This document shows, piece by piece, positions 1 to 64,000 of a stretch of 64,000 nt of DNA; position 1 is the first letter of the stretch; every line of letters starts with the position of its first letter. Where the stretch lies: NCBI GenBank assembly GCA_947258405.1, contig CAMYIE010000001.1, positions 124,001 through 188,000 on the forward strand. The letters are read 5' to 3'. The position numbers were made by a program, and so were the translations under genes. Under the pieces are notes generated by a model. It ran no database searches and had not been told where the DNA came from. It was given only the letters and a program-made list of their open reading frames with translations. The stretch comes from an uncultured Eudoraea sp. Its GTDB lineage: Bacteria > Bacteroidota > Bacteroidia > Flavobacteriales > Flavobacteriaceae.

Positions 1-841
1 TGAGGACTGTGAGTGTTGTTACACAATAAAAAAGAATAAGTTTTTTCCAGTTAAAGTAGAAAAGGAATAAAGGAAGAAATATCAGCGGGACAAGCTTTAT
101 TTGGATGGATAGTGCCAATAGAATTGCTGCTCCCCACCAGTTTTTCTTTGAAAGCAGAAAGAGCGACCACACAAAGAAAAAAAACATCACCCCTTCAAAA
201 TGAAGATTGCCGGTTAGTTCAATGATGATGAGTGGGTTTAAAAAGTACCAAAAGATCAAATGAGGAGATTTGTTTAAATTTTTTAGAAGCTTTCTGCCAA
301 AGTATAATATACCCAGGTCGGCGAGAATAATAAACACTCTCATTGCTATCACAGAACCGAGGATCTTTTGTGATCCCAGATAGGCACTTACAGTGAATAT
401 TATTTGATTTAACGGCGGATAATTACTAAAATTTCTCGAACTCAACTCGCCCATGCCTTTGTGGAGCAGGTTGCCGTTGGCCGGTATTGTTACTGCTTCG
501 TTCATAATGCTATCCGGTGTGAAGAGATACGGATTTATGCCCTGAAGAATCATTTCACCATCCCAGATAAATCGGAAATAATCCTGTGAAAGCCCCGGGA
601 GTGCTATCAGAAAAACGAGTCTGAAAAGAATTCCGGTCACCACTAAAAACTTCAAATTCCACTTTTCGAACTGGATGAGCTTAAAACAAAAGAAGAACAG
701 TGCCCCATAGAGCATGATCAATCTCACAAAATCACTCCGCTCCAGATGATAAGCGAACACGAAATAAAATAAGGTGCTCGCCGCAAGGATCAGGATTGGA
801 AATCGGTGTAATTTCCAATACGAAGCTATTTGGTTTATCAT
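1..841 (-). CDS. GT-C-like membrane glycosyltransferase (mannosyltransferase type), 3' end cut by window
   Basis: The reading frame stays open from an ATG at 841 to the window edge, giving about 280 residues of an incomplete protein. It is strongly hydrophobic with many membrane segments. An acidic loop after the second or third segment (SQDYFRFIWDG, residues 85-95, followed by INPY) is typical of polyprenol-phosphate-sugar-dependent GT-C enzymes such as mannosyltransferases, where the Asp/Tyr loop faces the outer side of the membrane. It lies 81 bases downstream of two GT2 genes on the same strand, one of them resembling a polyprenol-phosphate-mannose synthase that could supply its donor. 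The family assignment rests on this loop and the topology. The acceptor is unknown and the C-terminus is not visible. Confidence 0.72.
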   Translation of the reverse strand, partial: MINQIASYWKLHRFPILILAASTLFYFVFAYHLERSDFVRLIMLYGALFFFCFKLIQFEKWNLKFLVVTGILFRLVFLIALPGLSQDYFRFIWDGEMILQGINPYLFTPDSIMNEAVTIPANGNLLHKGMGELSSRNFSNYPPLNQIIFTVSAYLGSQKILGSVIAMRVFIILADLGILYFGRKLLKNLNKSPHLIFWYFLNPLIIIELTGNLHFEGVMFFFFVWSLFLLSKKNWWGAAILLALSIQIKLVPLIFLPLFLFYFNWKKLILFYCVTTLTVL

Positions 842-922
842 TTCAGCCTGGTTTGTGCTGATACGAAGAACCGAAAAATTTAAAAGTCAGGCAACCGGTA
901 TAATAGAAAAGAGTAGAGCGGG

Positions 923-2407
923 TTAGGCTTTGGCGATAAGCGATTTGAAGAAAACAAATCCGAATCCAAGGAATAACATAAGATGAAATGGGAAGAGTCC
1001 AAAATCATTCAGGGGTATGGCGCTATACATGCCGAAAAGGAAATATACCATCAAAGCAAATTCGATGATCATATTCGGAGACATTTTTGTTGCGAGGTAT
1101 TTATTACCCTTCCAGCTGTCGGACAAATTGTTGATGTTAAATTTTGGAGTCCGCACAAACTCACTTCTTTTCCCCATATGACCTTCTATTACGGCCATTG
1201 AATTATGCAATGAAAAGCCAAGTGCAACCGAAAAGAAAGTGAAAAACAACTTGATATAATCTACAAAGTTGTCAAAACTGCTTCCCTGAATACTTTTGTA
1301 GGTGAACCAGTAACAGATAAAAAGTATTATTGTACTGACGATGAAAAAACTGGTAACCTCGAAAATCCAACCAAGATGGCCGAATGAATTCTTTATGTAG
1401 AGCATAGGGATACTTAGTACGGCTACGATAAATACACAGAGGAACATAGAACTGTTCAACAGATGCATCACGCCATGGAATTTGGTCTTCAAAGGAATGT
1501 TCTTGGCTGATATCACAGACCAGACCGACTTCCTAAAGTTTTCGGCCCCACCTTTATTCCAACGAAACTGTTGTGAACGTGCTGCGCTGATCACTACTGG
1601 TAATTCCGCCGGTGTTTCCACGTCTTCCAAATATTTGAATTTCCAGTTTTTTAGCTGCGCCCGGTAACTCAGATCCAGATCTTCTGTAAGCGTGTCTCCT
1701 TCCCAATTCCCGGCATCGAGAATACACTCTTTTCGCCAAATTCCAGCAGTACCATTGAAATTGATAAAGTGTCCTTTTGCATTTCGGCCAGCTTGTTCCA
1801 GAGTAAAGTGGGCATCGAGTGCAAAAGCCTGAATTCGAGTTAATGTGGAGTATTCTCTGTTGATATGCCCCCATCGGGTTTGAACCACCCCGATTTCCTC
1901 ATCTTTGAAGTACAATACCGTTTTCTTCAACCAATCGCTATCCGGCAGGAAATCTGCATCGAAAATGGCGATAAAATCTCCTTTAGCCACGGTAAGACCT
2001 TCCTTCAGTGCTCCGGCTTTAAAACCTTCACGATTAGTACGCCTGATATGCTTTATATCCAGACCAGTTTCGCTAAATGCATCGATACGCTTTGCTGTTT
2101 CCAGAACCGAGTCGTCCGTGGAATCATCCAGTACCTGTATTTCCAGTTTGCTTTTTGGATATTCTATTTTTGCAATATTGTCTAACAAGCGCTCAACCAC
2201 ATATTCCTCGTTGTAAATTGGCAGCTGAATCGTTACGGTTGGGATCTCTTTTGGGTCTAAAAGATTAAATCTGGGGGCCTCTGCATTTCTTCTTTTCTGA
2301 CCAAGATAATTAACCAGCAGGTTGAGTTGAGCAAGGCTGTAGAAGAAGATCAAAATCAGCGCTGTGCTGTAGATCGCGATAATCAAGTAAGAAATGGTTA
2401 GTGACAT
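923..2407 (-). CDS. Cellulose-synthase-like family 2 glycosyltransferase, membrane-bound
   Basis: 494 residues. One N-terminal membrane helix (about 5-30) is followed by a cytosolic GT-A domain and a C-terminal block of about four helices. The GT2 signatures are in order: QVLDDSTDDS near 91-100, the metal-binding DAD at 150-152, the catalytic TED at 241-243 and QQFRW at 279-283, the QxxRW motif of processive synthases. This layout matches the cellulose synthase/ceramide glucosyltransferase group, which moves sugars from nucleotide donors to a lipid or growing glycan at the inner membrane. The next GT2 gene upstream ends one base before this ATG, so the two are probably translated from one message. 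The product (exopolysaccharide or glycolipid) cannot be told from the sequence, and no BcsB-like partner is present. Confidence 0.86.
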   Translation of the reverse strand: MSLTISYLIIAIYSTALILIFFYSLAQLNLLVNYLGQKRRNAEAPRFNLLDPKEIPTVTIQLPIYNEEYVVERLLDNIAKIEYPKSKLEIQVLDDSTDDSVLETAKRIDAFSETGLDIKHIRRTNREGFKAGALKEGLTVAKGDFIAIFDADFLPDSDWLKKTVLYFKDEEIGVVQTRWGHINREYSTLTRIQAFALDAHFTLEQAGRNAKGHFINFNGTAGIWRKECILDAGNWEGDTLTEDLDLSYRAQLKNWKFKYLEDVETPAELPVVISAARSQQFRWNKGGAENFRKSVWSVISAKNIPLKTKFHGVMHLLNSSMFLCVFIVAVLSIPMLYIKNSFGHLGWIFEVTSFFIVSTIILFICYWFTYKSIQGSSFDNFVDYIKLFFTFFSVALGFSLHNSMAVIEGHMGKRSEFVRTPKFNINNLSDSWKGNKYLATKMSPNMIIEFALMVYFLFGMYSAIPLNDFGLFPFHLMLFLGFGFVFFKSLIAKA

Positions 2408-2408
2408 A

Positions 2409-3098
2409 TTATCTGAAACTGTATTTAATTATCCAACCCAAAATTTTTACGCCTGCAAATATAGTACCTTTTACTGTACCAGACACTTTGGATACTCCTA
2501 TTCTTTTTTTATAACGCACTGGTACTTCGGTGTATGCCAGCTGATTTTTGAGCGCCTTAAGTTGCATCTCCACGGTCCAGCCGTAGGTTTTATCTTCCAT
2601 CGAGAGTGCCAGTAGCTGATCGTATTTTATCGCTCTGAAAGGTCCGAGATCTGTAAATCTTGCTCTGAAAAGCAATTTCATCAAATACGTAGCCAGCTTG
2701 TTTCCGAATAATTGCTGAGGTGTCATCGACCCCGGTTCTCGTAATTCTTTAACTCTGGCTCCAATGACCAGATCCACATTTTCCTCAACAATTGGCCTGA
2801 TTAGTTTTGTCAGCTCTTCAGGGTAATCGGAGTAATCTCCGTCGATAAATACGATGATATCGGGTCTTTTGGATTGTTTGCCGACATAATTTATTCCGCA
2901 AAGACAGGCATAACCATAACCCTTTCGTTCTTCAATAAGGACGGTAGCCCCTGCCTTCCGGGCATTGCTAACGGTATTATCCGTAGAATTATTGCTCACA
3001 ACAATAATTTCAGAAACCATATTCGGGATCTCTCCAATTACCTTTGCTATCGAGTCTTCTTCGTTGTAAGCAGGAATAATTACCCTGACATCCGGCAT
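2409..3098 (-). CDS. Family 2 glycosyltransferase, polyprenyl-phosphate mannose/glucose synthase-like
   Basis: 229 residues with a compact GT-A fold and no membrane helices. The N-terminal PAYNEEDSI and the metal-binding FIDGDYSDYP motif are those of the dolichyl-phosphate mannose synthase branch of GT2. Such enzymes transfer a sugar from GDP-mannose or UDP-glucose to a polyprenyl phosphate carrier on the cytosolic face. It is the first gene of a minus-strand set with a processive GT2 and a GT-C enzyme, which fits a donor-synthase, polymerase or transferase series. A pair of TAGTTTTG boxes lies 30-51 bases before the ATG. The family is clear; the sugar is not. Confidence 0.88.
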   Translation of the reverse strand: MPDVRVIIPAYNEEDSIAKVIGEIPNMVSEIIVVSNNSTDNTVSNARKAGATVLIEERKGYGYACLCGINYVGKQSKRPDIIVFIDGDYSDYPEELTKLIRPIVEENVDLVIGARVKELREPGSMTPQQLFGNKLATYLMKLLFRARFTDLGPFRAIKYDQLLALSMEDKTYGWTVEMQLKALKNQLAYTEVPVRYKKRIGVSKVSGTVKGTIFAGVKILGWIIKYSFR

Positions 3099-3127
3099 TA
3101 TTTGAATTCAGTAAGTGATTAACGGCG

Positions 3128-3149
3128 CAAAACTACTAAAACAAAACTA
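3128..3149 (-). promoter_or_regulatory. Tandem candidate -7 boxes upstream of the glycosyltransferase set
   Basis: On the minus strand TAGTTTTG occurs twice, at 3142-3149 and 3128-3135. Both match the Bacteroidota -7 consensus TAnnTTTG exactly. The nearer copy would give a leader of about 20-30 nt before the ATG at 3098. I see no clear TTTG -33 element at the usual spacing, so this is a candidate only. Confidence 0.35.
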
Positions 3150-3282
3150 TTCACTGTTTTTAAAATATCGAGCGGATATCCTTTTTCTATCGTCCATTTT
3201 CAGGGCTGTAGAGGCTGCTCTGAATAATAGATGAGCCATACTTATAGAATATTCCAATTGCCGCAGATCTTTGGGTTTACGG

Positions 3283-4866
3283 CTATTTCCGATTTACCAG
3301 TTCCATCAGGTCCACATCGTTGCCCAAAAGAACCTGATTGCTATCGATTCTCCCTTCCCTAGGACCATTTTCCAATTTCAATACACCTCTTGGACAGACT
3401 GCAGAACATATTCCGCATCCCACACAACTGGAGCGCACTATGTTTTCTCCTTTTTGGGCATATGCTCTTACATCGATTCCCATTTCGCAATAGGTAGAAC
3501 AATTGCCACAGGAAATACATTGTCCGCCATTTGTGGTAATCCGGAATCTTGAGAAAAGGCGTTGCTGAAAGCCTAGTATAGCAGCCATAGGACAACCAAA
3601 GCGACACCAGACCCGATTTCCGAATATCGGATAGAATCCGGTACCTATTACCCCTGAAAAAATACTTCCGATAAGGAACCCATAAGATTTTCGCAGAGTC
3701 TCGCTTTTAAAAAGAAATATCTGACCATCGCCACTTAAATAATGAAGGCCTACCAGGGCGATGATGATGACAAAATATCCAATGGCCCCATATTGTGCAT
3801 CCTTGTTCAGTTGATCTCGTTTAAATACCATTGCCCAAATGAATACCGAAGTTAGTAAAACCACCACACCGATAAGGAACGTGCTTTTGGTCAGCCAGTA
3901 TTTAGATGTGTCGCTACCCAGATAGGAATAGATTACCGCTGTGGTCATCAGCGTAACAAAAACAACCACACTATGTACCACCCAGCGTTCTACTTTCCAG
4001 GCCGAAAGTTTTTTATCACTCAGGTGCCTGAAGGGATCACCAGCGGTTTCAGCCAATCCGCCACAGCCACACACCCACGAACAGTACCATCGTTTACCAA
4101 ATCGATAGGTCAGTATTGGAGTGATCACAAAAATGGAAACTATGCCGAACATCAACATAGCCAATCCGATATCTCCGGCATCGATAAAACCATTGATTCT
4201 GTATCGCTCAAAATTATAATAGTTTAAAGGCCAGATATTTTTGAGATCGTAGTACGGTATCTTACCATTGAGCCGGGCCATGAATTCGGGGATCAAAAAA
4301 GCAAATGCCGTTTGGAAAAACATCACACTAAACGTTCTGATGACCTCATACCGGTTATGGCGGTACTTCCACAGAAACTTAACGCCAAAGGCCAGGATAG
4401 CGACCGTATAAAGCGTTCCGTAAACGAACCACTGACTTGCGGGGTTTCCGCTCAGAAACCTGCTCAAGGGATCGAAAAGTCCAATCACCCCTTTGTTGCT
4501 GCCATCTTTTACAAGACCCAGATATTCCGGGTAGAAGTAAAGAACTATATAGAATCCGGTGAGTAAAATACCACTCACCCATCCCCATAGACCTCTTGAA
4601 GATACAGACTTGAACCACACTCCATCATTTTTAATCCCTTCGTGCCGGTTGATATAGGCCTCACGGCTGAACCATATGACTCCTGCAAAAATGGATAAGA
4701 GGGAAATACTGAGCCAGAGACCTCTGTTAGGGAAGCTTACATTAAAGGCCGCCAGTACTATTATAAAAAGACCGGTAAGGCCCAATAAAGTAGCCATTTT
4801 TTGTCCTCTTGAAAGGGATTTTGGAGGTTGCCCTGTCAGGGCCATACTCTTATCTATTGTACTCAT
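3283..4866 (-). CDS. Polytopic membrane 4Fe-4S protein of the NapH/NosR/CcoG type
   Basis: 527 residues with many membrane helices in the first 430. Two Cys-rich loops typical of NapH/NosR proteins are visible: WYCSWVCGCGG in the middle and WCRFGCPM near 430. A ferredoxin-like domain at the C-terminus carries two full 4Fe-4S sets, Cys 450/453/456/460 and 481/484/487/491, the second followed by Pro. Such proteins pass electrons across or along the inner membrane. The flavoprotein upstream ends 31 bases before this start, so the two are likely co-transcribed and could form an NAD(P)H-to-membrane electron route. No nitrous-oxide or nitrate reductase gene is nearby, so NosR or NapH itself is unlikely and the physiological acceptor is unknown. 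Confidence 0.84.
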   Translation of the reverse strand: MSTIDKSMALTGQPPKSLSRGQKMATLLGLTGLFIIVLAAFNVSFPNRGLWLSISLLSIFAGVIWFSREAYINRHEGIKNDGVWFKSVSSRGLWGWVSGILLTGFYIVLYFYPEYLGLVKDGSNKGVIGLFDPLSRFLSGNPASQWFVYGTLYTVAILAFGVKFLWKYRHNRYEVIRTFSVMFFQTAFAFLIPEFMARLNGKIPYYDLKNIWPLNYYNFERYRINGFIDAGDIGLAMLMFGIVSIFVITPILTYRFGKRWYCSWVCGCGGLAETAGDPFRHLSDKKLSAWKVERWVVHSVVVFVTLMTTAVIYSYLGSDTSKYWLTKSTFLIGVVVLLTSVFIWAMVFKRDQLNKDAQYGAIGYFVIIIALVGLHYLSGDGQIFLFKSETLRKSYGFLIGSIFSGVIGTGFYPIFGNRVWCRFGCPMAAILGFQQRLFSRFRITTNGGQCISCGNCSTYCEMGIDVRAYAQKGENIVRSSCVGCGICSAVCPRGVLKLENGPREGRIDSNQVLLGNDVDLMELVNRK

Positions 4867-4897
4867 ATTCTCAGTTTATTGGACAATTATTTTTGGT

Positions 4898-6244
4898 TCA
4901 AGCCGATCTGAATATTCTTTTAAGACTCTTTTTTCTGGTCTTGATTGTTTTGCCGAACTTATTATTGTAGGCTGCCGCTATATCCTTCTCGAAGTGGTGA
5001 TAGAATTCAGGGTCAAAATTGGCATCAATAAGATGTTCAATTACAAATTCGAGGTCACGTCTCTCTTTTAACCAGCGGTCGAAAACTTCATGGCGCATAC
5101 GAATCCCGAAGGTGTTGATACCAAGAAATTTTTTAGTCTCTTTCTCATAGGCAATGGTGAGGCACACCTTATCAATGTCGTGTCGCCAGTGAAAATGCTC
5201 CTCGTATTCTTTTTTCACACGTTCGCTGAACACCCAACCATATGTTTGATACTCGATATCCAGAAATTTGGCAGAATTGAACCAATGTCCTGGTTTGTAC
5301 TCCCTGCGTTTACCACAAATGGTCTGGGCTACTGTTTCTCCCATCATCCTGCCGGTATACCATACTGCCTCTATTGGCCTCCTTTGTCCGATAGGTTCGC
5401 GTTGTTCAGCACAATCGCCAATAGCGTAAACATCCGGTACACTGGTCTCAAGGAATCTGTTGACTTTAACACCTCTGCCCAGCTCGATACCCGAATCCTT
5501 TAAGAAGGACACATTGGGTGATACGCCAGGTGTGAGTCCCACCAGCTGGCAATCTATAGTTTCACCCTTATCGGTGGTTATTGCGCGGACTCGTCCATTC
5601 TCGTCTGGAAGGATCTCTGTTAGATTTGTAGCCAGCCTTAAATCGATATGGTGTTCCAGTATATGCTCGTTAATCATTTTGGCCTCACCTTCGGGCAATA
5701 CGCCATCCCAAAAATTTTGTTCCCGCACAAGGAAAGTTACAGGAATATCTCGACTACGAAGCATTTCGGCAAGTTCAATACCAATTAGACCACCTCCCAC
5801 AAGGACGGCACGATTGCAAGATTCTCTGTTGGGTGCATTCACCTCGAGAAGATCGAGATCCTGTTTGGAATAAAGACCTTGAACACCGTGAAGATCCTGA
5901 CCAGGCCATCCAAATTTACTGGGCTTGGAACCTGTAGCGACAATTAGTTTGTCGTACCCCATTACCCGTGTATTATCAATGAGCAATTCTTTCTTCTGAG
6001 TATTTACCTCCGTTACATATCCACGAACCAGCTCAATCCGGTTTTTGGCCCAGAACCAATCCTCATACGGTTTTATATGTTCAAATTCCATGTGCCCCAT
6101 ATACACGTACATCAGGGCTGTTCTTGAGAAAAAATGATCGGTTTCGGCCGAGATGATGATGATCCGTTTGTCAGACATCTTTCTTATATGCCTGGCTGTG
6201 GTAACGCCGGATATTCCGTTGCCGATTATAACTATGTTTTCCAT
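4898..6244 (-). CDS. FAD/NAD(P)-dependent pyridine-nucleotide-disulphide-type oxidoreductase
   Basis: 448 residues. The N-terminal FAD-binding motif IIGNGISGVTTARHI is at about 5-19. A second nucleotide motif (VGGGLIGIELAEMLRS) follows in the middle, and the FAD-closing motif DVYAIGDCAEQ lies near 295-305. This is the two-dinucleotide-domain fold of rubredoxin and ferredoxin reductases and of the N-terminal half of nitrite reductase NirB. There is no CxxC redox-active disulphide in the FAD domain, which argues against a thioredoxin or glutathione reductase. The C-terminal 120 residues are not a standard dimerisation domain and may dock a partner. It is encoded directly before the 4Fe-4S membrane protein, the most likely electron partner. 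Confidence 0.87.
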   Translation of the reverse strand: MENIVIIGNGISGVTTARHIRKMSDKRIIIISAETDHFFSRTALMYVYMGHMEFEHIKPYEDWFWAKNRIELVRGYVTEVNTQKKELLIDNTRVMGYDKLIVATGSKPSKFGWPGQDLHGVQGLYSKQDLDLLEVNAPNRESCNRAVLVGGGLIGIELAEMLRSRDIPVTFLVREQNFWDGVLPEGEAKMINEHILEHHIDLRLATNLTEILPDENGRVRAITTDKGETIDCQLVGLTPGVSPNVSFLKDSGIELGRGVKVNRFLETSVPDVYAIGDCAEQREPIGQRRPIEAVWYTGRMMGETVAQTICGKRREYKPGHWFNSAKFLDIEYQTYGWVFSERVKKEYEEHFHWRHDIDKVCLTIAYEKETKKFLGINTFGIRMRHEVFDRWLKERRDLEFVIEHLIDANFDPEFYHHFEKDIAAAYNNKFGKTIKTRKKSLKRIFRSA

Positions 6245-6353
6245 GGATGGGTTTTAGTTGACTCCAGATTAGGTCGTAATTAAATATAAGAACTTAATGC
6301 GTATTTTTAATTTCTTACTGAATGTAGTACATTTTGATTCGAAGTATCTAAAG

Positions 6354-7358
6354 GTGAAAAAAATAACACTACTTTTTCTGATCATCCTGGTGCAGATTGG
6401 CTGTAAAAGCCAACAGTCTGCAAAAATCAACGGGGTGAGTTTTGTGGGCTCTCGTGAAGAAGTCGTCCAGGAACATGTAGATGCGGTGCTGGCCATTAAT
6501 GCCGATTATGCGGCGGTAATGCCTTTTGGATTTATCAGGGATCAGAACTCGCCCGATATTATATTTAATACAGACCGTCAATGGTTTGGTGAAACCGCCA
6601 GGGGTGCCAGGCAATATATCGATCAGCTTAGGAAAAATGGGCTTCAAATAATGCTAAAACCTCAGATATGGATATGGCGGGGCGAATTTACCGGTGATCT
6701 TGAGATGAGAAATGAAAACGACTGGAACCGACTTGAAAAATCTTATGAAGGCTTTATTCTGACCTATGCCAAATTGGCTCAGGAAGAAAATGCTGAAATC
6801 TTTTGTATCGGAACCGAGTTAGATGTGTTTGTTCAGAAACGACAGGAATTCTGGCAGGCACTGATTGTTAAAATTCGTCAGGTATATGACGGTAAACTTA
6901 CCTATGCTGCTAATTGGGATGAGTTCTCCAGAGTGTATTTTTGGCCAATGCTCGATTATATAGGGGTGGATGCCTATTTTCCGCTTTCGGATCAAAGGAC
7001 ACCTACGGTACAAGAGCTTAAATCTGGTTGGCAACCCTGGAAAGACAAAATGCTTGCCTTGTCTCAACAAATAAATCTACCAGTGCTTTTTACAGAATAT
7101 GGTTACAGGAGTATGGACTATACCGCCAAAAAACCTTGGTTAGTAGACCGGGCAGAACAGCGCGTTAATCTTGAGGGACAGGCTAATGCCAAAAGGGCTT
7201 TGTTTGAAGAATTCTGGGATGAAGAATGGTTTGCCGGAGGTTTTGTATGGAAATGGTTTATCCATCACTGGAATGTAGGTGGGACAGAAGACAACCGGTT
7301 TACCCCTCAGAACAAACCTGCTGAAAAAGTGATCAAACTCTTTTATCATGATTATTGA
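6354..7358 (+). CDS. GH113-like glycoside hydrolase, lipoprotein
   Basis: With the GTG start at 6354 the protein is 334 residues and begins with a lipoprotein signal (KKITLLFLIILVQIGC, lipobox Cys 17). An in-frame ATG at 6297 would add 19 residues before the charged n-region and is less likely. The mature part reads as a TIM barrel. CIGTELD (Glu 155) and LFTEYGYRS (Glu 248) fit the acid/base and nucleophile of clan GH-A enzymes of the GH113 type, which includes beta-1,4-mannanases. Length and the closing FVWKWF strand agree. Substrate is uncertain, because many flavobacterial GH113-like proteins are uncharacterised. It is divergent from the flavoprotein gene and upstream of the amidase. Confidence 0.72.
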   Translation: MKKITLLFLIILVQIGCKSQQSAKINGVSFVGSREEVVQEHVDAVLAINADYAAVMPFGFIRDQNSPDIIFNTDRQWFGETARGARQYIDQLRKNGLQIMLKPQIWIWRGEFTGDLEMRNENDWNRLEKSYEGFILTYAKLAQEENAEIFCIGTELDVFVQKRQEFWQALIVKIRQVYDGKLTYAANWDEFSRVYFWPMLDYIGVDAYFPLSDQRTPTVQELKSGWQPWKDKMLALSQQINLPVLFTEYGYRSMDYTAKKPWLVDRAEQRVNLEGQANAKRALFEEFWDEEWFAGGFVWKWFIHHWNVGGTEDNRFTPQNKPAEKVIKLFYHDY

Positions 7359-7446
7359 TGGAAGCTGATAATGATTTTAAAAAAATTTCCCCTGGTACTG
7401 GATCAATATTTGATTTTTAATCATATTTGTATAAACTTCTTACCAG

Positions 7447-8466
7447 GTGAAGCTTACAGGGATACAAGGATTACTACTTTTGATATTTTTACCCATTTGG
7501 GGTCTTACTGCCCAGGATTCTCTCCAAATTATTACAGCGGAAAACGGTGATGGTATTTATTCCATTCTGCGAAAACAAGGTCTCAATCCAGTGGAATATT
7601 TCGATGAATTCGTAAATCTTAACAAAGATAGTATCGAGAATGGGAGTCGGTTGGTAGTGGGCCGTGAATACAAAATACCCTATGCCCCCGATTCTACCCC
7701 TAAAATGGGAACCGAGGTAAGCCTCGAATCGGGCACCAAATACCCAATTTTCGGAGGCGACCAGGCCTATGTTGCCCTGAAAAATGAACGACTTGCCAAT
7801 ACCGTTTATTATCTGATTTCAGGACATGGTGGTCCGGATCCGGGTGCCATGGAGGATTATAATGGGAAAACGATCGCAGAGGATGAATATGCTTACGATG
7901 TTACCCTCAGATTGGCCCGGGAATTACTGGCTCAAGGTGCCAAAGTTTATATTATCGTCAGGGATGAAAACGATGGCATCCGCGACGACAGGGCATTAGA
8001 ATTAGACAGAGATGAAGTGGTTTATCCCGATAAAGAAATTCCTCTGGGTCAGCTGGAACGTCTAAAACAACGGGTAGATGTGGTAAACGATCTTTATCTG
8101 AAACACTCAGGAAAATATCAGAGACTTATTGTAACCCATGTAGATAGCCGGAGCAAGGGGGAGAATATCGATGTTTTCTTTTATTATCACGAAAAGAGCA
8201 AAAATGGCAAAAGGCTGGCCGAAAGCATCCATACAACTTTCAGTAAAAAATACAAGAAGTTTCAACCAAACCGTGAATATTCGGGTACTTTCACCGATCG
8301 GAGCAGTCTCTACATGGTAAAAAATACCTTACCTGCTATGGCCTATATCGAAATCGGGAATATCAAAAATGGGAAGGATAAAAGAAGGATACTCGATCCC
8401 GATAATCGACAAGCACTTGCCAAATGGATCTCAGAAGGGATTCTACTCGATTTTGAGAATCGCTAG
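7447..8466 (+). CDS. N-acetylmuramoyl-L-alanine amidase (Amidase_3) with LysM-like N-terminus
   Basis: 339 residues from a GTG start. A cleavable signal peptide ends near LTAQD. Residues about 28-80 resemble a single LysM peptidoglycan-binding unit (ENGDGIYSILRKQGLNP followed by a KIPYAP tail). The Amidase_3 zinc hydrolase domain follows, with SGHGGPDPGA carrying the first His, the Glu of EDEYAYD, the second His in THVDSR and the catalytic Glu of YIEIGN. It cuts the amide between MurNAc and the stem peptide in the periplasm, as in cell separation. It is more divergent than E. coli AmiA-type enzymes, but all expected ligands can be placed. The gene has no strand partner: a minus-strand operon starts just downstream. 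Confidence 0.88.
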   Translation: MKLTGIQGLLLLIFLPIWGLTAQDSLQIITAENGDGIYSILRKQGLNPVEYFDEFVNLNKDSIENGSRLVVGREYKIPYAPDSTPKMGTEVSLESGTKYPIFGGDQAYVALKNERLANTVYYLISGHGGPDPGAMEDYNGKTIAEDEYAYDVTLRLARELLAQGAKVYIIVRDENDGIRDDRALELDRDEVVYPDKEIPLGQLERLKQRVDVVNDLYLKHSGKYQRLIVTHVDSRSKGENIDVFFYYHEKSKNGKRLAESIHTTFSKKYKKFQPNREYSGTFTDRSSLYMVKNTLPAMAYIEIGNIKNGKDKRRILDPDNRQALAKWISEGILLDFENR

Positions 8467-8544
8467 ATCGGCACATCGGTCTTAAAAGGGTTCTTTAACC
8501 GAAGCATTACTGCTTTTCAGAAAATCTTAACTACTTTAATCTCA

Positions 8545-9249
8545 TTAAACAATATTCCTTCGGTAATAGTCGTGCAGTTCGTCGGGGCCTGCTCCGAACA
8601 TATGTTTTAGATGAATGACCCCGAAATGGTATTGCAATCGAAACATACCTACCTGTTCGTATTTGCGAGCAGAGGTTATCACCTTAAGTGGGAGTATTTT
8701 AAATCGACCCAGTTTACAAACCCTGATTATGAATTCTGTATCCTCATAGATCCGGAAGTTTTCATCAAATCCACCTGTTTTATCAAATAGTTCCTTTTGG
8801 ATGAAAAGCGACTGATCACCTCCGCGACAGAGTCTGTGGTTTACCTTGGTAAACCAGGCAAAAAAATTAAGGAACCGGCTGTTTTTGTCGAAGCGCATTT
8901 GAAAACATCCCGCAGTATGGCCCTCTGTTATGGCCCTGATAATTGCTGTTTCAAAATGAGCCGGGGGAAAAGTATCAACATGCAGAAAATACAATATATC
9001 TCCCAGGGCCTTTTGTGCCCCATAATTCATCTGTACAGCACGACCTTTTTTTGAATGAAGTACCCTTGCGCCTTCTGCCTGAGCAATCTCTGTTGTCGTG
9101 TCGGTGCTGCCTCCGTCTACTACTATTATCTCTTTAACATAGCAGGTACAATGGGTTTTAAGATAGCGAAGAATATTGCCAATAAAAGCTTCCTCGTTTA
9201 ACACGGGGATGATAATGCTTAGCTTTTTTTCCTGACTATTTTGCTTCAT
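8545..9249 (-). CDS. TIGR04283-family glycosyltransferase of arsenosugar clusters
   Basis: 234 residues, a soluble GT2 enzyme with IIIPVLNEEAFIG at the N-terminus, EIIVVDGGSTD, and FLHVDTFPP as the metal-binding segment. The RGGDQSLFI and YEDTEF motifs are typical of the TIGR04283 family (rSAM/selenodomain-associated transferase 2), now linked to arsenosugar biosynthesis. It overlaps the upstream DUF547 gene by 14 bases and is last in a six-gene operon that includes ArsM, a purine nucleoside phosphorylase and a TIGR04282 protein. The role, probably glycosylation of an arsenoribose, is inferred from family and context. Confidence 0.85.
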   Translation of the reverse strand: MKQNSQEKKLSIIIPVLNEEAFIGNILRYLKTHCTCYVKEIIVVDGGSTDTTTEIAQAEGARVLHSKKGRAVQMNYGAQKALGDILYFLHVDTFPPAHFETAIIRAITEGHTAGCFQMRFDKNSRFLNFFAWFTKVNHRLCRGGDQSLFIQKELFDKTGGFDENFRIYEDTEFIIRVCKLGRFKILPLKVITSARKYEQVGMFRLQYHFGVIHLKHMFGAGPDELHDYYRRNIV

Positions 9250-10000
9250 TCAAACTCCAGTCATAATTGATATACCGCACATTAACCTCAGAATTTACAG
9301 ATACGTTGCTGTAAATATTTATAAAATCTACCAGACTGCCCTTTTCGGTAAAATCAGATTTATACCATTTAAAGATCTTTGATATTTCGGCACCTGATGC
9401 ACTGATCCGATTTTTACCCGGGTCGTTCACAAAAGCTATGGAAGCCTCCTCCAGTTGAGCCTCAAGCTTATCCAGCGTATAGGCCCGGTTTTGTAGCTTG
9501 GGACAGGAATAAGAAGCGCAATTAATAGCAAAATGTATTCTGGGTTCGTCTAATTTTCTTAGAATCTTGTGTTCAATTGCCCCCAACGAGATCAGCTTCG
9601 CACCTACTTTTATCGATTTTTTATCCCATGGATTTTTGATGTCTTTAATGCTTTTTACCGGATAATGGTCCAGGATCAATTTTACCGTGGTGGCATTATA
9701 CAAGTTGATATAATACACCAGTTTTTCTTCCCGAGATGCATTTTCATCAGGAGCATTTGCTGAAAGTGCAGATAAATATTCCTCTAATAACTCAATATCC
9801 TGCTTTAAACCAGAATAATTTACATCCCCCGACGCTGTAACATGCTTCCGGAGGAGCAAATCCCATTGATCATGTTGGCCGGGTTTGTCTTGAAGTGAAC
9901 CTATATGGCCAATCAGCCCACTTGAATGCTGTTCATACGCTACAGGCGGCAATAAAACTAATACTGCCAGGGCCAAATAATATGAAAAGGTCATCCACAT
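9236..10000 (-). CDS. DUF547-domain exported protein of the arsenosugar operon
   Basis: 254 residues. An N-terminal hydrophobic stretch (YYLALAVLVLLPPVAY) acts as signal peptide or anchor. DUF547 follows, recognisable from KLVYYINLYNATTVKLIL and FAINCASYSCPKL. The invariant Cys/His-rich core suggests a cysteine-hydrolase-like fold, but no activity is established for this family. It follows arsM after 64 bases and overlaps the next gene. TTTTGCCCTTTAAAG lies just upstream and could be an internal promoter, because the same 16-base word occurs before surE in this window. Starts at the first or third codon (both ATG) are possible. Confidence 0.85.
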   Translation of the reverse strand: MWMTFSYYLALAVLVLLPPVAYEQHSSGLIGHIGSLQDKPGQHDQWDLLLRKHVTASGDVNYSGLKQDIELLEEYLSALSANAPDENASREEKLVYYINLYNATTVKLILDHYPVKSIKDIKNPWDKKSIKVGAKLISLGAIEHKILRKLDEPRIHFAINCASYSCPKLQNRAYTLDKLEAQLEEASIAFVNDPGKNRISASGAEISKIFKWYKSDFTEKGSLVDFINIYSNVSVNSEVNVRYINYDWSLNEAK

Positions 10001-10064
10001 GCTTAAATAGGTACGACTTTAAAGGGCAAAACTTACATTAATGATTAGGTATGCTTTATAATAT

Positions 10065-11030
10065 TTAGCAGCATCCACCCCCGTTATAATGCCAGGTACT
10101 TTCACTGATAAAAATATCCTCGCTTGTTTGTGCCAGCACGGCTGCGGTTTTATCGCAAACTGCCAGGGGCTGATTCTGCACCAGAACATGTCCTTGCTGG
10201 TCATCAAAATATGGTTCATCGCCGAAATAGATAGCAGTTTTACCGGTAAAGACACAGGGTCCGTCTTCCGGCATCGGATCTTTGATTGCAGCGATCTCAA
10301 TAGATTCTATGTGTATGAGTTCATCAGTCGGGTAGTGGTTTGGTGACAGCACCCGGTAACTCCTCCTGGCACGTATTTCTATAGTTCCAAAACCGGCATC
10401 GGTTAACAGTTTAACATATTGCTTTAATGGAATACTCCCACTCAGGCATAGTGCCCGAAGGCGATCGTCATTCCTGAGTGTTTTGTTCATGGGCTGTTCG
10501 CAGATCGGGTCGCTCATTACAAGTCGCCCATGAGGTTTTAGTACCCTATACATCTCTGCGATTGCATTTTGTAGCTCTTCTTTCTTGAAAATATTAAAAA
10601 GGCAATTCTGAGCTGCCACATCAATACTCTCGTTTTCTATAGGAAGTTGCATCGCATCCCCTTTCAGGAGATTTACGTAATCGCTTTGGAACCACTCGTT
10701 TTCTATTTCCGCTAATTTCAGATTCTTCCGGGAGGCTTCAAGCATTTCATCGACAATATCAATACCTGTAACACCTCCGTTCTGTCTTGAGAAATATGCG
10801 AATTGCAATAGCTCCATCCCACCACCAACACCTACATACAATACTTTGGGATTGTTTACCAGATCCTGGGCCGATACAGTACTACCGCAGCCATAGTTCA
10901 TTTCAAGCATGATATCGGGGATAGACAGGCCGGGAAATTGCCATACAGGATTGGTGGTACAGCATAACCCAACATCGGGTTGTAAAGCGGCTTCCCTATA
11001 GAGATCTGTTGTAGCTTCTAAATAGCTCAT
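10065..11030 (-). CDS. arsM: Arsenosugar-type arsenite methyltransferase ArsM
   Basis: 321 residues. It is a SAM-dependent methyltransferase with motif I LYVGVGGGMELLQFA, the acidic TGIDIVDEML and a post-I RLVMSDP strand. Cysteines able to bind As(III) are at 23-24 and 48, another follows in AAQNCLFN, and a Cys-Cys pair ends the chain (GGGCC). This Cys pattern and the long C-terminal extension match the flavobacterial/cyanobacterial ArsM that methylates arsenite to dimethylarsenite as the first step toward arsenosugars, rather than a generic ubiE-like enzyme. It overlaps the purine nucleoside phosphorylase gene by ATGA. The usual partner ArsS (radical SAM), which would add the 5'-deoxyadenosyl group, is not encoded here. 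Confidence 0.85.
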   Translation of the reverse strand: MSYLEATTDLYREAALQPDVGLCCTTNPVWQFPGLSIPDIMLEMNYGCGSTVSAQDLVNNPKVLYVGVGGGMELLQFAYFSRQNGGVTGIDIVDEMLEASRKNLKLAEIENEWFQSDYVNLLKGDAMQLPIENESIDVAAQNCLFNIFKKEELQNAIAEMYRVLKPHGRLVMSDPICEQPMNKTLRNDDRLRALCLSGSIPLKQYVKLLTDAGFGTIEIRARRSYRVLSPNHYPTDELIHIESIEIAAIKDPMPEDGPCVFTGKTAIYFGDEPYFDDQQGHVLVQNQPLAVCDKTAAVLAQTSEDIFISESTWHYNGGGCC

Positions 11031-11842
11031 ATTTTCTTGATTAATTCTTTGAATAATTTTATCAATTTTGGTTCTGTAGATCCTGCGATCTTTAATATCT
11101 CCTGGATATCAATGGGTTGCAGATTGTCCGGGTCGCATTCATCGGTTAACACCGAGAGCGCTATTACAGGTAGTCGTAAATGATTGGCAACAATTACTTC
11201 CGGAACGGTGCTCATGCCTACAGCATCAGCTCCAAGAGTTCTGAGCATTCTGTATTCGGCCTTTGTTTCAAGTTGAGGTCCTACCACTGCTGCATATACT
11301 CCCATCTGCAGGGAGACCTTTTCTTCAGTGGCAATCTGTCTTATGATCTCTCTCATCTCTATATTGTAGGGTTCACACATGTCTACAAAACGATCCCCAA
11401 ATTTCGAAACATTTTTAAAGGCCAGGGGAGAACCTCCCTGTAGATTGATATGGTCTTCGATCAGCATGATGTCTCCTTTGCGAAAGTTGGGGTTGATAGC
11501 TCCGGCGGCATTGGAAATGAATAGCCTTTCTACTCCAAGTTGATGCATCACCCTGATCGGGTAAGTGATATCGGTCATTTCATACCCTTCATAGAGATGA
11601 AACCTGCCCTGCATCACTACTACTTTTTTTCCTTCAAGTTTTCCGTAAATCAACCTGCCGGTATGAAATTCTACCGTAGCCAAAGGAAAATAAGGGATGT
11701 TGTGATAGTAGGCGATCACAGGGTCTTCAATTTCGTCTACCAGTTTGCCGAGGCCCGTACCCAGTATGATCCCTATTTCTGGTTTGTCGAATCCCTTGCT
11801 TTTCAGGTATTCCGTAGATTCGTTTAAGTGTTGCTTTGTCAT
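11027..11842 (-). CDS. Purine-nucleoside phosphorylase (trimeric class)
   Basis: 271 residues, the normal length for the trimeric PNP/MTAP fold. Signatures include IILGTGLGKL, the phosphate-binding GRFHLYEGY, SNAAGAIN, and the base-site region with GPQLETKAEYRML and DAVGMSTVPEVIVANH. It cleaves purine nucleosides to base and ribose-1-phosphate in the cytosol. ATGA overlaps on both sides place it inside the arsenosugar operon, where PNP is a known member. Removal of adenine from an adenosyl-arsenical intermediate is a reasonable inference, but ordinary salvage cannot be excluded. Confidence 0.92.
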   Translation of the reverse strand: MTKQHLNESTEYLKSKGFDKPEIGIILGTGLGKLVDEIEDPVIAYYHNIPYFPLATVEFHTGRLIYGKLEGKKVVVMQGRFHLYEGYEMTDITYPIRVMHQLGVERLFISNAAGAINPNFRKGDIMLIEDHINLQGGSPLAFKNVSKFGDRFVDMCEPYNIEMREIIRQIATEEKVSLQMGVYAAVVGPQLETKAEYRMLRTLGADAVGMSTVPEVIVANHLRLPVIALSVLTDECDPDNLQPIDIQEILKIAGSTEPKLIKLFKELIKKI

Positions 11843-12450
11843 CCTTCCCAGTCCTTTAGAAATTTTTGAAATACTGCTTCATCTTTGATATCGTGGTAAG
11901 TATCTACATCGTTGCGCTGATCGAGCAGAAAAACCTCAGAGCCCTTTATGGTCTCAAGGGTTTCATCGAGGACCTTGTCGGTACCCCAGGATTTATTCTC
12001 GAATAATTTGGCATTTGGAGTTTTCATTCCCAAAAGATAATATCCTCCGTCCTGGGCAGGTCCGAGTACATATTCGGCATCATCTAATGCTTTGAAGGCC
12101 TTATTGAGATCGGACTCTTCCAGGTCGTATATATCACTTCCAATAACAATAATTTTTTCAAAACCTTTCTCGAAACCCAGTTGGAATGCATTGTGCATTC
12201 TCTCACCGAGGTCCCTTCCTTCCTGGCAATATTTCTCATAAATATCATCATTGAACAGATCACCAGACGCCTTGTGTTCGGAGTAAAACACCCATTTTTG
12301 GGAGGTCAGGTTTTTGCTAATTACCGACGTATGTTCTACTAGAAAGATGTAAATATCCAGAGCGATTTGGGGACCTACTGTCTTTGCCAATCTGGTTTTG
12401 CATTTTCCCAGCTCAATATTCCGTGTGAAAATTATTAGAAGGTTCTTCAA
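11839..12450 (-). CDS. TIGR04282-family (DUF2064) glycosyltransferase-like protein
   Basis: 203 residues. The N-terminus IIFTRNIELGKCKTRLAKTVG and GPAQDGGYYLLGM mark the DUF2064/TIGR04282 family, a nucleotidyl- or glycosyl-transferase-like Rossmann fold formerly called rSAM/selenodomain-associated transferase 1. IIVIGSDIYDL supplies the acidic metal-binding segment. The gene sits between a rhodanese lipoprotein gene (29 bases away) and PNP (4-base overlap). The association with arsenosugar synthesis comes from the family and its constant neighbours; the exact reaction is not established. Confidence 0.86.
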   Translation of the reverse strand: MKNLLIIFTRNIELGKCKTRLAKTVGPQIALDIYIFLVEHTSVISKNLTSQKWVFYSEHKASGDLFNDDIYEKYCQEGRDLGERMHNAFQLGFEKGFEKIIVIGSDIYDLEESDLNKAFKALDDAEYVLGPAQDGGYYLLGMKTPNAKLFENKSWGTDKVLDETLETIKGSEVFLLDQRNDVDTYHDIKDEAVFQKFLKDWEG

Positions 12451-12479
12451 ATTGTGTTACAACGCTAAAAAATATCCGG

Positions 12480-12968
12480 CTAATATACTTTATTTGCTTC
12501 AGTCAGCAGATGACTCCAATACTTACTGTAGGCATGAACATTTTCCGTGTCCTTCTCCAGTGAATCAACCACAGGTCCTCCAAGATTTTTCCACTCAAAA
12601 ATACCACCATAAAGATTATGCACGTCTGTAAATCCTTGCTCCATTAGTTGTTCCCCGATATCTTCGGAGCGGACTCCAACCGAGCAATAGACCACTATAC
12701 TGGTGTCTTTTGGGAATCGTTCATTCAGGGATTCCATTTGGAATGTTTTGTAACCTACCCAGAGCGCTCCGGGAATATGACTAACCATGTATTCTTCTTT
12801 TTCCCTTGCATCAATTATTAGATATGGCTGTTCAGTGAGAATTGTGGAAACTTTAATATAGGGTACAGATTCCAGGTTGTATTTTTTAAGGGCATGGTCT
12901 ATAGAAGGCACCCTGCATCCCGCTACGATGGTAAAAATCAGTATGATCAGTATTCTGATGGACGACAT
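12480..12968 (-). CDS. Single-domain rhodanese-like lipoprotein
   Basis: 162 residues. A short lipoprotein signal (IILIFTIVAGC, Cys near 18) precedes one rhodanese domain: IIDAREKEEYMVSHIPGA, then the active-site loop VVYCSVGVRSE with the catalytic Cys, then GGIFEWKNLGGP. Rhodanese domains transfer sulfane sulfur or reduce oxyanions through this Cys. Membrane attachment puts it in the periplasm or at the outer membrane. It is the first gene of the arsenosugar operon, so thiol chemistry on an arsenical is possible but unproven. The ATG is the only start that keeps the signal intact. Confidence 0.85.
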   Translation of the reverse strand: MSSIRILIILIFTIVAGCRVPSIDHALKKYNLESVPYIKVSTILTEQPYLIIDAREKEEYMVSHIPGALWVGYKTFQMESLNERFPKDTSIVVYCSVGVRSEDIGEQLMEQGFTDVHNLYGGIFEWKNLGGPVVDSLEKDTENVHAYSKYWSHLLTEANKVY

Positions 12969-13080
12969 TTGATATTTTAATCAGAACGATAAAGATAACG
13001 TTTTGCGATGATCTGGATTTTTACAGAAACGCTTGTTTTTAGTTCCCTATAAATAGTATTTTTATCCGAAACAGCTTGAG

Positions 13081-14658
13081 ATGAATCGCATTGCATTTTC
13101 GATATTATTGGCTTCGGCAATATTTGTCTTTTTAGGATGCCAGGACAAGACGAAAACAAATGCTGCTGCTATAGAAGTTAATGCAGAGCAGTTTTATAAA
13201 GAGAATTACAGGCCTCAGTACCATTTCTCACCTTCAAAAATGTGGATGAACGACCCCAATGGGCTGGTATATAATGAGGGGATATACCACCTCTTCTATC
13301 AATATTATCCAGATGATATTGTATGGGGTCCAATGCATTGGGGGCATGCTGTGAGCGAAGACATGATTCATTGGGAACAAAAACCAATTGCGCTGTATCC
13401 GGATGAAAACGGATATATTTTTTCAGGAAGTGCCGTCGTTGATAAAAATAATTCCTCGGGATTTGCAGAGCGGGGGAGCTCCCCTCTTGTAGCCATATAT
13501 ACCTATCATGATCCTGACGGTGAAAAAGCGAATACCGATACTTTTCAGACCCAGGGTATCGCCTATAGCCTGGATAATGGCAATAGCTGGACCAAGTATG
13601 AAGCCAATCCGGTAATCGGCAATGAAGGGATCAGGGATTTCAGAGACCCGAAAGTTTTCTGGCATAATGAATCCCAGAGTTGGATCATGGTACTGGTAGC
13701 TGGAGATCACGCAAAATTCTATCGATCTCCGAATCTTAAAGAATGGACCTATTTAAGCGAATTTGGAAGTGAAGTTGGAGCGCATGGAGGAGTTTGGGAA
13801 TGCCCCGATCTTTTCCAGCTGCCGGTCCAAGGCAGCGATAATAAAAAATGGGTGCTCCTGATCAGCATCAATCCCAATGCACCTAATGGTGGAAGCGGTA
13901 CACAATATTTTATAGGAGAGTTCGATGGAACAACTTTTACTTCCCACCAGCAGGAGGCCAGATGGCTAGATTGGGGCAGGGATAACTATGCCGGGGTAAC
14001 TTATAACGATGTTCCTGGCGGCGAGCGAATATTTATCGGTTGGATGAGTAATTGGGACTATGCCCGTGATACCCCTACCAAAGAATGGAGAAGTGCCATG
14101 ACCGTAGCTCGCGAATTAACCCTTAAAAAAATGGGGAACAACTACGAGTTGCTGAATTATCCTTTAGACCAATTCGATAAGATCGTGCAACCGGAATATA
14201 AAGAGAATCTGGTAGTAGGTGGAGGAAAGACCCACCATTTCACTTTTGACCATTTTAACGAATCGGAAATTCGTTTCAGAACTGCGCTTCGGGAGTTTGA
14301 AATCTATTTCTCCAATGATAGCGGGGATACTTTATTGTTGTCTATGGACACGGAAAGAGAGGAATTCATATTAGACCGCAGGCGTTCCGGTAAGGTAGAT
14401 TTTCATGAAAAATTTGCGCCCGGGGTACAACGTATGCCGGTTGGTAATTTGCCCAAAGACCCTTTTGAGATCAGAATCCTGATGGACTGGTCCTCTATTG
14501 AGGTATTTATCAATCAGGGGCAATATGTCATGACATCACAGATCTTTCCCAACGAATTCTATAAAGAGTTGGATATCACTAATCTCAATTCTTCCGACCT
14601 GATTTTTCTCGATTTCAAAGTAAATGTGGTTGAGCCGATTTGGGATCAGTCTCCCTAG
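13081..14658 (+). CDS. GH32 fructanase (levanase/inulinase/invertase type), lipoprotein
   Basis: 525 residues. Lipobox Cys 20 (IFVFLGC) suggests outer-membrane attachment. The five-bladed propeller carries all three GH32 catalytic acids: Asp 58 in WMNDPNG (nucleophile), Asp 189 in FRDP (transition-state stabiliser) and Glu 240 in WECPD (acid/base). A C-terminal beta-sandwich completes the usual length. It hydrolyses beta-fructosyl linkages; inulin, levan and sucrose specificity cannot be separated by eye. No fructokinase or SusCD pair is adjacent. It is convergent with uxuA, overlapping by four bases. Confidence 0.92.
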   Translation: MNRIAFSILLASAIFVFLGCQDKTKTNAAAIEVNAEQFYKENYRPQYHFSPSKMWMNDPNGLVYNEGIYHLFYQYYPDDIVWGPMHWGHAVSEDMIHWEQKPIALYPDENGYIFSGSAVVDKNNSSGFAERGSSPLVAIYTYHDPDGEKANTDTFQTQGIAYSLDNGNSWTKYEANPVIGNEGIRDFRDPKVFWHNESQSWIMVLVAGDHAKFYRSPNLKEWTYLSEFGSEVGAHGGVWECPDLFQLPVQGSDNKKWVLLISINPNAPNGGSGTQYFIGEFDGTTFTSHQQEARWLDWGRDNYAGVTYNDVPGGERIFIGWMSNWDYARDTPTKEWRSAMTVARELTLKKMGNNYELLNYPLDQFDKIVQPEYKENLVVGGGKTHHFTFDHFNESEIRFRTALREFEIYFSNDSGDTLLLSMDTEREEFILDRRRSGKVDFHEKFAPGVQRMPVGNLPKDPFEIRILMDWSSIEVFINQGQYVMTSQIFPNEFYKELDITNLNSSDLIFLDFKVNVVEPIWDQSP

Positions 14659-15821
14659 TCCTGATGCCCGATGGCATGCATCAGCCCCCTCAATTCTGCC
14701 AGACCTTTGAGTCGGCCTATAGCCGAATACCCAGGATTACTTTGCTTACCTAGATCATCAAGTAGTCGATGTCCGTGATCGGGTCGCATGGGAATAGTTG
14801 CAGACCTGGCGGAATTGATCTTCATCAATCTTTTCATTACCTCGAACATCGGCACATCGCCTTGCAGGTGATTGGCTTCATAAAAATTACCTTCCCCGTC
14901 CGCTTTCGTACTTCGCAGGTGTATAAAGTGAATACTATCCTTAAAACGTTCCACCATTCCGGGTAGATCATTGTCTTTACGGACGCCGAAAGAGCCCGTA
15001 CAAAATGTTATACCATTGTAATCGCTTTTCGGATGAGCCAGAATACTAGCAATATCATTTGAGGTAGATACTACCCGAGGCAGACCGAGAATTGGAAACG
15101 GGGGATCATCAGGGTGAATGGCCATCTTAATTCTATGTGCTTCGGCAACCGGGATAATCGATTCTAAAAAAAGTCTCAGGTTTTCCCTTAGCTGATCAGC
15201 GTTTATTTCGCAATATGCATCCAGTGCGCTTTGGAAGTCTTTGAGTGAATACGCTTCCTCTGCGCCGGGCAGACCCGCCAGCACGGTTGAGGCCAGATCT
15301 TCTTGCCCTGAGAGATCAAGTTTTTGGTAGTATGCTTCGGCTAGTTTTAATATTTCTGCTGGATAATCTTCTGAGGCCGCCGGACGTTTTAAAATATAGC
15401 GGTCGAAGGCAGCTAGTTTCCGCAGTTCAAATCTGAGTGCACTTCCACCATCAGGTAGTTCGTAGTTAAGGTCGGTGCGCGTCCAATCCAGCACAGGCAT
15501 GAAATTATAGCATATCACCTCAATCCCCGATGCCGCCAGATTTATAATACTCTGAATATAATTTTCTATGTAAACCTTATAATTACCTCTTCGTAGTTTG
15601 ATGTCTTCATGAACGGGTATACTTTCAACAACAGACCAACTTAATCCTGCTTCTTTAATCAGCTGTTTTCTTTCCAGAATAGCCTTTGTGGGCCAAATCT
15701 CACCGTTGGGTATTTCATGTAGTGCGGTAACTACTCCTGTGGCTCCTGTCTGTCTGATATCGGACAAACTGACCACATCTGAAGGCCCGAACCATCGCAT
15801 GGTCTCTTGTAAGGCCTTCAT
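14655..15821 (-). CDS. uxuA: Mannonate dehydratase
   Basis: 388 residues, the normal UxuA length. The start MRWFGPSDVVSLSDIRQTG and IHPDDPPFPILGLPRVVST are family hallmarks; the latter carries metal ligands of the TIM barrel. It dehydrates D-mannonate to 2-keto-3-deoxy-D-gluconate in the cytosol. The gene follows the SDR mannonate oxidoreductase with a 4-base overlap, so the two steps fructuronate to mannonate to KDG are translationally coupled. KDG kinase and aldolase are not in this window. Confidence 0.95.
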   Translation of the reverse strand: MKALQETMRWFGPSDVVSLSDIRQTGATGVVTALHEIPNGEIWPTKAILERKQLIKEAGLSWSVVESIPVHEDIKLRRGNYKVYIENYIQSIINLAASGIEVICYNFMPVLDWTRTDLNYELPDGGSALRFELRKLAAFDRYILKRPAASEDYPAEILKLAEAYYQKLDLSGQEDLASTVLAGLPGAEEAYSLKDFQSALDAYCEINADQLRENLRLFLESIIPVAEAHRIKMAIHPDDPPFPILGLPRVVSTSNDIASILAHPKSDYNGITFCTGSFGVRKDNDLPGMVERFKDSIHFIHLRSTKADGEGNFYEANHLQGDVPMFEVMKRLMKINSARSATIPMRPDHGHRLLDDLGKQSNPGYSAIGRLKGLAELRGLMHAIGHQD

Positions 15822-16633
15822 ACCCCGGAAAATGCATTAAACCCTCCATCTACAGGTACAATTGTTCCGGTTACAAAACGTGAGGCATCACTGCAGAGCC
15901 AATGGATCACACCGTGCAAATCTTCAGGTTGTCCAAACTCCTTCATAGGGGTTTGCGCGATGATTTTAGCCCCCCTGTCGGTAAGATTTCCATCCTGCTC
16001 TGTTAGTAACGAACGGTTCTGTTTGGTAAGAAAAAATCCGGGAGCAATAGCGTTAACCCTGATCCCATTTCCATATTTCTGACAGAATTCCACTGCAAGC
16101 CATTGGGTTAGATTATCGATGGCCGCCTTAGCTGATCCATATCCCAAAACTCTGGTCAACGGTCTTTGGGCAGTCATGGAGGATATATTTAGGATACTCC
16201 CTTTATTATCCTTTAACATGAGTGGCAGAAATACCATGGTAGGGATAAATGTTCCCATATAATTCAATTCCATTACTTTACGAAGCTCTTCGATCTTAGC
16301 ATCCGTGAATTCCTGATCAGGACCGATTACGGCCCCAGGGAGATTTCCACCAGCCGCATTGATGAGTACATCGAGTTTACCAAAAGCTCTATCTACAGAT
16401 TTAGACACCTCCTTCAATTGGTTCTCATCGGTTACATCGGCTTGCAATGGAAATGCTTTGCCGTTATTGCCAACGATTTCTGAAACCAAACCATCAACTT
16501 TAGCTTTGTTCCTTCCCAGAACAAGTACCCGTGCTCCATTTTGAGCCAGATATTTGGCCATACTACTGCCAAGTACACCTGTAGCACCACTTATAAGGAT
16601 AATTTTACCTTCTATTGAAAACAGTTCCGACAT
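15818..16633 (-). CDS. SDR-family D-mannonate oxidoreductase (fructuronate reductase)
   Basis: 271 residues, a classical short-chain dehydrogenase: cofactor motif ISGATGVLGSSMA near the N-terminus, NAAGG, the catalytic Ser of ILNISSM, YGSAKAA with the Tyr-x-x-x-Lys pair, and a C-terminal PVDGGFNAFSGV. In Bacteroidota this SDR group next to uxuA replaces the unrelated long-chain UxuB and interconverts D-fructuronate and D-mannonate. The substrate is inferred from the neighbours uxuA, uxaC and the TRAP importer. Transcription starts from a control region shared with the divergent TRAP genes. Confidence 0.85.
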   Translation of the reverse strand: MSELFSIEGKIILISGATGVLGSSMAKYLAQNGARVLVLGRNKAKVDGLVSEIVGNNGKAFPLQADVTDENQLKEVSKSVDRAFGKLDVLINAAGGNLPGAVIGPDQEFTDAKIEELRKVMELNYMGTFIPTMVFLPLMLKDNKGSILNISSMTAQRPLTRVLGYGSAKAAIDNLTQWLAVEFCQKYGNGIRVNAIAPGFFLTKQNRSLLTEQDGNLTDRGAKIIAQTPMKEFGQPEDLHGVIHWLCSDASRFVTGTIVPVDGGFNAFSGV

Positions 16634-16650
16634 AGATCGCTTTACTTGCC

Positions 16651-16717
16651 CAAAATTTGGCTTGTTCTATTATTTATTAAATTACACAAATATTCCGATT
16701 AAGATAGCCAAATTTTG
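16651..16717. promoter_or_regulatory. Perfect inverted repeat in the divergent uronate/TRAP control region, candidate operator
   Basis: CAAAATTTGGC at 16651-16661 has an exact reverse complement, GCCAAATTTTG, at 16707-16717, with centres 56 bases apart. Each arm is also close to palindromic (CCAAAATTTGG). They sit between the SDR/uxuA operon and the TRAP genes, where a repressor dimer or looping pair would control both. No regulator gene is visible in the neighbourhood. The right arm overlaps the furthest upstream possible TTG start of dctP, favouring the later ATG for that gene. Confidence 0.5.
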
Positions 16718-16798
16718 TTATTGGAAAACCACTTATCCTTGACTTCCTATTTTGCCCCATTTCTGTTTAAATACGCCCGCGCTTTCCTGCGATTGTTT

Positions 16799-17755
16799 AT
16801 GTACTCATTGATTCTGGGCCTGGTGATTTCCTGTAGTGAAGGATCTAAGCAGAAAACAATCAGGCTGGCTCATGGCTTGGATACCAATCACCCTGTTCAC
16901 CGGGCGATGGAATTTATGGGCGATAGGATAGAGCTTAAGTCCGAAGGTAGAATTAATGTCCTTATCTACCCCAGTGGACAGCTTGGCGCCGAGAGAGAAT
17001 GCCTGGAACTGCTTCAAATAGGAAGTCTCGATATTACAAAAGTATCTGCTGCCGTTCTCGAGAATTTTATCCCGGAATACAAAGTCCTCAGCATACCTTA
17101 TATTTTTCGAAATAAAGATCATGCACATAAGGTTTTCGATGGCCAGGTAGGAGAAGAAATACTCGCTAAAGGCGATCATTCCCGTTTGCGGGGTCTTACC
17201 TTCTATGATGCGGGCAGCCGGAGTTTTTATACAAAAACCAGGGAGATTGATACACCGAAAGATCTTGAAGGATTAAAAATTCGGGTTCAGAAAAGCAATA
17301 TGGCTGTTGCCATGGTAGACCTCCTTGGAGGATCTCCAACCCCTATTTCCTGGGGAGAATTATACACCGCCTTACAGCAAGGCGTAGTAGACGGAGCTGA
17401 AAACAACCTTCCCAGTTTCTATACTTCAAAACACTACGAAGTGTGCAAATATTATAGTTTAAATGAGCATACCGCTGTACCCGATGTTTTGCTTGTAGGT
17501 AAGGATAGCTGGAATCGATTTAGCCCAAGCGAACAACAATGGATCAGGGAGGCCGCTAAAGAATCTGCCCGGTATCAACGAAAGCTTTGGGAAGCGTCTG
17601 AAGAAGAATCTCTTAAAGCGATAAAAGACGCCGGAGTGATGGTGAGCTATCCGGCAAAAGAACTTTTTGAAGAAAAAACCAGGACCATAGTAAAGATGTT
17701 TGATAACGAACCTGAAATTCTGGCATTAATAGATAAAATACGGAATGAAAAATAA
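16799..17755 (+). CDS. dctP: TRAP transporter solute-binding protein, DctP family
   Basis: From the ATG at 16799 the protein is 318 residues. It opens with a lipoprotein signal (YSLILGLVISC), unusual only in its weak n-region; in-frame TTG codons at 16715 and 16739 would give longer, more basic leaders. The mature part is a DctP fold: LAHGLDTNHPVH, YPSGQLGAERECLE, the ligand-Arg segment LEGLKIRVQKS and GVVDGAENN. It captures an organic acid in the periplasm and hands it to the two permease subunits encoded next. Placement among uxuA, SDR and uxaC suggests uronates (glucuronate or galacturonate). Confidence 0.88.
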   Translation: MYSLILGLVISCSEGSKQKTIRLAHGLDTNHPVHRAMEFMGDRIELKSEGRINVLIYPSGQLGAERECLELLQIGSLDITKVSAAVLENFIPEYKVLSIPYIFRNKDHAHKVFDGQVGEEILAKGDHSRLRGLTFYDAGSRSFYTKTREIDTPKDLEGLKIRVQKSNMAVAMVDLLGGSPTPISWGELYTALQQGVVDGAENNLPSFYTSKHYEVCKYYSLNEHTAVPDVLLVGKDSWNRFSPSEQQWIREAAKESARYQRKLWEASEEESLKAIKDAGVMVSYPAKELFEEKTRTIVKMFDNEPEILALIDKIRNEK

Positions 17756-18215
17756 GGTAGACAGGATATTGGAGTATTTACTTGTGGCACTTTTTAGCAT
17801 TATGCTGTTCAGCGTGCTCTGGCAGGTCTTTTCTCGCTTTTTTTTAAAGTCACCTAGTACCCTTACCGATGAAATATCGAGTTATGGCCTCATTTGGGTA
17901 GGTTTATTGGGGGCAGCATATGCCACTGGAAAAAAACTCCACCTTGCCATCGATCTCTTTCCAAAAAAGCTGGTGGCCAGAAGAGCTGTCTTTTTGGATG
18001 GGTTCGTTTATGTAGCCGTCGCATTCTTTAGTATTATGGTGATGGTAATCGGAGGCGGGCGTCTTTGTTGGATTACCTTTGCACTGGGACAAAAGTCGGC
18101 TGCCCTGGAGATTCCCCTGGGATTTGTATACCTGGTTGTACCTCTAAGCGGACTACTTATCCTGTACTATTGTATCCTTCATTTTGAACTGTTACGCAAA
18201 CAGAAAAAAGATTGA
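17745..18215 (+). CDS. dctQ: TRAP transporter small permease, DctQ
   Basis: 156 residues with four membrane helices, the standard DctQ size. The helix 1-2 region LPVL-like W-x-V-F-S-R-F and the ISSYGLIWVGLLGAAYA segment are typical. It forms the membrane complex with DctM for sodium-coupled uptake. It overlaps dctP by 11 bases and its stop overlaps the start region of dctM, so the three are coupled. Confidence 0.9.
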   Translation: MKNKVDRILEYLLVALFSIMLFSVLWQVFSRFFLKSPSTLTDEISSYGLIWVGLLGAAYATGKKLHLAIDLFPKKLVARRAVFLDGFVYVAVAFFSIMVMVIGGGRLCWITFALGQKSAALEIPLGFVYLVVPLSGLLILYYCILHFELLRKQKKD

Positions 18216-18217
18216 TC

Positions 18218-19513
18218 ATGGAGCATACAGAAGTTTTGATTCTCATTTTCGGCTTTTTATTCTTCCTTGCGATGAGAGTCCCTGTTGCCTATGCAATAGG
18301 TCTTGCGGCGCTACTTACTCTGTTGGCGGCTTTGCCCTTTTTACCCTCCGTGACCACTCTAGCACAGCGTATGGCAGCCTCACTCGACAGCTTTGCATTG
18401 TTGGCAGTCCCCTTTTTTATTCTGGCCGGGCAGGTAATGAACAGAGGAGGGATTGCGATCCGATTAATAAATTTTGCTAAAGCATTGATCGGTCCGCTTC
18501 CTGGAGGACTTGCGTTTGTAAACATTATTGCGTGTATGTTATTTGGGGCGATTTCGGGTTCGGCCGTTGCAGCGGCCTCGGCTATTGGAGGTTTTATGAA
18601 TCCTCAAATGGAAGCTGAAGGATACGACAAATCTTTTAGTGCCGCAGTTAATATCACCAGCGCCACCACAGGACTGATCATACCACCCAGTAATATCCTG
18701 ATCATATATTCACTGGCTAGCGGAGGGGTGTCTATTGCTGCACTTTTCCTCGCTGGTTATATCCCCGGTATACTGATTGGCCTTGCCCTGATGATCGTGG
18801 CCGGCATATATTCGGTTTACAAAAAGTATCCCACTGATAAATTTGTAAGCATCGGTGTTTTTCTTAAACGTTTTCTGGATGCCTTGCCCAGCCTGCTATT
18901 GCTGGTTGTTGTGATTGGAGGGATTGTTGCGGGTTATTTTACTGCTACAGAAGCTTCCGGCATTGCCGTAGTATACACTTTTGTACTGTCCTTTATCTAT
19001 AAAGAGATCGGTTTTAAGGACATTAAACCTATTCTGCTGGAAACGGTAAAAACCTCGAGTATAGTCCTTTTGCTTGTGGCTACCTCAATAGCAATGTCGT
19101 GGGTGATGAGTTACGAGCAGATTCCACAAGGTATTACGACACTTCTTTTGGGCGTCAGCGACCATCCTGTCATTGTATTGATACTTATCAACCTGATTTT
19201 ACTCTTTGTGGGTGTTTTTATGGATATTACTCCAGCCGTATTGATCTTCACCCCAATATTTCTGCCTATCGTTCTGGAACTTGGGTATGACCCGGTACAT
19301 TTTGGAATCATCATGATCATGAATCTCTGTATCGGGATTTGTACACCTCCTGTAGGGTCGGTACTTTTTGTGGGGTGCAGTGTAGCAGGACTTTCCATTC
19401 AGAAAGTAATTAGGCCTCTATTACCGCTATTCGTAATTATGCTGGTGGTATTGTTGTTGGTTACTTATATTCCGGGATTAAGCCTTTGGCTTCCACGAGT
19501 ATTTGGATTCTAA
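18218..19513 (+). CDS. dctM: TRAP transporter large permease, DctM
   Basis: 431 residues from the ATG at 18218. A TTG two codons earlier overlaps the dctQ stop and is an alternative. About 12 membrane segments, with the DctM signatures AVPFFILAGQVMNRGGIA, GAISGSAVAAASAIG, PPSNILIIYS and the C-terminal PPVGSVLFVGC. It carries the sodium and substrate path of the TRAP system. The operon appears to end in the repeat region immediately downstream. Confidence 0.93.
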   Translation: MEHTEVLILIFGFLFFLAMRVPVAYAIGLAALLTLLAALPFLPSVTTLAQRMAASLDSFALLAVPFFILAGQVMNRGGIAIRLINFAKALIGPLPGGLAFVNIIACMLFGAISGSAVAAASAIGGFMNPQMEAEGYDKSFSAAVNITSATTGLIIPPSNILIIYSLASGGVSIAALFLAGYIPGILIGLALMIVAGIYSVYKKYPTDKFVSIGVFLKRFLDALPSLLLLVVVIGGIVAGYFTATEASGIAVVYTFVLSFIYKEIGFKDIKPILLETVKTSSIVLLLVATSIAMSWVMSYEQIPQGITTLLLGVSDHPVIVLILINLILLFVGVFMDITPAVLIFTPIFLPIVLELGYDPVHFGIIMIMNLCIGICTPPVGSVLFVGCSVAGLSIQKVIRPLLPLFVIMLVVLLLVTYIPGLSLWLPRVFGF

Positions 19514-19514
19514 T

Positions 19515-19850
19515 AAGTTCTTTTGTCTTGAAACAAAAGAACCAAAAGTTCAATAAGGTTTTGCAGGAAATTTTTGGCTTAGGCCAAAACCGCAAATCGC
19601 TTGCCGCTCCATGCTCTTTTACGCTTGCACGTAACGCACTTCCGCTGGCGACTTTGCTATCTCTTCAAAACCTTCGGATAAAAAGAAGATATACCTTTCT
19701 CTTCAGTAAAAGAGGCATACTCCGTAAAGAATTGGCGAAGCCTTGTAGACAATTTAGGAGTTTGACTCTGGTTTTGAAGCTTAGCTTCAAAATTGCCTAA
19801 GAGAAAGTGTCTTTTCTTTGATTCGTTTCTTTGGACAAGCAAAGAAATGA
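19515..19850. repeat. Non-coding repeat-like element bounded by hairpins (fills the dctM-uxaC gap)
   Basis: The 452-base space between dctM and uxaC has no credible gene. The left end has a stem GTTCTTTTGT/AACAAAAGAAC at about 19515-19542. The right end has TTTCTTTG/CAAAGAAA at about 19829-19850, and an inner near-palindrome TTGAAGCTTAGCTTCAA lies at about 19773-19789. The ends and the sequence between resemble intergenic elements I remember as frequent in flavobacterial genomes, always without a transposase; copy number cannot be shown from this window. A 104-codon open frame runs through it but starts inside dctM and has no family features. The last 115 bases before uxaC are AT-rich and unremarkable. 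Confidence 0.5.
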
Positions 19851-19965
19851 ATATATAAACAGCGAATGATTAATTAGATGCGATTAATATTCTGATAGAG
19901 TAGTAGTAAACTAGTTATTCAAGAAACTATATATCTGGTCAATTCAAAAAAGAAAACAACTAAGA

Positions 19966-21387
19966 TTAATGAAAATTAAAATACTCTTTCGCATTATGAT
20001 AACATATATCAGCGATCATTTCTCCTAACCATTTTTCATCTTTCGGTAAAAGGCCCTGCTCCACATCTGCACCGATTAGGTTGCAAAGAATTCGTCTGAA
20101 ATACTCATGTCGCGGAAAAGAGAGAAAACTTCTTGAATCGGTAAGCATTCCAATAAAGGTGCTTAGAAGTCCCATATTGGAAAGCGTATTGAGCTGCGTT
20201 TCCATCCCGTCCTTTTGGTCCAGATACCACCAGGCAGAACCCCATTGCACTTTTCCTTTAATACCGCTGTTGTTGAAATTTCCGCACATGGTGGCGAACA
20301 CTGCATTGTCTGCGGGATTGAGATTGTAGAGGATGGTTTTAGTCAATTGGTCCGTCTCGTCAAGAGAACTTAAAAACCTCGCTAATGAGGAAGCCTGATT
20401 GAAGTCGGCGATAGAGTCGAATCCGGAGTCCTTCCCTAGCTTATGCATCATTCTTCGGTTAGTGTTCCTTAGTGCGCCCAGGTGGAACTGTTGTACCCAG
20501 CTGTGTTTATGATAAGTGCGGCAAAGGTGTTTTAGAACCTCGAACTTAAAATAGGCAGTTTCATCTTGATATAATCCCTCCTGATTCCATAGCTTTTTGA
20601 ATATGAACCCTATGTCAAATTTGCTTCCGGCGGCAAAGGGAAGGAATTCCAGTCCGTGATCTGCAATCCGACAATGGTTCAGATGAAAATAATCTATTCG
20701 ATTATCCAGGGCAGCGAGTAAGTCGTTAAAAGAATTAATAGCGATGCCGGTAATATTTTCGAGAGCCTGCAGAAATTCAAAATATGCCTTAGGGTCTTCA
20801 ACTGCATAAGCCCTGTCAGGACGGAAGGAAGGCAGTAGGAGCGGACCTACACCCTCTTTTCGGAAGCTTTGATGATCAGCGAGTAAGTCTAAAGGGTCAT
20901 CTGTAGTACACACTACCTCTACATTCATCCTCTCCAGCAGTCCCAATGTGTCGTGTGAAGACTCCTGCAGGCAACTGCTAGTGTGGTCAAAGATTTCTCT
21001 GGCATTATCTGGATTTAGATATTCATCAATGTCGAAATAGCGCTTTAATTCAAGCTGAGTCCAATGGAATAAAGGATTGCGTAAAGTATGAGGTACAACT
21101 TTGGCCCAATGTTCAAACTTTTCAAATGACCTGGCTTCCCCCGTTATGTATTTTTCGGGTATACCAAATGCCCGCATGGCCCTCCATTTATAGTGGTCGC
21201 CATCTAACCAGGCTTCGGTAATATCTTTAAATTGGTGATTTTCACTGATAAATTTAGGAGACAGATGGTTGTGGTAGTCTATGATCGGTAATGGTGCTGC
21301 ATAATCGTGATAAAGTTTTTGGGCGTAAGCGTTCTGCAGTAAGAAGTTCTCCTGGATAAATATTGATTTTGCCTGCGTCTTTCCCAT
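19966..21387 (-). CDS. uxaC: Glucuronate (uronate) isomerase
   Basis: 473 residues, the usual UxaC length. IIDYHNHLSPK places His 39 and His 41 as the metal-site HxH of the amidohydrolase barrel. DGDHYKWRAMRAFGIPE, TTDDPLDLL and GTAWWYLDQKDGMETQL-like GSAWWYLDQKDG are family hallmarks. It converts D-glucuronate to D-fructuronate and D-galacturonate to D-tagaturonate in the cytosol, feeding the SDR and UxuA across the TRAP genes. It is transcribed alone; TATCTTTA, one mismatch from the -7 consensus, lies about 20 bases before the ATG. Confidence 0.95.
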   Translation of the reverse strand: MGKTQAKSIFIQENFLLQNAYAQKLYHDYAAPLPIIDYHNHLSPKFISENHQFKDITEAWLDGDHYKWRAMRAFGIPEKYITGEARSFEKFEHWAKVVPHTLRNPLFHWTQLELKRYFDIDEYLNPDNAREIFDHTSSCLQESSHDTLGLLERMNVEVVCTTDDPLDLLADHQSFRKEGVGPLLLPSFRPDRAYAVEDPKAYFEFLQALENITGIAINSFNDLLAALDNRIDYFHLNHCRIADHGLEFLPFAAGSKFDIGFIFKKLWNQEGLYQDETAYFKFEVLKHLCRTYHKHSWVQQFHLGALRNTNRRMMHKLGKDSGFDSIADFNQASSLARFLSSLDETDQLTKTILYNLNPADNAVFATMCGNFNNSGIKGKVQWGSAWWYLDQKDGMETQLNTLSNMGLLSTFIGMLTDSRSFLSFPRHEYFRRILCNLIGADVEQGLLPKDEKWLGEMIADICYHNAKEYFNFH

Positions 21388-21501
21388 AAAAATCTACCCT
21401 AATTGTTCTTCTAAAGATACGTTTTTTAAAGATGTAAGAAAAATCTTAAAAACTATGTGATCTTCAAATATATGAAGTGTTGTAAGCTAGTCCTGTAACG
21501 G

Positions 21502-22965
21502 CTATATATCATCTGTTTCAAGGCCTTTTTTCCAGTCGACATTAAAATTAAAACCAAGTGTTACCGAGAAATTGTTATAGCGTGCTCTGGAAATGTTTTC
21601 TGGTTCTCCCCTCAGAAAATTCTCTTGTTGAGCACCGGTCATATCCACAAATTGCTGATAATTATCCTTCCGTCCGTGACCATAGTTAAAGCCGATGACA
21701 AGGTCTGTACGAGGTCCGGAATATTGAATTCCAGAAGTAAAGTGAAGTATGTTCCAGGTAGTGGCAATTGGTGTAAAATCTACGCTGGTATTAACCACGT
21801 CCTGGTCGAAGAAGGAGTGATCTGTTCTGAAACTGCCATAGTAGTCAAAATTATCTTTAACCTCCACCTGCCATGAAACCCCAATGTTGAAAATGCTTTT
21901 ATGCGCAGTAACAGGGATGGCAAAGTTGGGGTCGGAAGAGGGGGGAAACTGCAGGTCTTCACTATTATTTTTTTCCTTGATCATATTATATCGATCTATA
22001 CTGGCAAACCATTCGGCACTAATGGCCAGATCAAATTTTCCAAAATCGTAGTGTCCTCCTATATTTATGGATAAAGGGGTTTTATATACCCCTGCATATG
22101 CCTTTTTGCGGTCTGAGATATTGATGATATCCACTATTTCATCGGGGCGGATAGATTGCTGTGATTTTTCAGCCGAGTTGTTTAGCAAGCCCAGGTTAAT
22201 GGCAGGAAGACTAATGGTAACTCCCAGCTTCAGTGCATCAAAATTAAAATTGGCGGCAGGTTTAAAGATAAACCCCAGGGCACGGTAATCCAGGCGTTCC
22301 TGTCCAATCTCCGAAGTCAGGTTTTCAAAAGATTCAGGATTCCCAATGAGTTCTTCTTCAGGGAAAGCATTGGACGTATAGTTTTTGATATAGTCGGTGG
22401 TTTTGATAAATATGTTTCCGGCCAGTCCGATACCTATTCTATCTGAAAGCCGGTAGCCTATGGCACCAACGATCCAGTTTTCCCTGGTCCGGTTGTTGTA
22501 GCGAAACTGTGCCTGGAAAACATCAGTGCGGTCAGACGGGCTGAGGTAATTTCCGAGTTGTTCGGAGTCCATTTGGAAGGAGTTGTTAAAATCGTATCTG
22601 GCCAAACCTCCCACAGAGTAAACAATTCTTGGATTTTTCTTTAGACGCCTCATATAGGCGAGCATAGAAGGTTGGATATTGACGCTGAAAAAATTGATAT
22701 CGATCCCATCACCTCCGGCATCCTTTAGATCGATCGCGTCAATGGAAACCACATCGGCCTGCCCTTCAAGGAATTCCCCATCTATAAAGGCCAGTGCACC
22801 CGGATTGTAGAAGGCGGCAGAAGTATTGCGAACCCCGGCAGTTTCTATCCCACCTCTAATCGTAGATAAGGCCCCGAAGTTGTGAAACCAGTAATTGGTT
22901 TCCTGGGCGAAGGTTGCCGTGAGGCACATAAGGCATATCAGGCAAAAAGAAAAGCTATATTTCAT
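21502..22965 (-). CDS. OmpP1/FadL-like outer-membrane beta-barrel protein
   Basis: 487 residues from the ATG at 22965, which gives a clean signal peptide (KYSFSFCLICLMCLTATFAQ); an upstream in-frame start adds 11 residues and no signal character. After cleavage the chain alternates short amphipathic strands typical of a 14-stranded barrel. The N-terminal GALSTIRGGIETAGVRNTSA followed by FYNPGAL resembles the NPAG region of FadL/OmpP1 transport proteins. It may import hydrophobic compounds, but specificity is unknown. It stands alone between uxaC and a repeat-rich gap. Confidence 0.75.
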   Translation of the reverse strand: MKYSFSFCLICLMCLTATFAQETNYWFHNFGALSTIRGGIETAGVRNTSAAFYNPGALAFIDGEFLEGQADVVSIDAIDLKDAGGDGIDINFFSVNIQPSMLAYMRRLKKNPRIVYSVGGLARYDFNNSFQMDSEQLGNYLSPSDRTDVFQAQFRYNNRTRENWIVGAIGYRLSDRIGIGLAGNIFIKTTDYIKNYTSNAFPEEELIGNPESFENLTSEIGQERLDYRALGFIFKPAANFNFDALKLGVTISLPAINLGLLNNSAEKSQQSIRPDEIVDIINISDRKKAYAGVYKTPLSINIGGHYDFGKFDLAISAEWFASIDRYNMIKEKNNSEDLQFPPSSDPNFAIPVTAHKSIFNIGVSWQVEVKDNFDYYGSFRTDHSFFDQDVVNTSVDFTPIATTWNILHFTSGIQYSGPRTDLVIGFNYGHGRKDNYQQFVDMTGAQQENFLRGEPENISRARYNNFSVTLGFNFNVDWKKGLETDDI

Positions 22966-23159
22966 CCGGTCTAAATATACTATTCTTATCTTAACCAACG
23001 ACTACCAATGGTGAGATTTCATGCCCAAATCCCGGGAACTCTGGAAACATCAATACGGGCGTATAAATCGTATTTCTTGACCAGGTAATAACCGAATCCG
23101 CCACCCCCGGCCGTATTAACATCCTTAAACGCATCACCCTGATTCTAAAGGGTTTCTCT

Positions 23160-23535
23160 AGCTTTCCGCCTTCCAACAATTATTCATTATTAAGTACTGA
23201 TTATTTTCCTTCCAAATGAACTGTGCACTGTAACTGCTTACTTCCAACTTCCGACTTCGGACCTCCGACTGGCACCTCTCGATACAAAGACGCTTCATTT
23301 AGTTACGCGTCTTCACTCGAGGTGACAATTTGTTCTCAACCTGTCAGTTCGAGTGATTTCTTTGAGCAATGCAGAAAGAATTTGTATCGAGAACCTGCAC
23401 GCGACAGTAAAACCAATCTTCTTCACAGATCGTTCAGGCAAGCGTCCTCCGACCACTTCTCGATGCAAAATTTGTTCACTATGTTCTCAAATTTCACACG
23501 AAGAGACAATTGGTATTATCCTTTCAGCTGAATAT
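23160..23535. repeat. Repeat-rich non-coding region upstream of the 567-residue membrane protein gene
   Basis: The 677-base gap between the OmpP1-like start and the next gene holds no credible gene. GCCTTCCAACAATTATTCAT starts a 45-base block (23168-23212) that recurs at 25541-25585 with five mismatches. It is followed by runs of the type CTTCCAACTTCCGACTTCGG, and by a 12-base inverted repeat TCTCGATACAAA/TTTGTATCGAGA at 23277-23288 and 23381-23392. The TCTCGAT word returns again near 23458. Open frames of up to 102 codons here have no protein-like features. Confidence 0.5.
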
Positions 23536-23642
23536 CGTCAACCACCTTAGCTTCAGCCTTTGCCATCTTTTTTTGGTAATCAGAAAGATTAATCATAATT
23601 TGAAAGGTTTCCCCGTCTTTTTTGAAATAAAAATTTACAGAA

Positions 23643-25346
23643 ATGGCCGACCAAACCCATATTCAGAAGAAGACAGAAGAGTTTCCATTTAGAAAAATTG
23701 CCCGTGCCTCATTTTTAAGAGGTGGATTATCCCTCGTATTCGGCATCGTATTCCTCTTACTCGTTAAGCCAGATCTCGATGATAAAAACTATGTAGGTCT
23801 CGGGATTAAACTCATTGCAGCGGTTTCTTTCCTTACTATAGGCATTCGTTCTATCTGGAAAGGATATTTAAAGGAATACAATTTCAGCCTTAAGGATATT
23901 TTCGACAGAGCGAGGGATATCAAGGTGAACTATCTTCTGGCACAGAGGGCTTCAGACGATTATGGACTCGCTCAGGAGTATATGAAGATATTTGATTCGA
24001 AAAATCTGAGCTATACCAAATCCGAGAAAGGGAAGGTGAACAACTGGCAGTTCATTTTCTTTAAACTGGTGTCTAAAAGGGGATTTTCGGAAATATTTGA
24101 TTACGTTCCATTTCAGATCACGAATTTCATCAACAACCAATCTAAACCGGTCTCGCTATTTGGTTTTATTATCGTTGGGTTGCTGGCCCTCGCCTTTATA
24201 GGATACCTCGACATTATACAGTTCAACCTGTTTTGGATTAATCTGGGGATTCTTTTGGTACTACTCGCACTTTGGCAACCTACAAAAATCGATTACCTCA
24301 CCCTGCAAAAATCCAAAAATGCGATTGGTAAGAAACTGCTCTTGTTCACTGCGCTCTATGTTGTCATTGTTGTTTTTTATAATCCAAGCGGATCTTCGAT
24401 GAACCTGGCTTTGTTGTCTATTATTCTATTGTTATTCGCCGTTATCGCATATACCGCATGGATCTCTTTTAAGATTGCCGAGGATGTTTTTACCGAACGC
24501 AAAAGGATTGGCGTGCAGATATCCGACATCGACCTCAAGACTATACGAGTGGCCACACAGCCCAGCAATGTAAAACAGCAGTTTGAGAATATCCTAAAAA
24601 AGCACACGGGTTGGTATTTTACCTATGATTACGACAGGGAAAATAAAAGCGGTGAAGTACGTGGCGAACAGAAGCATAAGGGAGATTTTAATTTTCAGAA
24701 TGTCTATGAGTCGAACCCGAATATAATTTCTACCGCTTACGATGAAGGCACCGAGAAGAAACTATCGAGGGTATACAAGTTGGGGCTGGTTTTATTGGCG
24801 GTGGGTTTGTCGATGATCTTTATTGGAATATTGATTTTTCCAACGATAGATGCCAACAGTTTTGACCAGATGAGCACTGCCCAGATTGAGGATGGGGCCT
24901 TTAATTTTTTCACCAGCTTGTTCTTTTCTTTGATCGGCATCGCCTTATTATCATTCGGAAACAGATTGGTATACGAGATCTTTATGTTCTTCAACGCTGA
25001 AATATTCTTTGAGTCGAACCTGATATTATTTCGCGCCAATGGCAGTTATGACGAATTTGAGCATATTTCAGGGGGAATTAAGCGCAAAGACACATTTGCC
25101 GATTTTACCCCGGATATTGAAACATGCTATGTTCGTAGCAGCATCTTTGTACATCCTTATTTAGACAGCAGTCGTATGCAGACCTTGTCCCGTTATGTGA
25201 TCCAGGTGGATAAGAACGATGCCTTGTTGGGCTTCCTTGTAGACGAATACAAAAAGAATCTTACGCCTTATCTGATGAAACTGGACAGCGGTGCCGGGAT
25301 ACCAAAGATTGAGGATGCAGGGGCCGATGGGCTGATTGAGGAGTGA
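23643..25346 (+). CDS. Polytopic membrane protein of unknown function
   Basis: 567 residues that I do not recognise. There are about eight hydrophobic segments: two near 25-70, a group of four or five near 172-285, and two near 380-450. Soluble segments lie between, notably about 290-375 (IRVATQPSNVKQQFENIL) and a C-terminal domain from about 470 with GIKRKDTFADFTPDIETCYVRS. No catalytic motif, signal peptide or repeat stands out. The gene is isolated: both flanks are repeat-rich, with a shared 45-base block, so it may sit in a mobile or recombination-prone segment. Coding is supported by the long uninterrupted frame and typical residue composition. Confidence 0.7.
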   Translation: MADQTHIQKKTEEFPFRKIARASFLRGGLSLVFGIVFLLLVKPDLDDKNYVGLGIKLIAAVSFLTIGIRSIWKGYLKEYNFSLKDIFDRARDIKVNYLLAQRASDDYGLAQEYMKIFDSKNLSYTKSEKGKVNNWQFIFFKLVSKRGFSEIFDYVPFQITNFINNQSKPVSLFGFIIVGLLALAFIGYLDIIQFNLFWINLGILLVLLALWQPTKIDYLTLQKSKNAIGKKLLLFTALYVVIVVFYNPSGSSMNLALLSIILLLFAVIAYTAWISFKIAEDVFTERKRIGVQISDIDLKTIRVATQPSNVKQQFENILKKHTGWYFTYDYDRENKSGEVRGEQKHKGDFNFQNVYESNPNIISTAYDEGTEKKLSRVYKLGLVLLAVGLSMIFIGILIFPTIDANSFDQMSTAQIEDGAFNFFTSLFFSLIGIALLSFGNRLVYEIFMFFNAEIFFESNLILFRANGSYDEFEHISGGIKRKDTFADFTPDIETCYVRSSIFVHPYLDSSRMQTLSRYVIQVDKNDALLGFLVDEYKKNLTPYLMKLDSGAGIPKIEDAGADGLIEE

Positions 25347-25640
25347 GGAGTGGAGTTAAAAGTGAAGAGTGAAGAGTGCTTGCCCACCTTAGCCTGAGCG
25401 AAGGTGGGAAAAGTGAAAAATGAGGAATGAAAAGTGAACAGTAAGCAGTTTTAACAAAATAAAATGCCAACTGCAACTGAGTACTGAAGACCTGGGTATT
25501 ATGCTAAATTCGGACCCCTTTCTAACAACTTCCGCCTCCTGCCTTCCAAGAATTATTCTTTATTAATTACTTATTATTTTCCTTTCATTTAGATTGCAAA
25601 CTACTACTGCAAACTTGCGACCTCAGACTTGCGTTTCATC
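25347..25640. repeat. Repeat-rich non-coding region downstream of the membrane protein gene
   Basis: Directly after the stop come purine-rich near-tandem units of the AGTGAAGAGTGA type (25345-25440). They are interrupted at 25383-25408 by a palindrome with arms CCCACCTT/AAGGTGGG. At 25541-25585 there is a second, diverged copy of the 45-base block found before the gene, followed by an ACTTGCGACCTCAGACTTGC run similar to the upstream ACTTCCGACTTCGG runs. No gene is seen. The remaining bases to the next start contain a plausible leader only. Confidence 0.5.
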
Positions 25641-25719
25641 GAATTAATCTGCATTTCAACAATAATAGAAATAGTCATCCGTTGCCATTTAACGGGCGAA
25701 ATCCCTAAAACTGATGATT

Positions 25720-26586
25720 ATGAAAAAGATCTCCCTGAACTCCATTTTTATTTTCCTGCTGCTCTTTGGCCTGATTACATCTTGTTCGGAAGAGGAATCT
25801 CCTCTTGTGGACGATATGGAACAAAGTGAAGGCGATAATGATCCCTCTGGTGACGATAGTGATGATGGAACTGGTTCAGACGATTCCGGGAACGATGATT
25901 CCGGCAGTGACACCGGTGATGATGGAAATGGAGAAGGCACAGGTGGTGATTCCGGTGGCAATTGTGAGCCGCAGGATGAGATTATTTTGGAGGCTGATGG
26001 TTATGTGCTCGCAGAAATCGAACGAAACGCCTATTCCGATCCATGGGAAATAGAAAACGTGGAGCCGAATTTTAGCGGTGAAGGTTACATAGTCTGGACC
26101 GGTACCCAGTATCTCGGAAATCCCGGTAACGGTTTAACTACTTTCAAAATCCTGATTTCCAACCCCGGAACTTATGAGTTTGTATGGAATACTTCTGTGA
26201 CTATAGGTTCAAGTGGTACAGACCACAACGATACCTGGCTGCGTTTCCCCGATGCAGATGATTTTTTTGCACAGAACGGTGGGAGTGTTGTCTATCCTCA
26301 TGGCAGCGGGAAATCTCCCAATCCGGCCGGTGCGGGGTCTGATGGCTGGTTTAAGGTTTACAGGAGTGGCAATGATCTAAGCTTTAAATGGCAGGCTTAT
26401 ACTTTTGACAATAATCCGCACAAGATTTATGTAACCTTCAATAGCGCCGGCGAATATACCATGGAAATATCTGCCCGGTCCTCTGGCCATGCCATCGATA
26501 AATTTGTGCTGTTTCAGGATTCTTACAGTCTTGGCGATGTTACCGGGGAAGGGACGGCCGATAGTGAGGTAAGCTGTGGTAACTAA
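25720..26586 (+). CDS. Lipoprotein with Asp/Gly/Ser-rich linker and C-terminal CBM-like beta domain
   Basis: 288 residues from the ATG at 25720; another ATG two codons earlier is possible. A lipoprotein signal (IFIFLLLFGLITSC) is followed by about 60 residues made almost only of Asp, Gly, Ser, Glu and Thr, a flexible acidic tether. The rest is a beta-sandwich-like domain with GEGYIVWTG, NPGTYEFVWNTSV, DHNDTWLRF, FKVYRSG and SGHAIDKFVLF. This resembles the carbohydrate-binding modules that end some GH115 and agarase-type enzymes. No catalytic domain is present. A surface sugar-binding role is inferred; ligand unknown. Confidence 0.7.
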   Translation: MKKISLNSIFIFLLLFGLITSCSEEESPLVDDMEQSEGDNDPSGDDSDDGTGSDDSGNDDSGSDTGDDGNGEGTGGDSGGNCEPQDEIILEADGYVLAEIERNAYSDPWEIENVEPNFSGEGYIVWTGTQYLGNPGNGLTTFKILISNPGTYEFVWNTSVTIGSSGTDHNDTWLRFPDADDFFAQNGGSVVYPHGSGKSPNPAGAGSDGWFKVYRSGNDLSFKWQAYTFDNNPHKIYVTFNSAGEYTMEISARSSGHAIDKFVLFQDSYSLGDVTGEGTADSEVSCGN

Positions 26587-26620
26587 CCATTCATATAGGC
26601 GGCAAAAGGTTTTAAATCCT

Positions 26621-27106
26621 TTAAGGTCTTTTTGCGGGCAATTCCGGAACAAAAAAAAGTGAATCCCGGTCCACATAGTTGTATTCGGGAGGGATCCCTT
26701 TCGGGTTTATTTCTATAAAATCATTTTTTCGATAGCACGAATGAGAGGCCTTGGCCACTGCTGGTGTGTCCAGAAAAATTCTGGAAAGTCCAATATCTTT
26801 GGCTTCAACTAAAAGAGTGCGAAGCAGCTGACTGGCAATGCCGCGGTCGTGCTCCCTGCAGGCTCTCTTTAAAAATAATTTCCGGAGTATTCCGCAATCG
26901 GAGTTTAATCTCTGGAGGCCAATGCAACCAATGAGCTCACCTTCCAACTGGGCTACCCAAAAACCACCGTCTTTATAAAAACCTTTCGTATCCAAGAGGT
27001 CTGGCTGTTCATCGTCTTTCAAACCCAATGACAATTCACCGCTCTGTATGTCCAGAATTAATATGGTAAGCTCATGCTGTTGTGATGGATGAAATCTAGT
27101 GATCAT
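26621..27106 (-). CDS. GNAT-family N-acetyltransferase
   Basis: 161 residues. The acetyl-CoA site is LRKLFLKRACREHDRGIASQLL, the strand-loop-helix of motif A with a modified Q/RxxGxA (RDRGIA-like HDRGIA). LEGELIGCIGLQRL supplies the preceding strands, and a motif B tyrosine lies in SHSCYRKNDF. The substrate cannot be predicted. The gene is convergent with the upstream lipoprotein and followed by a 230-base AT-rich gap with no feature. Confidence 0.83.
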   Translation of the reverse strand: MITRFHPSQQHELTILILDIQSGELSLGLKDDEQPDLLDTKGFYKDGGFWVAQLEGELIGCIGLQRLNSDCGILRKLFLKRACREHDRGIASQLLRTLLVEAKDIGLSRIFLDTPAVAKASHSCYRKNDFIEINPKGIPPEYNYVDRDSLFFVPELPAKRP

Positions 27107-27336
27107 TAGCAGTTTCTTAACTAGCTTTTCAAATAAAGAGCAGAATATTAAATCATTTCAGGTGGCTAGCAGAATGATAGCGTCGTAACACGTTTTACTG
27201 GTTAATAAGCGACTGATAATAGTGAATAAGCAGATAAGTAAAAAAATATTAATAAAAGACTGGGTTGAAAATACGGAGTTAGCAGGCGAGCAGGCCAAAT
27301 GAAATGCCTATATGGTCTATTTTCTACCTGAGGTAA

Positions 27337-27702
27337 TCAATAATGCATATCGATCCACATCCCCAGTGAATTCATATCGTGTTTTATGTTTTCAAGGGTA
27401 CGGTTTCTTCGCTGTTGTCTTAACATCCAGATGATTAATGCCCAGATACCTAGTGTAATCACCGCTAAAATCAGGTAGCCTCTGCTTCTGTTGACCCCCT
27501 TACGAGTATACTTGAAATCGACTGAAGAAATCTTGTCTTTTAATTCATCCGGCAATTCACTTTCAGACACTTTTTCCTTAAAACGAGTGAACTCGATAAT
27601 AAGCTTATAAAGCTCGTCATCCATGACCTTGCCATCTTCCAGGTGCTTTTCACATTCCTTGTGTACAAAACGAATATACTTCTTACAGGTTTCGATATCC
27701 AT
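27337..27702 (-). CDS. Small single-pass membrane protein, unknown function
   Basis: 121 residues. A charged, helical N-terminal 70 residues (HKECEKHLEDGKVMDDELYKL and similar) precede one membrane helix at about 75-94 (YLILAVITLGIWALIIWML), then a basic RQQRRNR segment and a short tail. The topology suggests a tail-proximal anchor with a cytosolic N-domain. No family recognised. It is 28 bases downstream of the acyltransferase gene on the same strand and may be co-transcribed. Confidence 0.65.
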   Translation of the reverse strand: MDIETCKKYIRFVHKECEKHLEDGKVMDDELYKLIIEFTRFKEKVSESELPDELKDKISSVDFKYTRKGVNRSRGYLILAVITLGIWALIIWMLRQQRRNRTLENIKHDMNSLGMWIDMHY

Positions 27703-27730
27703 GCAGTCAAGGTAGAGAAATAATATGTAA

Positions 27731-28618
27731 CTATGGAATTAACCGATCGGGCTGGTGTTCCGATTTTTGATGTTTCCAGCGCCTATGAGACCATAACCAA
27801 TATTGCGGAGCACTCACAATTTCTTTTTCTAATTGCCTGGTAAATGCCGCTGTTATTTCCCCTTTCTCAAATTGGCTATGATCATCGGAAATAAGGGTAT
27901 AAATAACTTTATAATGACCGCGTGACACTTTTATATTTGAACCGGCAATAACGGGCATGTTAAATTCTCTTGCCATTCGCTCAGCACCGTATGCCACACC
28001 GGTTTCCTGGTTCAGGAAAGTCATAAAGTGTGCTAATTGTAATTTTGTTGGGGATTGATCACTTCCAAAAATCACTGCAAATTTCTCTTCTTTTTGTGTT
28101 TTTAATTTTTGAAGAATTCCATCAATGCGCAGCATTTGCAATCCATATTTAGATCGACTTTTGGTAACTTTTTCATTCCAGAACTCATTTTTCAAAGGGG
28201 AATAAAGCGCCATAGGATTATGTTTGATCTGTATTGGAAAAGCAAGTGCAACTAACTCCCAGTTATTGTAATGCCCACCGACTAAAATCACACTCTGCCC
28301 CTTGTTGAAATAAGGGTCCAGCAATTCCGGATTAACTACCTTCATCCGCCTCCTGGCAGCTGTTTCTGAAATGGTAAAGTTCTTTATTCCCTCGACCATC
28401 AGGTCACAAAAGTGGCGGTAAAAAGCATTTTCTATTTTGTGTATTTCTGCTTCTGATTTATTTGGAAATGAACGCGTTAAGTTCTTCCTTACCAGGGTTT
28501 TACGATATCCAAATATCCGGTAGATGAAAAAGTATAAAACATTGGAAACTCCATATAGAATAAAAAAGGGCAAACGCGATGTTGGCAGCAGCAGCAGGTA
28601 ATAAACAAGTTTGTTCAT
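27731..28618 (-). CDS. LpxL/HtrB-like lysophospholipid (lipid A) acyltransferase
   Basis: 295 residues. One N-terminal membrane segment is followed by the LPLAT fold with the catalytic HxxxxE/D motif GGHYNNWE (His 116, Glu 121). The C-terminal WLWSHRRWKH is the usual LpxL/HtrB ending. It transfers an acyl chain to a lipid A precursor or related lipid at the inner membrane. Whether it is the true late lipid A acyltransferase or an ornithine/aminolipid enzyme cannot be decided; lpxB is elsewhere in this window. Confidence 0.87.
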   Translation of the reverse strand: MNKLVYYLLLLPTSRLPFFILYGVSNVLYFFIYRIFGYRKTLVRKNLTRSFPNKSEAEIHKIENAFYRHFCDLMVEGIKNFTISETAARRRMKVVNPELLDPYFNKGQSVILVGGHYNNWELVALAFPIQIKHNPMALYSPLKNEFWNEKVTKSRSKYGLQMLRIDGILQKLKTQKEEKFAVIFGSDQSPTKLQLAHFMTFLNQETGVAYGAERMAREFNMPVIAGSNIKVSRGHYKVIYTLISDDHSQFEKGEITAAFTRQLEKEIVSAPQYWLWSHRRWKHQKSEHQPDRLIP

Positions 28619-28778
28619 GGGGGAGTGGGCTCAGGGTGGTAATGTAAGTATTTCTTTGAGATAACTAAGCTGAAAAATGTTTATTGCAAGAGCAAATTGG
28701 AAAAACTGATAGGTACGACCCGTAAAAATAATAAACCCATCAGACTAAAGACGAACGGTTTGCTAAGTCCGTACCTTC

Positions 28779-30455
28779 TTACCAGCTTCCGCCGCCACCG
28801 CCGCCCATACCACCACCCGATGATCCACCTCCAGAAGAACTGCTCGACGGGGAACTAACCATAGTTGTACTTGTAGTGCGGATAGTGTTTGAGAATGATC
28901 TGGAAAAATTATTTATTGAATGAGACCCACTCGCAGCCTGATACCAGCTGGGCGGAGGTACATCGAGCTTGTCAAATTTATCGGCCCATCTGTCCAGGGC
29001 ACCAAAAGTGAGTGCAAAGGCCATGGTTGTTTCAAAATAATTCGGACTTTCTTTCAAAAGCATTTTAATTCGATTCTCTTCCGCCGTTTTTATAAACTTT
29101 TTATAGCCCTTTAACTCTGAATATAACCTTATTCCTTGTGGATTTTTCTTTATCATGAATTGGTTTAGGATTAATAATGTGATACCGAATATACCACCCA
29201 CGATAAGAGCTATGAACCCCCAGTGATATAAGAAAAATGTGAGCACGATAATAAAGGTTATAAAAATTCCTGCAAATGTGTACCAGAATACTTTACGCGA
29301 TTTCGGTTCATAAAACCTTTGGGCTTCTTTTCTCAATTGTATTTTAGCTTTGTTCATGGTGCTGTAGAAACTATTCTTTAAGCTGCTCACTAAAACCTCA
29401 CTACCATCCTTAAACAGGCCATTAAATACCGTCTTTTGATATTTGGGAGCCACAGATGGGAGTTCCCCCTTTTTTCTGATCATGGTATCGTCCTTGGTAA
29501 ACCAAGCTTTATTATCGATCTCATGTATTTCGATAAGACCCTGTGCGCCCCAATGTGGCAAAAGCGAAATGAGGTCTGAAGCATCCTCCCTGTCATTGAT
29601 CAGAAAACCTACCATGGCAGGGTCCATATTCTCCGGTGGAAAATATGAGATCACCGTGGGTGCAGGATCGTCTTTTCCGTATTTTTGAAAAAGCCAATAA
29701 AATAGGGCTCCTATCATGGCCAGGATCAATGTCCATCCGTAATTCGTCCAGAAGGGCCAGAAGGGCTTCTTTTCAATGATGCTTCCCTTAGGTAGATCTA
29801 TTAGTAAGGTCACGGCCTCACCGAATTTGGACTCCACTCCTTGATTGGAGGTTCCAAAAATTCTATCATCAGTAATCTGCAATTCAAAATCTTTACTTAG
29901 GGCATTATTACCCACTGTTCCTGTATAAAGGAATACCCGGCTTTCGTCTACCTGAGTTCCCTGAGGCAGAACAACCTCAAAATTGATTTCATGGAAGGTG
30001 GTCATCCAGTCAGACGGCTTAAGGTTCCAGTAGAATCGTATTGCTTCTTTTTCAAATAAGTAGGCGTTGTCTACCCTGTACCGAATTTCGTAATGAACAG
30101 GACCGACAACTGTTTTATTTGGGTCACCGATTTTGATCTGTGTTTTACCGCTGATCTTCTGGGAAAATATTCCAGGAGCTTCAAACTTGTGACCGGGCAC
30201 TTCAATTTCACTAATAAGAATCTGTCGTTTTTCGGTCTTCCCCGTTTCATTTTTTAGGGTGTATTTGGTAAGTATATCCCGGTAAATACCATGTTTGTGA
30301 TATAAAAAGTTGATATCATAAGTCTCTACAATGTCGAAATAACCTTCCTTGTTAAGGGTTATTTTCACATAATAAGAGTCCACCTCAAAGTCCTGGCCAT
30401 GGGTTAAAGGAGTGATAAGTGCCAGTGCAATACTGCACAGAAGTAACCGAAACAT
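28779..30455 (-). CDS. DUF2207-family membrane protein with Gly-rich tail
   Basis: 558 residues. A signal peptide (LLCSIALALITPLTHG) precedes a beta-rich extracytoplasmic DUF2207 domain (about 20-230). One membrane helix follows near 238-256, then a cytosolic part, two close helices near 392-435 and a C-terminal tail rich in Ser/Gly ending GGGMGGGGGGSW. Such tails occur throughout the family. It is 12 bases downstream of lemA, the standard pairing. The pair is thought to act in membrane or envelope stress, but no biochemical activity is established. Confidence 0.88.
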   Translation of the reverse strand: MFRLLLCSIALALITPLTHGQDFEVDSYYVKITLNKEGYFDIVETYDINFLYHKHGIYRDILTKYTLKNETGKTEKRQILISEIEVPGHKFEAPGIFSQKISGKTQIKIGDPNKTVVGPVHYEIRYRVDNAYLFEKEAIRFYWNLKPSDWMTTFHEINFEVVLPQGTQVDESRVFLYTGTVGNNALSKDFELQITDDRIFGTSNQGVESKFGEAVTLLIDLPKGSIIEKKPFWPFWTNYGWTLILAMIGALFYWLFQKYGKDDPAPTVISYFPPENMDPAMVGFLINDREDASDLISLLPHWGAQGLIEIHEIDNKAWFTKDDTMIRKKGELPSVAPKYQKTVFNGLFKDGSEVLVSSLKNSFYSTMNKAKIQLRKEAQRFYEPKSRKVFWYTFAGIFITFIIVLTFFLYHWGFIALIVGGIFGITLLILNQFMIKKNPQGIRLYSELKGYKKFIKTAEENRIKMLLKESPNYFETTMAFALTFGALDRWADKFDKLDVPPPSWYQAASGSHSINNFSRSFSNTIRTTSTTMVSSPSSSSSGGGSSGGGMGGGGGGSW

Positions 30456-30467
30456 TTCTTAAATGGT

Positions 30468-31025
30468 TTAACTGGAGAAATCTACTTTCACATTTTGGCG
30501 CTCATCTTCGGTTGATTCGAAATAATCAAAATGGGTATAATTGAATACCCCCGCAAATATTACCCCTGGAAAGCTTTCGCCATAAGTATTGTTTTCACGT
30601 ACTGTTCCATTGTAATACCGACGGCTACGCTCTAGATTTTCTTCAATTTCATTCAACTTTTCCTGCAACTGAAGGAAATTAGTATTAGCTTTCAGATCGG
30701 GATAGGCCTCGCCCAGTGCAAATAAACTTCTCAGTGTTTGTTGTAACTGATTCTCGGCCTTGATCTGGTTATTGATATCCCCTGACGGTACAGCCATGGC
30801 TGCGTTACGAGCCTGAACTACCTTTTCAAAGGTATCCTTTTCGTGTGCCGCATAACCCTTGGCAGTCTCCACCAAATTCGGGATCAGGTCATAGCGTTTT
30901 TTAAGGGCCACATCTATGTTACTCCATCCATCTTTTACCAAATTTCGATTTTTGACAAAGCGATTATAGACGGAAATTAGTAACACGGAGAGGACTAAAA
31001 GGACACCAATAATAATGTAAAGCAT
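30468..31025 (-). CDS. lemA: LemA family protein
   Basis: 185 residues. An N-terminal membrane helix (YIIIGVLLVLSVLLISVYNRF) leads to the LemA helical bundle: NLVKDGWSNIDVALKKRYDLIPNL is diagnostic, followed by ETAKGYAAHE and FPGVIFAGVFNY. The family forms long-helix domains anchored in the inner membrane; function is poorly known. It is first in a two-gene unit with DUF2207. TTTG then TACCTTAA with 16-base spacing lies about 50-75 bases upstream as a weak promoter candidate. Confidence 0.93.
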   Translation of the reverse strand: MLYIIIGVLLVLSVLLISVYNRFVKNRNLVKDGWSNIDVALKKRYDLIPNLVETAKGYAAHEKDTFEKVVQARNAAMAVPSGDINNQIKAENQLQQTLRSLFALGEAYPDLKANTNFLQLQEKLNEIEENLERSRRYYNGTVRENNTYGESFPGVIFAGVFNYTHFDYFESTEDERQNVKVDFSS

Positions 31026-31229
31026 ATGAAATTTGTTTGAGTTGGTTTCAATAAGTATTGTGTTAATTAAGGTACTGTATTTTTTCGAAACAAATGAATC
31101 ACAAAGTTCAACAACCAGTAATTCTGATTAGAAAGAATATTGTGAAGTCATACATCGAAACCAGAAGTATTCCGGAATATCGTTGGGTTTTTTTATCTTT
31201 AATACTTAGAATGCATCAACCCAAAAACA

Positions 31230-31262
31230 AAACCCCCATAAACATTAAGTCTATGAGGGTGT
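31230..31262 (-). terminator. Terminator-like hairpin behind the broken downstream tRNA-Phe copy
   Basis: On the minus strand CACCCTCATA pairs with TATGGGGGT (one G-U) across an 11-base loop and is followed by TTTTGTTTTT. It lies 3 bases after the tRNA 3' fragment, just as the second terminator follows the intact gene, and looks like a leftover of a second tRNA unit. Confidence 0.5.
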
Positions 31263-31264
31263 TG

Positions 31265-31314
31265 TGTGGTACCTCCAGGAGATACCTCGTTAACACTCGG
31301 TGTTCCTTTGGAAC
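31265..31314 (-). pseudogene. tRNA-Phe 3' fragment (relic)
   Basis: TGTGGTACCTCCAGGA at 31265-31280 is identical to the 3' acceptor and T-arm start of the intact tRNA-Phe gene (31443-31458). Homology then stops, and two small hairpins follow (AACAC/GTGTT at 31292-31304 and GTTCC/GGAAC at 31302-31314), with a third, CTGCC/GGCAG, at 31339-31351. No anticodon arm or D arm remains. It keeps its own terminator. Confidence 0.55.
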
Positions 31315-31409
31315 CACTCCTGCAAATACAAAACTCATCTGCCTTCGGCAGCTTGTTTCTAGTTCTTAGTCCCTTTGAAAAGTGAACTTTTCACGGTCCT
31401 AAAAACAAG

Positions 31410-31433
31410 AAACCCGCTCAAATGAGCGGGTTT
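31410..31433 (-). terminator. Rho-independent terminator of tRNA-Phe
   Basis: A perfect 11-base stem, AAACCCGCTCA/TGAGCGGGTTT, with a two-base loop lies 11 bases after the tRNA 3' end. On the minus strand it is followed by CTTGTTTTT. Confidence 0.8.
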
Positions 31434-31444
31434 TGTGCTTGATG

Positions 31445-31517
<73 letters not shown>

Positions 31518-31566
31518 AGTATTTCAAATTTTATTATTGCGGTGTCTTCAGATATTCTAAAATCTT

Positions 31567-31644
31567 GGGACACACGCCCCGATAGCTATCGGGGTTCAGT
31601 CCGTTGCTCTACCTCCCGATAACTATCGGGAGAGCTAAGGTACC
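31567..31644 (-). pseudogene. tRNA-Phe relic interrupted by two palindromes
   Basis: Three blocks equal the intact gene: GGGACACACG (31567-31576), TTCAGTCCGTTGCTCTACC (31595-31613) and GAGCTAAGGTACC (31632-31644), plus-strand reading. Between them the palindromes CCCCGATAGCTATCGGGG (31577-31594) and TCCCGATAACTATCGGGA (31614-31631) replace four tRNA bases each, in the anticodon arm and D loop. The 3' acceptor half is missing. It cannot fold as a functional tRNA. Confidence 0.75.
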
Positions 31645-31647
31645 TCC

Positions 31648-31688
31648 TGCGGGTCTGCACCCGCCGTAGCCTTGTGCGAAGGCGGGGG
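31648..31688. repeat. Overlapping palindromic repeats next to the tRNA relic
   Basis: GCGGGT/ACCCGC (31649-31664, 4-base loop) overlaps a larger stem CCCGCC/GGCGGG (31660-31686). The inner AGCCTTGTGCGAAGG closely matches AGCCTGAGCGAAGG inside the palindrome at 25383-25408, so the two belong to one repeat family. The following 257 bases to the cyclase gene hold no feature I can support. Confidence 0.6.
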
Positions 31689-31945
31689 CAAATATACTTT
31701 CAAATTTAGGAAGTAACAACAATTTTCAAAAAAAACCGGAAGTGTTTTCTAATTTTTGATTTTTACTGCACAGACCTTGTCAGCGAAGCTGAGCATGCCT
31801 TTGTGAAACCGGCATTTTTTATCTGTAACCACTTCGTCATTAATAGGGTCTAAAATTCATTGGGTTAGACATTACTAAGATGGTTAAGGGAGGCTTATTA
31901 TTAAGCATAACTAATACCGTCTAAGCCTTAAAATATTACTGATCT

Positions 31946-32980
31946 CTATTTTAAATCAATAGCATGGAGTCGGAAATCATGGCCATTGTTGATTACCAAA
32001 CTGTCCATTTCCCTAAAAACAATAGTCGTATTTGCTTCTAACCTGCGGTGAACATCATCAGATACCAGGAAGTCCTCATTTAGCTCCTTGCATTTCTTTT
32101 CAATCATTTCACATATATACAAGGCCTCGCCGTGAAAGACTATTTGAGACTTTACATCTCCTATTTGTCCGACTACCAATTCCCCCATATGGCAACAGGC
32201 TCTAAAATCGGGCGGCTGACCAAAATCGCGCTGATAGCTGTCTGCAAGAGACCTCATTTGTTGTTTAACATCGAGATAGAACTGAATACAGTTTGCATTT
32301 TCAAAGGCTTCTTCCTCATTCCAGAATATAGTGATCTGATCTCCCACATATCTGTAGACCTTACCTTTTTTGGAAAGAATAGGCCCTGAAATATCCTGGT
32401 AAAATCGATTAATAAAATGATGATAACGTTCGGCGCCTAATTTTTCTGTGATCCTGGTAGAGGATTTCAAATCAATATATAATAGCACTACAGTTTCTTT
32501 TTTGGGTTTATGATATTTTCCCCATATGATATTCCATAAAACACCAGGCCCCATTTTCAGACTTAGTTGATTGATAAAAAATACAAAGCCGATTATAGCC
32601 AGGGCATATAACAGAATTAATTGAAAGTCTTCTTCGAATAAAAAATGTTGAAATTGTTCACCTTTTAAATAAGACCAGAAACCCACCTGATAGTAAAGGC
32701 TTTCATTAAATACTTTTACAGTGATTAAGGTGATGGCCAGTACGCCGGTATAAAGAAAGGTTTTGGTTAAAAGTGTCGTTTTAAACCCTTTGGCACCCCA
32801 ATGTCTATCAAAGTAATATAATTCCAGCAGGCCAATGGTGACGGAACCGATTAGTCCGGTAAGAATACCATTAATAAATGGCAAATAATCTTCATGGCTG
32901 TCGGCAAAAACCGGATATATAAAACCCGCAATCAGCCCGATGACAACAAATACGATTATTTTTTTTCTAGATCCGATCAT
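31946..32980 (-). CDS. Membrane class III nucleotidyl cyclase, metal-site subunit (C1-like)
   Basis: 344 residues. Four membrane helices (about 7-25, 36-55, 70-90, 120-138) are followed by a GKY linker (154-156) and a class III cyclase homology domain from 163. Both metal-binding aspartates are present: Asp 170 in YIDLKSS and Asp 214 in YVGDQ. The transition-state Asn and Arg of the family are replaced by Tyr 288 and Met 292, as in the C1 half of mammalian adenylyl cyclase. A homodimer should therefore be inactive or weak. Its start overlaps the end of the paralogous gene upstream (ATGA), whose product has the complementary residues. Product could be cAMP or cGMP: position 210 is Arg instead of the usual Lys. 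Confidence 0.85.
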   Translation of the reverse strand: MIGSRKKIIVFVVIGLIAGFIYPVFADSHEDYLPFINGILTGLIGSVTIGLLELYYFDRHWGAKGFKTTLLTKTFLYTGVLAITLITVKVFNESLYYQVGFWSYLKGEQFQHFLFEEDFQLILLYALAIIGFVFFINQLSLKMGPGVLWNIIWGKYHKPKKETVVLLYIDLKSSTRITEKLGAERYHHFINRFYQDISGPILSKKGKVYRYVGDQITIFWNEEEAFENANCIQFYLDVKQQMRSLADSYQRDFGQPPDFRACCHMGELVVGQIGDVKSQIVFHGEALYICEMIEKKCKELNEDFLVSDDVHRRLEANTTIVFREMDSLVINNGHDFRLHAIDLK

Positions 32981-34041
32981 TGAAAGTCAGTAGTTGATAG
33001 GGTAAAAAGTTCAATAGGTTCGCTCTTACCCCTTAGGCTGATTATCCCAAGGCTTTCTGCGTTACAATGTGCTGGTATTTGCAGTAACTTCTCTAATTCT
33101 GCAGACATTAAAACTTGTTTGCCCAGCTCTTTACACTTCCCAAGCATTCGCGCCGTTATATTCATCACGTCGCCATAAAAGGCCACCTTACTTTTAATAG
33201 TACCTACCTCGGCTTGTAGTACCAGGCCATAGTGGAAGGCTATTTCCAATTCCGGAAAAACTTCAAATTCAGCCAGGTACGATTTCTTTTGTACTTCCAT
33301 TTTCTGAATAATATCCAAAACAGATAGCAGGCAATTTGCTTCCTTTACACCCTGTTCCAGTTTCCACGACACCACGCATTCATCCTCCACATATTCGTAG
33401 ATGATGCCTCGGTACAACAAAATAGACTCCGTGATATCGAAAAGGATTCTGTTTAAAAACTCCAGGAATCTGATACTGCCAATCTTATTGATGATTTCCT
33501 GCGAATTGGAGACGTGCATGAACATAATAATCCGCTCTTCTTTTACTGGATTCTTGTATTTTCCGGTGATAAAATTCAGCATGATTCCCTGTCCCATCTT
33601 GCGACTTATCTGGTAAATAAAATTGATCAGAAACGCCAGGGCAACCACATAGACAAGGAGAATTGAAAAGTCTTCATTAAATAAATAGTTCTGAAATTCA
33701 TCACTGTAGTAGACCTCTTTATAGGAAAGACCGAATTTAATTACTCTTGCGGTCATTAATTCCAGTAATATAATAAGTGGTATGAGTACCACATAAACCG
33801 CAGTCCTGATAATCAGCAAAGGAACAAATCGAATATTCCTCATCTTTTCATCTACTACCTGTAGCTCAAAAACTGAGATCACCAGACCAATCAGAGTAGC
33901 TATTGTCACTGTGTTGATGTAAGGAAATAATGAACCAAACCCATCGGACCATAAAACGTAGAAAATGCCAAGTGCATTGCCTGCAATAATAATTGTAGCG
34001 GCGATCCTGATTTTTCTTTTTTGTCTGACTGAAAAAGACAT
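32977..34041 (-). CDS. Membrane class III nucleotidyl cyclase homologue, Asn/Arg-donor subunit (C2-like)
   Basis: 354 residues, same layout as its downstream paralogue: four membrane helices (about 11-30, 43-60, 73-95, 126-143), linker GKY at 160-162 and a cyclase homology domain from 168. The first metal Asp is His 176 (MHVSNS). The second Asp is kept (Asp 220) but in VED instead of VGD. Transition-state residues Asn 294 and Arg 298 are intact in GDVMNITAR. Base-selecting positions read Glu 216 and Ala 287; Glu at the first is found in guanylyl cyclases. It looks like the C2 half of a heterodimer. It is first in the two-gene unit, divergent from coaX. Confidence 0.83.
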   Translation of the reverse strand: MSFSVRQKRKIRIAATIIIAGNALGIFYVLWSDGFGSLFPYINTVTIATLIGLVISVFELQVVDEKMRNIRFVPLLIIRTAVYVVLIPLIILLELMTARVIKFGLSYKEVYYSDEFQNYLFNEDFSILLVYVVALAFLINFIYQISRKMGQGIMLNFITGKYKNPVKEERIIMFMHVSNSQEIINKIGSIRFLEFLNRILFDITESILLYRGIIYEYVEDECVVSWKLEQGVKEANCLLSVLDIIQKMEVQKKSYLAEFEVFPELEIAFHYGLVLQAEVGTIKSKVAFYGDVMNITARMLGKCKELGKQVLMSAELEKLLQIPAHCNAESLGIISLRGKSEPIELFTLSTTDFQ

Positions 34042-34170
34042 ATGTAATGGTTGGCAGAAGTTCCCGATTCCTATTCCAAATTAAGAAAATCCTTTTAATG
34101 CGCATGTGCCAAGGCCGGGTTCGGGGGTTGCCAGCAGTGATGGATGTCATAAAGCTAATGATATATTTCT

Positions 34171-34178
34171 GATCTTTG
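34171..34178 (+). promoter_or_regulatory. Near-consensus -7 box immediately before coaX
   Basis: GATCTTTG differs from TAnnTTTG in one base and ends four bases before the GTG of coaX. If used, transcription would start at or within a base or two of the start codon, giving a leaderless mRNA. No clear -33 element is seen. Confidence 0.3.
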
Positions 34179-34182
34179 CCCC

Positions 34183-34911
34183 GTGAACCTAATCATCGAT
34201 GCCGGGAATACTTCAGTTAAGCTGGCCGCCTTTAACCAGGGGCGGATACTACATCAATTTCAAATACCAGTGGAAGAGCTACTAGAAGAGGTCGACAAAT
34301 TCCTATTAATGTATCCGGGAATTAAAAGTGCGATTATCGCATCGGTTGCCGGTTTGGCTCAAGATCAAATTAAAACTATATCCGGAAAAACCGATTTATA
34401 TCTTGTTGATCATCAACTAAAAACCCCTTTTGAGAATCACTACTCTTCTCCTGAGACCCTGGGAGCAGACAGGATTGCCCTTGCGGCCGCGGCAGTATTG
34501 CATTATGGAGAAACCAATACCCTGGTCATAGATGCGGGAACCTGCATAACTTATGATATGATCACCGCCGAGGGAGCCTACCTTGGTGGGGCTATTTCAC
34601 CAGGTCTTACTATGCGATATCGCGCCCTTCACCACTTTACTTCCCGCCTGCCCAGTCTGGAAGTCGGAGACTACCAGGAGCTAATAGGGAATACTACTGA
34701 AAGCAGCATACATAGTGGAGTGATCAACGGCCTTTCTATGGAAATCGAAGGTGTAATCGGACAGTATCAAAGCCGATATGAACTTTTAACAGTTATTTTA
34801 ACAGGCGGCGACGCCCAATTTTTGTCTAAACGGCTAAAAAAAGCCATATTTGCGCATTCTAATTTTCTCCTGGAAGGCTTGAACTTTTTGCTGGAATACA
34901 ATAAACGATAG
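34183..34911 (+). CDS. coaX: Type III pantothenate kinase
   Basis: 242 residues from a GTG start; the family N-terminus LIIDAGNTSVKLA begins at residue 3, so no other start fits. ASKHA-fold motifs follow: ETLGADRIALAAAA and LVIDAGTCITYDMI with the catalytic Asp, then GGAISPGLTMRYRALH and LTGGDA. It phosphorylates pantothenate, the first step to CoA, in the cytosol, and like other CoaX proteins needs a monovalent cation. The OMP gene starts at the next base after the stop, in the order usual for Bacteroidota. Confidence 0.95.
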   Translation: MNLIIDAGNTSVKLAAFNQGRILHQFQIPVEELLEEVDKFLLMYPGIKSAIIASVAGLAQDQIKTISGKTDLYLVDHQLKTPFENHYSSPETLGADRIALAAAAVLHYGETNTLVIDAGTCITYDMITAEGAYLGGAISPGLTMRYRALHHFTSRLPSLEVGDYQELIGNTTESSIHSGVINGLSMEIEGVIGQYQSRYELLTVILTGGDAQFLSKRLKKAIFAHSNFLLEGLNFLLEYNKR

Positions 34912-36177
34912 ATGGTTAAAAAGATAGCAATCGCAATGCTGTGTTGTACAGCCTTCGTTTCATATGGCCAAAACAGTACGATTTCACCCTATTCATTTTT
35001 CGGAATTGGCGATTTACGTTCAGGGGCAACCGTAGAAAATCAGCAAATGGGCGGCATCGGAATGTATACCGACAGTATACATTTTAGCCTGCAAAATCCT
35101 GCTTCCTTCGGTAAACTGAGACTTACGACCTATACTTTTGGCGGAGCTCACCGCGAATTTAGATTAGAAACTTTTGAGGACCAACAAACGACTTCGGTGA
35201 CCAGTATGGAGTACATCGGCATGGCCTTCCCCATCACTAAAAGGATGGGTGTTGGGATTGGACTAAAACCGCGTTCCTCGGTAGGGTATGCTCTTGAATC
35301 GGAAAGCATTGATGAAAACGGCGATGTAGTTACTAATATCTTTTCCGGAGAAGGAGGTATCAATCAGACCTTCCTGTCCCTAGGTATACAAATCCTACCA
35401 AACCTGCATGTTGGGGCCACCATAAAATATAATTTCGGCCTGCTTGAAGCCCAGAGACTCCAAAGTGTTGAGGGGGTACAGTTAGGGACGATCGATAGTC
35501 GTGAATCTAATGTCGGTGGCTTTGATTTTAATTATGGCCTTACCTATACTCCTAAGATCAGTGAACGATTAACCTTATATACCTCGGTCAGGGTCAATAC
35601 TCAGGGAAACCTCACTTCTGAAAACGCTCAACGTATAGGATCTTTCGATGTAAACACCGGAGGTGAAGTTGAAGTAGTAGAAGTAGACCTTGAGGCTATG
35701 GGACTAAAAAACACAGAATTTAAAATACCGACAGCCACTTCTTTCGGCCTCGGAATTGGCCAGGATAAAAAATGGTTTATCGGAGCGGAATATACTTTGC
35801 AGGACTTTACTTCGTTCCAAAACCTTCTTATCGATACAGATAACCTTGTGTATACCGAGGCCAGTACCATGGCTTTAGGACTGCACTTTATCCCTGATTA
35901 TGCCTCTTTTACTAGTTATCTTAAACGTGTAAATTACCGGGCCGGGCTGCGATACGACAAGACAGGTCTTGTTCTAAATGGTAAGGAGATTGAAAATTTT
36001 GGCATAACTTTTGGACTAGGTCTTCCACTCGGTGGTGCATTCTCCAATTTGAACCTGGGTTTCGAACTTGGAAGAAGAGGAACAACTGCCGCCGGTCTGA
36101 TAGAGGAAAGCTATTTGAAATTTGGGATAGGACTTTCTCTTAACGACAGATGGTTCCAAAAAAGGAAAATAAATTGA
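34912..36177 (+). CDS. Outer-membrane beta-barrel protein downstream of coaX
   Basis: 421 residues. A signal peptide (KKIAIAMLCCTAFVSYGQ) is followed by SPYSFFGIGDLRSG and then alternating strands ending in a beta-signal-like KFGIGLSLNDRWF. NPASFGKLRLTTYTFGG recalls FadL/PorV-type barrels. Its position between coaX and the TPR/LptC genes is conserved in flavobacteria. Function is unknown; envelope assembly is suggested only by the neighbours. Confidence 0.78.
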   Translation: MVKKIAIAMLCCTAFVSYGQNSTISPYSFFGIGDLRSGATVENQQMGGIGMYTDSIHFSLQNPASFGKLRLTTYTFGGAHREFRLETFEDQQTTSVTSMEYIGMAFPITKRMGVGIGLKPRSSVGYALESESIDENGDVVTNIFSGEGGINQTFLSLGIQILPNLHVGATIKYNFGLLEAQRLQSVEGVQLGTIDSRESNVGGFDFNYGLTYTPKISERLTLYTSVRVNTQGNLTSENAQRIGSFDVNTGGEVEVVEVDLEAMGLKNTEFKIPTATSFGLGIGQDKKWFIGAEYTLQDFTSFQNLLIDTDNLVYTEASTMALGLHFIPDYASFTSYLKRVNYRAGLRYDKTGLVLNGKEIENFGITFGLGLPLGGAFSNLNLGFELGRRGTTAAGLIEESYLKFGIGLSLNDRWFQKRKIN

Positions 36178-36219
36178 TAAAATTTTAGTATTTTAACTGC
36201 CTTAAAACCGAATAACACG

Positions 36220-37590
36220 ATGAAAAAGAATTTATTCTTAATGACGATAGGAATTCTGGGATACGTGGGTTTCACTCAAGCTCAGGCTCAGAATCCGGAA
36301 TGCATGACGAATCTTTCGATTTATGCCGAGCATGCCAAAGTGAAGAATTACGATGCAGCTTATGAGCCATGGAAAATGGTATATGATGCCTGTCCTGATA
36401 TTAACAAGGCTAACTTTTCTCTGGGTGAGAAAATATTGAAACACAAGATAGATAATAGTTCCGGGGCCGATAAGGACGCCTATATCCAGGACCTGATGGC
36501 CTTGTACGACAGTAGTATGAAGTACTTCCCAAAGAAGTTCAGCACGGCTACCGTTGCAATCGATAAAGCATTATTGCAGTACGACAATAAAATGGCTTCG
36601 GATGAACAGTTGTATAACATGCTGGATGCTGCTTTCCAGCAAGACCGCAAAAACTTTAAGAATCCAAAAGCGCTCTATCTTTATTTTTCGAGCCTTGTAG
36701 ACCTTCATGATGCGGGTAAAAAAGATCTTCAATCTGTTTTCGATACCTATGATGATGTGACGGAAAAAATAGCGGAAGAAAATAAAATGCTTACCGACAG
36801 AATAACTATGCTGCTTCCTAAAGAAGATGCAGGTACCCTTACATCTAAGGAAAAAAGGCAGCTTAAGGTGGCTACCACTAATTCCGAATCTTATGGTAAG
36901 ATAACCGGCAGCATAGAATCTAAACTTGGAGCATTGGCAGACTGTGACAATCTTATTCCGCTCTACCAAAAGGGTTTTGACACTAAGAAGGGAGATGTTG
37001 ACTGGGTAAAAAGAGCGGTTGGACGAATGTTCAGCAAGGATTGTACAGACGATCCCTTGTTCAGTAAAATGGTTGAGGTACAGGCAGAGCTAGATCCCTC
37101 TGCTGATGTTTACGTGTATCTCGGAACTCTAAAGTCTAAAAATGGTGACAATAAAGGGGCTATTGCAGACTTCAACAAGGCGGTAGAATTGGAAACAGAT
37201 TCATATAGAAAATCAAATATTCTTTACAAAGTAGCCACTACACTGAGAAGAAGCAGTAAATCTCAGGCACGTAACTATGCCCAAAAGGCTATTAATGCTA
37301 ATGCTTCTAATGGAAAAGCTTATTTGCTGATAGCCAATTTATATGCTACAAGTGCAAATCAATGCGGGGAAACTCCATTCGAAAAGAGAGCTATATATTG
37401 GAAGGCAGCTGATATGGCTCGTAAGGCCGGACGTGTAGATCCTTCTTTAAGCTCCAGAGCTGGGCAGTCTGCGGCTAGCTATAGCGCAAAAGCACCTTCC
37501 AAAACGGATATTTTTCAATCAGGAATGGCAGGTAAGACTCTTACTTTTAGCTGTTGGGTTGGTGGCAGTATAAAAGTGCCCAATCTATAA
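36220..37590 (+). CDS. Exported TPR-repeat protein
   Basis: 456 residues. A signal peptide ends near TQAQAQ. The body is helical with TPR-like units; the clearest are near 305-340 (VYLGTLKSKNGDNKGAIADFNKAVEL) and the following two helical pairs. An early region AAYEPWKMVYDACPD also reads as a TPR helix pair. It probably scaffolds other envelope proteins in the periplasm. It lies in a tight plus-strand series, two bases from lptC. Confidence 0.78.
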   Translation: MKKNLFLMTIGILGYVGFTQAQAQNPECMTNLSIYAEHAKVKNYDAAYEPWKMVYDACPDINKANFSLGEKILKHKIDNSSGADKDAYIQDLMALYDSSMKYFPKKFSTATVAIDKALLQYDNKMASDEQLYNMLDAAFQQDRKNFKNPKALYLYFSSLVDLHDAGKKDLQSVFDTYDDVTEKIAEENKMLTDRITMLLPKEDAGTLTSKEKRQLKVATTNSESYGKITGSIESKLGALADCDNLIPLYQKGFDTKKGDVDWVKRAVGRMFSKDCTDDPLFSKMVEVQAELDPSADVYVYLGTLKSKNGDNKGAIADFNKAVELETDSYRKSNILYKVATTLRRSSKSQARNYAQKAINANASNGKAYLLIANLYATSANQCGETPFEKRAIYWKAADMARKAGRVDPSLSSRAGQSAASYSAKAPSKTDIFQSGMAGKTLTFSCWVGGSIKVPNL

Positions 37591-37592
37591 GG

Positions 37593-38198
37593 ATGACCTT
37601 TTTCAACGGAAACGATTTAAAGACTATTGCCATAGGATTCTCTATGGCAATTCTTTTTATGGGTTGTCAGGACAATTACAAAAGGGTAGGAGAAGAAGCC
37701 GAAAAAAAGATCATCCCACAGGGTGTTGCAAATAATTTCCGACTTACCTATACCGAGACACCCGAAAAAATGAGTAGTGAAGATAATCAGCAATCGAGGA
37801 TTATCGCCATTCTTTCAAGCCCGCTAAGCGAAGACTTCGACAATCACGATTTCAGGTACCGTACCTTTCCGGATGGATTGCTCGTAGAATTCTTCGACGA
37901 TCAGCAGCAAAAAAATATCATTAAGGCCGATTATGCCATCATCTATTCCCTTACCAATGTAATCGACCTAAGGGGCAATGTGCTGATTGAAACCCATGAT
38001 GGCAAAAAGCTGGAGGCACCTCAGTTATATTGGGATAGAGGGAACGATTGGATTTTTACACAGGAGAAGTTTAAATATACCAATCCCGAGGACGGAACGA
38101 TAATGGACGGAGAGGGAATGGACTTCAACAAAGATTTTAGTTATTTTAATGCACATAAGACCTTTGGTCTGATGACCATAAAAGAAGACCCGTCATGA
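37593..38198 (+). CDS. lptC: LPS export periplasmic protein LptC
   Basis: 201 residues from the ATG at 37593, which directly follows the previous stop and gives a lipoprotein-like leader (AIGFSMAILFMGCQDN). A longer frame starting inside the TPR gene is unlikely. The domain shows the LptC/OstA beta-jellyroll pattern: ADYAIIYSLTNVIDLRGNV, then LEAPQLYWDRGNDWIFT and a closing GEGMDFNKDFSYF. It bridges LptB2FG and LptA in LPS transport. A Cys lipid anchor instead of a membrane helix is common in Bacteroidota LptC. Confidence 0.87.
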   Translation: MTFFNGNDLKTIAIGFSMAILFMGCQDNYKRVGEEAEKKIIPQGVANNFRLTYTETPEKMSSEDNQQSRIIAILSSPLSEDFDNHDFRYRTFPDGLLVEFFDDQQQKNIIKADYAIIYSLTNVIDLRGNVLIETHDGKKLEAPQLYWDRGNDWIFTQEKFKYTNPEDGTIMDGEGMDFNKDFSYFNAHKTFGLMTIKEDPS

Positions 38199-38398
38199 TC
38201 AAAATATTAAGATATACCGAGTATCTCTACCTTGCTGTTGCTGTTATTTCCATTTATAAAATCGCGGAGTTGTGGAGTATAGACCGGGAACGCACCTATA
38301 TTTTTATTTTCTTCGCTGTAGTCTCTGTCGGCATGTTCGTGTTTCGTCGGAGGTATCGCAAAAGATTCGAAAAACGTCAAAGGGATAATCAGTCATAG
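38195..38398 (+). CDS. Small two-helix membrane protein
   Basis: 67 residues, overlapping lptC by four bases. Two hydrophobic segments (about 10-25 and 35-50) are followed by a very basic tail RRRYRKRFEKRQRDNQS. Position between lptC and the CNNM gene appears conserved in flavobacteria. No function can be assigned. Confidence 0.7.
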   Translation: MIKILRYTEYLYLAVAVISIYKIAELWSIDRERTYIFIFFAVVSVGMFVFRRRYRKRFEKRQRDNQS

Positions 38399-38400
38399 CA

Positions 38401-39690
38401 TTGGAATCCTATATCGCAATCATTGTTATAACACTCCTGTTGTCTGCCTTTTTTTCTGGTATGGAGATCGCATATGTATCCGCGAACAAGATCCATATTG
38501 AGCTCGAGAAAAAGCAAGATGGGATACTGGCAGGGGTTTTGGACAGGTTAACAAGACGACCTTCGAAGTTTATTGCTACCATGCTGATCGGCAATAATAT
38601 TTCACTGGTGGTCTATGGGTTGTTCATGGGCGACCTTCTCATGAATTGGTTCTCGGGCATGCTGCCATCTCCGTATCCTTTTGTGCAATTAATGCTTACC
38701 GATTTCAGTTTGCTCACGCAAACGATCATTTCCACCATCGTTATCTTACTTACGGCCGAGTTTTTCCCTAAAGTTCTGTTTCAGATTTATGCCAATAGTC
38801 TGATCAAGTTCTTTGCCATTCCGGCTTACTTTTTCTATTGGATTTTTTCACTGATCTCCGAATTTGTTATCAAGGTTTCGGATGTGCTACTAAAAACTTT
38901 TTTTAAAACCGATGGCGATCAGGTGCAACTGGCCTTTAGCAAGATCGAAATTGGGGATTATATCACCGAACAAATGGAAACGGTTGAAGAAGAAGATGAG
39001 GTGGATTCAGAAATTCAGATCTTTCAAAATGCTTTGGAGTTTTCCGAGGTAAAAGCCCGCGAAGTAATGGTTCCAAGAACAGAGATCATGGCAGTAGAAT
39101 TCCATGAATCTCCCAAAACACTGGTCAAACTATTTACAAAAACCGGCTATTCCAAAATTCTGGTATACAAGGATACCGTAGATAACATCATCGGTTATGT
39201 CCACTCTTTTGAGCTTTTTAAGAAACCGAAAACCATTAAAAGAATCCTTTTACCTGTTGAGTATGTTCCCGAAACTATGCTGATTCACGACATCCTGAAC
39301 GTACTGACAAAAAAACATAAAAGCATTGCAGTAGTCCTGGACGAATACGGAGGCACCTCCGGTATAATGACGGTAGAAGATATTGTTGAAGAATTATTTG
39401 GAGAGATCGAAGACGAACACGATTCTACAGACCTTCATGAAGAACAGTTAGACGAGAATAACTTTATTTTTTCAGCGCGATTGGAAGTTGATTACCTGAA
39501 TGAAAACTACAAGTTAGATCTGCCCGAAAGTGAAGAATATGAAACACTCGGCGGTCTGATTGTAAATGAAACGGGTGAAATTCCAGAAAAAGATTCAAAA
39601 ATAATTATCGAACCCTTTCAATTTGCAATTGTGGAAGTATCCAATACAAAAATTGATCTGGTGGAAGTAAAAATCATTGATAAACAATAG
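38401..39690 (+). CDS. CNNM/CorC-type transporter family protein (hemolysin-like)
   Basis: 429 residues from a TTG start three bases after the previous stop; the next ATG would remove the first membrane helix. An N-terminal DUF21/CNNM domain with three or four helices ([12 protein letters not shown]) is followed by two CBS domains ([12 protein letters not shown] near 225-240 and [25 protein letters not shown] near 310-340) and a C-terminal CorC_HlyC domain. The family includes Mg/Co efflux or sodium-exchange proteins; the hemolysin name is historical. GldE, a gliding relative, shares this layout, but the neighbours do not favour it. Confidence 0.88.
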
Positions 39691-39778
39691 GTTGCGAAGC
39701 AACTAAATAGGAGTGCTCTGGTTTTTATATTTAGGTGGAAAGTGGTAATTTCGCCAACTGATTTAAATAATCCCGACA

Positions 39779-41899
39779 ATGGCAGTTTTAGAGAATATAA
39801 GAAAGAGAACCACGGTGTTGATATTGATCATTGGAATGGCACTGTTTGCTTTTGTGATTTCAGGAATTTTTACAAGTAACGATTTCAGCGGAGGCAAAAT
39901 AGGCAGTACGGTTGCTGAGATCAATGGTGAGGATATATCTATTGATGAATTCCGCAGAAAAATTGAACGTATTTCCAGGAGAAGTGGCCCTACAACATCT
40001 TCACTCCAGTTGGTCAATAATGTTTGGAACCAGGTTGAGCGCCAGACTATTTTGAGTCAGGAATTTGAGGATTTGGGAATCGCGATTGAACAAGACCAGA
40101 TCATCAATGTGATCAAAACTAGTCCGGGTATTTCACAAAATCCCCAATTTGTTGACGAAAACGGGATTTTTGATGAAAACAGATTTAGAGAGTTTATTGC
40201 AGATTTGAGGGTTAATGCACCCGCACAATATGAAGATTGGTTACAGGATGAAGAAATGATCATCCAGGGCGCAAAAGAGCAAACCTATTTCAATCTGGTG
40301 AAAGCAGGGGTGGGAGCCACTCTGAAAGAAGGTGAATTGGATTACAAGCTTACGAACAATAAGGTGAGCTTAAGATATGTGAGAGTACCTTATGCTTCTA
40401 TTGCCGATAGCTCTGTGGTTATAAGCAAACAGGAGATCGCAGACTATATCAGTACACATCCGGATAAATACAAGCAAGAGCTGGCACGAGACATTCAATT
40501 TGTCTATTTCGAGGAAAAACCATCTGCCGATGATATTACACAGGCAAAGGAAGAAATCGCCAGGCTGCTTGAAGATTCAGTGGAGTACCTTGAGGAAAAA
40601 GATACTACCGATACCATCCCGGGCTTTAGCAATACAACAGACCCTATGGCTTTCCTGGGCCGTTACTCCGACACAAAATTCGATACGATCTACAAGGCCA
40701 AGAGTAACCTGCCTGCGAGATTTGCCGACACACTATTTAGTTTAAATGTAGGGGAGGTATTTGGGCCTTATCGCGACGGAGATTACTTCAAAGTGGCCAA
40801 AATGATCAATCGCAAACCCGAGGGCTCTGTAAAAGCCAGTCATATTTTAATCACTTATGAAGGAGCCACTCGCGCAAATCCAGAGATTAAAAGGTCGAAA
40901 GAAGAAGCCGAGGAGGAAGCCAACAATCTTTTAGCAGAGGCTTTAAAACCAGGGACTGTATTTACTGAGTTGGCGAGAGATAATTCAGATGGGCCTTCGG
41001 CCCCTAAGGGAGGAGACCTCGGTTACTTTGAGGAAGGTGTTATGACACCAAAATTCAACGACTTCGTCTTTGGGAATAAAACAGGACATATAGGCCTGGT
41101 GGAAACAGAATTCGGCTACCATATTGTGCGGGTCGATGACAAAAGAGATTTGGTTCAGATCGCTATGCTTACCCGTGAAATTGAGCCGTCTGAAGAAACG
41201 CTGAACGGTTTGTTTACCAATGCTACTAAATTTGAAATGGAAACCACTTCCACAGAAAGATCATTTGACGAGTTAGCTAGTGAAAGCAAGTATACCGTGC
41301 GCCCTGTTAATAAGATCAAAGAAATGGATGAATATCTTCCAGGCTTAAATTCCCAAAGGAATATAGTACAATGGGCGTTTAATGAAGAAACTGAAATAGG
41401 AGATATTAAACGATTCAATATAGATAATGGCTACGCAGTGATTCAGCTTACTGCTAAATACGAAGAAGGTCTTAAAGCAGTAGAAGATGCTTCTGCACAA
41501 GTTTTGCCTATACTAAGAAAAGATAAGAAAGCCGAACGTATTATCAATGAGAATAATGGAAAGAGCCTCGAGCAAATTGCTACAGATAATTCTAGCTCGG
41601 TGTCATCGGCCACTTCCCTCACAGTAAAAGCACCTACTATACCAGGTGCAGGTAAAGAACCTTTGGTAGTAGGGACTGCTTTTTCAATGAATCAGGGGGA
41701 TACCTCAGGGTTGATCAAAGGGGACACAGGTGTTTTTATGTTCGAAGTGGTTAGCAAAGAGGAGGCTCCTCAATTGGATAATTATGTTCCGTATGCCAAT
41801 GACCTTAAGGCGGCTGGCAGCAGTAAAGTCAATGCGGCTGTCTACGAAGCATTGAAGGAAAATGCCGATATACAGGACAACAGGGCCACTTTTTATTAA
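39779..41899 (+). CDS. Membrane-anchored SurA/PpiD-like peptidyl-prolyl isomerase
   Basis: 706 residues. One N-terminal anchor (VLILIIGMALFAFVISGIF), then a SurA_N-like helical region, a parvulin domain at about 345-455 (SVKASHILITYEG to GDLGYFEEGVMTPKF and TEFGYHIVRV), and a second less conserved half. The layout equals E. coli PpiD, which folds outer-membrane proteins as they leave Sec. It follows the CNNM gene after 88 bases with a weak TAATTTCG box in the gap, and ends the envelope cluster. Confidence 0.9.
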   Translation: MAVLENIRKRTTVLILIIGMALFAFVISGIFTSNDFSGGKIGSTVAEINGEDISIDEFRRKIERISRRSGPTTSSLQLVNNVWNQVERQTILSQEFEDLGIAIEQDQIINVIKTSPGISQNPQFVDENGIFDENRFREFIADLRVNAPAQYEDWLQDEEMIIQGAKEQTYFNLVKAGVGATLKEGELDYKLTNNKVSLRYVRVPYASIADSSVVISKQEIADYISTHPDKYKQELARDIQFVYFEEKPSADDITQAKEEIARLLEDSVEYLEEKDTTDTIPGFSNTTDPMAFLGRYSDTKFDTIYKAKSNLPARFADTLFSLNVGEVFGPYRDGDYFKVAKMINRKPEGSVKASHILITYEGATRANPEIKRSKEEAEEEANNLLAEALKPGTVFTELARDNSDGPSAPKGGDLGYFEEGVMTPKFNDFVFGNKTGHIGLVETEFGYHIVRVDDKRDLVQIAMLTREIEPSEETLNGLFTNATKFEMETTSTERSFDELASESKYTVRPVNKIKEMDEYLPGLNSQRNIVQWAFNEETEIGDIKRFNIDNGYAVIQLTAKYEEGLKAVEDASAQVLPILRKDKKAERIINENNGKSLEQIATDNSSSVSSATSLTVKAPTIPGAGKEPLVVGTAFSMNQGDTSGLIKGDTGVFMFEVVSKEEAPQLDNYVPYANDLKAAGSSKVNAAVYEALKENADIQDNRATFY

Positions 41900-41937
41900 T
41901 ATAAACTGCGGGTGGTAGTTCCGAGATTACTGCTTTC

Positions 41938-42855
41938 TTAAAGTACCATCTCGTTATACGCCAATACGGTTTTATAACCCTTATGGTGAAAGTAATCGCG
42001 ATCCTCATATTCGCTTGCGGCAAGAACAAAATCTCCACCCCAGGCCCCCAGACTTTTAACAACTCCATTGTATTCTGGAAATAATTCATCCTGAACCCGG
42101 GTAAGTTGAAGGGTGCTGGCCATGAGTATTTCGTGGGCTGTTAGTAGCTCCTGGAATTCTTTTAGCTGATCACAGCGTATCAATTTTCGGCTGATTGAGG
42201 AGATTTCTGCGATCAATTCCGGCTTAGCTACATCAAGTGCCCTATAGCGCCGAATACCTTCTCTGCTGTCTTGTTTTCTGTTCAGGTATACAAAGAAGAG
42301 TTGTTCTTTAAAAGGAGGGTCGAAAACTATTTCGGAAACACAGGGTTGATCACTTTCCAGATGAAAAAGCAATGGCTTGGCGTGGACGGCACAGGCAATG
42401 TCGTAACCGCTTCCCCCAAATGTGCTATACTGTAAGTGATAGGGGTCTATTCCGGCCCATTGCGCTATATTATTTATGAGTGTAGATGAGCTTCCTAATC
42501 CCCAATGACGGTTAAAATCCATACGGGTTTCCACTTGTATTCCTCCATTAATTTTCAAAAACTCGGGATTTAGATCCCTGGCCTTTTTTAGTATAGTGGA
42601 AAGGCGATGGGCAAGAGGAGCGGAATCCACATTCCTTGGAATGGCGGGCTGCAGATTTTCAAGGTCGAATACTGCCTGGAACCAGATTTCTTCCTTATCA
42701 TCAAATGAAGCCCAGTTCAGGTTCGCGTTTTTCTGTTGTTGAACTTTAAGTTCTTGTCCGAAAGCTGTGGGAAGAGCCAGACTCAGGCTGCCATCCAGGA
42801 CGGTATATTCCCCGGTGAGCAATAGTTTACCATGGCTATAATAACGAGTCCACAT
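41938..42855 (-). CDS. GYDIA-family GHMP kinase, mevalonate pathway candidate
   Basis: 305 residues. SHGKLLLTGEYTVLDG opens the GHMP fold; the phosphate-binding loop is HWGLGSSSTLINN; FGGSGYDIACA gives the family its name and carries the catalytic Asp. Its start overlaps the HMG-CoA reductase stop by one base, so it probably phosphorylates mevalonate or a phosphomevalonate. It is not a canonical mevalonate kinase, and the other kinases and the decarboxylase are not in the window, so the step is open. Confidence 0.83.
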   Translation of the reverse strand: MWTRYYSHGKLLLTGEYTVLDGSLSLALPTAFGQELKVQQQKNANLNWASFDDKEEIWFQAVFDLENLQPAIPRNVDSAPLAHRLSTILKKARDLNPEFLKINGGIQVETRMDFNRHWGLGSSSTLINNIAQWAGIDPYHLQYSTFGGSGYDIACAVHAKPLLFHLESDQPCVSEIVFDPPFKEQLFFVYLNRKQDSREGIRRYRALDVAKPELIAEISSISRKLIRCDQLKEFQELLTAHEILMASTLQLTRVQDELFPEYNGVVKSLGAWGGDFVLAASEYEDRDYFHHKGYKTVLAYNEMVL

Positions 42856-44174
42856 TAATCCTGACGGAGTTTTTGAAGAGCTTCCATCACAGCTCCGTGG
42901 GTGGCGCTGTGCTCCCGGAAATAATGCACAAGTGTTTTCTTCTCGTCGTCATTAGCTCCCATTTGATTTAGAATATTAAGAAGATGCATTTTCATATGAC
43001 CCTGTTGAATCCCTGTTGTGACCAGTGAACGCATCGCAGCAAAATTTTGTGCAAGTCCCGCAACAGCGGTAATTTTCATCAAATCTTCAGCCGAAGGGTT
43101 TTGTAAGATTTTAAGAGCAAGATTAACCAATGGATGAAGCCGTGTAAGCCCTCCTACAGTACCCAGGGCAAGGGGAATCTCTATCCAAAACTTAAAAATT
43201 CCATTTTCAATGCTCGCATTTGTTAAACTCGAATAGCTACCACCCCTTGCGGCATAGGCATGTATTCCTGCCTCCACAGCCCTGAAATCATTGCCGGTAG
43301 CAAGTACCACGGCGTCTATACCATTCATTATCCCTTTATTATGCGTAACAGCCCTGTAGGGTTCTGCCTGGGCTATCCTTACTGCCCGAACGATCTTATC
43401 GGCTATTGCCTCGGCAGTCATAGATTCCTCATCTTCCAGTTCAGCAACAGGACAAGAAACTTCGGCCCTTACCAGGCAACCCGGTACGTAATTCGAAAGG
43501 ATACTCATCACAACATCAATATCCCTTTCATTATCGTCGAAACCCTTGTAATTTTCTGTCTCGCGAAGCATCGTATTGGCAAATTGTTCCAAGCAGGAGT
43601 TGATAAAATTCGCTCCCATGGCATCCCTTGTCTCGAAAGTGGCATGCAATTGATAATAGTTTTCAATAGCATCACGCTTATCAACCAAAACTATATCCGT
43701 GATGCCGCCACCACGTTTTACCATATTCTTAGTGATCTCGGAACTGTCTTTTAATAGCTGGGGTTTGATCTGTGAAATAAATGCCTGCAATTTCTCGGGA
43801 TCGCCCTTATAGATAAAGTGCACCTGACCGATTTTTTCTGTGCCCAGTACCCGGGCACTAAAACCGCCTCGTTCCAGCCAAAACTTAGCCGCCTTACTTG
43901 CGGCGGCAACAACAGAACTCTCCTCGATGGCCATTGGGATGGCATATAGTTCTCCGTTGATAAGAAAATTTGGGGCGATACCCAGCGGCAGGTAGAAATT
44001 ACTTATAGTATTTTCGATGAATTCGTCATGGAGTTTCTGGAGCTCAGAATCGGAATGCCAATATGTTTGGAGTATCTCCTTAGTGTCTTCTGGTTTTACA
44101 GTATAATTCCTCGCCACCCAGTCGATCTTATCTTCTTTAGAAAGCTTGGAAAATCCTTTGATGGGTTGAACCAT
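42855..44174 (-). CDS. mvaA: Hydroxymethylglutaryl-CoA reductase, class II
   Basis: 439 residues. The class II signatures are ENTISNFYLPLGIAPNF with the catalytic Glu region, PMAIEESSVVAAAS, DAMGANFINSC, GIMNGIDAVVLATGND, GTVGGLT and the C-terminal catalytic His in SATHGAVMEA. Families of this class are often named degradative, but in flavobacteria they work in mevalonate and isoprenoid synthesis. It is first of two genes; an exact TATCTTTG box lies 21 bases before the ATG. Confidence 0.94.
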   Translation of the reverse strand: MVQPIKGFSKLSKEDKIDWVARNYTVKPEDTKEILQTYWHSDSELQKLHDEFIENTISNFYLPLGIAPNFLINGELYAIPMAIEESSVVAAASKAAKFWLERGGFSARVLGTEKIGQVHFIYKGDPEKLQAFISQIKPQLLKDSSEITKNMVKRGGGITDIVLVDKRDAIENYYQLHATFETRDAMGANFINSCLEQFANTMLRETENYKGFDDNERDIDVVMSILSNYVPGCLVRAEVSCPVAELEDEESMTAEAIADKIVRAVRIAQAEPYRAVTHNKGIMNGIDAVVLATGNDFRAVEAGIHAYAARGGSYSSLTNASIENGIFKFWIEIPLALGTVGGLTRLHPLVNLALKILQNPSAEDLMKITAVAGLAQNFAAMRSLVTTGIQQGHMKMHLLNILNQMGANDDEKKTLVHYFREHSATHGAVMEALQKLRQD

Positions 44175-44194
44175 GAATTGTGTTTATCTGCGGC

Positions 44195-44202
44195 CAAAGA
44201 TA
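44195..44202 (-). promoter_or_regulatory. Exact TAnnTTTG -7 box for the HMG-CoA reductase operon
   Basis: TATCTTTG on the minus strand, giving a leader of about 15 nt before the ATG at 44174. No TTTG at the normal -33 spacing is seen. It shares the 158-base divergent region with the S9 peptidase, which has TAAACTTG (one mismatch) at 44305-44312 on the plus strand. Confidence 0.4.
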
Positions 44203-44332
44203 AGGATTACATGGATAATATTCAGGGGGTTGGACCCGGAGAGATCTTAGCCCGTCAGGGCCCAATTAATCGAGATTAATAGGCAATAATCGCAAAAATA
44301 TTAGTAAACTTGGAAGAATTTATGCTGCATGT

Positions 44333-46498
44333 ATGACTAAACTTTTCTTTACCCTTCTCCTGGTATTGGGTATAGGCGTAACTGCTTGCGCCCAGAAAAA
44401 AAAGATCGAATTAGAAGAGATATGGGGCGCTGAATTCAGGACCGAAGGGCTGGCCGCCCTGCGATCACTACAAAATGGCGAGGAATACACCGTTTTAAAT
44501 TATGATAGTGCTCTCCGAAAAAGTTCTGTCGATAAATACTCCTACACCTCTCTCGAGCAGACGGGCACCGTAGTCTCTTCAGATGATATTCCGGGGGTGA
44601 ATTATTTTGCTAGCTATGAGTTCAGTGATAATGAGCGCAGGATGTTGATCGCCACCGATGTCGAAAACATTTACAGGCATTCCGCCAGGGCGATTTATTA
44701 TTTCTATGATCGTGATTCCGGATCGGCTTTTAGGATATCTGCAGATAAAGTTAGGGAACCGAAACTATCCCCAGATGGTACTAAGATCGCTTATGTAAAG
44801 GAGAACAATATCTATCTCCTGGATCTCAAGTCGGAAGAGACCCTTAAGATTACTCACGATGGTAGAATTAACAGCATTATCAACGGCGTTGCGGATTGGG
44901 TTTATGAAGAGGAGTTCAGTTTTACCAGGGCTTTTTTCTGGAATTCAGACAGCTCAAAAATAGCATTCCTACGCTTCGATGAGACCGAGGTACCCGAATT
45001 CTCCATGGATATTTACGGCAGCAGCCTCTATCCTTTTCCCTATAAATTTAAATACCCGAAAGCGGGCGAAAAAAACGCTGAGGTTAGTCTTCATATTTAT
45101 GATTTGCAGCAAGGTAAACCTTACGAAATTGCACTGGAAGATGCTTATTATATTCCACGGATCAAATGGATGAGTAACCCGGATCTGTTAGGTGTACAAA
45201 CCCTTAACCGGCATCAGAATCAGTTGAAACTACAGATGGTGAACAGCCATGAGAATACTGTAGGCACACTGCTCATTGAAACAGACGATGCTTATGTAGA
45301 CGTAAACGATGAACTTACATTCCTGCAGGATGACAGCTTTATCTGGAGTTCCGAACGCGATGGCTATAAACATCTTTACCATTACAATAATCAGGGCAAG
45401 CTGCTTAAACAATTAACCCAGGGCGCCTGGGAGGTAACCAGCTATTATGGCTACGACCCTAACCTGAAAAGGGTTTATTACCAGTCGACAGAAAATGGCT
45501 CGATAAACAGGGATATCTATGGTGTTAAGATCAGTGGCAAATCGAAAAAAAGACTTAGTTCCAGGGTCGGTACCAACCATGCGGAATTCAGTGCGGACTA
45601 CTCTTCTTATATCAACACCTTTTCTAACGCCGACACTCCATATCAATATAGCCTGCACCGCACTTCCGACGGAGAGTTATTGAAAGAAATAAAATCCAAC
45701 AAAGAATTAACAGAGAAATTAAAAGGCTACCAGCTGAGTAAAAAAGAGTTCTCTACCATAGATGTTAACGGGTTTGAACTTAATATGTGGATGATGAAAC
45801 CGGTCGATTTTGATCCTGCTAAAAAATATCCGCTGCTACTCTATCAATACAGTGGGCCGGGATCTCAACAGGTAGCCAACCGATGGCTGAGTTCCAATGA
45901 CTACTGGCATCAATTGCTGGCTTCAGAAGGCTATGTAGTGGCATGTGTCGATGGTCGGGGAACTGGTTATAAAGGAAGGGACTTTAAAAAAATTACCTAT
46001 TTAAACCTTGTAAAATACGAAACAGAGGATCAGATCGCGGCAGCAAAAAAGCTCAGTGACCTTTCCTACATTGATGAGGAACGAACAGGGATCTGGGGAT
46101 GGAGCTATGGAGGTCATATGGCGACAAATTGTTTACTGAAAGGGAACAACACCTTCGAAATGGCCATTGCTGTGGCCCCTGTCACCAGCTGGCGTTTTTA
46201 TGATACTATTTATACCGAACGCTTTATGCGCACTCCTCAGGAGAATCCTGATGGATATGACGACAACTCACCATTTAATTACCCTGAACTCCTTAAAGGC
46301 AAATACCTGTTGGTGCATGGTTCTGGTGATGATAACGTACATGTTCAGAACTCTATGAGAATGATCGAGGCCCTGATTCAGGCAAATAAACCTTTCGAAT
46401 GGGCAATTTATCCTGATAAAAACCACGGTATTTATGGCGGAAATACCAGGCTACATCTATATAACAAAATGACCGACTTCGTCAAGAATAACTTGTAA
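44333..46498 (+). CDS. DPP IV-type S9 peptidase, exported
   Basis: 721 residues. An export signal ends in VTAC, so it may be a lipoprotein. A DPP IV N-terminal beta-propeller (about 60-470, with the double-Glu segment VYEEEFSF that binds the free N-terminus) is followed by an alpha/beta hydrolase domain. The triad is Ser 591 (GWSYGGH), Asp 666 (GSGDDNVH) and His 698 (KNHGIYGG). It removes X-Pro or X-Ala dipeptides from peptide N-termini outside the cytosol. Two di/tripeptide transporter genes follow on the same strand, forming a peptide-use unit. Confidence 0.94.
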   Translation: MTKLFFTLLLVLGIGVTACAQKKKIELEEIWGAEFRTEGLAALRSLQNGEEYTVLNYDSALRKSSVDKYSYTSLEQTGTVVSSDDIPGVNYFASYEFSDNERRMLIATDVENIYRHSARAIYYFYDRDSGSAFRISADKVREPKLSPDGTKIAYVKENNIYLLDLKSEETLKITHDGRINSIINGVADWVYEEEFSFTRAFFWNSDSSKIAFLRFDETEVPEFSMDIYGSSLYPFPYKFKYPKAGEKNAEVSLHIYDLQQGKPYEIALEDAYYIPRIKWMSNPDLLGVQTLNRHQNQLKLQMVNSHENTVGTLLIETDDAYVDVNDELTFLQDDSFIWSSERDGYKHLYHYNNQGKLLKQLTQGAWEVTSYYGYDPNLKRVYYQSTENGSINRDIYGVKISGKSKKRLSSRVGTNHAEFSADYSSYINTFSNADTPYQYSLHRTSDGELLKEIKSNKELTEKLKGYQLSKKEFSTIDVNGFELNMWMMKPVDFDPAKKYPLLLYQYSGPGSQQVANRWLSSNDYWHQLLASEGYVVACVDGRGTGYKGRDFKKITYLNLVKYETEDQIAAAKKLSDLSYIDEERTGIWGWSYGGHMATNCLLKGNNTFEMAIAVAPVTSWRFYDTIYTERFMRTPQENPDGYDDNSPFNYPELLKGKYLLVHGSGDDNVHVQNSMRMIEALIQANKPFEWAIYPDKNHGIYGGNTRLHLYNKMTDFVKNNL

Positions 46499-46514
46499 AC
46501 TAACTAATACCATC

Positions 46515-48077
46515 ATGTCACAAACCAAGAAAGCTGCTCACGAACGGGAACTATTTGGCCATCCTATTGGCCTTTATATCTTATTTCTAACCGAAATGTG
46601 GGAGCGATTCTCCTATTATGGTATGCGTGGGATCCTTGTTCTCTATCTGACGGCCCAAACCAGAGGCGACAATCCGGGTTTAGGCTGGTTAGATGTGGAA
46701 GCACTTTCCCTATACGGTTGGTATACCATGCTGGTTTATGTGGCTTCGATACCCGGTGGAATTATCGCCGACAAGATCCTGGGTCAGAAAAAATCGGTTA
46801 TGGTTGGGGGATTCTTTCTTGTGGCTGGTCATGGGATATTATCGATAGAACAGATGTGGGCCTTTTACTCAGGCCTGGGATTAATTGTTGCTGGTGTTGG
46901 GATGCTAAAACCCAATATTTCTACACTTGTAGGCGGATTGTATAAACCAGGCGATGAAAGAAGGGACAAAGGATTTTCAATTTTCTATATCGGGATCAAT
47001 ACCGGCGCCGCTCTTGCTAGCCTGATAGTGGCGGTTGTGGCCGATGAGTTTGGATGGCATGCCGGATTCGGACTGGCGGCCATAGGGATGGTTTTGGGCC
47101 AGGTAGTCTATCTGTCCGGTCAAAAATTCCTGATTACAGTGGGCAACAAACCTGAAAAAAAGACTGAGACTTCAGACAATGTCTCTATAGGGCAGATCTT
47201 TTCGATGCAATTCGGTAAAAAGACACCCTTGTACACTACACTTTTGCTTGCGGCAGGTTCTACAGCCGTAGCCTGGTTCTATATCGAAAATCAACAATTG
47301 GCATATATCATATTTTTTCTTTTCCTGTCTCTTGTTGTTGGGATGATGGTTACCATCTATGGTGATCTCGAATCCAAGGTGGAAAAAGATCGTTATTTGG
47401 TCTTGTTGTTGTCGTTTATAATCGTAATTGTATTCTGGGGGGCCTTTGAACAGGCCGGGGGTCTAATGAATCTATACGCCGAGAACAGGACGGACCGTTT
47501 TCTTTTCGGTTATCAGATTCCTGCAGCGGCTTTTCAATTCTTCAATCCATTTTATATCATAGTATTTGCAGTGCCTATTGCTAATTTTTGGATGTGGTGG
47601 AAACATCGTGGTAAAGAGGCATCATCCTTATTTAAGATGGCCAATGGGGTAATTATAATGGGACTGGGATTTGTTTTTATGGTCTTTGCCTCCATGCAAT
47701 ATGAAACCGCTGGAAAATCTGCACTTTACTGGTTAGCATTGGCCTATTTATTTCACACCATTGGTGAACTATGCGCTTCACCTGTTGCACTCTCCTTTAT
47801 CACCAAACTTGCTCCTGTTCGCTATGGAGCGTTAATGATGGGTGTATATTTTGCGGCCACCGGACTTGGCAATAAGGTAGCCGGATTAATAGGAGAATCC
47901 GCTTCTGAAGCAGGAGAACTCAATATATTTGCGGGTATCACCATATTTTGTGTTGCTTTTGGAATTTTAGTGATCCTTATCCTAAAGCCGCTGAAACGTC
48001 TTACGCATAAGGCTGAAGATCTTCGGGAAACCACTCACGATGAAGAAGCTGAGCCATTTGAACTGGCGGATGATTAA
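46515..48077 (+). CDS. POT/PTR-family proton-coupled peptide transporter
   Basis: 520 residues, 14 membrane helices expected as in bacterial POTs with two extra central helices. The ExxERFxYYG motif is TEMWERFSYYGMRG. The second signature is KPNISTLVGGLYKPGDERRD, and the C-terminal helices contain AYLFHTIGELCASPVALSF. It imports di- and tripeptides with protons. It starts 16 bases after the DPP IV-like gene, which could make its substrates. Confidence 0.94.
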   Translation: MSQTKKAAHERELFGHPIGLYILFLTEMWERFSYYGMRGILVLYLTAQTRGDNPGLGWLDVEALSLYGWYTMLVYVASIPGGIIADKILGQKKSVMVGGFFLVAGHGILSIEQMWAFYSGLGLIVAGVGMLKPNISTLVGGLYKPGDERRDKGFSIFYIGINTGAALASLIVAVVADEFGWHAGFGLAAIGMVLGQVVYLSGQKFLITVGNKPEKKTETSDNVSIGQIFSMQFGKKTPLYTTLLLAAGSTAVAWFYIENQQLAYIIFFLFLSLVVGMMVTIYGDLESKVEKDRYLVLLLSFIIVIVFWGAFEQAGGLMNLYAENRTDRFLFGYQIPAAAFQFFNPFYIIVFAVPIANFWMWWKHRGKEASSLFKMANGVIIMGLGFVFMVFASMQYETAGKSALYWLALAYLFHTIGELCASPVALSFITKLAPVRYGALMMGVYFAATGLGNKVAGLIGESASEAGELNIFAGITIFCVAFGILVILILKPLKRLTHKAEDLRETTHDEEAEPFELADD

Positions 48078-48134
48078 AAGTGGCGAGAAAAGTGTAACTT
48101 TTATTGAACTGAACAACCAAACACCAAAGATCTG

Positions 48135-49901
48135 ATGAATACCGATATTGAAAACCTGTTTAAAGATAAAGTCCTGGGCCATCCCGCAGGATTAATGGTA
48201 CTCTTTTTTACCGAAATGTGGGAACGATTTTCGTTCTACGGTATGCGTATCCTGCTTGTTTTATTCCTGACCGCCCCTTTGGTGAGTGATAATCCTGGTT
48301 GGGATTGGCCACGAGAACACGCCTTGTCACTTATTGGCACCTATGCCTCACTTCTTTATCTAACTCCTATTATCGGCGGATACATTGCCGATAAGATTAC
48401 CGGATACAGGCTTGCGGTTGTGATCGGGTGTATTATTATGACACTTGGGCACGCTTCGATGGCGCTCGAGACCACTTTTTCATTTTATGTCGGATTGGCT
48501 TTGTTAGTAATAGGAACAGGGTTTTTTAAACCCAACATCACTTCTATAATTTCCGAAATGTACAAGGGGAAGGAATCAAAAAAAGATGGTGCCTATACCC
48601 TGTTTTATATGGGCGTGAACGCCGGAGCATTTTTCGGAATGATGCTGTGCGGCTACCTGGCAGAAAATATAGGCTGGTCCTGGGGCTTTGGCCTCGCAGG
48701 GATTTTTATGTTTTTAGGTATGCTACAATTCTTACTGGCTAAAAACCTTTTCGGTTTAATCGGTGCGTCGCCATCAAAAATACAAGCCGAAAAAGCAGAA
48801 TCCGACAAACAAGCCGTAGCTGCAGCAGACGAAGAAAAGTTGAACCCCTTTACGAAGACAGACTATATTCTGATTGTTCTCGCCGCATTGGCAGGAGTTC
48901 TTTACCTGTTTAACGATCCGCTGGAAAAGATTGGAAATATCAATTTGCTTCCCTTTGAGCTAGGCGGACTTGGGGGTTCTAATATCGTAGTTCTGGCTGG
49001 CCTGGCATTATTCCTGGTATTGGTGATATCGAGGGTTTCCCGCTATACCAAAGTGATCAGAGAAAGGATCATAGCCGTGGCAATCTTTGGCCTTTTTACA
49101 GTGTTTTTCTTTGCCGCCTTCGAACAGTCTTTAGGATCGATGACCTTATTTGCCCGCGATTATACCAATCGTGCACTGGAGGGATCCTCAGCCATGATCT
49201 TTAAGGTTGTCGATGCTTTGCTGACCACAGTTCCATTGATGATCATAACCTGGGTGCTTTATCTTTTGTTTAAAAAAACCTATTCGAAAATTGGGTTATC
49301 TAATATTGTTCTGGCCCTTGCATTTGTGGGTATCTGGTCGTTAGTTCTTTATCGGATAGCTGATAAATTTTCTCAGGAAGGGAACCAGATCGAAGCTACC
49401 TGGTTTGGTATACTAAACTCATTTTTTATTATTACACTGGCACCTTTTTTCACGCGTTGGTGGGAAAGCAAATACAATCCCAGTGCTGCGGTGAAATATG
49501 CGCTGGGCCTTATACTATTGGGACTTGGCTTCGCCGTTCTCGCCTATGGGTCGGCTGGTATTCCCCAAGGTTCAAAAACAGCCTCGGTAAGCATGATATT
49601 CCTGATTTTTGCGTATTTGCTCCATACTATGGGCGAGCTTTGTCTATCGCCGGTGGGATTATCGTATCTCAGCAAATTGGTTCCTGCCAGGATGATAGGA
49701 TTCATGTTCGGTATCTGGTACCTGGCCATTGCTATTGGCCAGAAGGCCGCAGGGACACTTGGAGGTATGATCGATAAGATAAGTGAACAATACTCCTTGT
49801 CGACATTTTTCCTGATGTTTACCCTTGTCCCTATTGGTGTCGGACTTATTTCAATTCTGCTGAATCCATTGCTAAAGAGGCTTATGCACGGCGTGCGATA
49901 A
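48135..49901 (+). CDS. POT/PTR-family peptide transporter, second copy
   Basis: 588 residues with the same signatures as its neighbour (TEMWERFSFYGMRI, FFKPNITSIISEMYKGKES, LLHTMGELCLSPVGLSYLSK). It is longer in the central cytosolic segment (about 215-250: KAESDKQAVAAADEEKL). The two proteins are clearly paralogous but well diverged, so this is not a recent duplication. It ends one base before the convergent comEC stop. Confidence 0.93.
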   Translation: MNTDIENLFKDKVLGHPAGLMVLFFTEMWERFSFYGMRILLVLFLTAPLVSDNPGWDWPREHALSLIGTYASLLYLTPIIGGYIADKITGYRLAVVIGCIIMTLGHASMALETTFSFYVGLALLVIGTGFFKPNITSIISEMYKGKESKKDGAYTLFYMGVNAGAFFGMMLCGYLAENIGWSWGFGLAGIFMFLGMLQFLLAKNLFGLIGASPSKIQAEKAESDKQAVAAADEEKLNPFTKTDYILIVLAALAGVLYLFNDPLEKIGNINLLPFELGGLGGSNIVVLAGLALFLVLVISRVSRYTKVIRERIIAVAIFGLFTVFFFAAFEQSLGSMTLFARDYTNRALEGSSAMIFKVVDALLTTVPLMIITWVLYLLFKKTYSKIGLSNIVLALAFVGIWSLVLYRIADKFSQEGNQIEATWFGILNSFFIITLAPFFTRWWESKYNPSAAVKYALGLILLGLGFAVLAYGSAGIPQGSKTASVSMIFLIFAYLLHTMGELCLSPVGLSYLSKLVPARMIGFMFGIWYLAIAIGQKAAGTLGGMIDKISEQYSLSTFFLMFTLVPIGVGLISILLNPLLKRLMHGVR

Positions 49902-49902
49902 T

Positions 49903-51927
49903 CTATTTCAGTTCCAGAAGGAATGCTCCGTCTTTGCCCGTATGGTGAAAAGATATATCTTGTTCGTTACAGCTCTCTTTCCATCGGATCACATAATTCC
50001 CATAATTGCTGCCATCCGCAATTACGATAGCCGGACGGTTTTTGAGCAGATAACGATCCAGGTTGATTTTTGGTGAACCGGAAAGTAGCAGTATGTCGGA
50101 TCCGGACGATGAAGGTAATATTATATCTTCCTTTCCTACTAAGATCAGCCTTCGTTTTCCAATGGTATATACATCGGCAAGTGAATCTATAGTTTCTGTG
50201 ACTAGAGGAGTATTAGCCCTGAAGTTGTTTAACAAACGGCTGGCTTTTTCGGGACGATTTGTGCTAGCCTGAATGTGAGTCCCATTTTGATATAAAAGGA
50301 TGGTTGCACCAATGCGATGGGCAATGATAAGCTGCTGCTTATATTTTGTTGTGATCAGAATGTTGTTATTCCAAGTTTGAATGGCGATAATACATAGAAA
50401 TACAGCCACAACTCTTTTTGATTGAAATCGATATAAGAGCCTTACCAAACAAATTATCAGAATGAAGCTAAGAATAAGATGATATTTATCGAAATATATA
50501 TCTCTGATAAGAAAGGCTTGCTGGCTGGCAATCCACGCTACAGTTTCATTCATAGCCAGGATGAATCCATTAAAGACTGTTACCAAAAAATCGGGGACTA
50601 CTGAAATCAAAGAAAGAAATATCAACATAATACCCATCCCGATTATGACTCCCAGAAAAGGCACAACAAGGATATTGGAAAGAAAAAAAAGACCTGGAAA
50701 TTGATGAAAATAGAATAAAGACAAGGGCAGTACGCCCGCCTGGGCTGCCAGTCCAACGCAGAACAGTTGCCATGCCTTTTTGAAGAATATATGTTTTGGG
50801 GTCCATAATTTGATCAGTTTAGGGTAGATCCATAGTATTGAAAAGACAGCTGCATAGCTCAGTTGGAAGCCTATCTGAAAGAGTAAAAACGGATCGATCA
50901 CCAACAATATAAAAAACATCGACAGGGCCAGGATGTTAAAGCTACTGCCTGGCCTGTTCAGGTATAAGGCATATGAGAGAAAAGAGAACATAGTGACTGC
51001 TCTGACTACCGAAGCGGAGAATCCTGCCAAAAAAGCAAAGCCCCAGAGCAACAGTACACATAGGAAAAGCTTTAATATTTTTCCTCCCCGCAGGCGTTCC
51101 AGGGGTTTTAGAAGGTATTGGATGAATAGCAATATTATTCCGACATGCAAACCTGATACGGCTAGTATATGAAGCGCGCCTGCCTCCTTATAGTTTTGAT
51201 GCACATTTTCATCGATATCATGGCGGTAACCCAATAGAAGGGCTTTGATAATGGCCAGTTCTGACGTGCCGAAAGACAGGCCCTGAAGTTTCTCAATAAT
51301 GTCTTGTCTGGTCCTGTTTGCCCATCCTGAAATACTGGTGGGTTCCCGTGCGGTGATTATGGAGTTGTTTTCTGTAAGTTCGATCTGATGTTCAATACCC
51401 TTATGGAAAAGATATTTTTTGTAGTCGAATTCATATGGGTTTTTAGGCGGACTTATCTCTGTGAGTGGAGCCCGTACGAGAATCTCATCATCGACCTGAA
51501 TTCTATGGGACAAAGAATTGAGTTTTAGGCGACAGAGTATTATACCTCCCGAACTACTCTTATCCAGTTCTTCAACCTTCGCTATATATTTTTGGTAATA
51601 AGAACTGGGTTTTAATACCTCTTTAATTTTGAGTTTCCATAAGAGGGGATGTTTTTTCACTTTCAGGTCGAGTTGCTCTTTGTAAACAAATGCACGATGA
51701 ACAGATACAGACGACATGCCGATAAGAATGCTAGCCATACTAATGAAAGCTCCTATGATAAAAACATTTTTCAGCTGATTTCTAAAATGTAGGATGGCTA
51801 TAATCGCAAGTGCAATAATTGTCAGTATAAATACTGTTAGGGGAGCTACGTCAAGATAATAACCCAATAGGATCCCTGTCACCAGGAAAAAGGTGAGTTT
51901 GATGGCAACAAACTGAAGAAGGTTCAT
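49903..51927 (-). CDS. comEC: ComEC/Rec2-family DNA uptake channel protein
   Basis: 674 residues. Three or so N-terminal helices and a DUF4131 beta domain (about 90-190) precede the ComEC membrane core (about 230-500), with LGYRHDIDENVHQNYKEAG, HILAVSGLHVGIILL and FLAGFSASVVRA typical. The C-terminal 130 residues keep a beta-rich character but lack the HxHxDH metal motif of the metallo-hydrolase domain in full-length ComEC. Together with the shortened length this suggests a channel without the nuclease part. The NlpC/P60 gene upstream ends one base before this ATG. Confidence 0.88.
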   Translation of the reverse strand: MNLLQFVAIKLTFFLVTGILLGYYLDVAPLTVFILTIIALAIIAILHFRNQLKNVFIIGAFISMASILIGMSSVSVHRAFVYKEQLDLKVKKHPLLWKLKIKEVLKPSSYYQKYIAKVEELDKSSSGGIILCRLKLNSLSHRIQVDDEILVRAPLTEISPPKNPYEFDYKKYLFHKGIEHQIELTENNSIITAREPTSISGWANRTRQDIIEKLQGLSFGTSELAIIKALLLGYRHDIDENVHQNYKEAGALHILAVSGLHVGIILLFIQYLLKPLERLRGGKILKLFLCVLLLWGFAFLAGFSASVVRAVTMFSFLSYALYLNRPGSSFNILALSMFFILLVIDPFLLFQIGFQLSYAAVFSILWIYPKLIKLWTPKHIFFKKAWQLFCVGLAAQAGVLPLSLFYFHQFPGLFFLSNILVVPFLGVIIGMGIMLIFLSLISVVPDFLVTVFNGFILAMNETVAWIASQQAFLIRDIYFDKYHLILSFILIICLVRLLYRFQSKRVVAVFLCIIAIQTWNNNILITTKYKQQLIIAHRIGATILLYQNGTHIQASTNRPEKASRLLNNFRANTPLVTETIDSLADVYTIGKRRLILVGKEDIILPSSSGSDILLLSGSPKINLDRYLLKNRPAIVIADGSNYGNYVIRWKESCNEQDISFHHTGKDGAFLLELK

Positions 51928-51928
51928 A

Positions 51929-52489
51929 TCATAGCACTCTGGTGGCCTTTACAAAGGAAAGGTTCCAGAATCCTTCTCTCAATGAGGAGACAATTACGCC
52001 TCTTGAAGTAGTTGAATGGATAAATTTAATCTCATCCTCTTTAACAGACACTACCAGCCCCACATGGTTTATTCGCTTCCCCCGTCGGGAAGTTTTAAAA
52101 AACAGAAGGTCTCCTTTCCTAACCTTATCAAGGCGGATACGTTTTCCTTCCCCTGCCATTTCGTGCGAAACACGTGGTAATTCGATCTCGTTCTTGCCAA
52201 ATGATACGAATAGCAATCCCGAGCAGTCCATCCCCTGTGCCGAGGTGCCTCCGTATTTGTACCTGACGCCAGAGTAGGTGAGTGCAGTGTTGATAATCTG
52301 ATCGGCCTTATCAGTGGTTCCTGAATCGGTATCTTCCACCTTGGCCAAATCATTTTCTTCCGGTTCGGCCTCTTTCTTATCAGAAGCTTCCACCGTTATA
52401 CTCTTCTTTTCACCATAGGTGGTTTTTTTCTTAACAATGCAATTGCTAAGAAAAAAGGTTAAGATCAGGAACAGAATTTTACGGGCCAT
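51929..52489 (-). CDS. NlpC/P60 (C40) cysteine peptidase, lipoprotein
   Basis: 186 residues. The lipoprotein signal is KILFLILTFFLSNC (Cys near 16), then a charged acidic linker of about 45 residues. The NlpC/P60 domain shows the catalytic Cys in MDCSGL, the His in INHVGLVVS and a third polar residue in IHSTTSRG. It cleaves peptidoglycan stem peptides (D-Glu to diamino acid bond) in the periplasm. It is followed at once by comEC. An exact -7 box lies just before it, inside the 3' end of lpxB. Confidence 0.91.
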   Translation of the reverse strand: MARKILFLILTFFLSNCIVKKKTTYGEKKSITVEASDKKEAEPEENDLAKVEDTDSGTTDKADQIINTALTYSGVRYKYGGTSAQGMDCSGLLFVSFGKNEIELPRVSHEMAGEGKRIRLDKVRKGDLLFFKTSRRGKRINHVGLVVSVKEDEIKFIHSTTSRGVIVSSLREGFWNLSFVKATRVL

Positions 52490-52517
52490 CCAAGTATGTT
52501 AGTCATATCCTGGATAT

Positions 52518-52525
52518 CAAATTTA
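52518..52525 (-). promoter_or_regulatory. Exact -7 box for the NlpC/P60-comEC pair
   Basis: TAAATTTG on the minus strand overlaps the lpxB stop codon region and is 28 bases from the ATG of the peptidase gene. A TTG lies only 11 bases before it, not at the standard spacing. Confidence 0.35.
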
Positions 52526-53635
52526 GGAATTTTCTACAATTAAGGCAGCTGCTTTTTTACTGGCACCACCACCTCCAAGCTTTTTCTCCAGTTCATCATA
52601 GGCTGCCAACTGTGCATCGCGTTGCGGTCCTGTAAGGATCAGCCCCAGTTCTTTCCTCAGGTTTTTAATATTCAGATCACCCTGGATCAACTCGGTAACC
52701 ACCGCACTTCCCATGATCAGATTGACAAGTGAAATATAGTCGAGTGTAATAATTCTCTTAGCGATTTGATAGGATATCCAGCTGCCCTTGTAGCAGACAA
52801 CCTGGGGTACTTTAAAGAGTGCTGTTTCGAGAGTGGCAGTTCCACTGGTTACCAATGCAGAGTGGGCGTTGCGAAGCAGGTCGTAAGTGCGATTGTAGAC
52901 CAGGGCTACATTCTTTCCCTGTAGATAATTTTGATATTCATCCGGACCCAGGCTTGGTGCACCGGCGATGACAAATTGGTATTCGGGGAAATCGTCTGCG
53001 ATCCCTAGCATCACTTCAAGCATATTTTTGATCTCCTGTTTCCGACTCCCTGGTAAGAGTGCCACAATTGGTTTTTCAGGGTCCAGTTGGTTTTCTTTTC
53101 GGAAGTCTTTATCGGCTACCCTAGGCATAGACTCTATCGCATCGATTAGTGGATGACCTACAAATTCAACAGGAAAGCGATGTTTATTTTCATAGAATTC
53201 TTTTTCGAATGGAAGGATGACCAGCATCTGATCGATATCCCGCTTTATACTTTTTATCCTATCCTCCCTGGAGGCCCAGATCTGAGGTGAAATGTAGTAG
53301 GTGGTCTTAAAGCCCTCTTGCTTTGCCCATTTGGCGATTCGAAGGTTAAAACCTGAATAGTCAATAAAAATCAGCATATCGGGATCGAAGGCCGCGATAT
53401 CCTTCTTGCAAAATCTAATATTCCGGAAAATAACCCCAATATTGAGCAGCACCTCCAAAAACCCCATAAAGGCAGTTTCCCGGTAATTTTTCACCAGGGT
53501 TCCTCCGGCCTTTTCCATCAAATCGCCTCCCCAGCAACGGATTTCAGCCTCAGGGTCGGCAGATTTCAAAGCTTTTATCAGGTTAGATCCATGCAGGTCG
53601 CCGGAAGCTTCACCTGCGATGATATAGTACTTCAT
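52523..53635 (-). CDS. lpxB: Lipid-A-disaccharide synthase
   Basis: 370 residues, a GT19 enzyme of normal length. IIAGEASGDLHG at the N-terminus, LLPGSRKQEIKNM in the middle and LVTSGTATLETAL near the donor site are diagnostic. It joins UDP-2,3-diacylglucosamine to lipid X to form the lipid A disaccharide on the inner side of the inner membrane. Upstream are a small membrane protein and surE on the same strand, the order usual in Bacteroidota. Confidence 0.96.
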   Translation of the reverse strand: MKYYIIAGEASGDLHGSNLIKALKSADPEAEIRCWGGDLMEKAGGTLVKNYRETAFMGFLEVLLNIGVIFRNIRFCKKDIAAFDPDMLIFIDYSGFNLRIAKWAKQEGFKTTYYISPQIWASREDRIKSIKRDIDQMLVILPFEKEFYENKHRFPVEFVGHPLIDAIESMPRVADKDFRKENQLDPEKPIVALLPGSRKQEIKNMLEVMLGIADDFPEYQFVIAGAPSLGPDEYQNYLQGKNVALVYNRTYDLLRNAHSALVTSGTATLETALFKVPQVVCYKGSWISYQIAKRIITLDYISLVNLIMGSAVVTELIQGDLNIKNLRKELGLILTGPQRDAQLAAYDELEKKLGGGGASKKAAALIVENS

Positions 53636-53654
53636 AGGCTAAAGTTCGGAAATA

Positions 53655-53939
53655 TTAAGCGACTTTATAATAGAGTATGATCAAGGCGGTGAGAAGGGTG
53701 GCTATTAAAACTCCCTTGGCCCGCTGATCGCGCCTGATTTTTAAAAAACCGAAGAAGGCCAGGAGATTAAGGATGGCGCCAAGGGCCAATAAGCTGCCCA
53801 TATGATCCTGTTCTATGGCCGCCTTAAAAGTTTCGGCAATACCCAAATCGGAAAAAAGTACAATATATAGTAAAGTCCCTATGGTGTTGGCGATAATACC
53901 CACAACAAAACCTATTACGATTTCTTTGTTCTTATTCAT
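53655..53939 (-). CDS. Small three-helix membrane protein between surE and lpxB
   Basis: 94 residues with three hydrophobic segments (about 7-28, 48-66 and 75-92) and no motif. It overlaps surE by eight bases and precedes lpxB by 19, so it belongs to that operon. No function can be assigned. Confidence 0.72.
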   Translation of the reverse strand: MNKNKEIVIGFVVGIIANTIGTLLYIVLFSDLGIAETFKAAIEQDHMGSLLALGAILNLLAFFGFLKIRRDQRAKGVLIATLLTALIILYYKVA

Positions 53940-54708
53940 TGAGAATCCAATTATTTAGATCTTGAATGGCGTGATGTGCCGTGAGATCGAATTGAGTTGG
54001 CACCACCGAAACGTAGTCATGAGCCAACGCCCACTCATCCGTGTCTTCACCGTGATCCAGCAATTCGAACTCTCCGGTAAGCCAATAATAGTCCTTTCCC
54101 ATGGGGTTAGTGCGTTTGTCGAATTTTTCCTTCCAATTTGCCCTTGCTTGCCGACAAATTCTTACACCCTTAAGACCGTTAGGAGTATTTGGAATATTGA
54201 CATTTAAAACAACACCTTTAGGGATTCCTTTTGAAAGCGCTTCAATTGCAATTTTTTTCACCGCTTCCTCTGCTGGTGCGAAATCGGCCTCCCAGGAGTA
54301 GTCGCAAAGCGAGAAACCTATTGCAGGTACACCTTCAATGCCGGCCTCAATAGCCGCACTCATGGTTCCTGAGTAAATAACATTGATAGAGGAATTAGAC
54401 CCATGGTTAATACCGCTCACGCATAGATCGGGCTTTCTGTCCAGCAGCTCCTGTAAAGCCAGTTTAACACAATCGGCCGGAGTGCCACTACAACTGTACT
54501 CGGCGATTGCTCCACTTTCGGTATTTAGACTTTCCTCCTGTAAATATAGTGTGCTATCGAGTGTAATGGCATGCCCCATGCCAGACTGAGGACTATCGGG
54601 TGCTACCACCACTACATCGCCGATATCCTTCATGTATCGGATGAGTGCCCTAAGCCCCGGAGCGGTTATTCCGTCGTCGTTGGTGATCAGAATCAACGGA
54701 TTTGGCAT
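53932..54708 (-). CDS. surE: 5'/3'-nucleotidase SurE
   Basis: 258 residues from the ATG at 54708, which starts MPNPLILITNDDG as in other SurE proteins. A longer frame from 54729 would begin inside the promoter. The metal-binding NDDG, SGINHGSN and GTPADC motifs are all present. The enzyme dephosphorylates nucleoside monophosphates and may act in stationary-phase survival. It is first in the surE - small membrane protein - lpxB operon. Confidence 0.95.
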   Translation of the reverse strand: MPNPLILITNDDGITAPGLRALIRYMKDIGDVVVVAPDSPQSGMGHAITLDSTLYLQEESLNTESGAIAEYSCSGTPADCVKLALQELLDRKPDLCVSGINHGSNSSINVIYSGTMSAAIEAGIEGVPAIGFSLCDYSWEADFAPAEEAVKKIAIEALSKGIPKGVVLNVNIPNTPNGLKGVRICRQARANWKEKFDKRTNPMGKDYYWLTGEFELLDHGEDTDEWALAHDYVSVVPTQFDLTAHHAIQDLNNWILNE

Positions 54709-54726
54709 AGAATATACTTTAAAGGG

Positions 54727-54734
54727 CAAAAATA
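54727..54734 (-). promoter_or_regulatory. Exact -7 box for surE
   Basis: TATTTTTG on the minus strand, about 19 bases before the chosen surE ATG. It is followed by GCCCTTTAAAGT; the 16-base word (plus strand) ACTTTAAAGGGCAAAA also occurs 10-20 bases before the DUF547 gene. Confidence 0.45.
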
Positions 54735-54968
54735 CGTTTTTAAATGTGTTAATCCTTAAGGTTCTTTAAACATAAAAATTATAGTGTGTCAGTAGAACAG
54801 GGAAGCACTTATTTTAGCAACCCTAAAGGAGTGTAAACACCAGTAAAAATAGACTTTTTAGAGCTTTGGAGCTTCGGTGTTTAACAAAAATTTAATGGAG
54901 CTTACGTAGATACTGGCATGGTTTTTTCTGTATATTAGAGAATTCGTTTGGAAATACTGAAACCCTGT

Positions 54969-55011
54969 AAATACGCGTTTTTTAATCTGTGGGGATTAAA
55001 AAGACGTATTT
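54969..55011 (+). other. Long hairpin in the leader of the processing protease gene
   Basis: AAATACG plus TTTTTAATC pairs with GATTAAAAA plus CGTATTT around a small internal bulge and a TGTGGG loop, about 16 base pairs. It ends 17 bases before the ATG. The 298-base gap from surE holds no gene; the rest is AT-rich. It could be regulatory or protect mRNA; no T-run follows, so it is not a typical terminator. Confidence 0.45.
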
Positions 55012-55028
55012 CGACAATAAAAAAATAC

Positions 55029-57158
55029 ATGAAAAGGAATTTTGCTCTTGGTTTTCTGGTTATCATAATCGCCGTTGCATCCTGCAGTTTTACTAGTAAA
55101 TCTTTCGAATCTAATGATAAGGATAAATTATTACTCGATCTTATCACTTATGTACTCGAACGCGGGCATTATGAACCCAAGGATATAAACGATGATTTCT
55201 CGGCTAATGTCTTCGACGATTTCATCGACATTATAGACCCTACAAAACGCTATTTTCTCGAAGAAGATATATTGGAATTTGAACAATATAAATTTCAGAT
55301 CGATGACCAGATCAGGAATACAGATATAACATTTTTTAACTTGGTCTACGATCGTCTGATGACTCGGATGAATGAGGCCAAAGAGGTGTATAAGGTTGTA
55401 TTATCGGATCCATTCGATTATTCTGTGGAAGAGCATATAGATATCGATTACGACAAAGTAACATTTGCCGCTACCCAAAAGGATTTGATGGAACGTTGGA
55501 GGAAACAATTGAAATATGCCACTATAGGCACTTATGATTCTAAAATAAAAGACGAGGATCAGAATAAGAAAAATGATGAGGCCTACCGACAAAAGGAAAG
55601 CGATATCCTTGAGGTAGAAGCAAGACAAGCTACCGAGCAGACACTTGATGAATTTTTCGACTTCATCGACGACCTGGAACGCAAAGACTGGTTTGTTCAG
55701 TATATCAACACCATCGTTGACGAATTTGACCCACACACCTACTATTTTGCGCCCGATGATAAGGACAAGTTCGATATCAGTATGTCTGGTAAGTTCGAGG
55801 GAATAGGAGCGAGACTGCAGAAAAAACCTGAAGGCGCCAAAATCGTCGAAATAATTTCAGGAGGTCCGGTATGGAGAGATCGTCAGCTTGAGGTAGGAGA
55901 TGAGATTCTTAAAGTTGGACAGGAAGGAAATTTACCGGTAAATATTGTTGGGATGCGTCTCGATGATGCTATCAAACTTATAAAGGGCCCTAAAGGTACA
56001 GTTGTTGACCTAACCGTTAGAAAAGTAGACGGGAGCATCCGCGAAATCTCTATTACCCGCGATGTGGTGGAACTTGAAGAGTCTTATGCCAAATCGGCCA
56101 CGGTAACAAAGGATCAGAATAAATTTGGTGTGATTGATCTTCCCAAATTTTATGTCGATTTTGAGGATTATACAGAACGGAATGCGGCTACCGATGTAGC
56201 CAAAGAAGTGGAGCGCCTTAAGTCCGAAGGGATAGAAGGGCTGGTCCTTGATCTCAGGGACAATGGAGGCGGTTCATTGAAGACCGTTGTAGAAATGGCT
56301 GGATTGTTTATCAAGGACGGACCAATCGTTCAGGTACGTTCTTCCGGAAAAGATAAAGATGTTTATGAAGATAAGGACGAGAGGATTCAATGGGATGGAC
56401 CATTGGTGATTCTTGTAAACGAATTATCTGCATCGGCCTCCGAGATTCTTGCAGCAGCTATGCAAGACTACAAAAGGGCCATCGTTATCGGGAGCAAACA
56501 AACTTTCGGTAAGGGAACGGTGCAAAATGTTATTCCGCTGGAAAATATTGTGCGAAGCAATGAATATGGAGACCTCGGTGCAATAAAGCTTACCACGCAG
56601 AAGTTTTACAGAATAAATGGAGGATCTACCCAACTGGAAGGTGTAAAAAGCGACGTTGTGGTTCCGGATCGATACAGCTATATCGATCTTGGTGAACGCG
56701 ACCAGAGAAATCCGCTTGGTTGGGATAAAATAACACCAGCGAATTATGACCTTTGGGATGGTTATATCGATTATGAAACCACCATTGCCAATAGCACCCG
56801 GCGAATGAACTCTAATTCGCAGATAGAGTTGATCGAGGAGAATGCCAAGTGGTTAAAGGAACAGCAGGAAAAAACATTGGTAAGCCTTAATTACAATATC
56901 TATAAAAACGAAGAACAAAAGAATCGTAACAAATCGGAATATTTTGAAAGTATTTCTGATTATGATTCAAAACTTAATTTCGAATCCCTGCGGTATGAAA
57001 CTGAACTATTTACCCAGGATCAGGTATTAAGGGAGAAGCGCGACAGATGGCATCAGGATCTCGCCAGAGATGTTTATGTTGAAGAAGCGGTTAATGTATT
57101 ACAGGACCTTAAAATAAACAATATTAAAAAAGGGAAACTGGCTAGTGTAAAGGGATAA
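55029..57158 (+). CDS. prc: Carboxy-terminal processing protease, Prc/Tsp type (S41)
   Basis: 709 residues from the ATG at 55029, which gives a lipoprotein-like leader (ALGFLVIIIAVASC). A TTG 81 bases earlier opens the same frame but would run through the leader hairpin. An N-terminal helical domain is followed by a PDZ domain (about 245-330: GIGARLQKK, GDEILKVGQ) and the S41 core with DLRDNGGGSL, the catalytic Ser in ELSASASEIL and the Lys in QTFGKGTV. The C-terminal Prc helical extension is present. It trims or degrades periplasmic proteins from the C-terminus. Confidence 0.93.
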   Translation: MKRNFALGFLVIIIAVASCSFTSKSFESNDKDKLLLDLITYVLERGHYEPKDINDDFSANVFDDFIDIIDPTKRYFLEEDILEFEQYKFQIDDQIRNTDITFFNLVYDRLMTRMNEAKEVYKVVLSDPFDYSVEEHIDIDYDKVTFAATQKDLMERWRKQLKYATIGTYDSKIKDEDQNKKNDEAYRQKESDILEVEARQATEQTLDEFFDFIDDLERKDWFVQYINTIVDEFDPHTYYFAPDDKDKFDISMSGKFEGIGARLQKKPEGAKIVEIISGGPVWRDRQLEVGDEILKVGQEGNLPVNIVGMRLDDAIKLIKGPKGTVVDLTVRKVDGSIREISITRDVVELEESYAKSATVTKDQNKFGVIDLPKFYVDFEDYTERNAATDVAKEVERLKSEGIEGLVLDLRDNGGGSLKTVVEMAGLFIKDGPIVQVRSSGKDKDVYEDKDERIQWDGPLVILVNELSASASEILAAAMQDYKRAIVIGSKQTFGKGTVQNVIPLENIVRSNEYGDLGAIKLTTQKFYRINGGSTQLEGVKSDVVVPDRYSYIDLGERDQRNPLGWDKITPANYDLWDGYIDYETTIANSTRRMNSNSQIELIEENAKWLKEQQEKTLVSLNYNIYKNEEQKNRNKSEYFESISDYDSKLNFESLRYETELFTQDQVLREKRDRWHQDLARDVYVEEAVNVLQDLKINNIKKGKLASVKG

Positions 57159-57180
57159 TAATAAGAAATATATTTTGATA

Positions 57181-57212
57181 AACCCCGTTCAATTGAATGG
57201 GGTTTTCTTTTT
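57181..57212 (+). terminator. Rho-independent terminator after prc
   Basis: AACCCCGTTCA pairs with TGAATGGGGTT (one G-U), followed by TTCTTTTT, 22 bases after the prc stop. Confidence 0.85.
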
Positions 57213-57280
57213 ATAAGAAAGCCAATAGTATATACAAGATCGCGTAACAACTAAAAAACAAATACCAAAAGTTTATATCT

Positions 57281-58864
57281 ATGTGTAATTCGCTTTTAAA
57301 ATCAAAGTATGTTTTACTCTCATTGCTATTTGTGCTAATTGCTGCTTCCTGTAATAAAGATAAGGGTAATCCGAGCGGTGAACCAACCGGTACGGATGTA
57401 ATAGAAAACCAGTTTGTAAGCCTTAATCCCAGTAGTTTTTCTCCATTATCTGCTTTTATTGAGCTGGAAACCAGTGAGGAGGTCCGTGTAAGTATGCGGA
57501 TAAATGGCAGGAATGGATCCAATTCCGATTTTGTACATGAGTTTCCAACATTTAGCACTGTGTTAACCCTCCCTGTACATGGTTTGTATGCAGATCATTT
57601 GAATCTGGTAGACCTTACCTTTTACGACCGTAATGGACGTGATCTTGGAACAGAGCGATTTGAAATTCCAACGGAACCACTTATCAGTGTAATGCCCGAG
57701 ATTGTGATCGAGGAGGCTAAGCGAAATGATATGGCAGACGGCATGACACTGGTGAGTTATTTTGGACATAACGGAGCGACCTTCCCACAAAGACCCTTCA
57801 TTTTCGATTCATATGGCGAGATCCGATGGTATCTCGATTTTAATGCCAGCCCTGAACTTGGTGCCTTGTTTTATGATGATGGGGTGGAACGCCTGTCGAA
57901 TGGTAATTTTTATTTTGGTTCCGGAGGAGGGGGATTTGGTCTTAGTGGGGAAATCAATAAGATCTATGAGGTAGATCTCTTTGGGAATATTATTAATACC
58001 TGGGAGATGCCGGGTTATACTTTTCACCATGAGGTTCATGAAAAACCCAACGGTAATTTTCTGGTGACCGTTAATAAGATCGGAGCCGCTACGGTTGAAG
58101 ATCATATCATTGAAATCGATCGTGCGAGCAAAGACATAGTCAATGTATGGGACCTGAATCTGGCGCTGCAAAATTCCAGGACTACCTGGACTGATGATAC
58201 TGTCGATTGGTTTCACGCAAATGCGGTACTGTACGATGAAAGAGACGATTCTATTATTGTATCCGGCAGAACGCAGGGCCTGGTAAAACTCAGTTCCAAT
58301 AACGAGGTATTATGGATACTGGCACCACATCGTGATTGGGGATTATCTGGCAATGGAGTTGATCTCGCGACGAGATTACTACAACCTCTCGATTCGAATA
58401 GTCAGCCGATCACCGATCCATCGGTACTTCAAGGCACCTTAAATCACCCTGATTTTGAGTGGGCCTGGTATCAGCATGCACCACTGATCACACCCGACGG
58501 CAATCTTATGCTATTCGACAACGGTGATAATAGGAATTATGTATCGAGTGGCCCCTATAGCAGGGCTGTAGAATACAGGATTGACGAAACCAACAAGACC
58601 ATCCAACAACTTTGGCAATATGGCAAGGAAAGGGGAGAAGAAACCTATTCGAGGATCGTTTCAGATGCAGACTATCTCGAAAGCCAGGATCACATACTTT
58701 TTTCACCCGGGGCCATCCTCGATCAGGGTGCTGCTCATGGTAAATCTATCGAAATCGATTACAACAATCGTTCAGTGCTATTTGAGGCTACCATAATTCC
58801 ACCGGTTGCTTTTTTCGATATTATAACCCTACACAGAACTGAGCGGATAACGCTTTATCCCTAA
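57281..58864 (+). CDS. Arylsulfotransferase (ASST)-like lipoprotein
   Basis: 527 residues. The lipoprotein signal is LLSLLFVLIAASC (Cys near 24). A beta-sandwich N-domain (about 45-125, as in AssT_N) precedes a beta-propeller with the family segments EIRWYLDF, FHHEVHEKPNGNFLV, DWFHANAV (a likely catalytic His), LWILAPHRDWG and the His of WYQHAP. Bacterial ASSTs move sulfate from one phenolic ester to another phenol outside the cytosol without PAPS. No DsbA/B-like partner genes are adjacent. Assignment to the family is good; the donor and acceptor are unknown. Confidence 0.82.
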   Translation: MCNSLLKSKYVLLSLLFVLIAASCNKDKGNPSGEPTGTDVIENQFVSLNPSSFSPLSAFIELETSEEVRVSMRINGRNGSNSDFVHEFPTFSTVLTLPVHGLYADHLNLVDLTFYDRNGRDLGTERFEIPTEPLISVMPEIVIEEAKRNDMADGMTLVSYFGHNGATFPQRPFIFDSYGEIRWYLDFNASPELGALFYDDGVERLSNGNFYFGSGGGGFGLSGEINKIYEVDLFGNIINTWEMPGYTFHHEVHEKPNGNFLVTVNKIGAATVEDHIIEIDRASKDIVNVWDLNLALQNSRTTWTDDTVDWFHANAVLYDERDDSIIVSGRTQGLVKLSSNNEVLWILAPHRDWGLSGNGVDLATRLLQPLDSNSQPITDPSVLQGTLNHPDFEWAWYQHAPLITPDGNLMLFDNGDNRNYVSSGPYSRAVEYRIDETNKTIQQLWQYGKERGEETYSRIVSDADYLESQDHILFSPGAILDQGAAHGKSIEIDYNNRSVLFEATIIPPVAFFDIITLHRTERITLYP

Positions 58865-58913
58865 TACCCACTAGCCTGCTATTGGCCCGACTAAGAAAGG
58901 ATTCCAGATAATA

Positions 58914-59462
58914 TTATGCAATATTCCTTAATTTGTCGGCGTGCATTTTGCGAAACTTCTGGAGCTTTGGGGTAATCACAAAACTGCAATAGCCCTGTAA
59001 TGTATTGTTCTTGTAGTAATCCTGATGTTGGTCTTCTGCTTCGTAAAAAGTAACCGCCATAGATAATTCGGTAACAATTTCGTCCTCGTAATACTTTTTA
59101 ATGTCGTGAAGTACCTCATTGGCTATTTTCTGTTGTTCCTCATCATGGTAATAGATTACGGAGCGATACATTGTACCAACATCTGCTCCCTGACGGTTCA
59201 GAGTTGTCGGATCGTGGGTAGTCATAAAAATATAGAGCAGGTCTCTATATGAAATAAGTTCCGGATTGAAGGTAATCTGAACTACCTCAGCATGCCCGGT
59301 TAGTCCGGAACAGACTTCTCTGTAGGTAGGTCTGCCCGGTGCATTTCCGCCAGTATAACCGGAAACTACTTTTTCCACTCCCCTGACTTCCTGGAATACT
59401 GCTTCGGTACACCAAAAACAGCCGCCACCAAAGGTGGCCAGTTTTGTTTTTTGATCTTTCAT
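58914..59462 (-). CDS. msrA: Peptide-methionine (S)-S-oxide reductase
   Basis: 182 residues. GGGCFWCTEAVF holds catalytic Cys 15 (and Cys 18), and HAEVVQITF and HDPTTLNRQGADVGTMYRS are hallmarks. It lacks a signal peptide and so repairs methionine S-sulfoxide in the cytosol. It overlaps msrB by four bases; the two enzymes treat opposite sulfoxide diastereomers. Confidence 0.96.
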   Translation of the reverse strand: MKDQKTKLATFGGGCFWCTEAVFQEVRGVEKVVSGYTGGNAPGRPTYREVCSGLTGHAEVVQITFNPELISYRDLLYIFMTTHDPTTLNRQGADVGTMYRSVIYYHDEEQQKIANEVLHDIKKYYEDEIVTELSMAVTFYEAEDQHQDYYKNNTLQGYCSFVITPKLQKFRKMHADKLRNIA

Positions 59463-59920
59463 ACTGCTTCTTCTTTTTCAATATACATAGATGCTGAATT
59501 AATGCAATAACGTAATCCACTTGGCTCCGGACCATCCGGAAAGACATGCCCAAGATGGGCGTCACAGGTATTGCACATCACCTCCACCCGGACCATGCCA
59601 TAGGAAATGTCTCTTTCATATTTGATAGCGTTTTCCCGAATAGGCTGGGTAAAACTGGGCCAGCCAGTTCCGGAATCGAACTTAATGGTCGAATCAAATA
59701 GCAGGGTATCGCAACAAACGCAGGCATATTTTCCTGCATCATAGCTGGTGCAAAGTTCGCCGGAATGAGGGGACTCAGTTCCTTTTTTTCTGGTTATTCT
59801 GAATTGCTCAGGGCTTAGTTGCTCCCGCCATTCCGCTTCTGTCTTTTCCACCCTGCGGTCGGGCTTGGGATTCCCTTTTACAGCATAATTGATCACTTCT
59901 TTCCAGCTTAGCATAGTCAC
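59459..59920 (-). CDS. msrB: Peptide-methionine (R)-S-oxide reductase
   Basis: 153 residues from a GTG; an ATG two codons later (59914) is also possible. Zinc-binding Cys pairs are in CVCC and CNTC, and the active-site Cys is 139 in RYCINSASM. The GTGWPSFTQP segment is typical. It reduces methionine R-sulfoxide and is co-transcribed with msrA, msrB first. Confidence 0.96.
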   Translation of the reverse strand: MTMLSWKEVINYAVKGNPKPDRRVEKTEAEWREQLSPEQFRITRKKGTESPHSGELCTSYDAGKYACVCCDTLLFDSTIKFDSGTGWPSFTQPIRENAIKYERDISYGMVRVEVMCNTCDAHLGHVFPDGPEPSGLRYCINSASMYIEKEEAV

Positions 59921-60025
59921 TAAATTATATATAACGTTTCAGTTTATGATTTTGTCGGCGATTAATCCTATTCCTTACGCCATTTCAATCGCCAGACAGC
60001 TACAAAATTATAGTAAATTTACCCC

Positions 60026-60850
60026 ATGAACAAAAGGCAGCGCGATCGTTGGATTTATTCCAGCCTATTGATTTTATGTATAGTGGGATTCTGGATTTTC
60101 GATAATTTCTATATTCCCGGCAAGTATTCAGCAGCGTCCGATGATGCCTTTAAAACTGAAGTACCTTCTTTTTTTATACCTTCTTCCACCAGTGGGCAGA
60201 TGGTGAGGCACAACCACTATTCACTTTCCTATAGCGAGCCGCACGAACAGGCAGAATGGGTGGTCTATACCTTGAATAAAAGTCATCTGACTTATGATGA
60301 ACGGAAACGTCCTTACTTCATAGAGGATCCGTATCTCTCTTCAAAATCTGCAGATTGGAGGAATTACAAAGGATCGGGTTATGATCGGGGTCATCTCTGT
60401 CCGGCAGGAGATCGCAGCTTTTCAGAATTGGCCTACCGTGAAACATTCTATACCAGCAATATTTCACCACAAAATCCGGAGTTTAATGCCGGGATTTGGA
60501 ATGATCTGGAAAAACAAGTACGAATTTGGGGCAAGCGTTATAATCAGTTATTCATTGCAACAGCAGGAGTTCTGGAAAACGATTTAAAAACTATTGGTGA
60601 TGAAGATGTAGCCGTTCCCCGATATTACTATAAGATTGTGTTTCGAGGTACTGTGCAGGATCCAGAGGTTATTGCCTTTCTGATACCTAACCGGCCGGGG
60701 ATTAAATCACTTGAGAATTATGTAGTAAGTGTAGATCGGATAGAGGAAATGACAGGCATTAATTTTTTTGATTCCTTGCCGGAGGAGCTCGAACAAAAGA
60801 TCGAAGCCGGGACCGGACTAAACAGCTGGCGGTTTATATCCATTCGTTGA
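60026..60850 (+). CDS. DNA/RNA non-specific endonuclease (DRGH family), membrane-anchored or secreted
   Basis: 274 residues. An N-terminal hydrophobic segment (YSSLLILCIVGFWIFDNFY) acts as anchor or signal. The nuclease core has GYDRGHLCPAGDRS with the catalytic His of the DRGH motif, and NPEFNAGIWNDLEKQVR with the metal-binding Asn. It cleaves DNA and RNA with Mg ions outside the cytosol, possibly for nutrient uptake. TAAATTTA, one base from the -7 consensus, ends five bases before the ATG, hinting at a leaderless message. Its 3' end overlaps rodA by 17 bases in convergent orientation. Confidence 0.92.
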   Translation: MNKRQRDRWIYSSLLILCIVGFWIFDNFYIPGKYSAASDDAFKTEVPSFFIPSSTSGQMVRHNHYSLSYSEPHEQAEWVVYTLNKSHLTYDERKRPYFIEDPYLSSKSADWRNYKGSGYDRGHLCPAGDRSFSELAYRETFYTSNISPQNPEFNAGIWNDLEKQVRIWGKRYNQLFIATAGVLENDLKTIGDEDVAVPRYYYKIVFRGTVQDPEVIAFLIPNRPGIKSLENYVVSVDRIEEMTGINFFDSLPEELEQKIEAGTGLNSWRFISIR

Positions 60851-62117
60851 GCCTGTTCGAGTCGAGTTTTAGGAAAATAAAGAGCAAAATGGTAAAGCCA
60901 AGCAATCCTGAACCCCCATAGCTAAAGAATGGTAAAGGAATCCCAATAGTTGGTAAAACGCCTATAACCATACCGATATTTATAAAGTAATGGATCAGCA
61001 GGATGGATATCACCCCGTAGCCAAACATTCTACTAAAATCGTTTTTTTGTCTTTCTGCAAGACTGACTAACCGTAATAGCAGGAATGTGAATAATAATAC
61101 CACAACCGTTGTTCCGATGAATCCCCACTCTTCTCCCACAGTGCTAAATATATAATCTGTATGTTGCTCAGGAACAAAATCGCCCTTGGTTCGGGTCCCC
61201 TCCAGGAAGCCTTTTCCGAAAAACCCTCCGGATTCGATGGCCTTTTCAGACTGGTAGGTATTATAGCCAATAGTCTTTCGAATCGTCTCCAATTTATTCG
61301 GATCTTTTTCCAGGCGTAACCACAAACTGAAACGATCGCGATGGCGTTGTTCAAATACCTTTTCGAATACTATATTAACCGACAGTGAAAACAAAATCGA
61401 GACTACAAAAACGGCGACCATCGGAAGCACGGGTACTTTAAAACTCGACCTTTTGACCAACAGGAAAACAGCGATTAATAATACCAATCCGATAGCCACC
61501 CAGATCGTCCCGAACATAAGGGTAGTTACAAAGAGCAGCAGTGCTAAAAAGGCTATACCGAGGTAGTAGAGTGGTAACCCTTCTCTGAACAATACAAATA
61601 TCAAAGAGAAAAATACCAGGGCACTACCCGGGTCGGGCTGAGGAATAATCAAAAAAGCCGGAATGAGTATAATAAGGAATGCATACATCTGATGCCTGGG
61701 TCTCTTAATATCCGTTTGAATGTCACTCAGGTATTTGGCCAAAGCGAGTGCTGTAGTTATTTTGGCGAATTCTGAAGGTTGCAAATTGAAAAAGCCAAAG
61801 TCGTACCAGGAGGTTGCTCCGGCAATGGTCTTACCAAAGATAAAGAGGCCAAGCAGGGATACTAATGAGATGATATAGAGCACACTGGCAAAACGTTCAT
61901 AAAAATTGGCCTCCAGTGCGAGTGTGATAAATATGGCTACTATACTGATCCCGATAAATACCAACTGCTTTCCGTATAGCTGTCCGAAATTCAATATCGA
62001 GGGAAAGTCTTCAGAAAAAGTGCTGGAATAAATATTTACCCACCCGATGATGACAAGTAAGAAATAAAGTAAAACAGTTAGCCAGTCGACCCGCTTTAAA
62101 ACGCTTCTACCAGACAT
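60834..62117 (-). CDS. rodA: Rod-shape peptidoglycan polymerase RodA
   Basis: 427 residues with ten membrane helices (SEDS family). Signatures are FFNLQPSEFAKI, PQPDPGSALVFF, FVPEQHTDYIFSTVGEEWGF with a key Asp/Glu region, and GIPLPFFSYGGSGLL. It polymerises glycan strands for side-wall growth with PBP2. It overlaps mrdA by 11 bases. Confidence 0.96.
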   Translation of the reverse strand: MSGRSVLKRVDWLTVLLYFLLVIIGWVNIYSSTFSEDFPSILNFGQLYGKQLVFIGISIVAIFITLALEANFYERFASVLYIISLVSLLGLFIFGKTIAGATSWYDFGFFNLQPSEFAKITTALALAKYLSDIQTDIKRPRHQMYAFLIILIPAFLIIPQPDPGSALVFFSLIFVLFREGLPLYYLGIAFLALLLFVTTLMFGTIWVAIGLVLLIAVFLLVKRSSFKVPVLPMVAVFVVSILFSLSVNIVFEKVFEQRHRDRFSLWLRLEKDPNKLETIRKTIGYNTYQSEKAIESGGFFGKGFLEGTRTKGDFVPEQHTDYIFSTVGEEWGFIGTTVVVLLFTFLLLRLVSLAERQKNDFSRMFGYGVISILLIHYFINIGMVIGVLPTIGIPLPFFSYGGSGLLGFTILLFIFLKLDSNRLNEWI

Positions 62118-63975
62118 ACTCGTTTATCTTGAATTCTTCACCGCTGTAGGGCTTAGCGTATTCGTGTTCGAGGGTCTTGTCTAACATGCGTTTTTCAAGA
62201 TCTGTCCTGGTAATATGGCCTTTCAGATATTTCTCGATCAGGAGTGAAGCGATATGTCCGGCATATCTCGAACCGTAGTAACCGTGTTCAATAAAAACAG
62301 CCAGGGCGATTTTTGGATTGTCTACCGGGGCAAAGGCTACAAACAAACTATGATCGGTCAGCTGGGTCTTAACACTGTCTATTCTTGTGTAATTCTCTAC
62401 AGTTCCGGTTTTACCTGCGATTTCGATGCCTGGGATCTGAAGCCATTTTGCTGTTCCTTTAGTATATACATCGCTCATACCGCGAATCACAGGATCGAAA
62501 TGCTTTTTATCGATCGTGGTATGTTTTGGTTTTGTGAATTCTGGTATGCTGATGGGAATACCATCGATCTTCTTAAGTATATGTGGGGTAAAGTAATGCC
62601 CCCTGTTTGCGATAGCCGCCGTCATATTTGCCAGTTGGATCGGGGTCGCAGCAACTTCTCCCTGCCCTATAGAATTTGAGATGATATAGGAGGAGCTCCA
62701 TCGGTTATCGCCATAAAAGCGATCATAATATGCTTTGTCTGGTATCCGGCCTGGTCTGCCTGTAGGTAAGTCATAGCCAAGAAAATTGCCGAGACCGAAA
62801 CTCTTCATATGGGCAGACCAAACGTCCATACCCTCATCGGTGGTCTCATATTTATCATAGATCTTTCTAAAAGTCCCGGCGAAATATGCATTACACGACT
62901 TATATATCCCAATGTTCATATTCCGGATGCCACCTCCGCAGTGGCAACCTCTAAGGGTGTTCCCAACATAAAACCCGTTGTAGCACCTGATGGTGGTTTC
63001 GGGTTTAATTGCGCCTTCCTGTAGGGCTACAAGGGCATTGAGGGTCTTAAACGGTGAACCGGGTGATGGTTCGGCCAGGATTGCCCGATCCCATGTAGGT
63101 TTTGAAATGGTATCGTAATGGAGTTTACTGTAGTTTTTAGAGCGCTCTCTTCCTACCAGTAATGAAGGGTCATAGGTTGGCCCGGAAATAAGTGCCAATA
63201 TTTCTCCTGTGGAAGGTTCAAGAGCCACAATTCCTCCACGTTTCCCAGTCATCAGTTTTTCCCCGTATTCCTGAAGGGCTTTATCCAGGGTTACATAAAG
63301 TTCTTTCCCCTGTTCTGGCAGTGTATCAAGGATACCGTTCTTATAGGGTCCGATATCTCGATTAAAACGGTCCTTCTGAATGAATTTAACACCTTTACGC
63401 CCTCGTAGTATTTCTTCATACTCCTTTTCAATCCCGGTACGCCCGGTGAGTTCCCCCTGAACATAATATGGGTTTTTTAAGAGGTCTGTCTCATTTACTT
63501 CACTGATATATCCCAAAACATTGGCGCCGCTAGTCGTATTGTAATAACGCAATGATCGCTTCTGAATGTAGAAGCCCTCATATTTTCTCATCTTTTCTTG
63601 CAGACGTGCATAATCTTCCTTTGATAGTTGAGGCACCAGAACCGATGGCAGGCGTGGAGAATATACCCTTGCTTTGCGTAGTTTCTCGACGAATTTTTCT
63701 TTTTCAATGCTCAAGAGCTGGCAAAATTCAAGGGTGTCGAGGGGTTTTACTTCCCGTGGGATTACCATAACATCATAAGCAGGTTGATTGGCCACAAGCA
63801 GCCTACCTTTCCGATCATAGATATAGCCTCTTTCCGGATAGTCATAGATCGCCTTAATGGCCGTATCTTCCAAAACCTGGTTCGGTGAGAAACTAAAAAT
63901 CTGTAAATAAGAAAGCCTACCTATAAAGGTGATTCCGATAATGATAATAATCGATGAAAGTAGGATCTTTTTCAT
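62107..63975 (-). CDS. mrdA: Penicillin-binding protein 2 (peptidoglycan transpeptidase)
   Basis: 622 residues. An N-terminal anchor (SSIIIIIGITFIGRLSYLQI) precedes a PBP dimer domain and the transpeptidase domain with the SxxK motif in PGSPFKTL, SxN in YKSCNAYF and KTG in IAGKTGTVEN. It cross-links side-wall peptidoglycan together with RodA, whose gene follows. TGA of a possible upstream mreD overlaps this ATG. Confidence 0.96.
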   Translation of the reverse strand: MKKILLSSIIIIIGITFIGRLSYLQIFSFSPNQVLEDTAIKAIYDYPERGYIYDRKGRLLVANQPAYDVMVIPREVKPLDTLEFCQLLSIEKEKFVEKLRKARVYSPRLPSVLVPQLSKEDYARLQEKMRKYEGFYIQKRSLRYYNTTSGANVLGYISEVNETDLLKNPYYVQGELTGRTGIEKEYEEILRGRKGVKFIQKDRFNRDIGPYKNGILDTLPEQGKELYVTLDKALQEYGEKLMTGKRGGIVALEPSTGEILALISGPTYDPSLLVGRERSKNYSKLHYDTISKPTWDRAILAEPSPGSPFKTLNALVALQEGAIKPETTIRCYNGFYVGNTLRGCHCGGGIRNMNIGIYKSCNAYFAGTFRKIYDKYETTDEGMDVWSAHMKSFGLGNFLGYDLPTGRPGRIPDKAYYDRFYGDNRWSSSYIISNSIGQGEVAATPIQLANMTAAIANRGHYFTPHILKKIDGIPISIPEFTKPKHTTIDKKHFDPVIRGMSDVYTKGTAKWLQIPGIEIAGKTGTVENYTRIDSVKTQLTDHSLFVAFAPVDNPKIALAVFIEHGYYGSRYAGHIASLLIEKYLKGHITRTDLEKRMLDKTLEHEYAKPYSGEEFKINEYVW

Positions 63976-64000
63976 TTATTCAATCGCTCAGTCGCGTCAA
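63972..64000 (-). CDS. Possible last codons of mreD (cut by window)
   Basis: In the frame ending in TGA at 63974-63972, which overlaps the mrdA ATG, eight codons read DATERLNK. In Bacteroidota mreD precedes mrdA, and ATGA overlaps are common in this window. Another frame closes earlier (LTRLSD), so identity cannot be shown. Confidence 0.25.

Follow-up and report, generated by a model that had tools for sequence, protein, structure and literature searches.

A tandem pair of Bacteroidota membrane cyclase genes with the class III active site apparently divided between two subunits

The window (the whole stretch of DNA analysed, 64,000 nt from an uncultured Eudoraea sp.) carries on its minus strand two paralogous cyclase genes that share four nucleotides, the stop codon of the first and the start codon of the second lying in a single ATGA (Table 1). 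The two deduced proteins are 31% identical across 301 aligned columns. Both score above the Pfam cut-off of 21.9 bits for PF00211 (upstream protein, 36.0 bits; downstream protein, 26.9 bits), and a search of the pair proteins against NCBIfam matched nothing. A tRNA-Phe gene (anticodon GAA; 31444-31517, minus strand) separates the pair from the LemA/DUF2207 genes and is followed by a terminator-like hairpin (31433-31410); the open reading frame next to it at 31094-31369 (plus strand) is probably no gene.

Table 1. Features of the cyclase gene pair and its surroundings (window coordinates)
Feature	Position	Strand	Remark
Upstream gene P0002, putative C2-like (substrate-half) membrane cyclase subunit	32977-34041	minus	354 aa; ORF and PF00211
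Downstream gene P0001, putative C1-like (metal-half) membrane cyclase subunit	31946-32980	minus	344 aa; ORF and PF00211
ATGA stop/start overlap of the two cyclase genes	32977-32980	minus	same in both orthologous pairs
Four predicted membrane helices, upstream protein	33595-34029	minus	residues 5-149; AlphaFold2 and hydropathy
Four predicted membrane helices, downstream protein	32552-32971	minus	residues 4-143; AlphaFold2 and hydropathy
Upstream His176 replacing metal Asp 1	33514-33516	minus	Ser in both orthologues
Upstream E216 (base-selecting), E219 and D220 (metal position 2)	33382-33396	minus	E216 and D220 invariant in 3/3
Upstream N294 and R298 (positions 6 and 7)	33148-33162	minus	invariant in 3/3
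Upstream K339 (position 8, gamma-phosphate Lys)	33025-33027	minus	kept in 3/3
Downstream D170 (metal Asp 1)	32471-32473	minus	invariant in 3/3
Downstream R210 (base position) to D214 (metal Asp 2)	32339-32353	minus	both invariant in 3/3
Downstream Met292 replacing the catalytic Arg	32105-32107	minus	His and Phe in the orthologues
Downstream hyperconserved segment, residues 274-288	32117-32161	minus	14/15 positions invariant in three pairs
Pair neighbours, window			tRNA-Phe, pantothenate kinase
Pair neighbours, A. hampyeongensis			LytTR regulator, FAD-binding protein
Pair neighbours, isolate 221			RpiR-type regulator, sulphur transporter

The initial annotation had described the two proteins as four-helix membrane cyclases, and AlphaFold2 and hydropathy indeed predict four helices per chain. 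Specifically, the modelled helices span residues 5-31, 38-66, 72-103 and 125-149 of the upstream protein, and residues 4-25, 33-60, 66-97 and 119-143 of the downstream protein. Both models contain a class III fold, and the closest solved structures are photoactivated and other class III cyclases. One model aligns with OaPAC with a Z-score of 21.3 (rmsd 3.6, 186 residues aligned), and the other with a Z-score of 23.6 (rmsd 11.0 over 221 residues; the next row, Z 23.3, 2.3 over 185). These single-chain models rest on six sequences and have mean pLDDT values of 75.0 and 75.7, with residues 275-279 of the downstream model below 50.

To compare the active sites, we used a scheme of eight positions taken from sGC and mammalian adenylyl cyclase (PMC3591389; this and the other papers cited here were available in part, and statements resting on them extend only to those parts), in which the mapping of positions 4 (Asn-11) and 5 (Asn-7) is our own. 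C1 or alpha supplies positions 1, 3 and 4 of the eukaryotic enzymes, and C2 or beta supplies positions 2, 5, 6, 7 and 8 (PMC3591389). The upstream protein has H176, E216, D220, K283, A287, N294, R298 and K339 at positions 1-8, and the downstream protein has D170, R210, D214, K277, V281, Y288, M292 and G333, with all codons checked. Set against the eukaryotic partition, the downstream chain is therefore complete on the C1 side and ruined on the C2 side, and the upstream chain has kept the C2 side, with Gln replaced by Glu at position 2, and has a C1 side broken at position 1. In addition, E219 replaces the Gly that precedes the second metal Asp of the upstream chain, the metal Asp itself (D220) being retained, as is D291; in the downstream chain, E285 sits in the GD motif.

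The two metal Asp, the Asn, the Arg and the Lys make up a complete set for one site only when both chains are taken together. A homodimeric class III enzyme has all catalytic residues on one chain, a description that neither protein meets in any of the three pairs known to us (two further pairs are described below). The pair does meet the C1/C2 or alpha/beta description, with the metal half on one chain, the Asn/Arg/Lys half on the other, and the second site degenerate. The complementary losses proposed in the initial annotation, of metal Asp 1 upstream and of Asn and Arg downstream, are thus borne out, as is its comparison with mammalian adenylyl cyclase, since the split matches the partition documented for C1/C2 and for sGC alpha/beta (PMC3591389). 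All of its residue numbers are right, as judged by alignment to solved cyclases and to the family. It had allowed that the motifs might be misplaced; this can be ruled out, because the alignments to solved cyclases are locally gap-free at the motifs and find the same residues.

Residues of the wider family were read only in fetched loci, which gave 183 distinct proteins after duplicate removal, some of them fragments and six of them the pair proteins. Among the 177 other members, metal Asp 1 and metal Asp 2 are each Asp in 174/174 aligned proteins, the Asn is present in 173/173 and the Arg in 171/173, with His in the other two; each count leaves out three or four rows that lack the column, being fragments or split alignments. 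At position 2, 142 of the 153 aligned rows have Gln, nine have Lys and two have Leu, and this Gln/Lys norm is not met by the pair (E216, R210). Glu 216 had initially been placed at the base-selecting Lys position; the position is correct, but the family norm there is Gln, not Lys. The cyclase family is a common one, with matches at E <= 1e-10 in 153 of the 397 genomes of the bacterial family.

Adenylate cyclases carry Lys-Asp and guanylate cyclases Glu-Cys at the two base positions. Position 5 is hydrophobic in all six pair proteins, and the upstream chains have Glu at position 2 but Ala or Val at position 5, so that the Glu/Cys signature of guanylate cyclases is not met. We assign no product, because the Glu at position 2 is guanylate-like, yet position 5 is Ala or Val rather than Cys. 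Most members of the four-helix family have Gln at the base-selecting Lys position and are hydrophobic at the second one, and to our knowledge no substrate has been measured for this family.

The initial annotation had suggested a search for the same pair in other Bacteroidota and had named orthologues complete in both genes as a refutation. Two orthologous pairs were found, one in the uncultured Flavobacteriaceae genome G120 (contig CANLWN010000002.1) and one in Arenibacter hampyeongensis JCM 17788 (L123, genome G753); both have the same complementary split, and neither is complete in both genes. Gene order, ATGA overlap and residue split are identical in 3/3 pairs, and the window proteins share only 38-40% (upstream) and 35-36% (downstream) identity with their orthologues. 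Specifically, both upstream orthologues have Ser at position 1, Glu at 2, Asp in place of the Gly, Asp at 3, Asn at 6, Arg at 7 and Lys at 8, and both downstream orthologues have Asp at position 1, Arg at 2, the Gly, Asp at 3, Glu at Asn-3, Tyr at 6, and His or Phe at 7. The downstream chains carry Gly (window), Asn (G120) and Lys (Arenibacter) at position 8, in a stretch that is aligned with little certainty.

No further overlapping pair was seen among the matches listed for 397 genomes of the family, 395 of the order, 395 of the class and 395 of the phylum (overlapping draws), nor among those listed for 60 relatives of the Arenibacter genome, and the pair therefore looks rare and patchy. The family, order, class and phylum searches scored no more than five candidates in any one genome, and adjacency was judged by eye from the hit tables. 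The Arenibacter pair was located by a contig scan with two short peptide patterns only, so more pairs may exist beyond the three; a contig scan with the downstream protein alone as query found no pair. That the three pairs represent three genera is partly inferred: G120 is the sole genome under its genus code, the window genome shares its code with G100 only, and a conserved G120 protein is 75% identical to its A. hampyeongensis counterpart. The pair is absent from G100, but the contig there ends 94 bases past the pantothenate kinase gene, the expected site of the pair. The surroundings differ at all three pair loci (Table 1), and no conserved neighbour was seen that could serve as a functional clue.

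All three genomes also encode single paralogues with a complete site (L004 and L006 in the window genome, L118-L120 in G120, and L240 in Arenibacter). A further family cyclase of the window genome is cut by a contig end (G000:C47:3-608; L073, L088), so the inventory of this genome is incomplete. Two other family members appear to be in pieces, L087 (G086:C5:78591-79567) and L052 (G054:C4:317705-318622), and represent damaged genes or sequencing errors.

The partition extends beyond the catalytic residues. We took the 24 columns in which at least 95% of the other members agree, and counted a column as lost when it was changed in at least two of the three chains. The upstream chains have lost 6/8 metal-half columns, 0/5 substrate-half columns and one column elsewhere, and the downstream chains have lost 1/8 metal-half columns, 4/5 substrate-half columns and none elsewhere (two-sided Fisher p 0.021 and 0.032, which is modest support, with columns assigned to halves after inspection). 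A cruder count of active-site residues in the window alone gave a one-sided p of 0.051.

Trees of 95 and of 44 proteins both group the six pair proteins into a single clade (SH-aLRT 95 in the first tree), within which the upstream and the downstream proteins form sister clades of identical inner branching. In the second tree, from which nine active-site columns were removed, support is 100/96 for the pair clade and 100/99 and 100/97 for the sister clades. The first tree kept 89 of 131 full-length relatives after thinning, and for the second, 13 rows were left out as long or odd, along with roughly half of those remaining; in this second tree, the window's downstream chain lies on a long branch. 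Common ancestry with the Bacteroidota four-helix cyclases, together with the same N-terminal helices, linker and class III domain, places the pair within that family. The simplest reading of these sequence data is a single tandem duplication, after which the site was partitioned once and both genes were inherited together; since the three pairs form one evolutionary lineage, the split counts as one retained event, not three. Furthermore, the two closer upstream proteins have dN values of 0.23-0.24 and dS values of 1.9-3.6, indicating purifying selection. The two closer downstream proteins have a dN of 0.25, for which no dS estimate could be obtained; dS is near saturation, and is not estimable for the downstream pair or for any comparison with the window.

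We consider it probable that the pair encodes two subunits of one obligate heterodimeric membrane class III cyclase, with pairing, activity and coupling all inferred. The tree and the residues show that a tandem duplication among four-helix Bacteroidota cyclases, presumed homodimers, was followed by complementary loss of half-sites. The observed ATGA overlap suggests that both genes are translated together, and the chains would then pair head to tail, bringing eight membrane helices into the heterodimer. The putative live site would comprise Asp 170, Asp 214 and Lys 277 of the downstream chain and Glu 216, Asn 294, Arg 298 and Lys 339 of the upstream chain, and is expected to make a cyclic nucleotide, with adenine or guanine unresolved. 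The second, presumably dead, site would comprise His 176 and Asp 220 of the upstream chain and Arg 210, Glu 285, Tyr 288 and Met 292 of the downstream chain; it is predicted not to catalyse, and has probably turned into a structural or regulatory pocket. By extrapolation from reports on other membrane cyclases, a signal in the eight-helix membrane part may set the activity. Some observations count against this proposal: the upstream chain retains the second metal Asp and Lys 283; substrate binding at the presumed live site is not guaranteed, because position 2 is changed there from Gln to Glu; and the complete-site single paralogues could partner either subunit.

The altered base-selecting residue, Q to E in one chain and Q to R in the other, leaves room for a different view, in which both subunits are pseudo-enzymes and form a heterodimeric membrane sensor that signals on binding a nucleotide or another ligand and makes no cyclic nucleotide. 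It would also fit this view that conservation in the downstream chain peaks in a stretch ending on the dead side. We nevertheless judge it unlikely: both metal Asp, the Lys at position 4, the Asn, the Arg and the Lys at position 8 are kept in 3/3 pairs despite 35-41% identity, and a pure pseudo-enzyme would not need exactly complementary residues. The presence of complete-site single paralogues in all three genomes would also permit the two proteins not to pair with each other at all, each instead modulating complete four-helix cyclases through mixed dimers. This we find improbable, given that the genes are together and overlapping in 3/3 genomes, share one tree topology, and have lost opposite halves.

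The pair is rare, being found in three genomes, and the downstream branch of the window is long, as might be expected of duplicates decaying towards pseudogenes whose complementarity arose by chance. Against this stand frames that are open in three genomes, a dN far below dS between the closer upstream proteins, invariant composite-site residues, and a hyperconserved segment; the split kept in three genomes and the low dN rule such decay out for practical purposes, and we give it very little credence. Least credible of all, barely worth entertaining, is a divided antiphage cyclase of the Pycsar type: the downstream protein has weak matches to PADLOC PycC models (best 2.3e-8) and none is seen for the upstream window protein, but these models fit five of six single-gene relatives more closely (down to 3.7e-13; L004 slightly worse, 1.5e-7), so that the signal belongs to the family at large, and no Pycsar effector was present among ten neighbour proteins scanned (five in the window, five at two other loci), on which two grounds this identity was rejected.

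Returning to the heterodimeric cyclase, its presumed dead site borders the hyperconserved downstream segment, which holds K277 of the live site as well as E285 and Y288 of the dead site. In identity-matched triples of ordinary members (n=8615), the same segment has a mean of 8.75 invariant positions (sd 1.17), and one triple reaches 14; as matched triples overlap and are not independent, the comparison is a ranking, not a probability. The upstream counterpart of the segment is ordinary, with 8 invariant positions, and so is the other conserved hairpin, with 9 invariant positions downstream and 10 upstream against a matched mean of 10.2. Because the downstream segment has lost the catalytic Asn yet is held harder than in complete enzymes, it probably has a new task, either as a ligand pocket or as an essential heterodimer contact. 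Going further, we put forward as a tentative idea, in which our confidence falls somewhat short of even, that a two-gene C1/C2 cyclase evolved apart from those of animals and fungi, and that its dead site is a dedicated allosteric pocket lined by the segment GDVKSQIVFHGEALY, with Arg 210, Glu 285 and Tyr 288 invariant. If true, bacteria would have their own equivalent of the forskolin site, its natural ligand yet to be found.

In class III cyclases the active site is formed at the interface of a dimer; the division of its residues between two subunits is why sGC homodimers are inactive (PMC3591389). Like the pair, mammalian tmAC has the metal-binding half on C1 and the base/Asn/Arg/Lys half on C2 (PMC3591389), as well as one degenerate pseudo-symmetric site able to hold a forskolin-type regulator (PMC3591389, PMC8815786). 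It differs in being one polypeptide with twelve membrane helices, according to the available parts of PMC9433096 and PMC8815786, whereas the pair has two genes with four predicted helices each; moreover, the window pair arose by duplication inside a Bacteroidota family, with the C2-like gene first. sGC also has two subunits, with the metal Asp on alpha and the base/Asn/Arg/Lys half on beta (PMC3591389), and shares Glu at position 2 with the upstream window protein. Unlike the pair, sGC is soluble and eukaryotic, has N-terminal HNOB and PAS domains, and has Cys at position 5, where the pair has Ala or Val.

The fungal rhodopsin cyclases NeoR/RGC are membrane heterodimers in which NeoR, lacking NxxxR, gives the metal Asp of the sole working site (PMC12264004). 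They differ in their rhodopsin membrane part and in that RGC1 keeps the cyclisation residues, its isolated catalytic domain being active alone, as far as described in the accessible text of PMC12264004 and PMC8815786. Mycobacterial Rv1625c/Cya is, like the pair, a bacterial membrane class III cyclase, whose D300A and R376A variants are each inactive and become active as a mixed dimer (PMC4821796); the natural enzyme, however, is a homodimer with six helices per chain (PMC9433096), and the split is laboratory-made. A further comparison is with the parent family of the pair, the single-gene Bacteroidota four-helix cyclases, including L004 and L006, which share the architecture by sequence and fall in the same tree, but have a complete site per chain and mostly Gln at position 2, and are expected, by inference, to be homodimers.

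The split-site principle is thus known from tmAC, sGC and the fungal rhodopsin cyclases, and it is the bacterial two-gene form that appears to be new and to have arisen in bacteria independently of the animal enzymes. Within the open-licence literature, which is limited evidence, no report of a naturally split bacterial cyclase pair was found; in the parts available of two papers, bacterial class III cyclases are described as homodimers (PMC4821796), and heterodimerisation is called widespread in class III cyclases, with examples from higher eukaryotes (PMC8815786). The split pair, the complete single relatives in the same three genomes and complete tandem duplicates elsewhere would represent stages of a C1/C2 transition, available in small, expressible proteins, and make it testable why cyclases turn asymmetric and whether selection makes a regulatory pocket of a degenerate second site.

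The tandem duplicates are four other same-strand pairs lying outside the clade of the split pair (L169, L170, L219 and L220), which have the metal Asp, Asn and Arg in both copies, are separated by gaps of 33-224 nt, and do not overlap. L169 has Leu at position 2 in both copies, and L169 and L170 each have one copy with Arg at position 8. It is possible that these duplicates are early stages of the same route. In a separate arrangement, genus g323 (L171-L175, L187) has two family cyclases near each other on opposite strands, a Lys-type enzyme whose position 5 is Asp or Glu, and a Gln-type enzyme. In L175 of this genus, and in L176 of another genome, the Gln-type copy carries His in place of the catalytic Arg.
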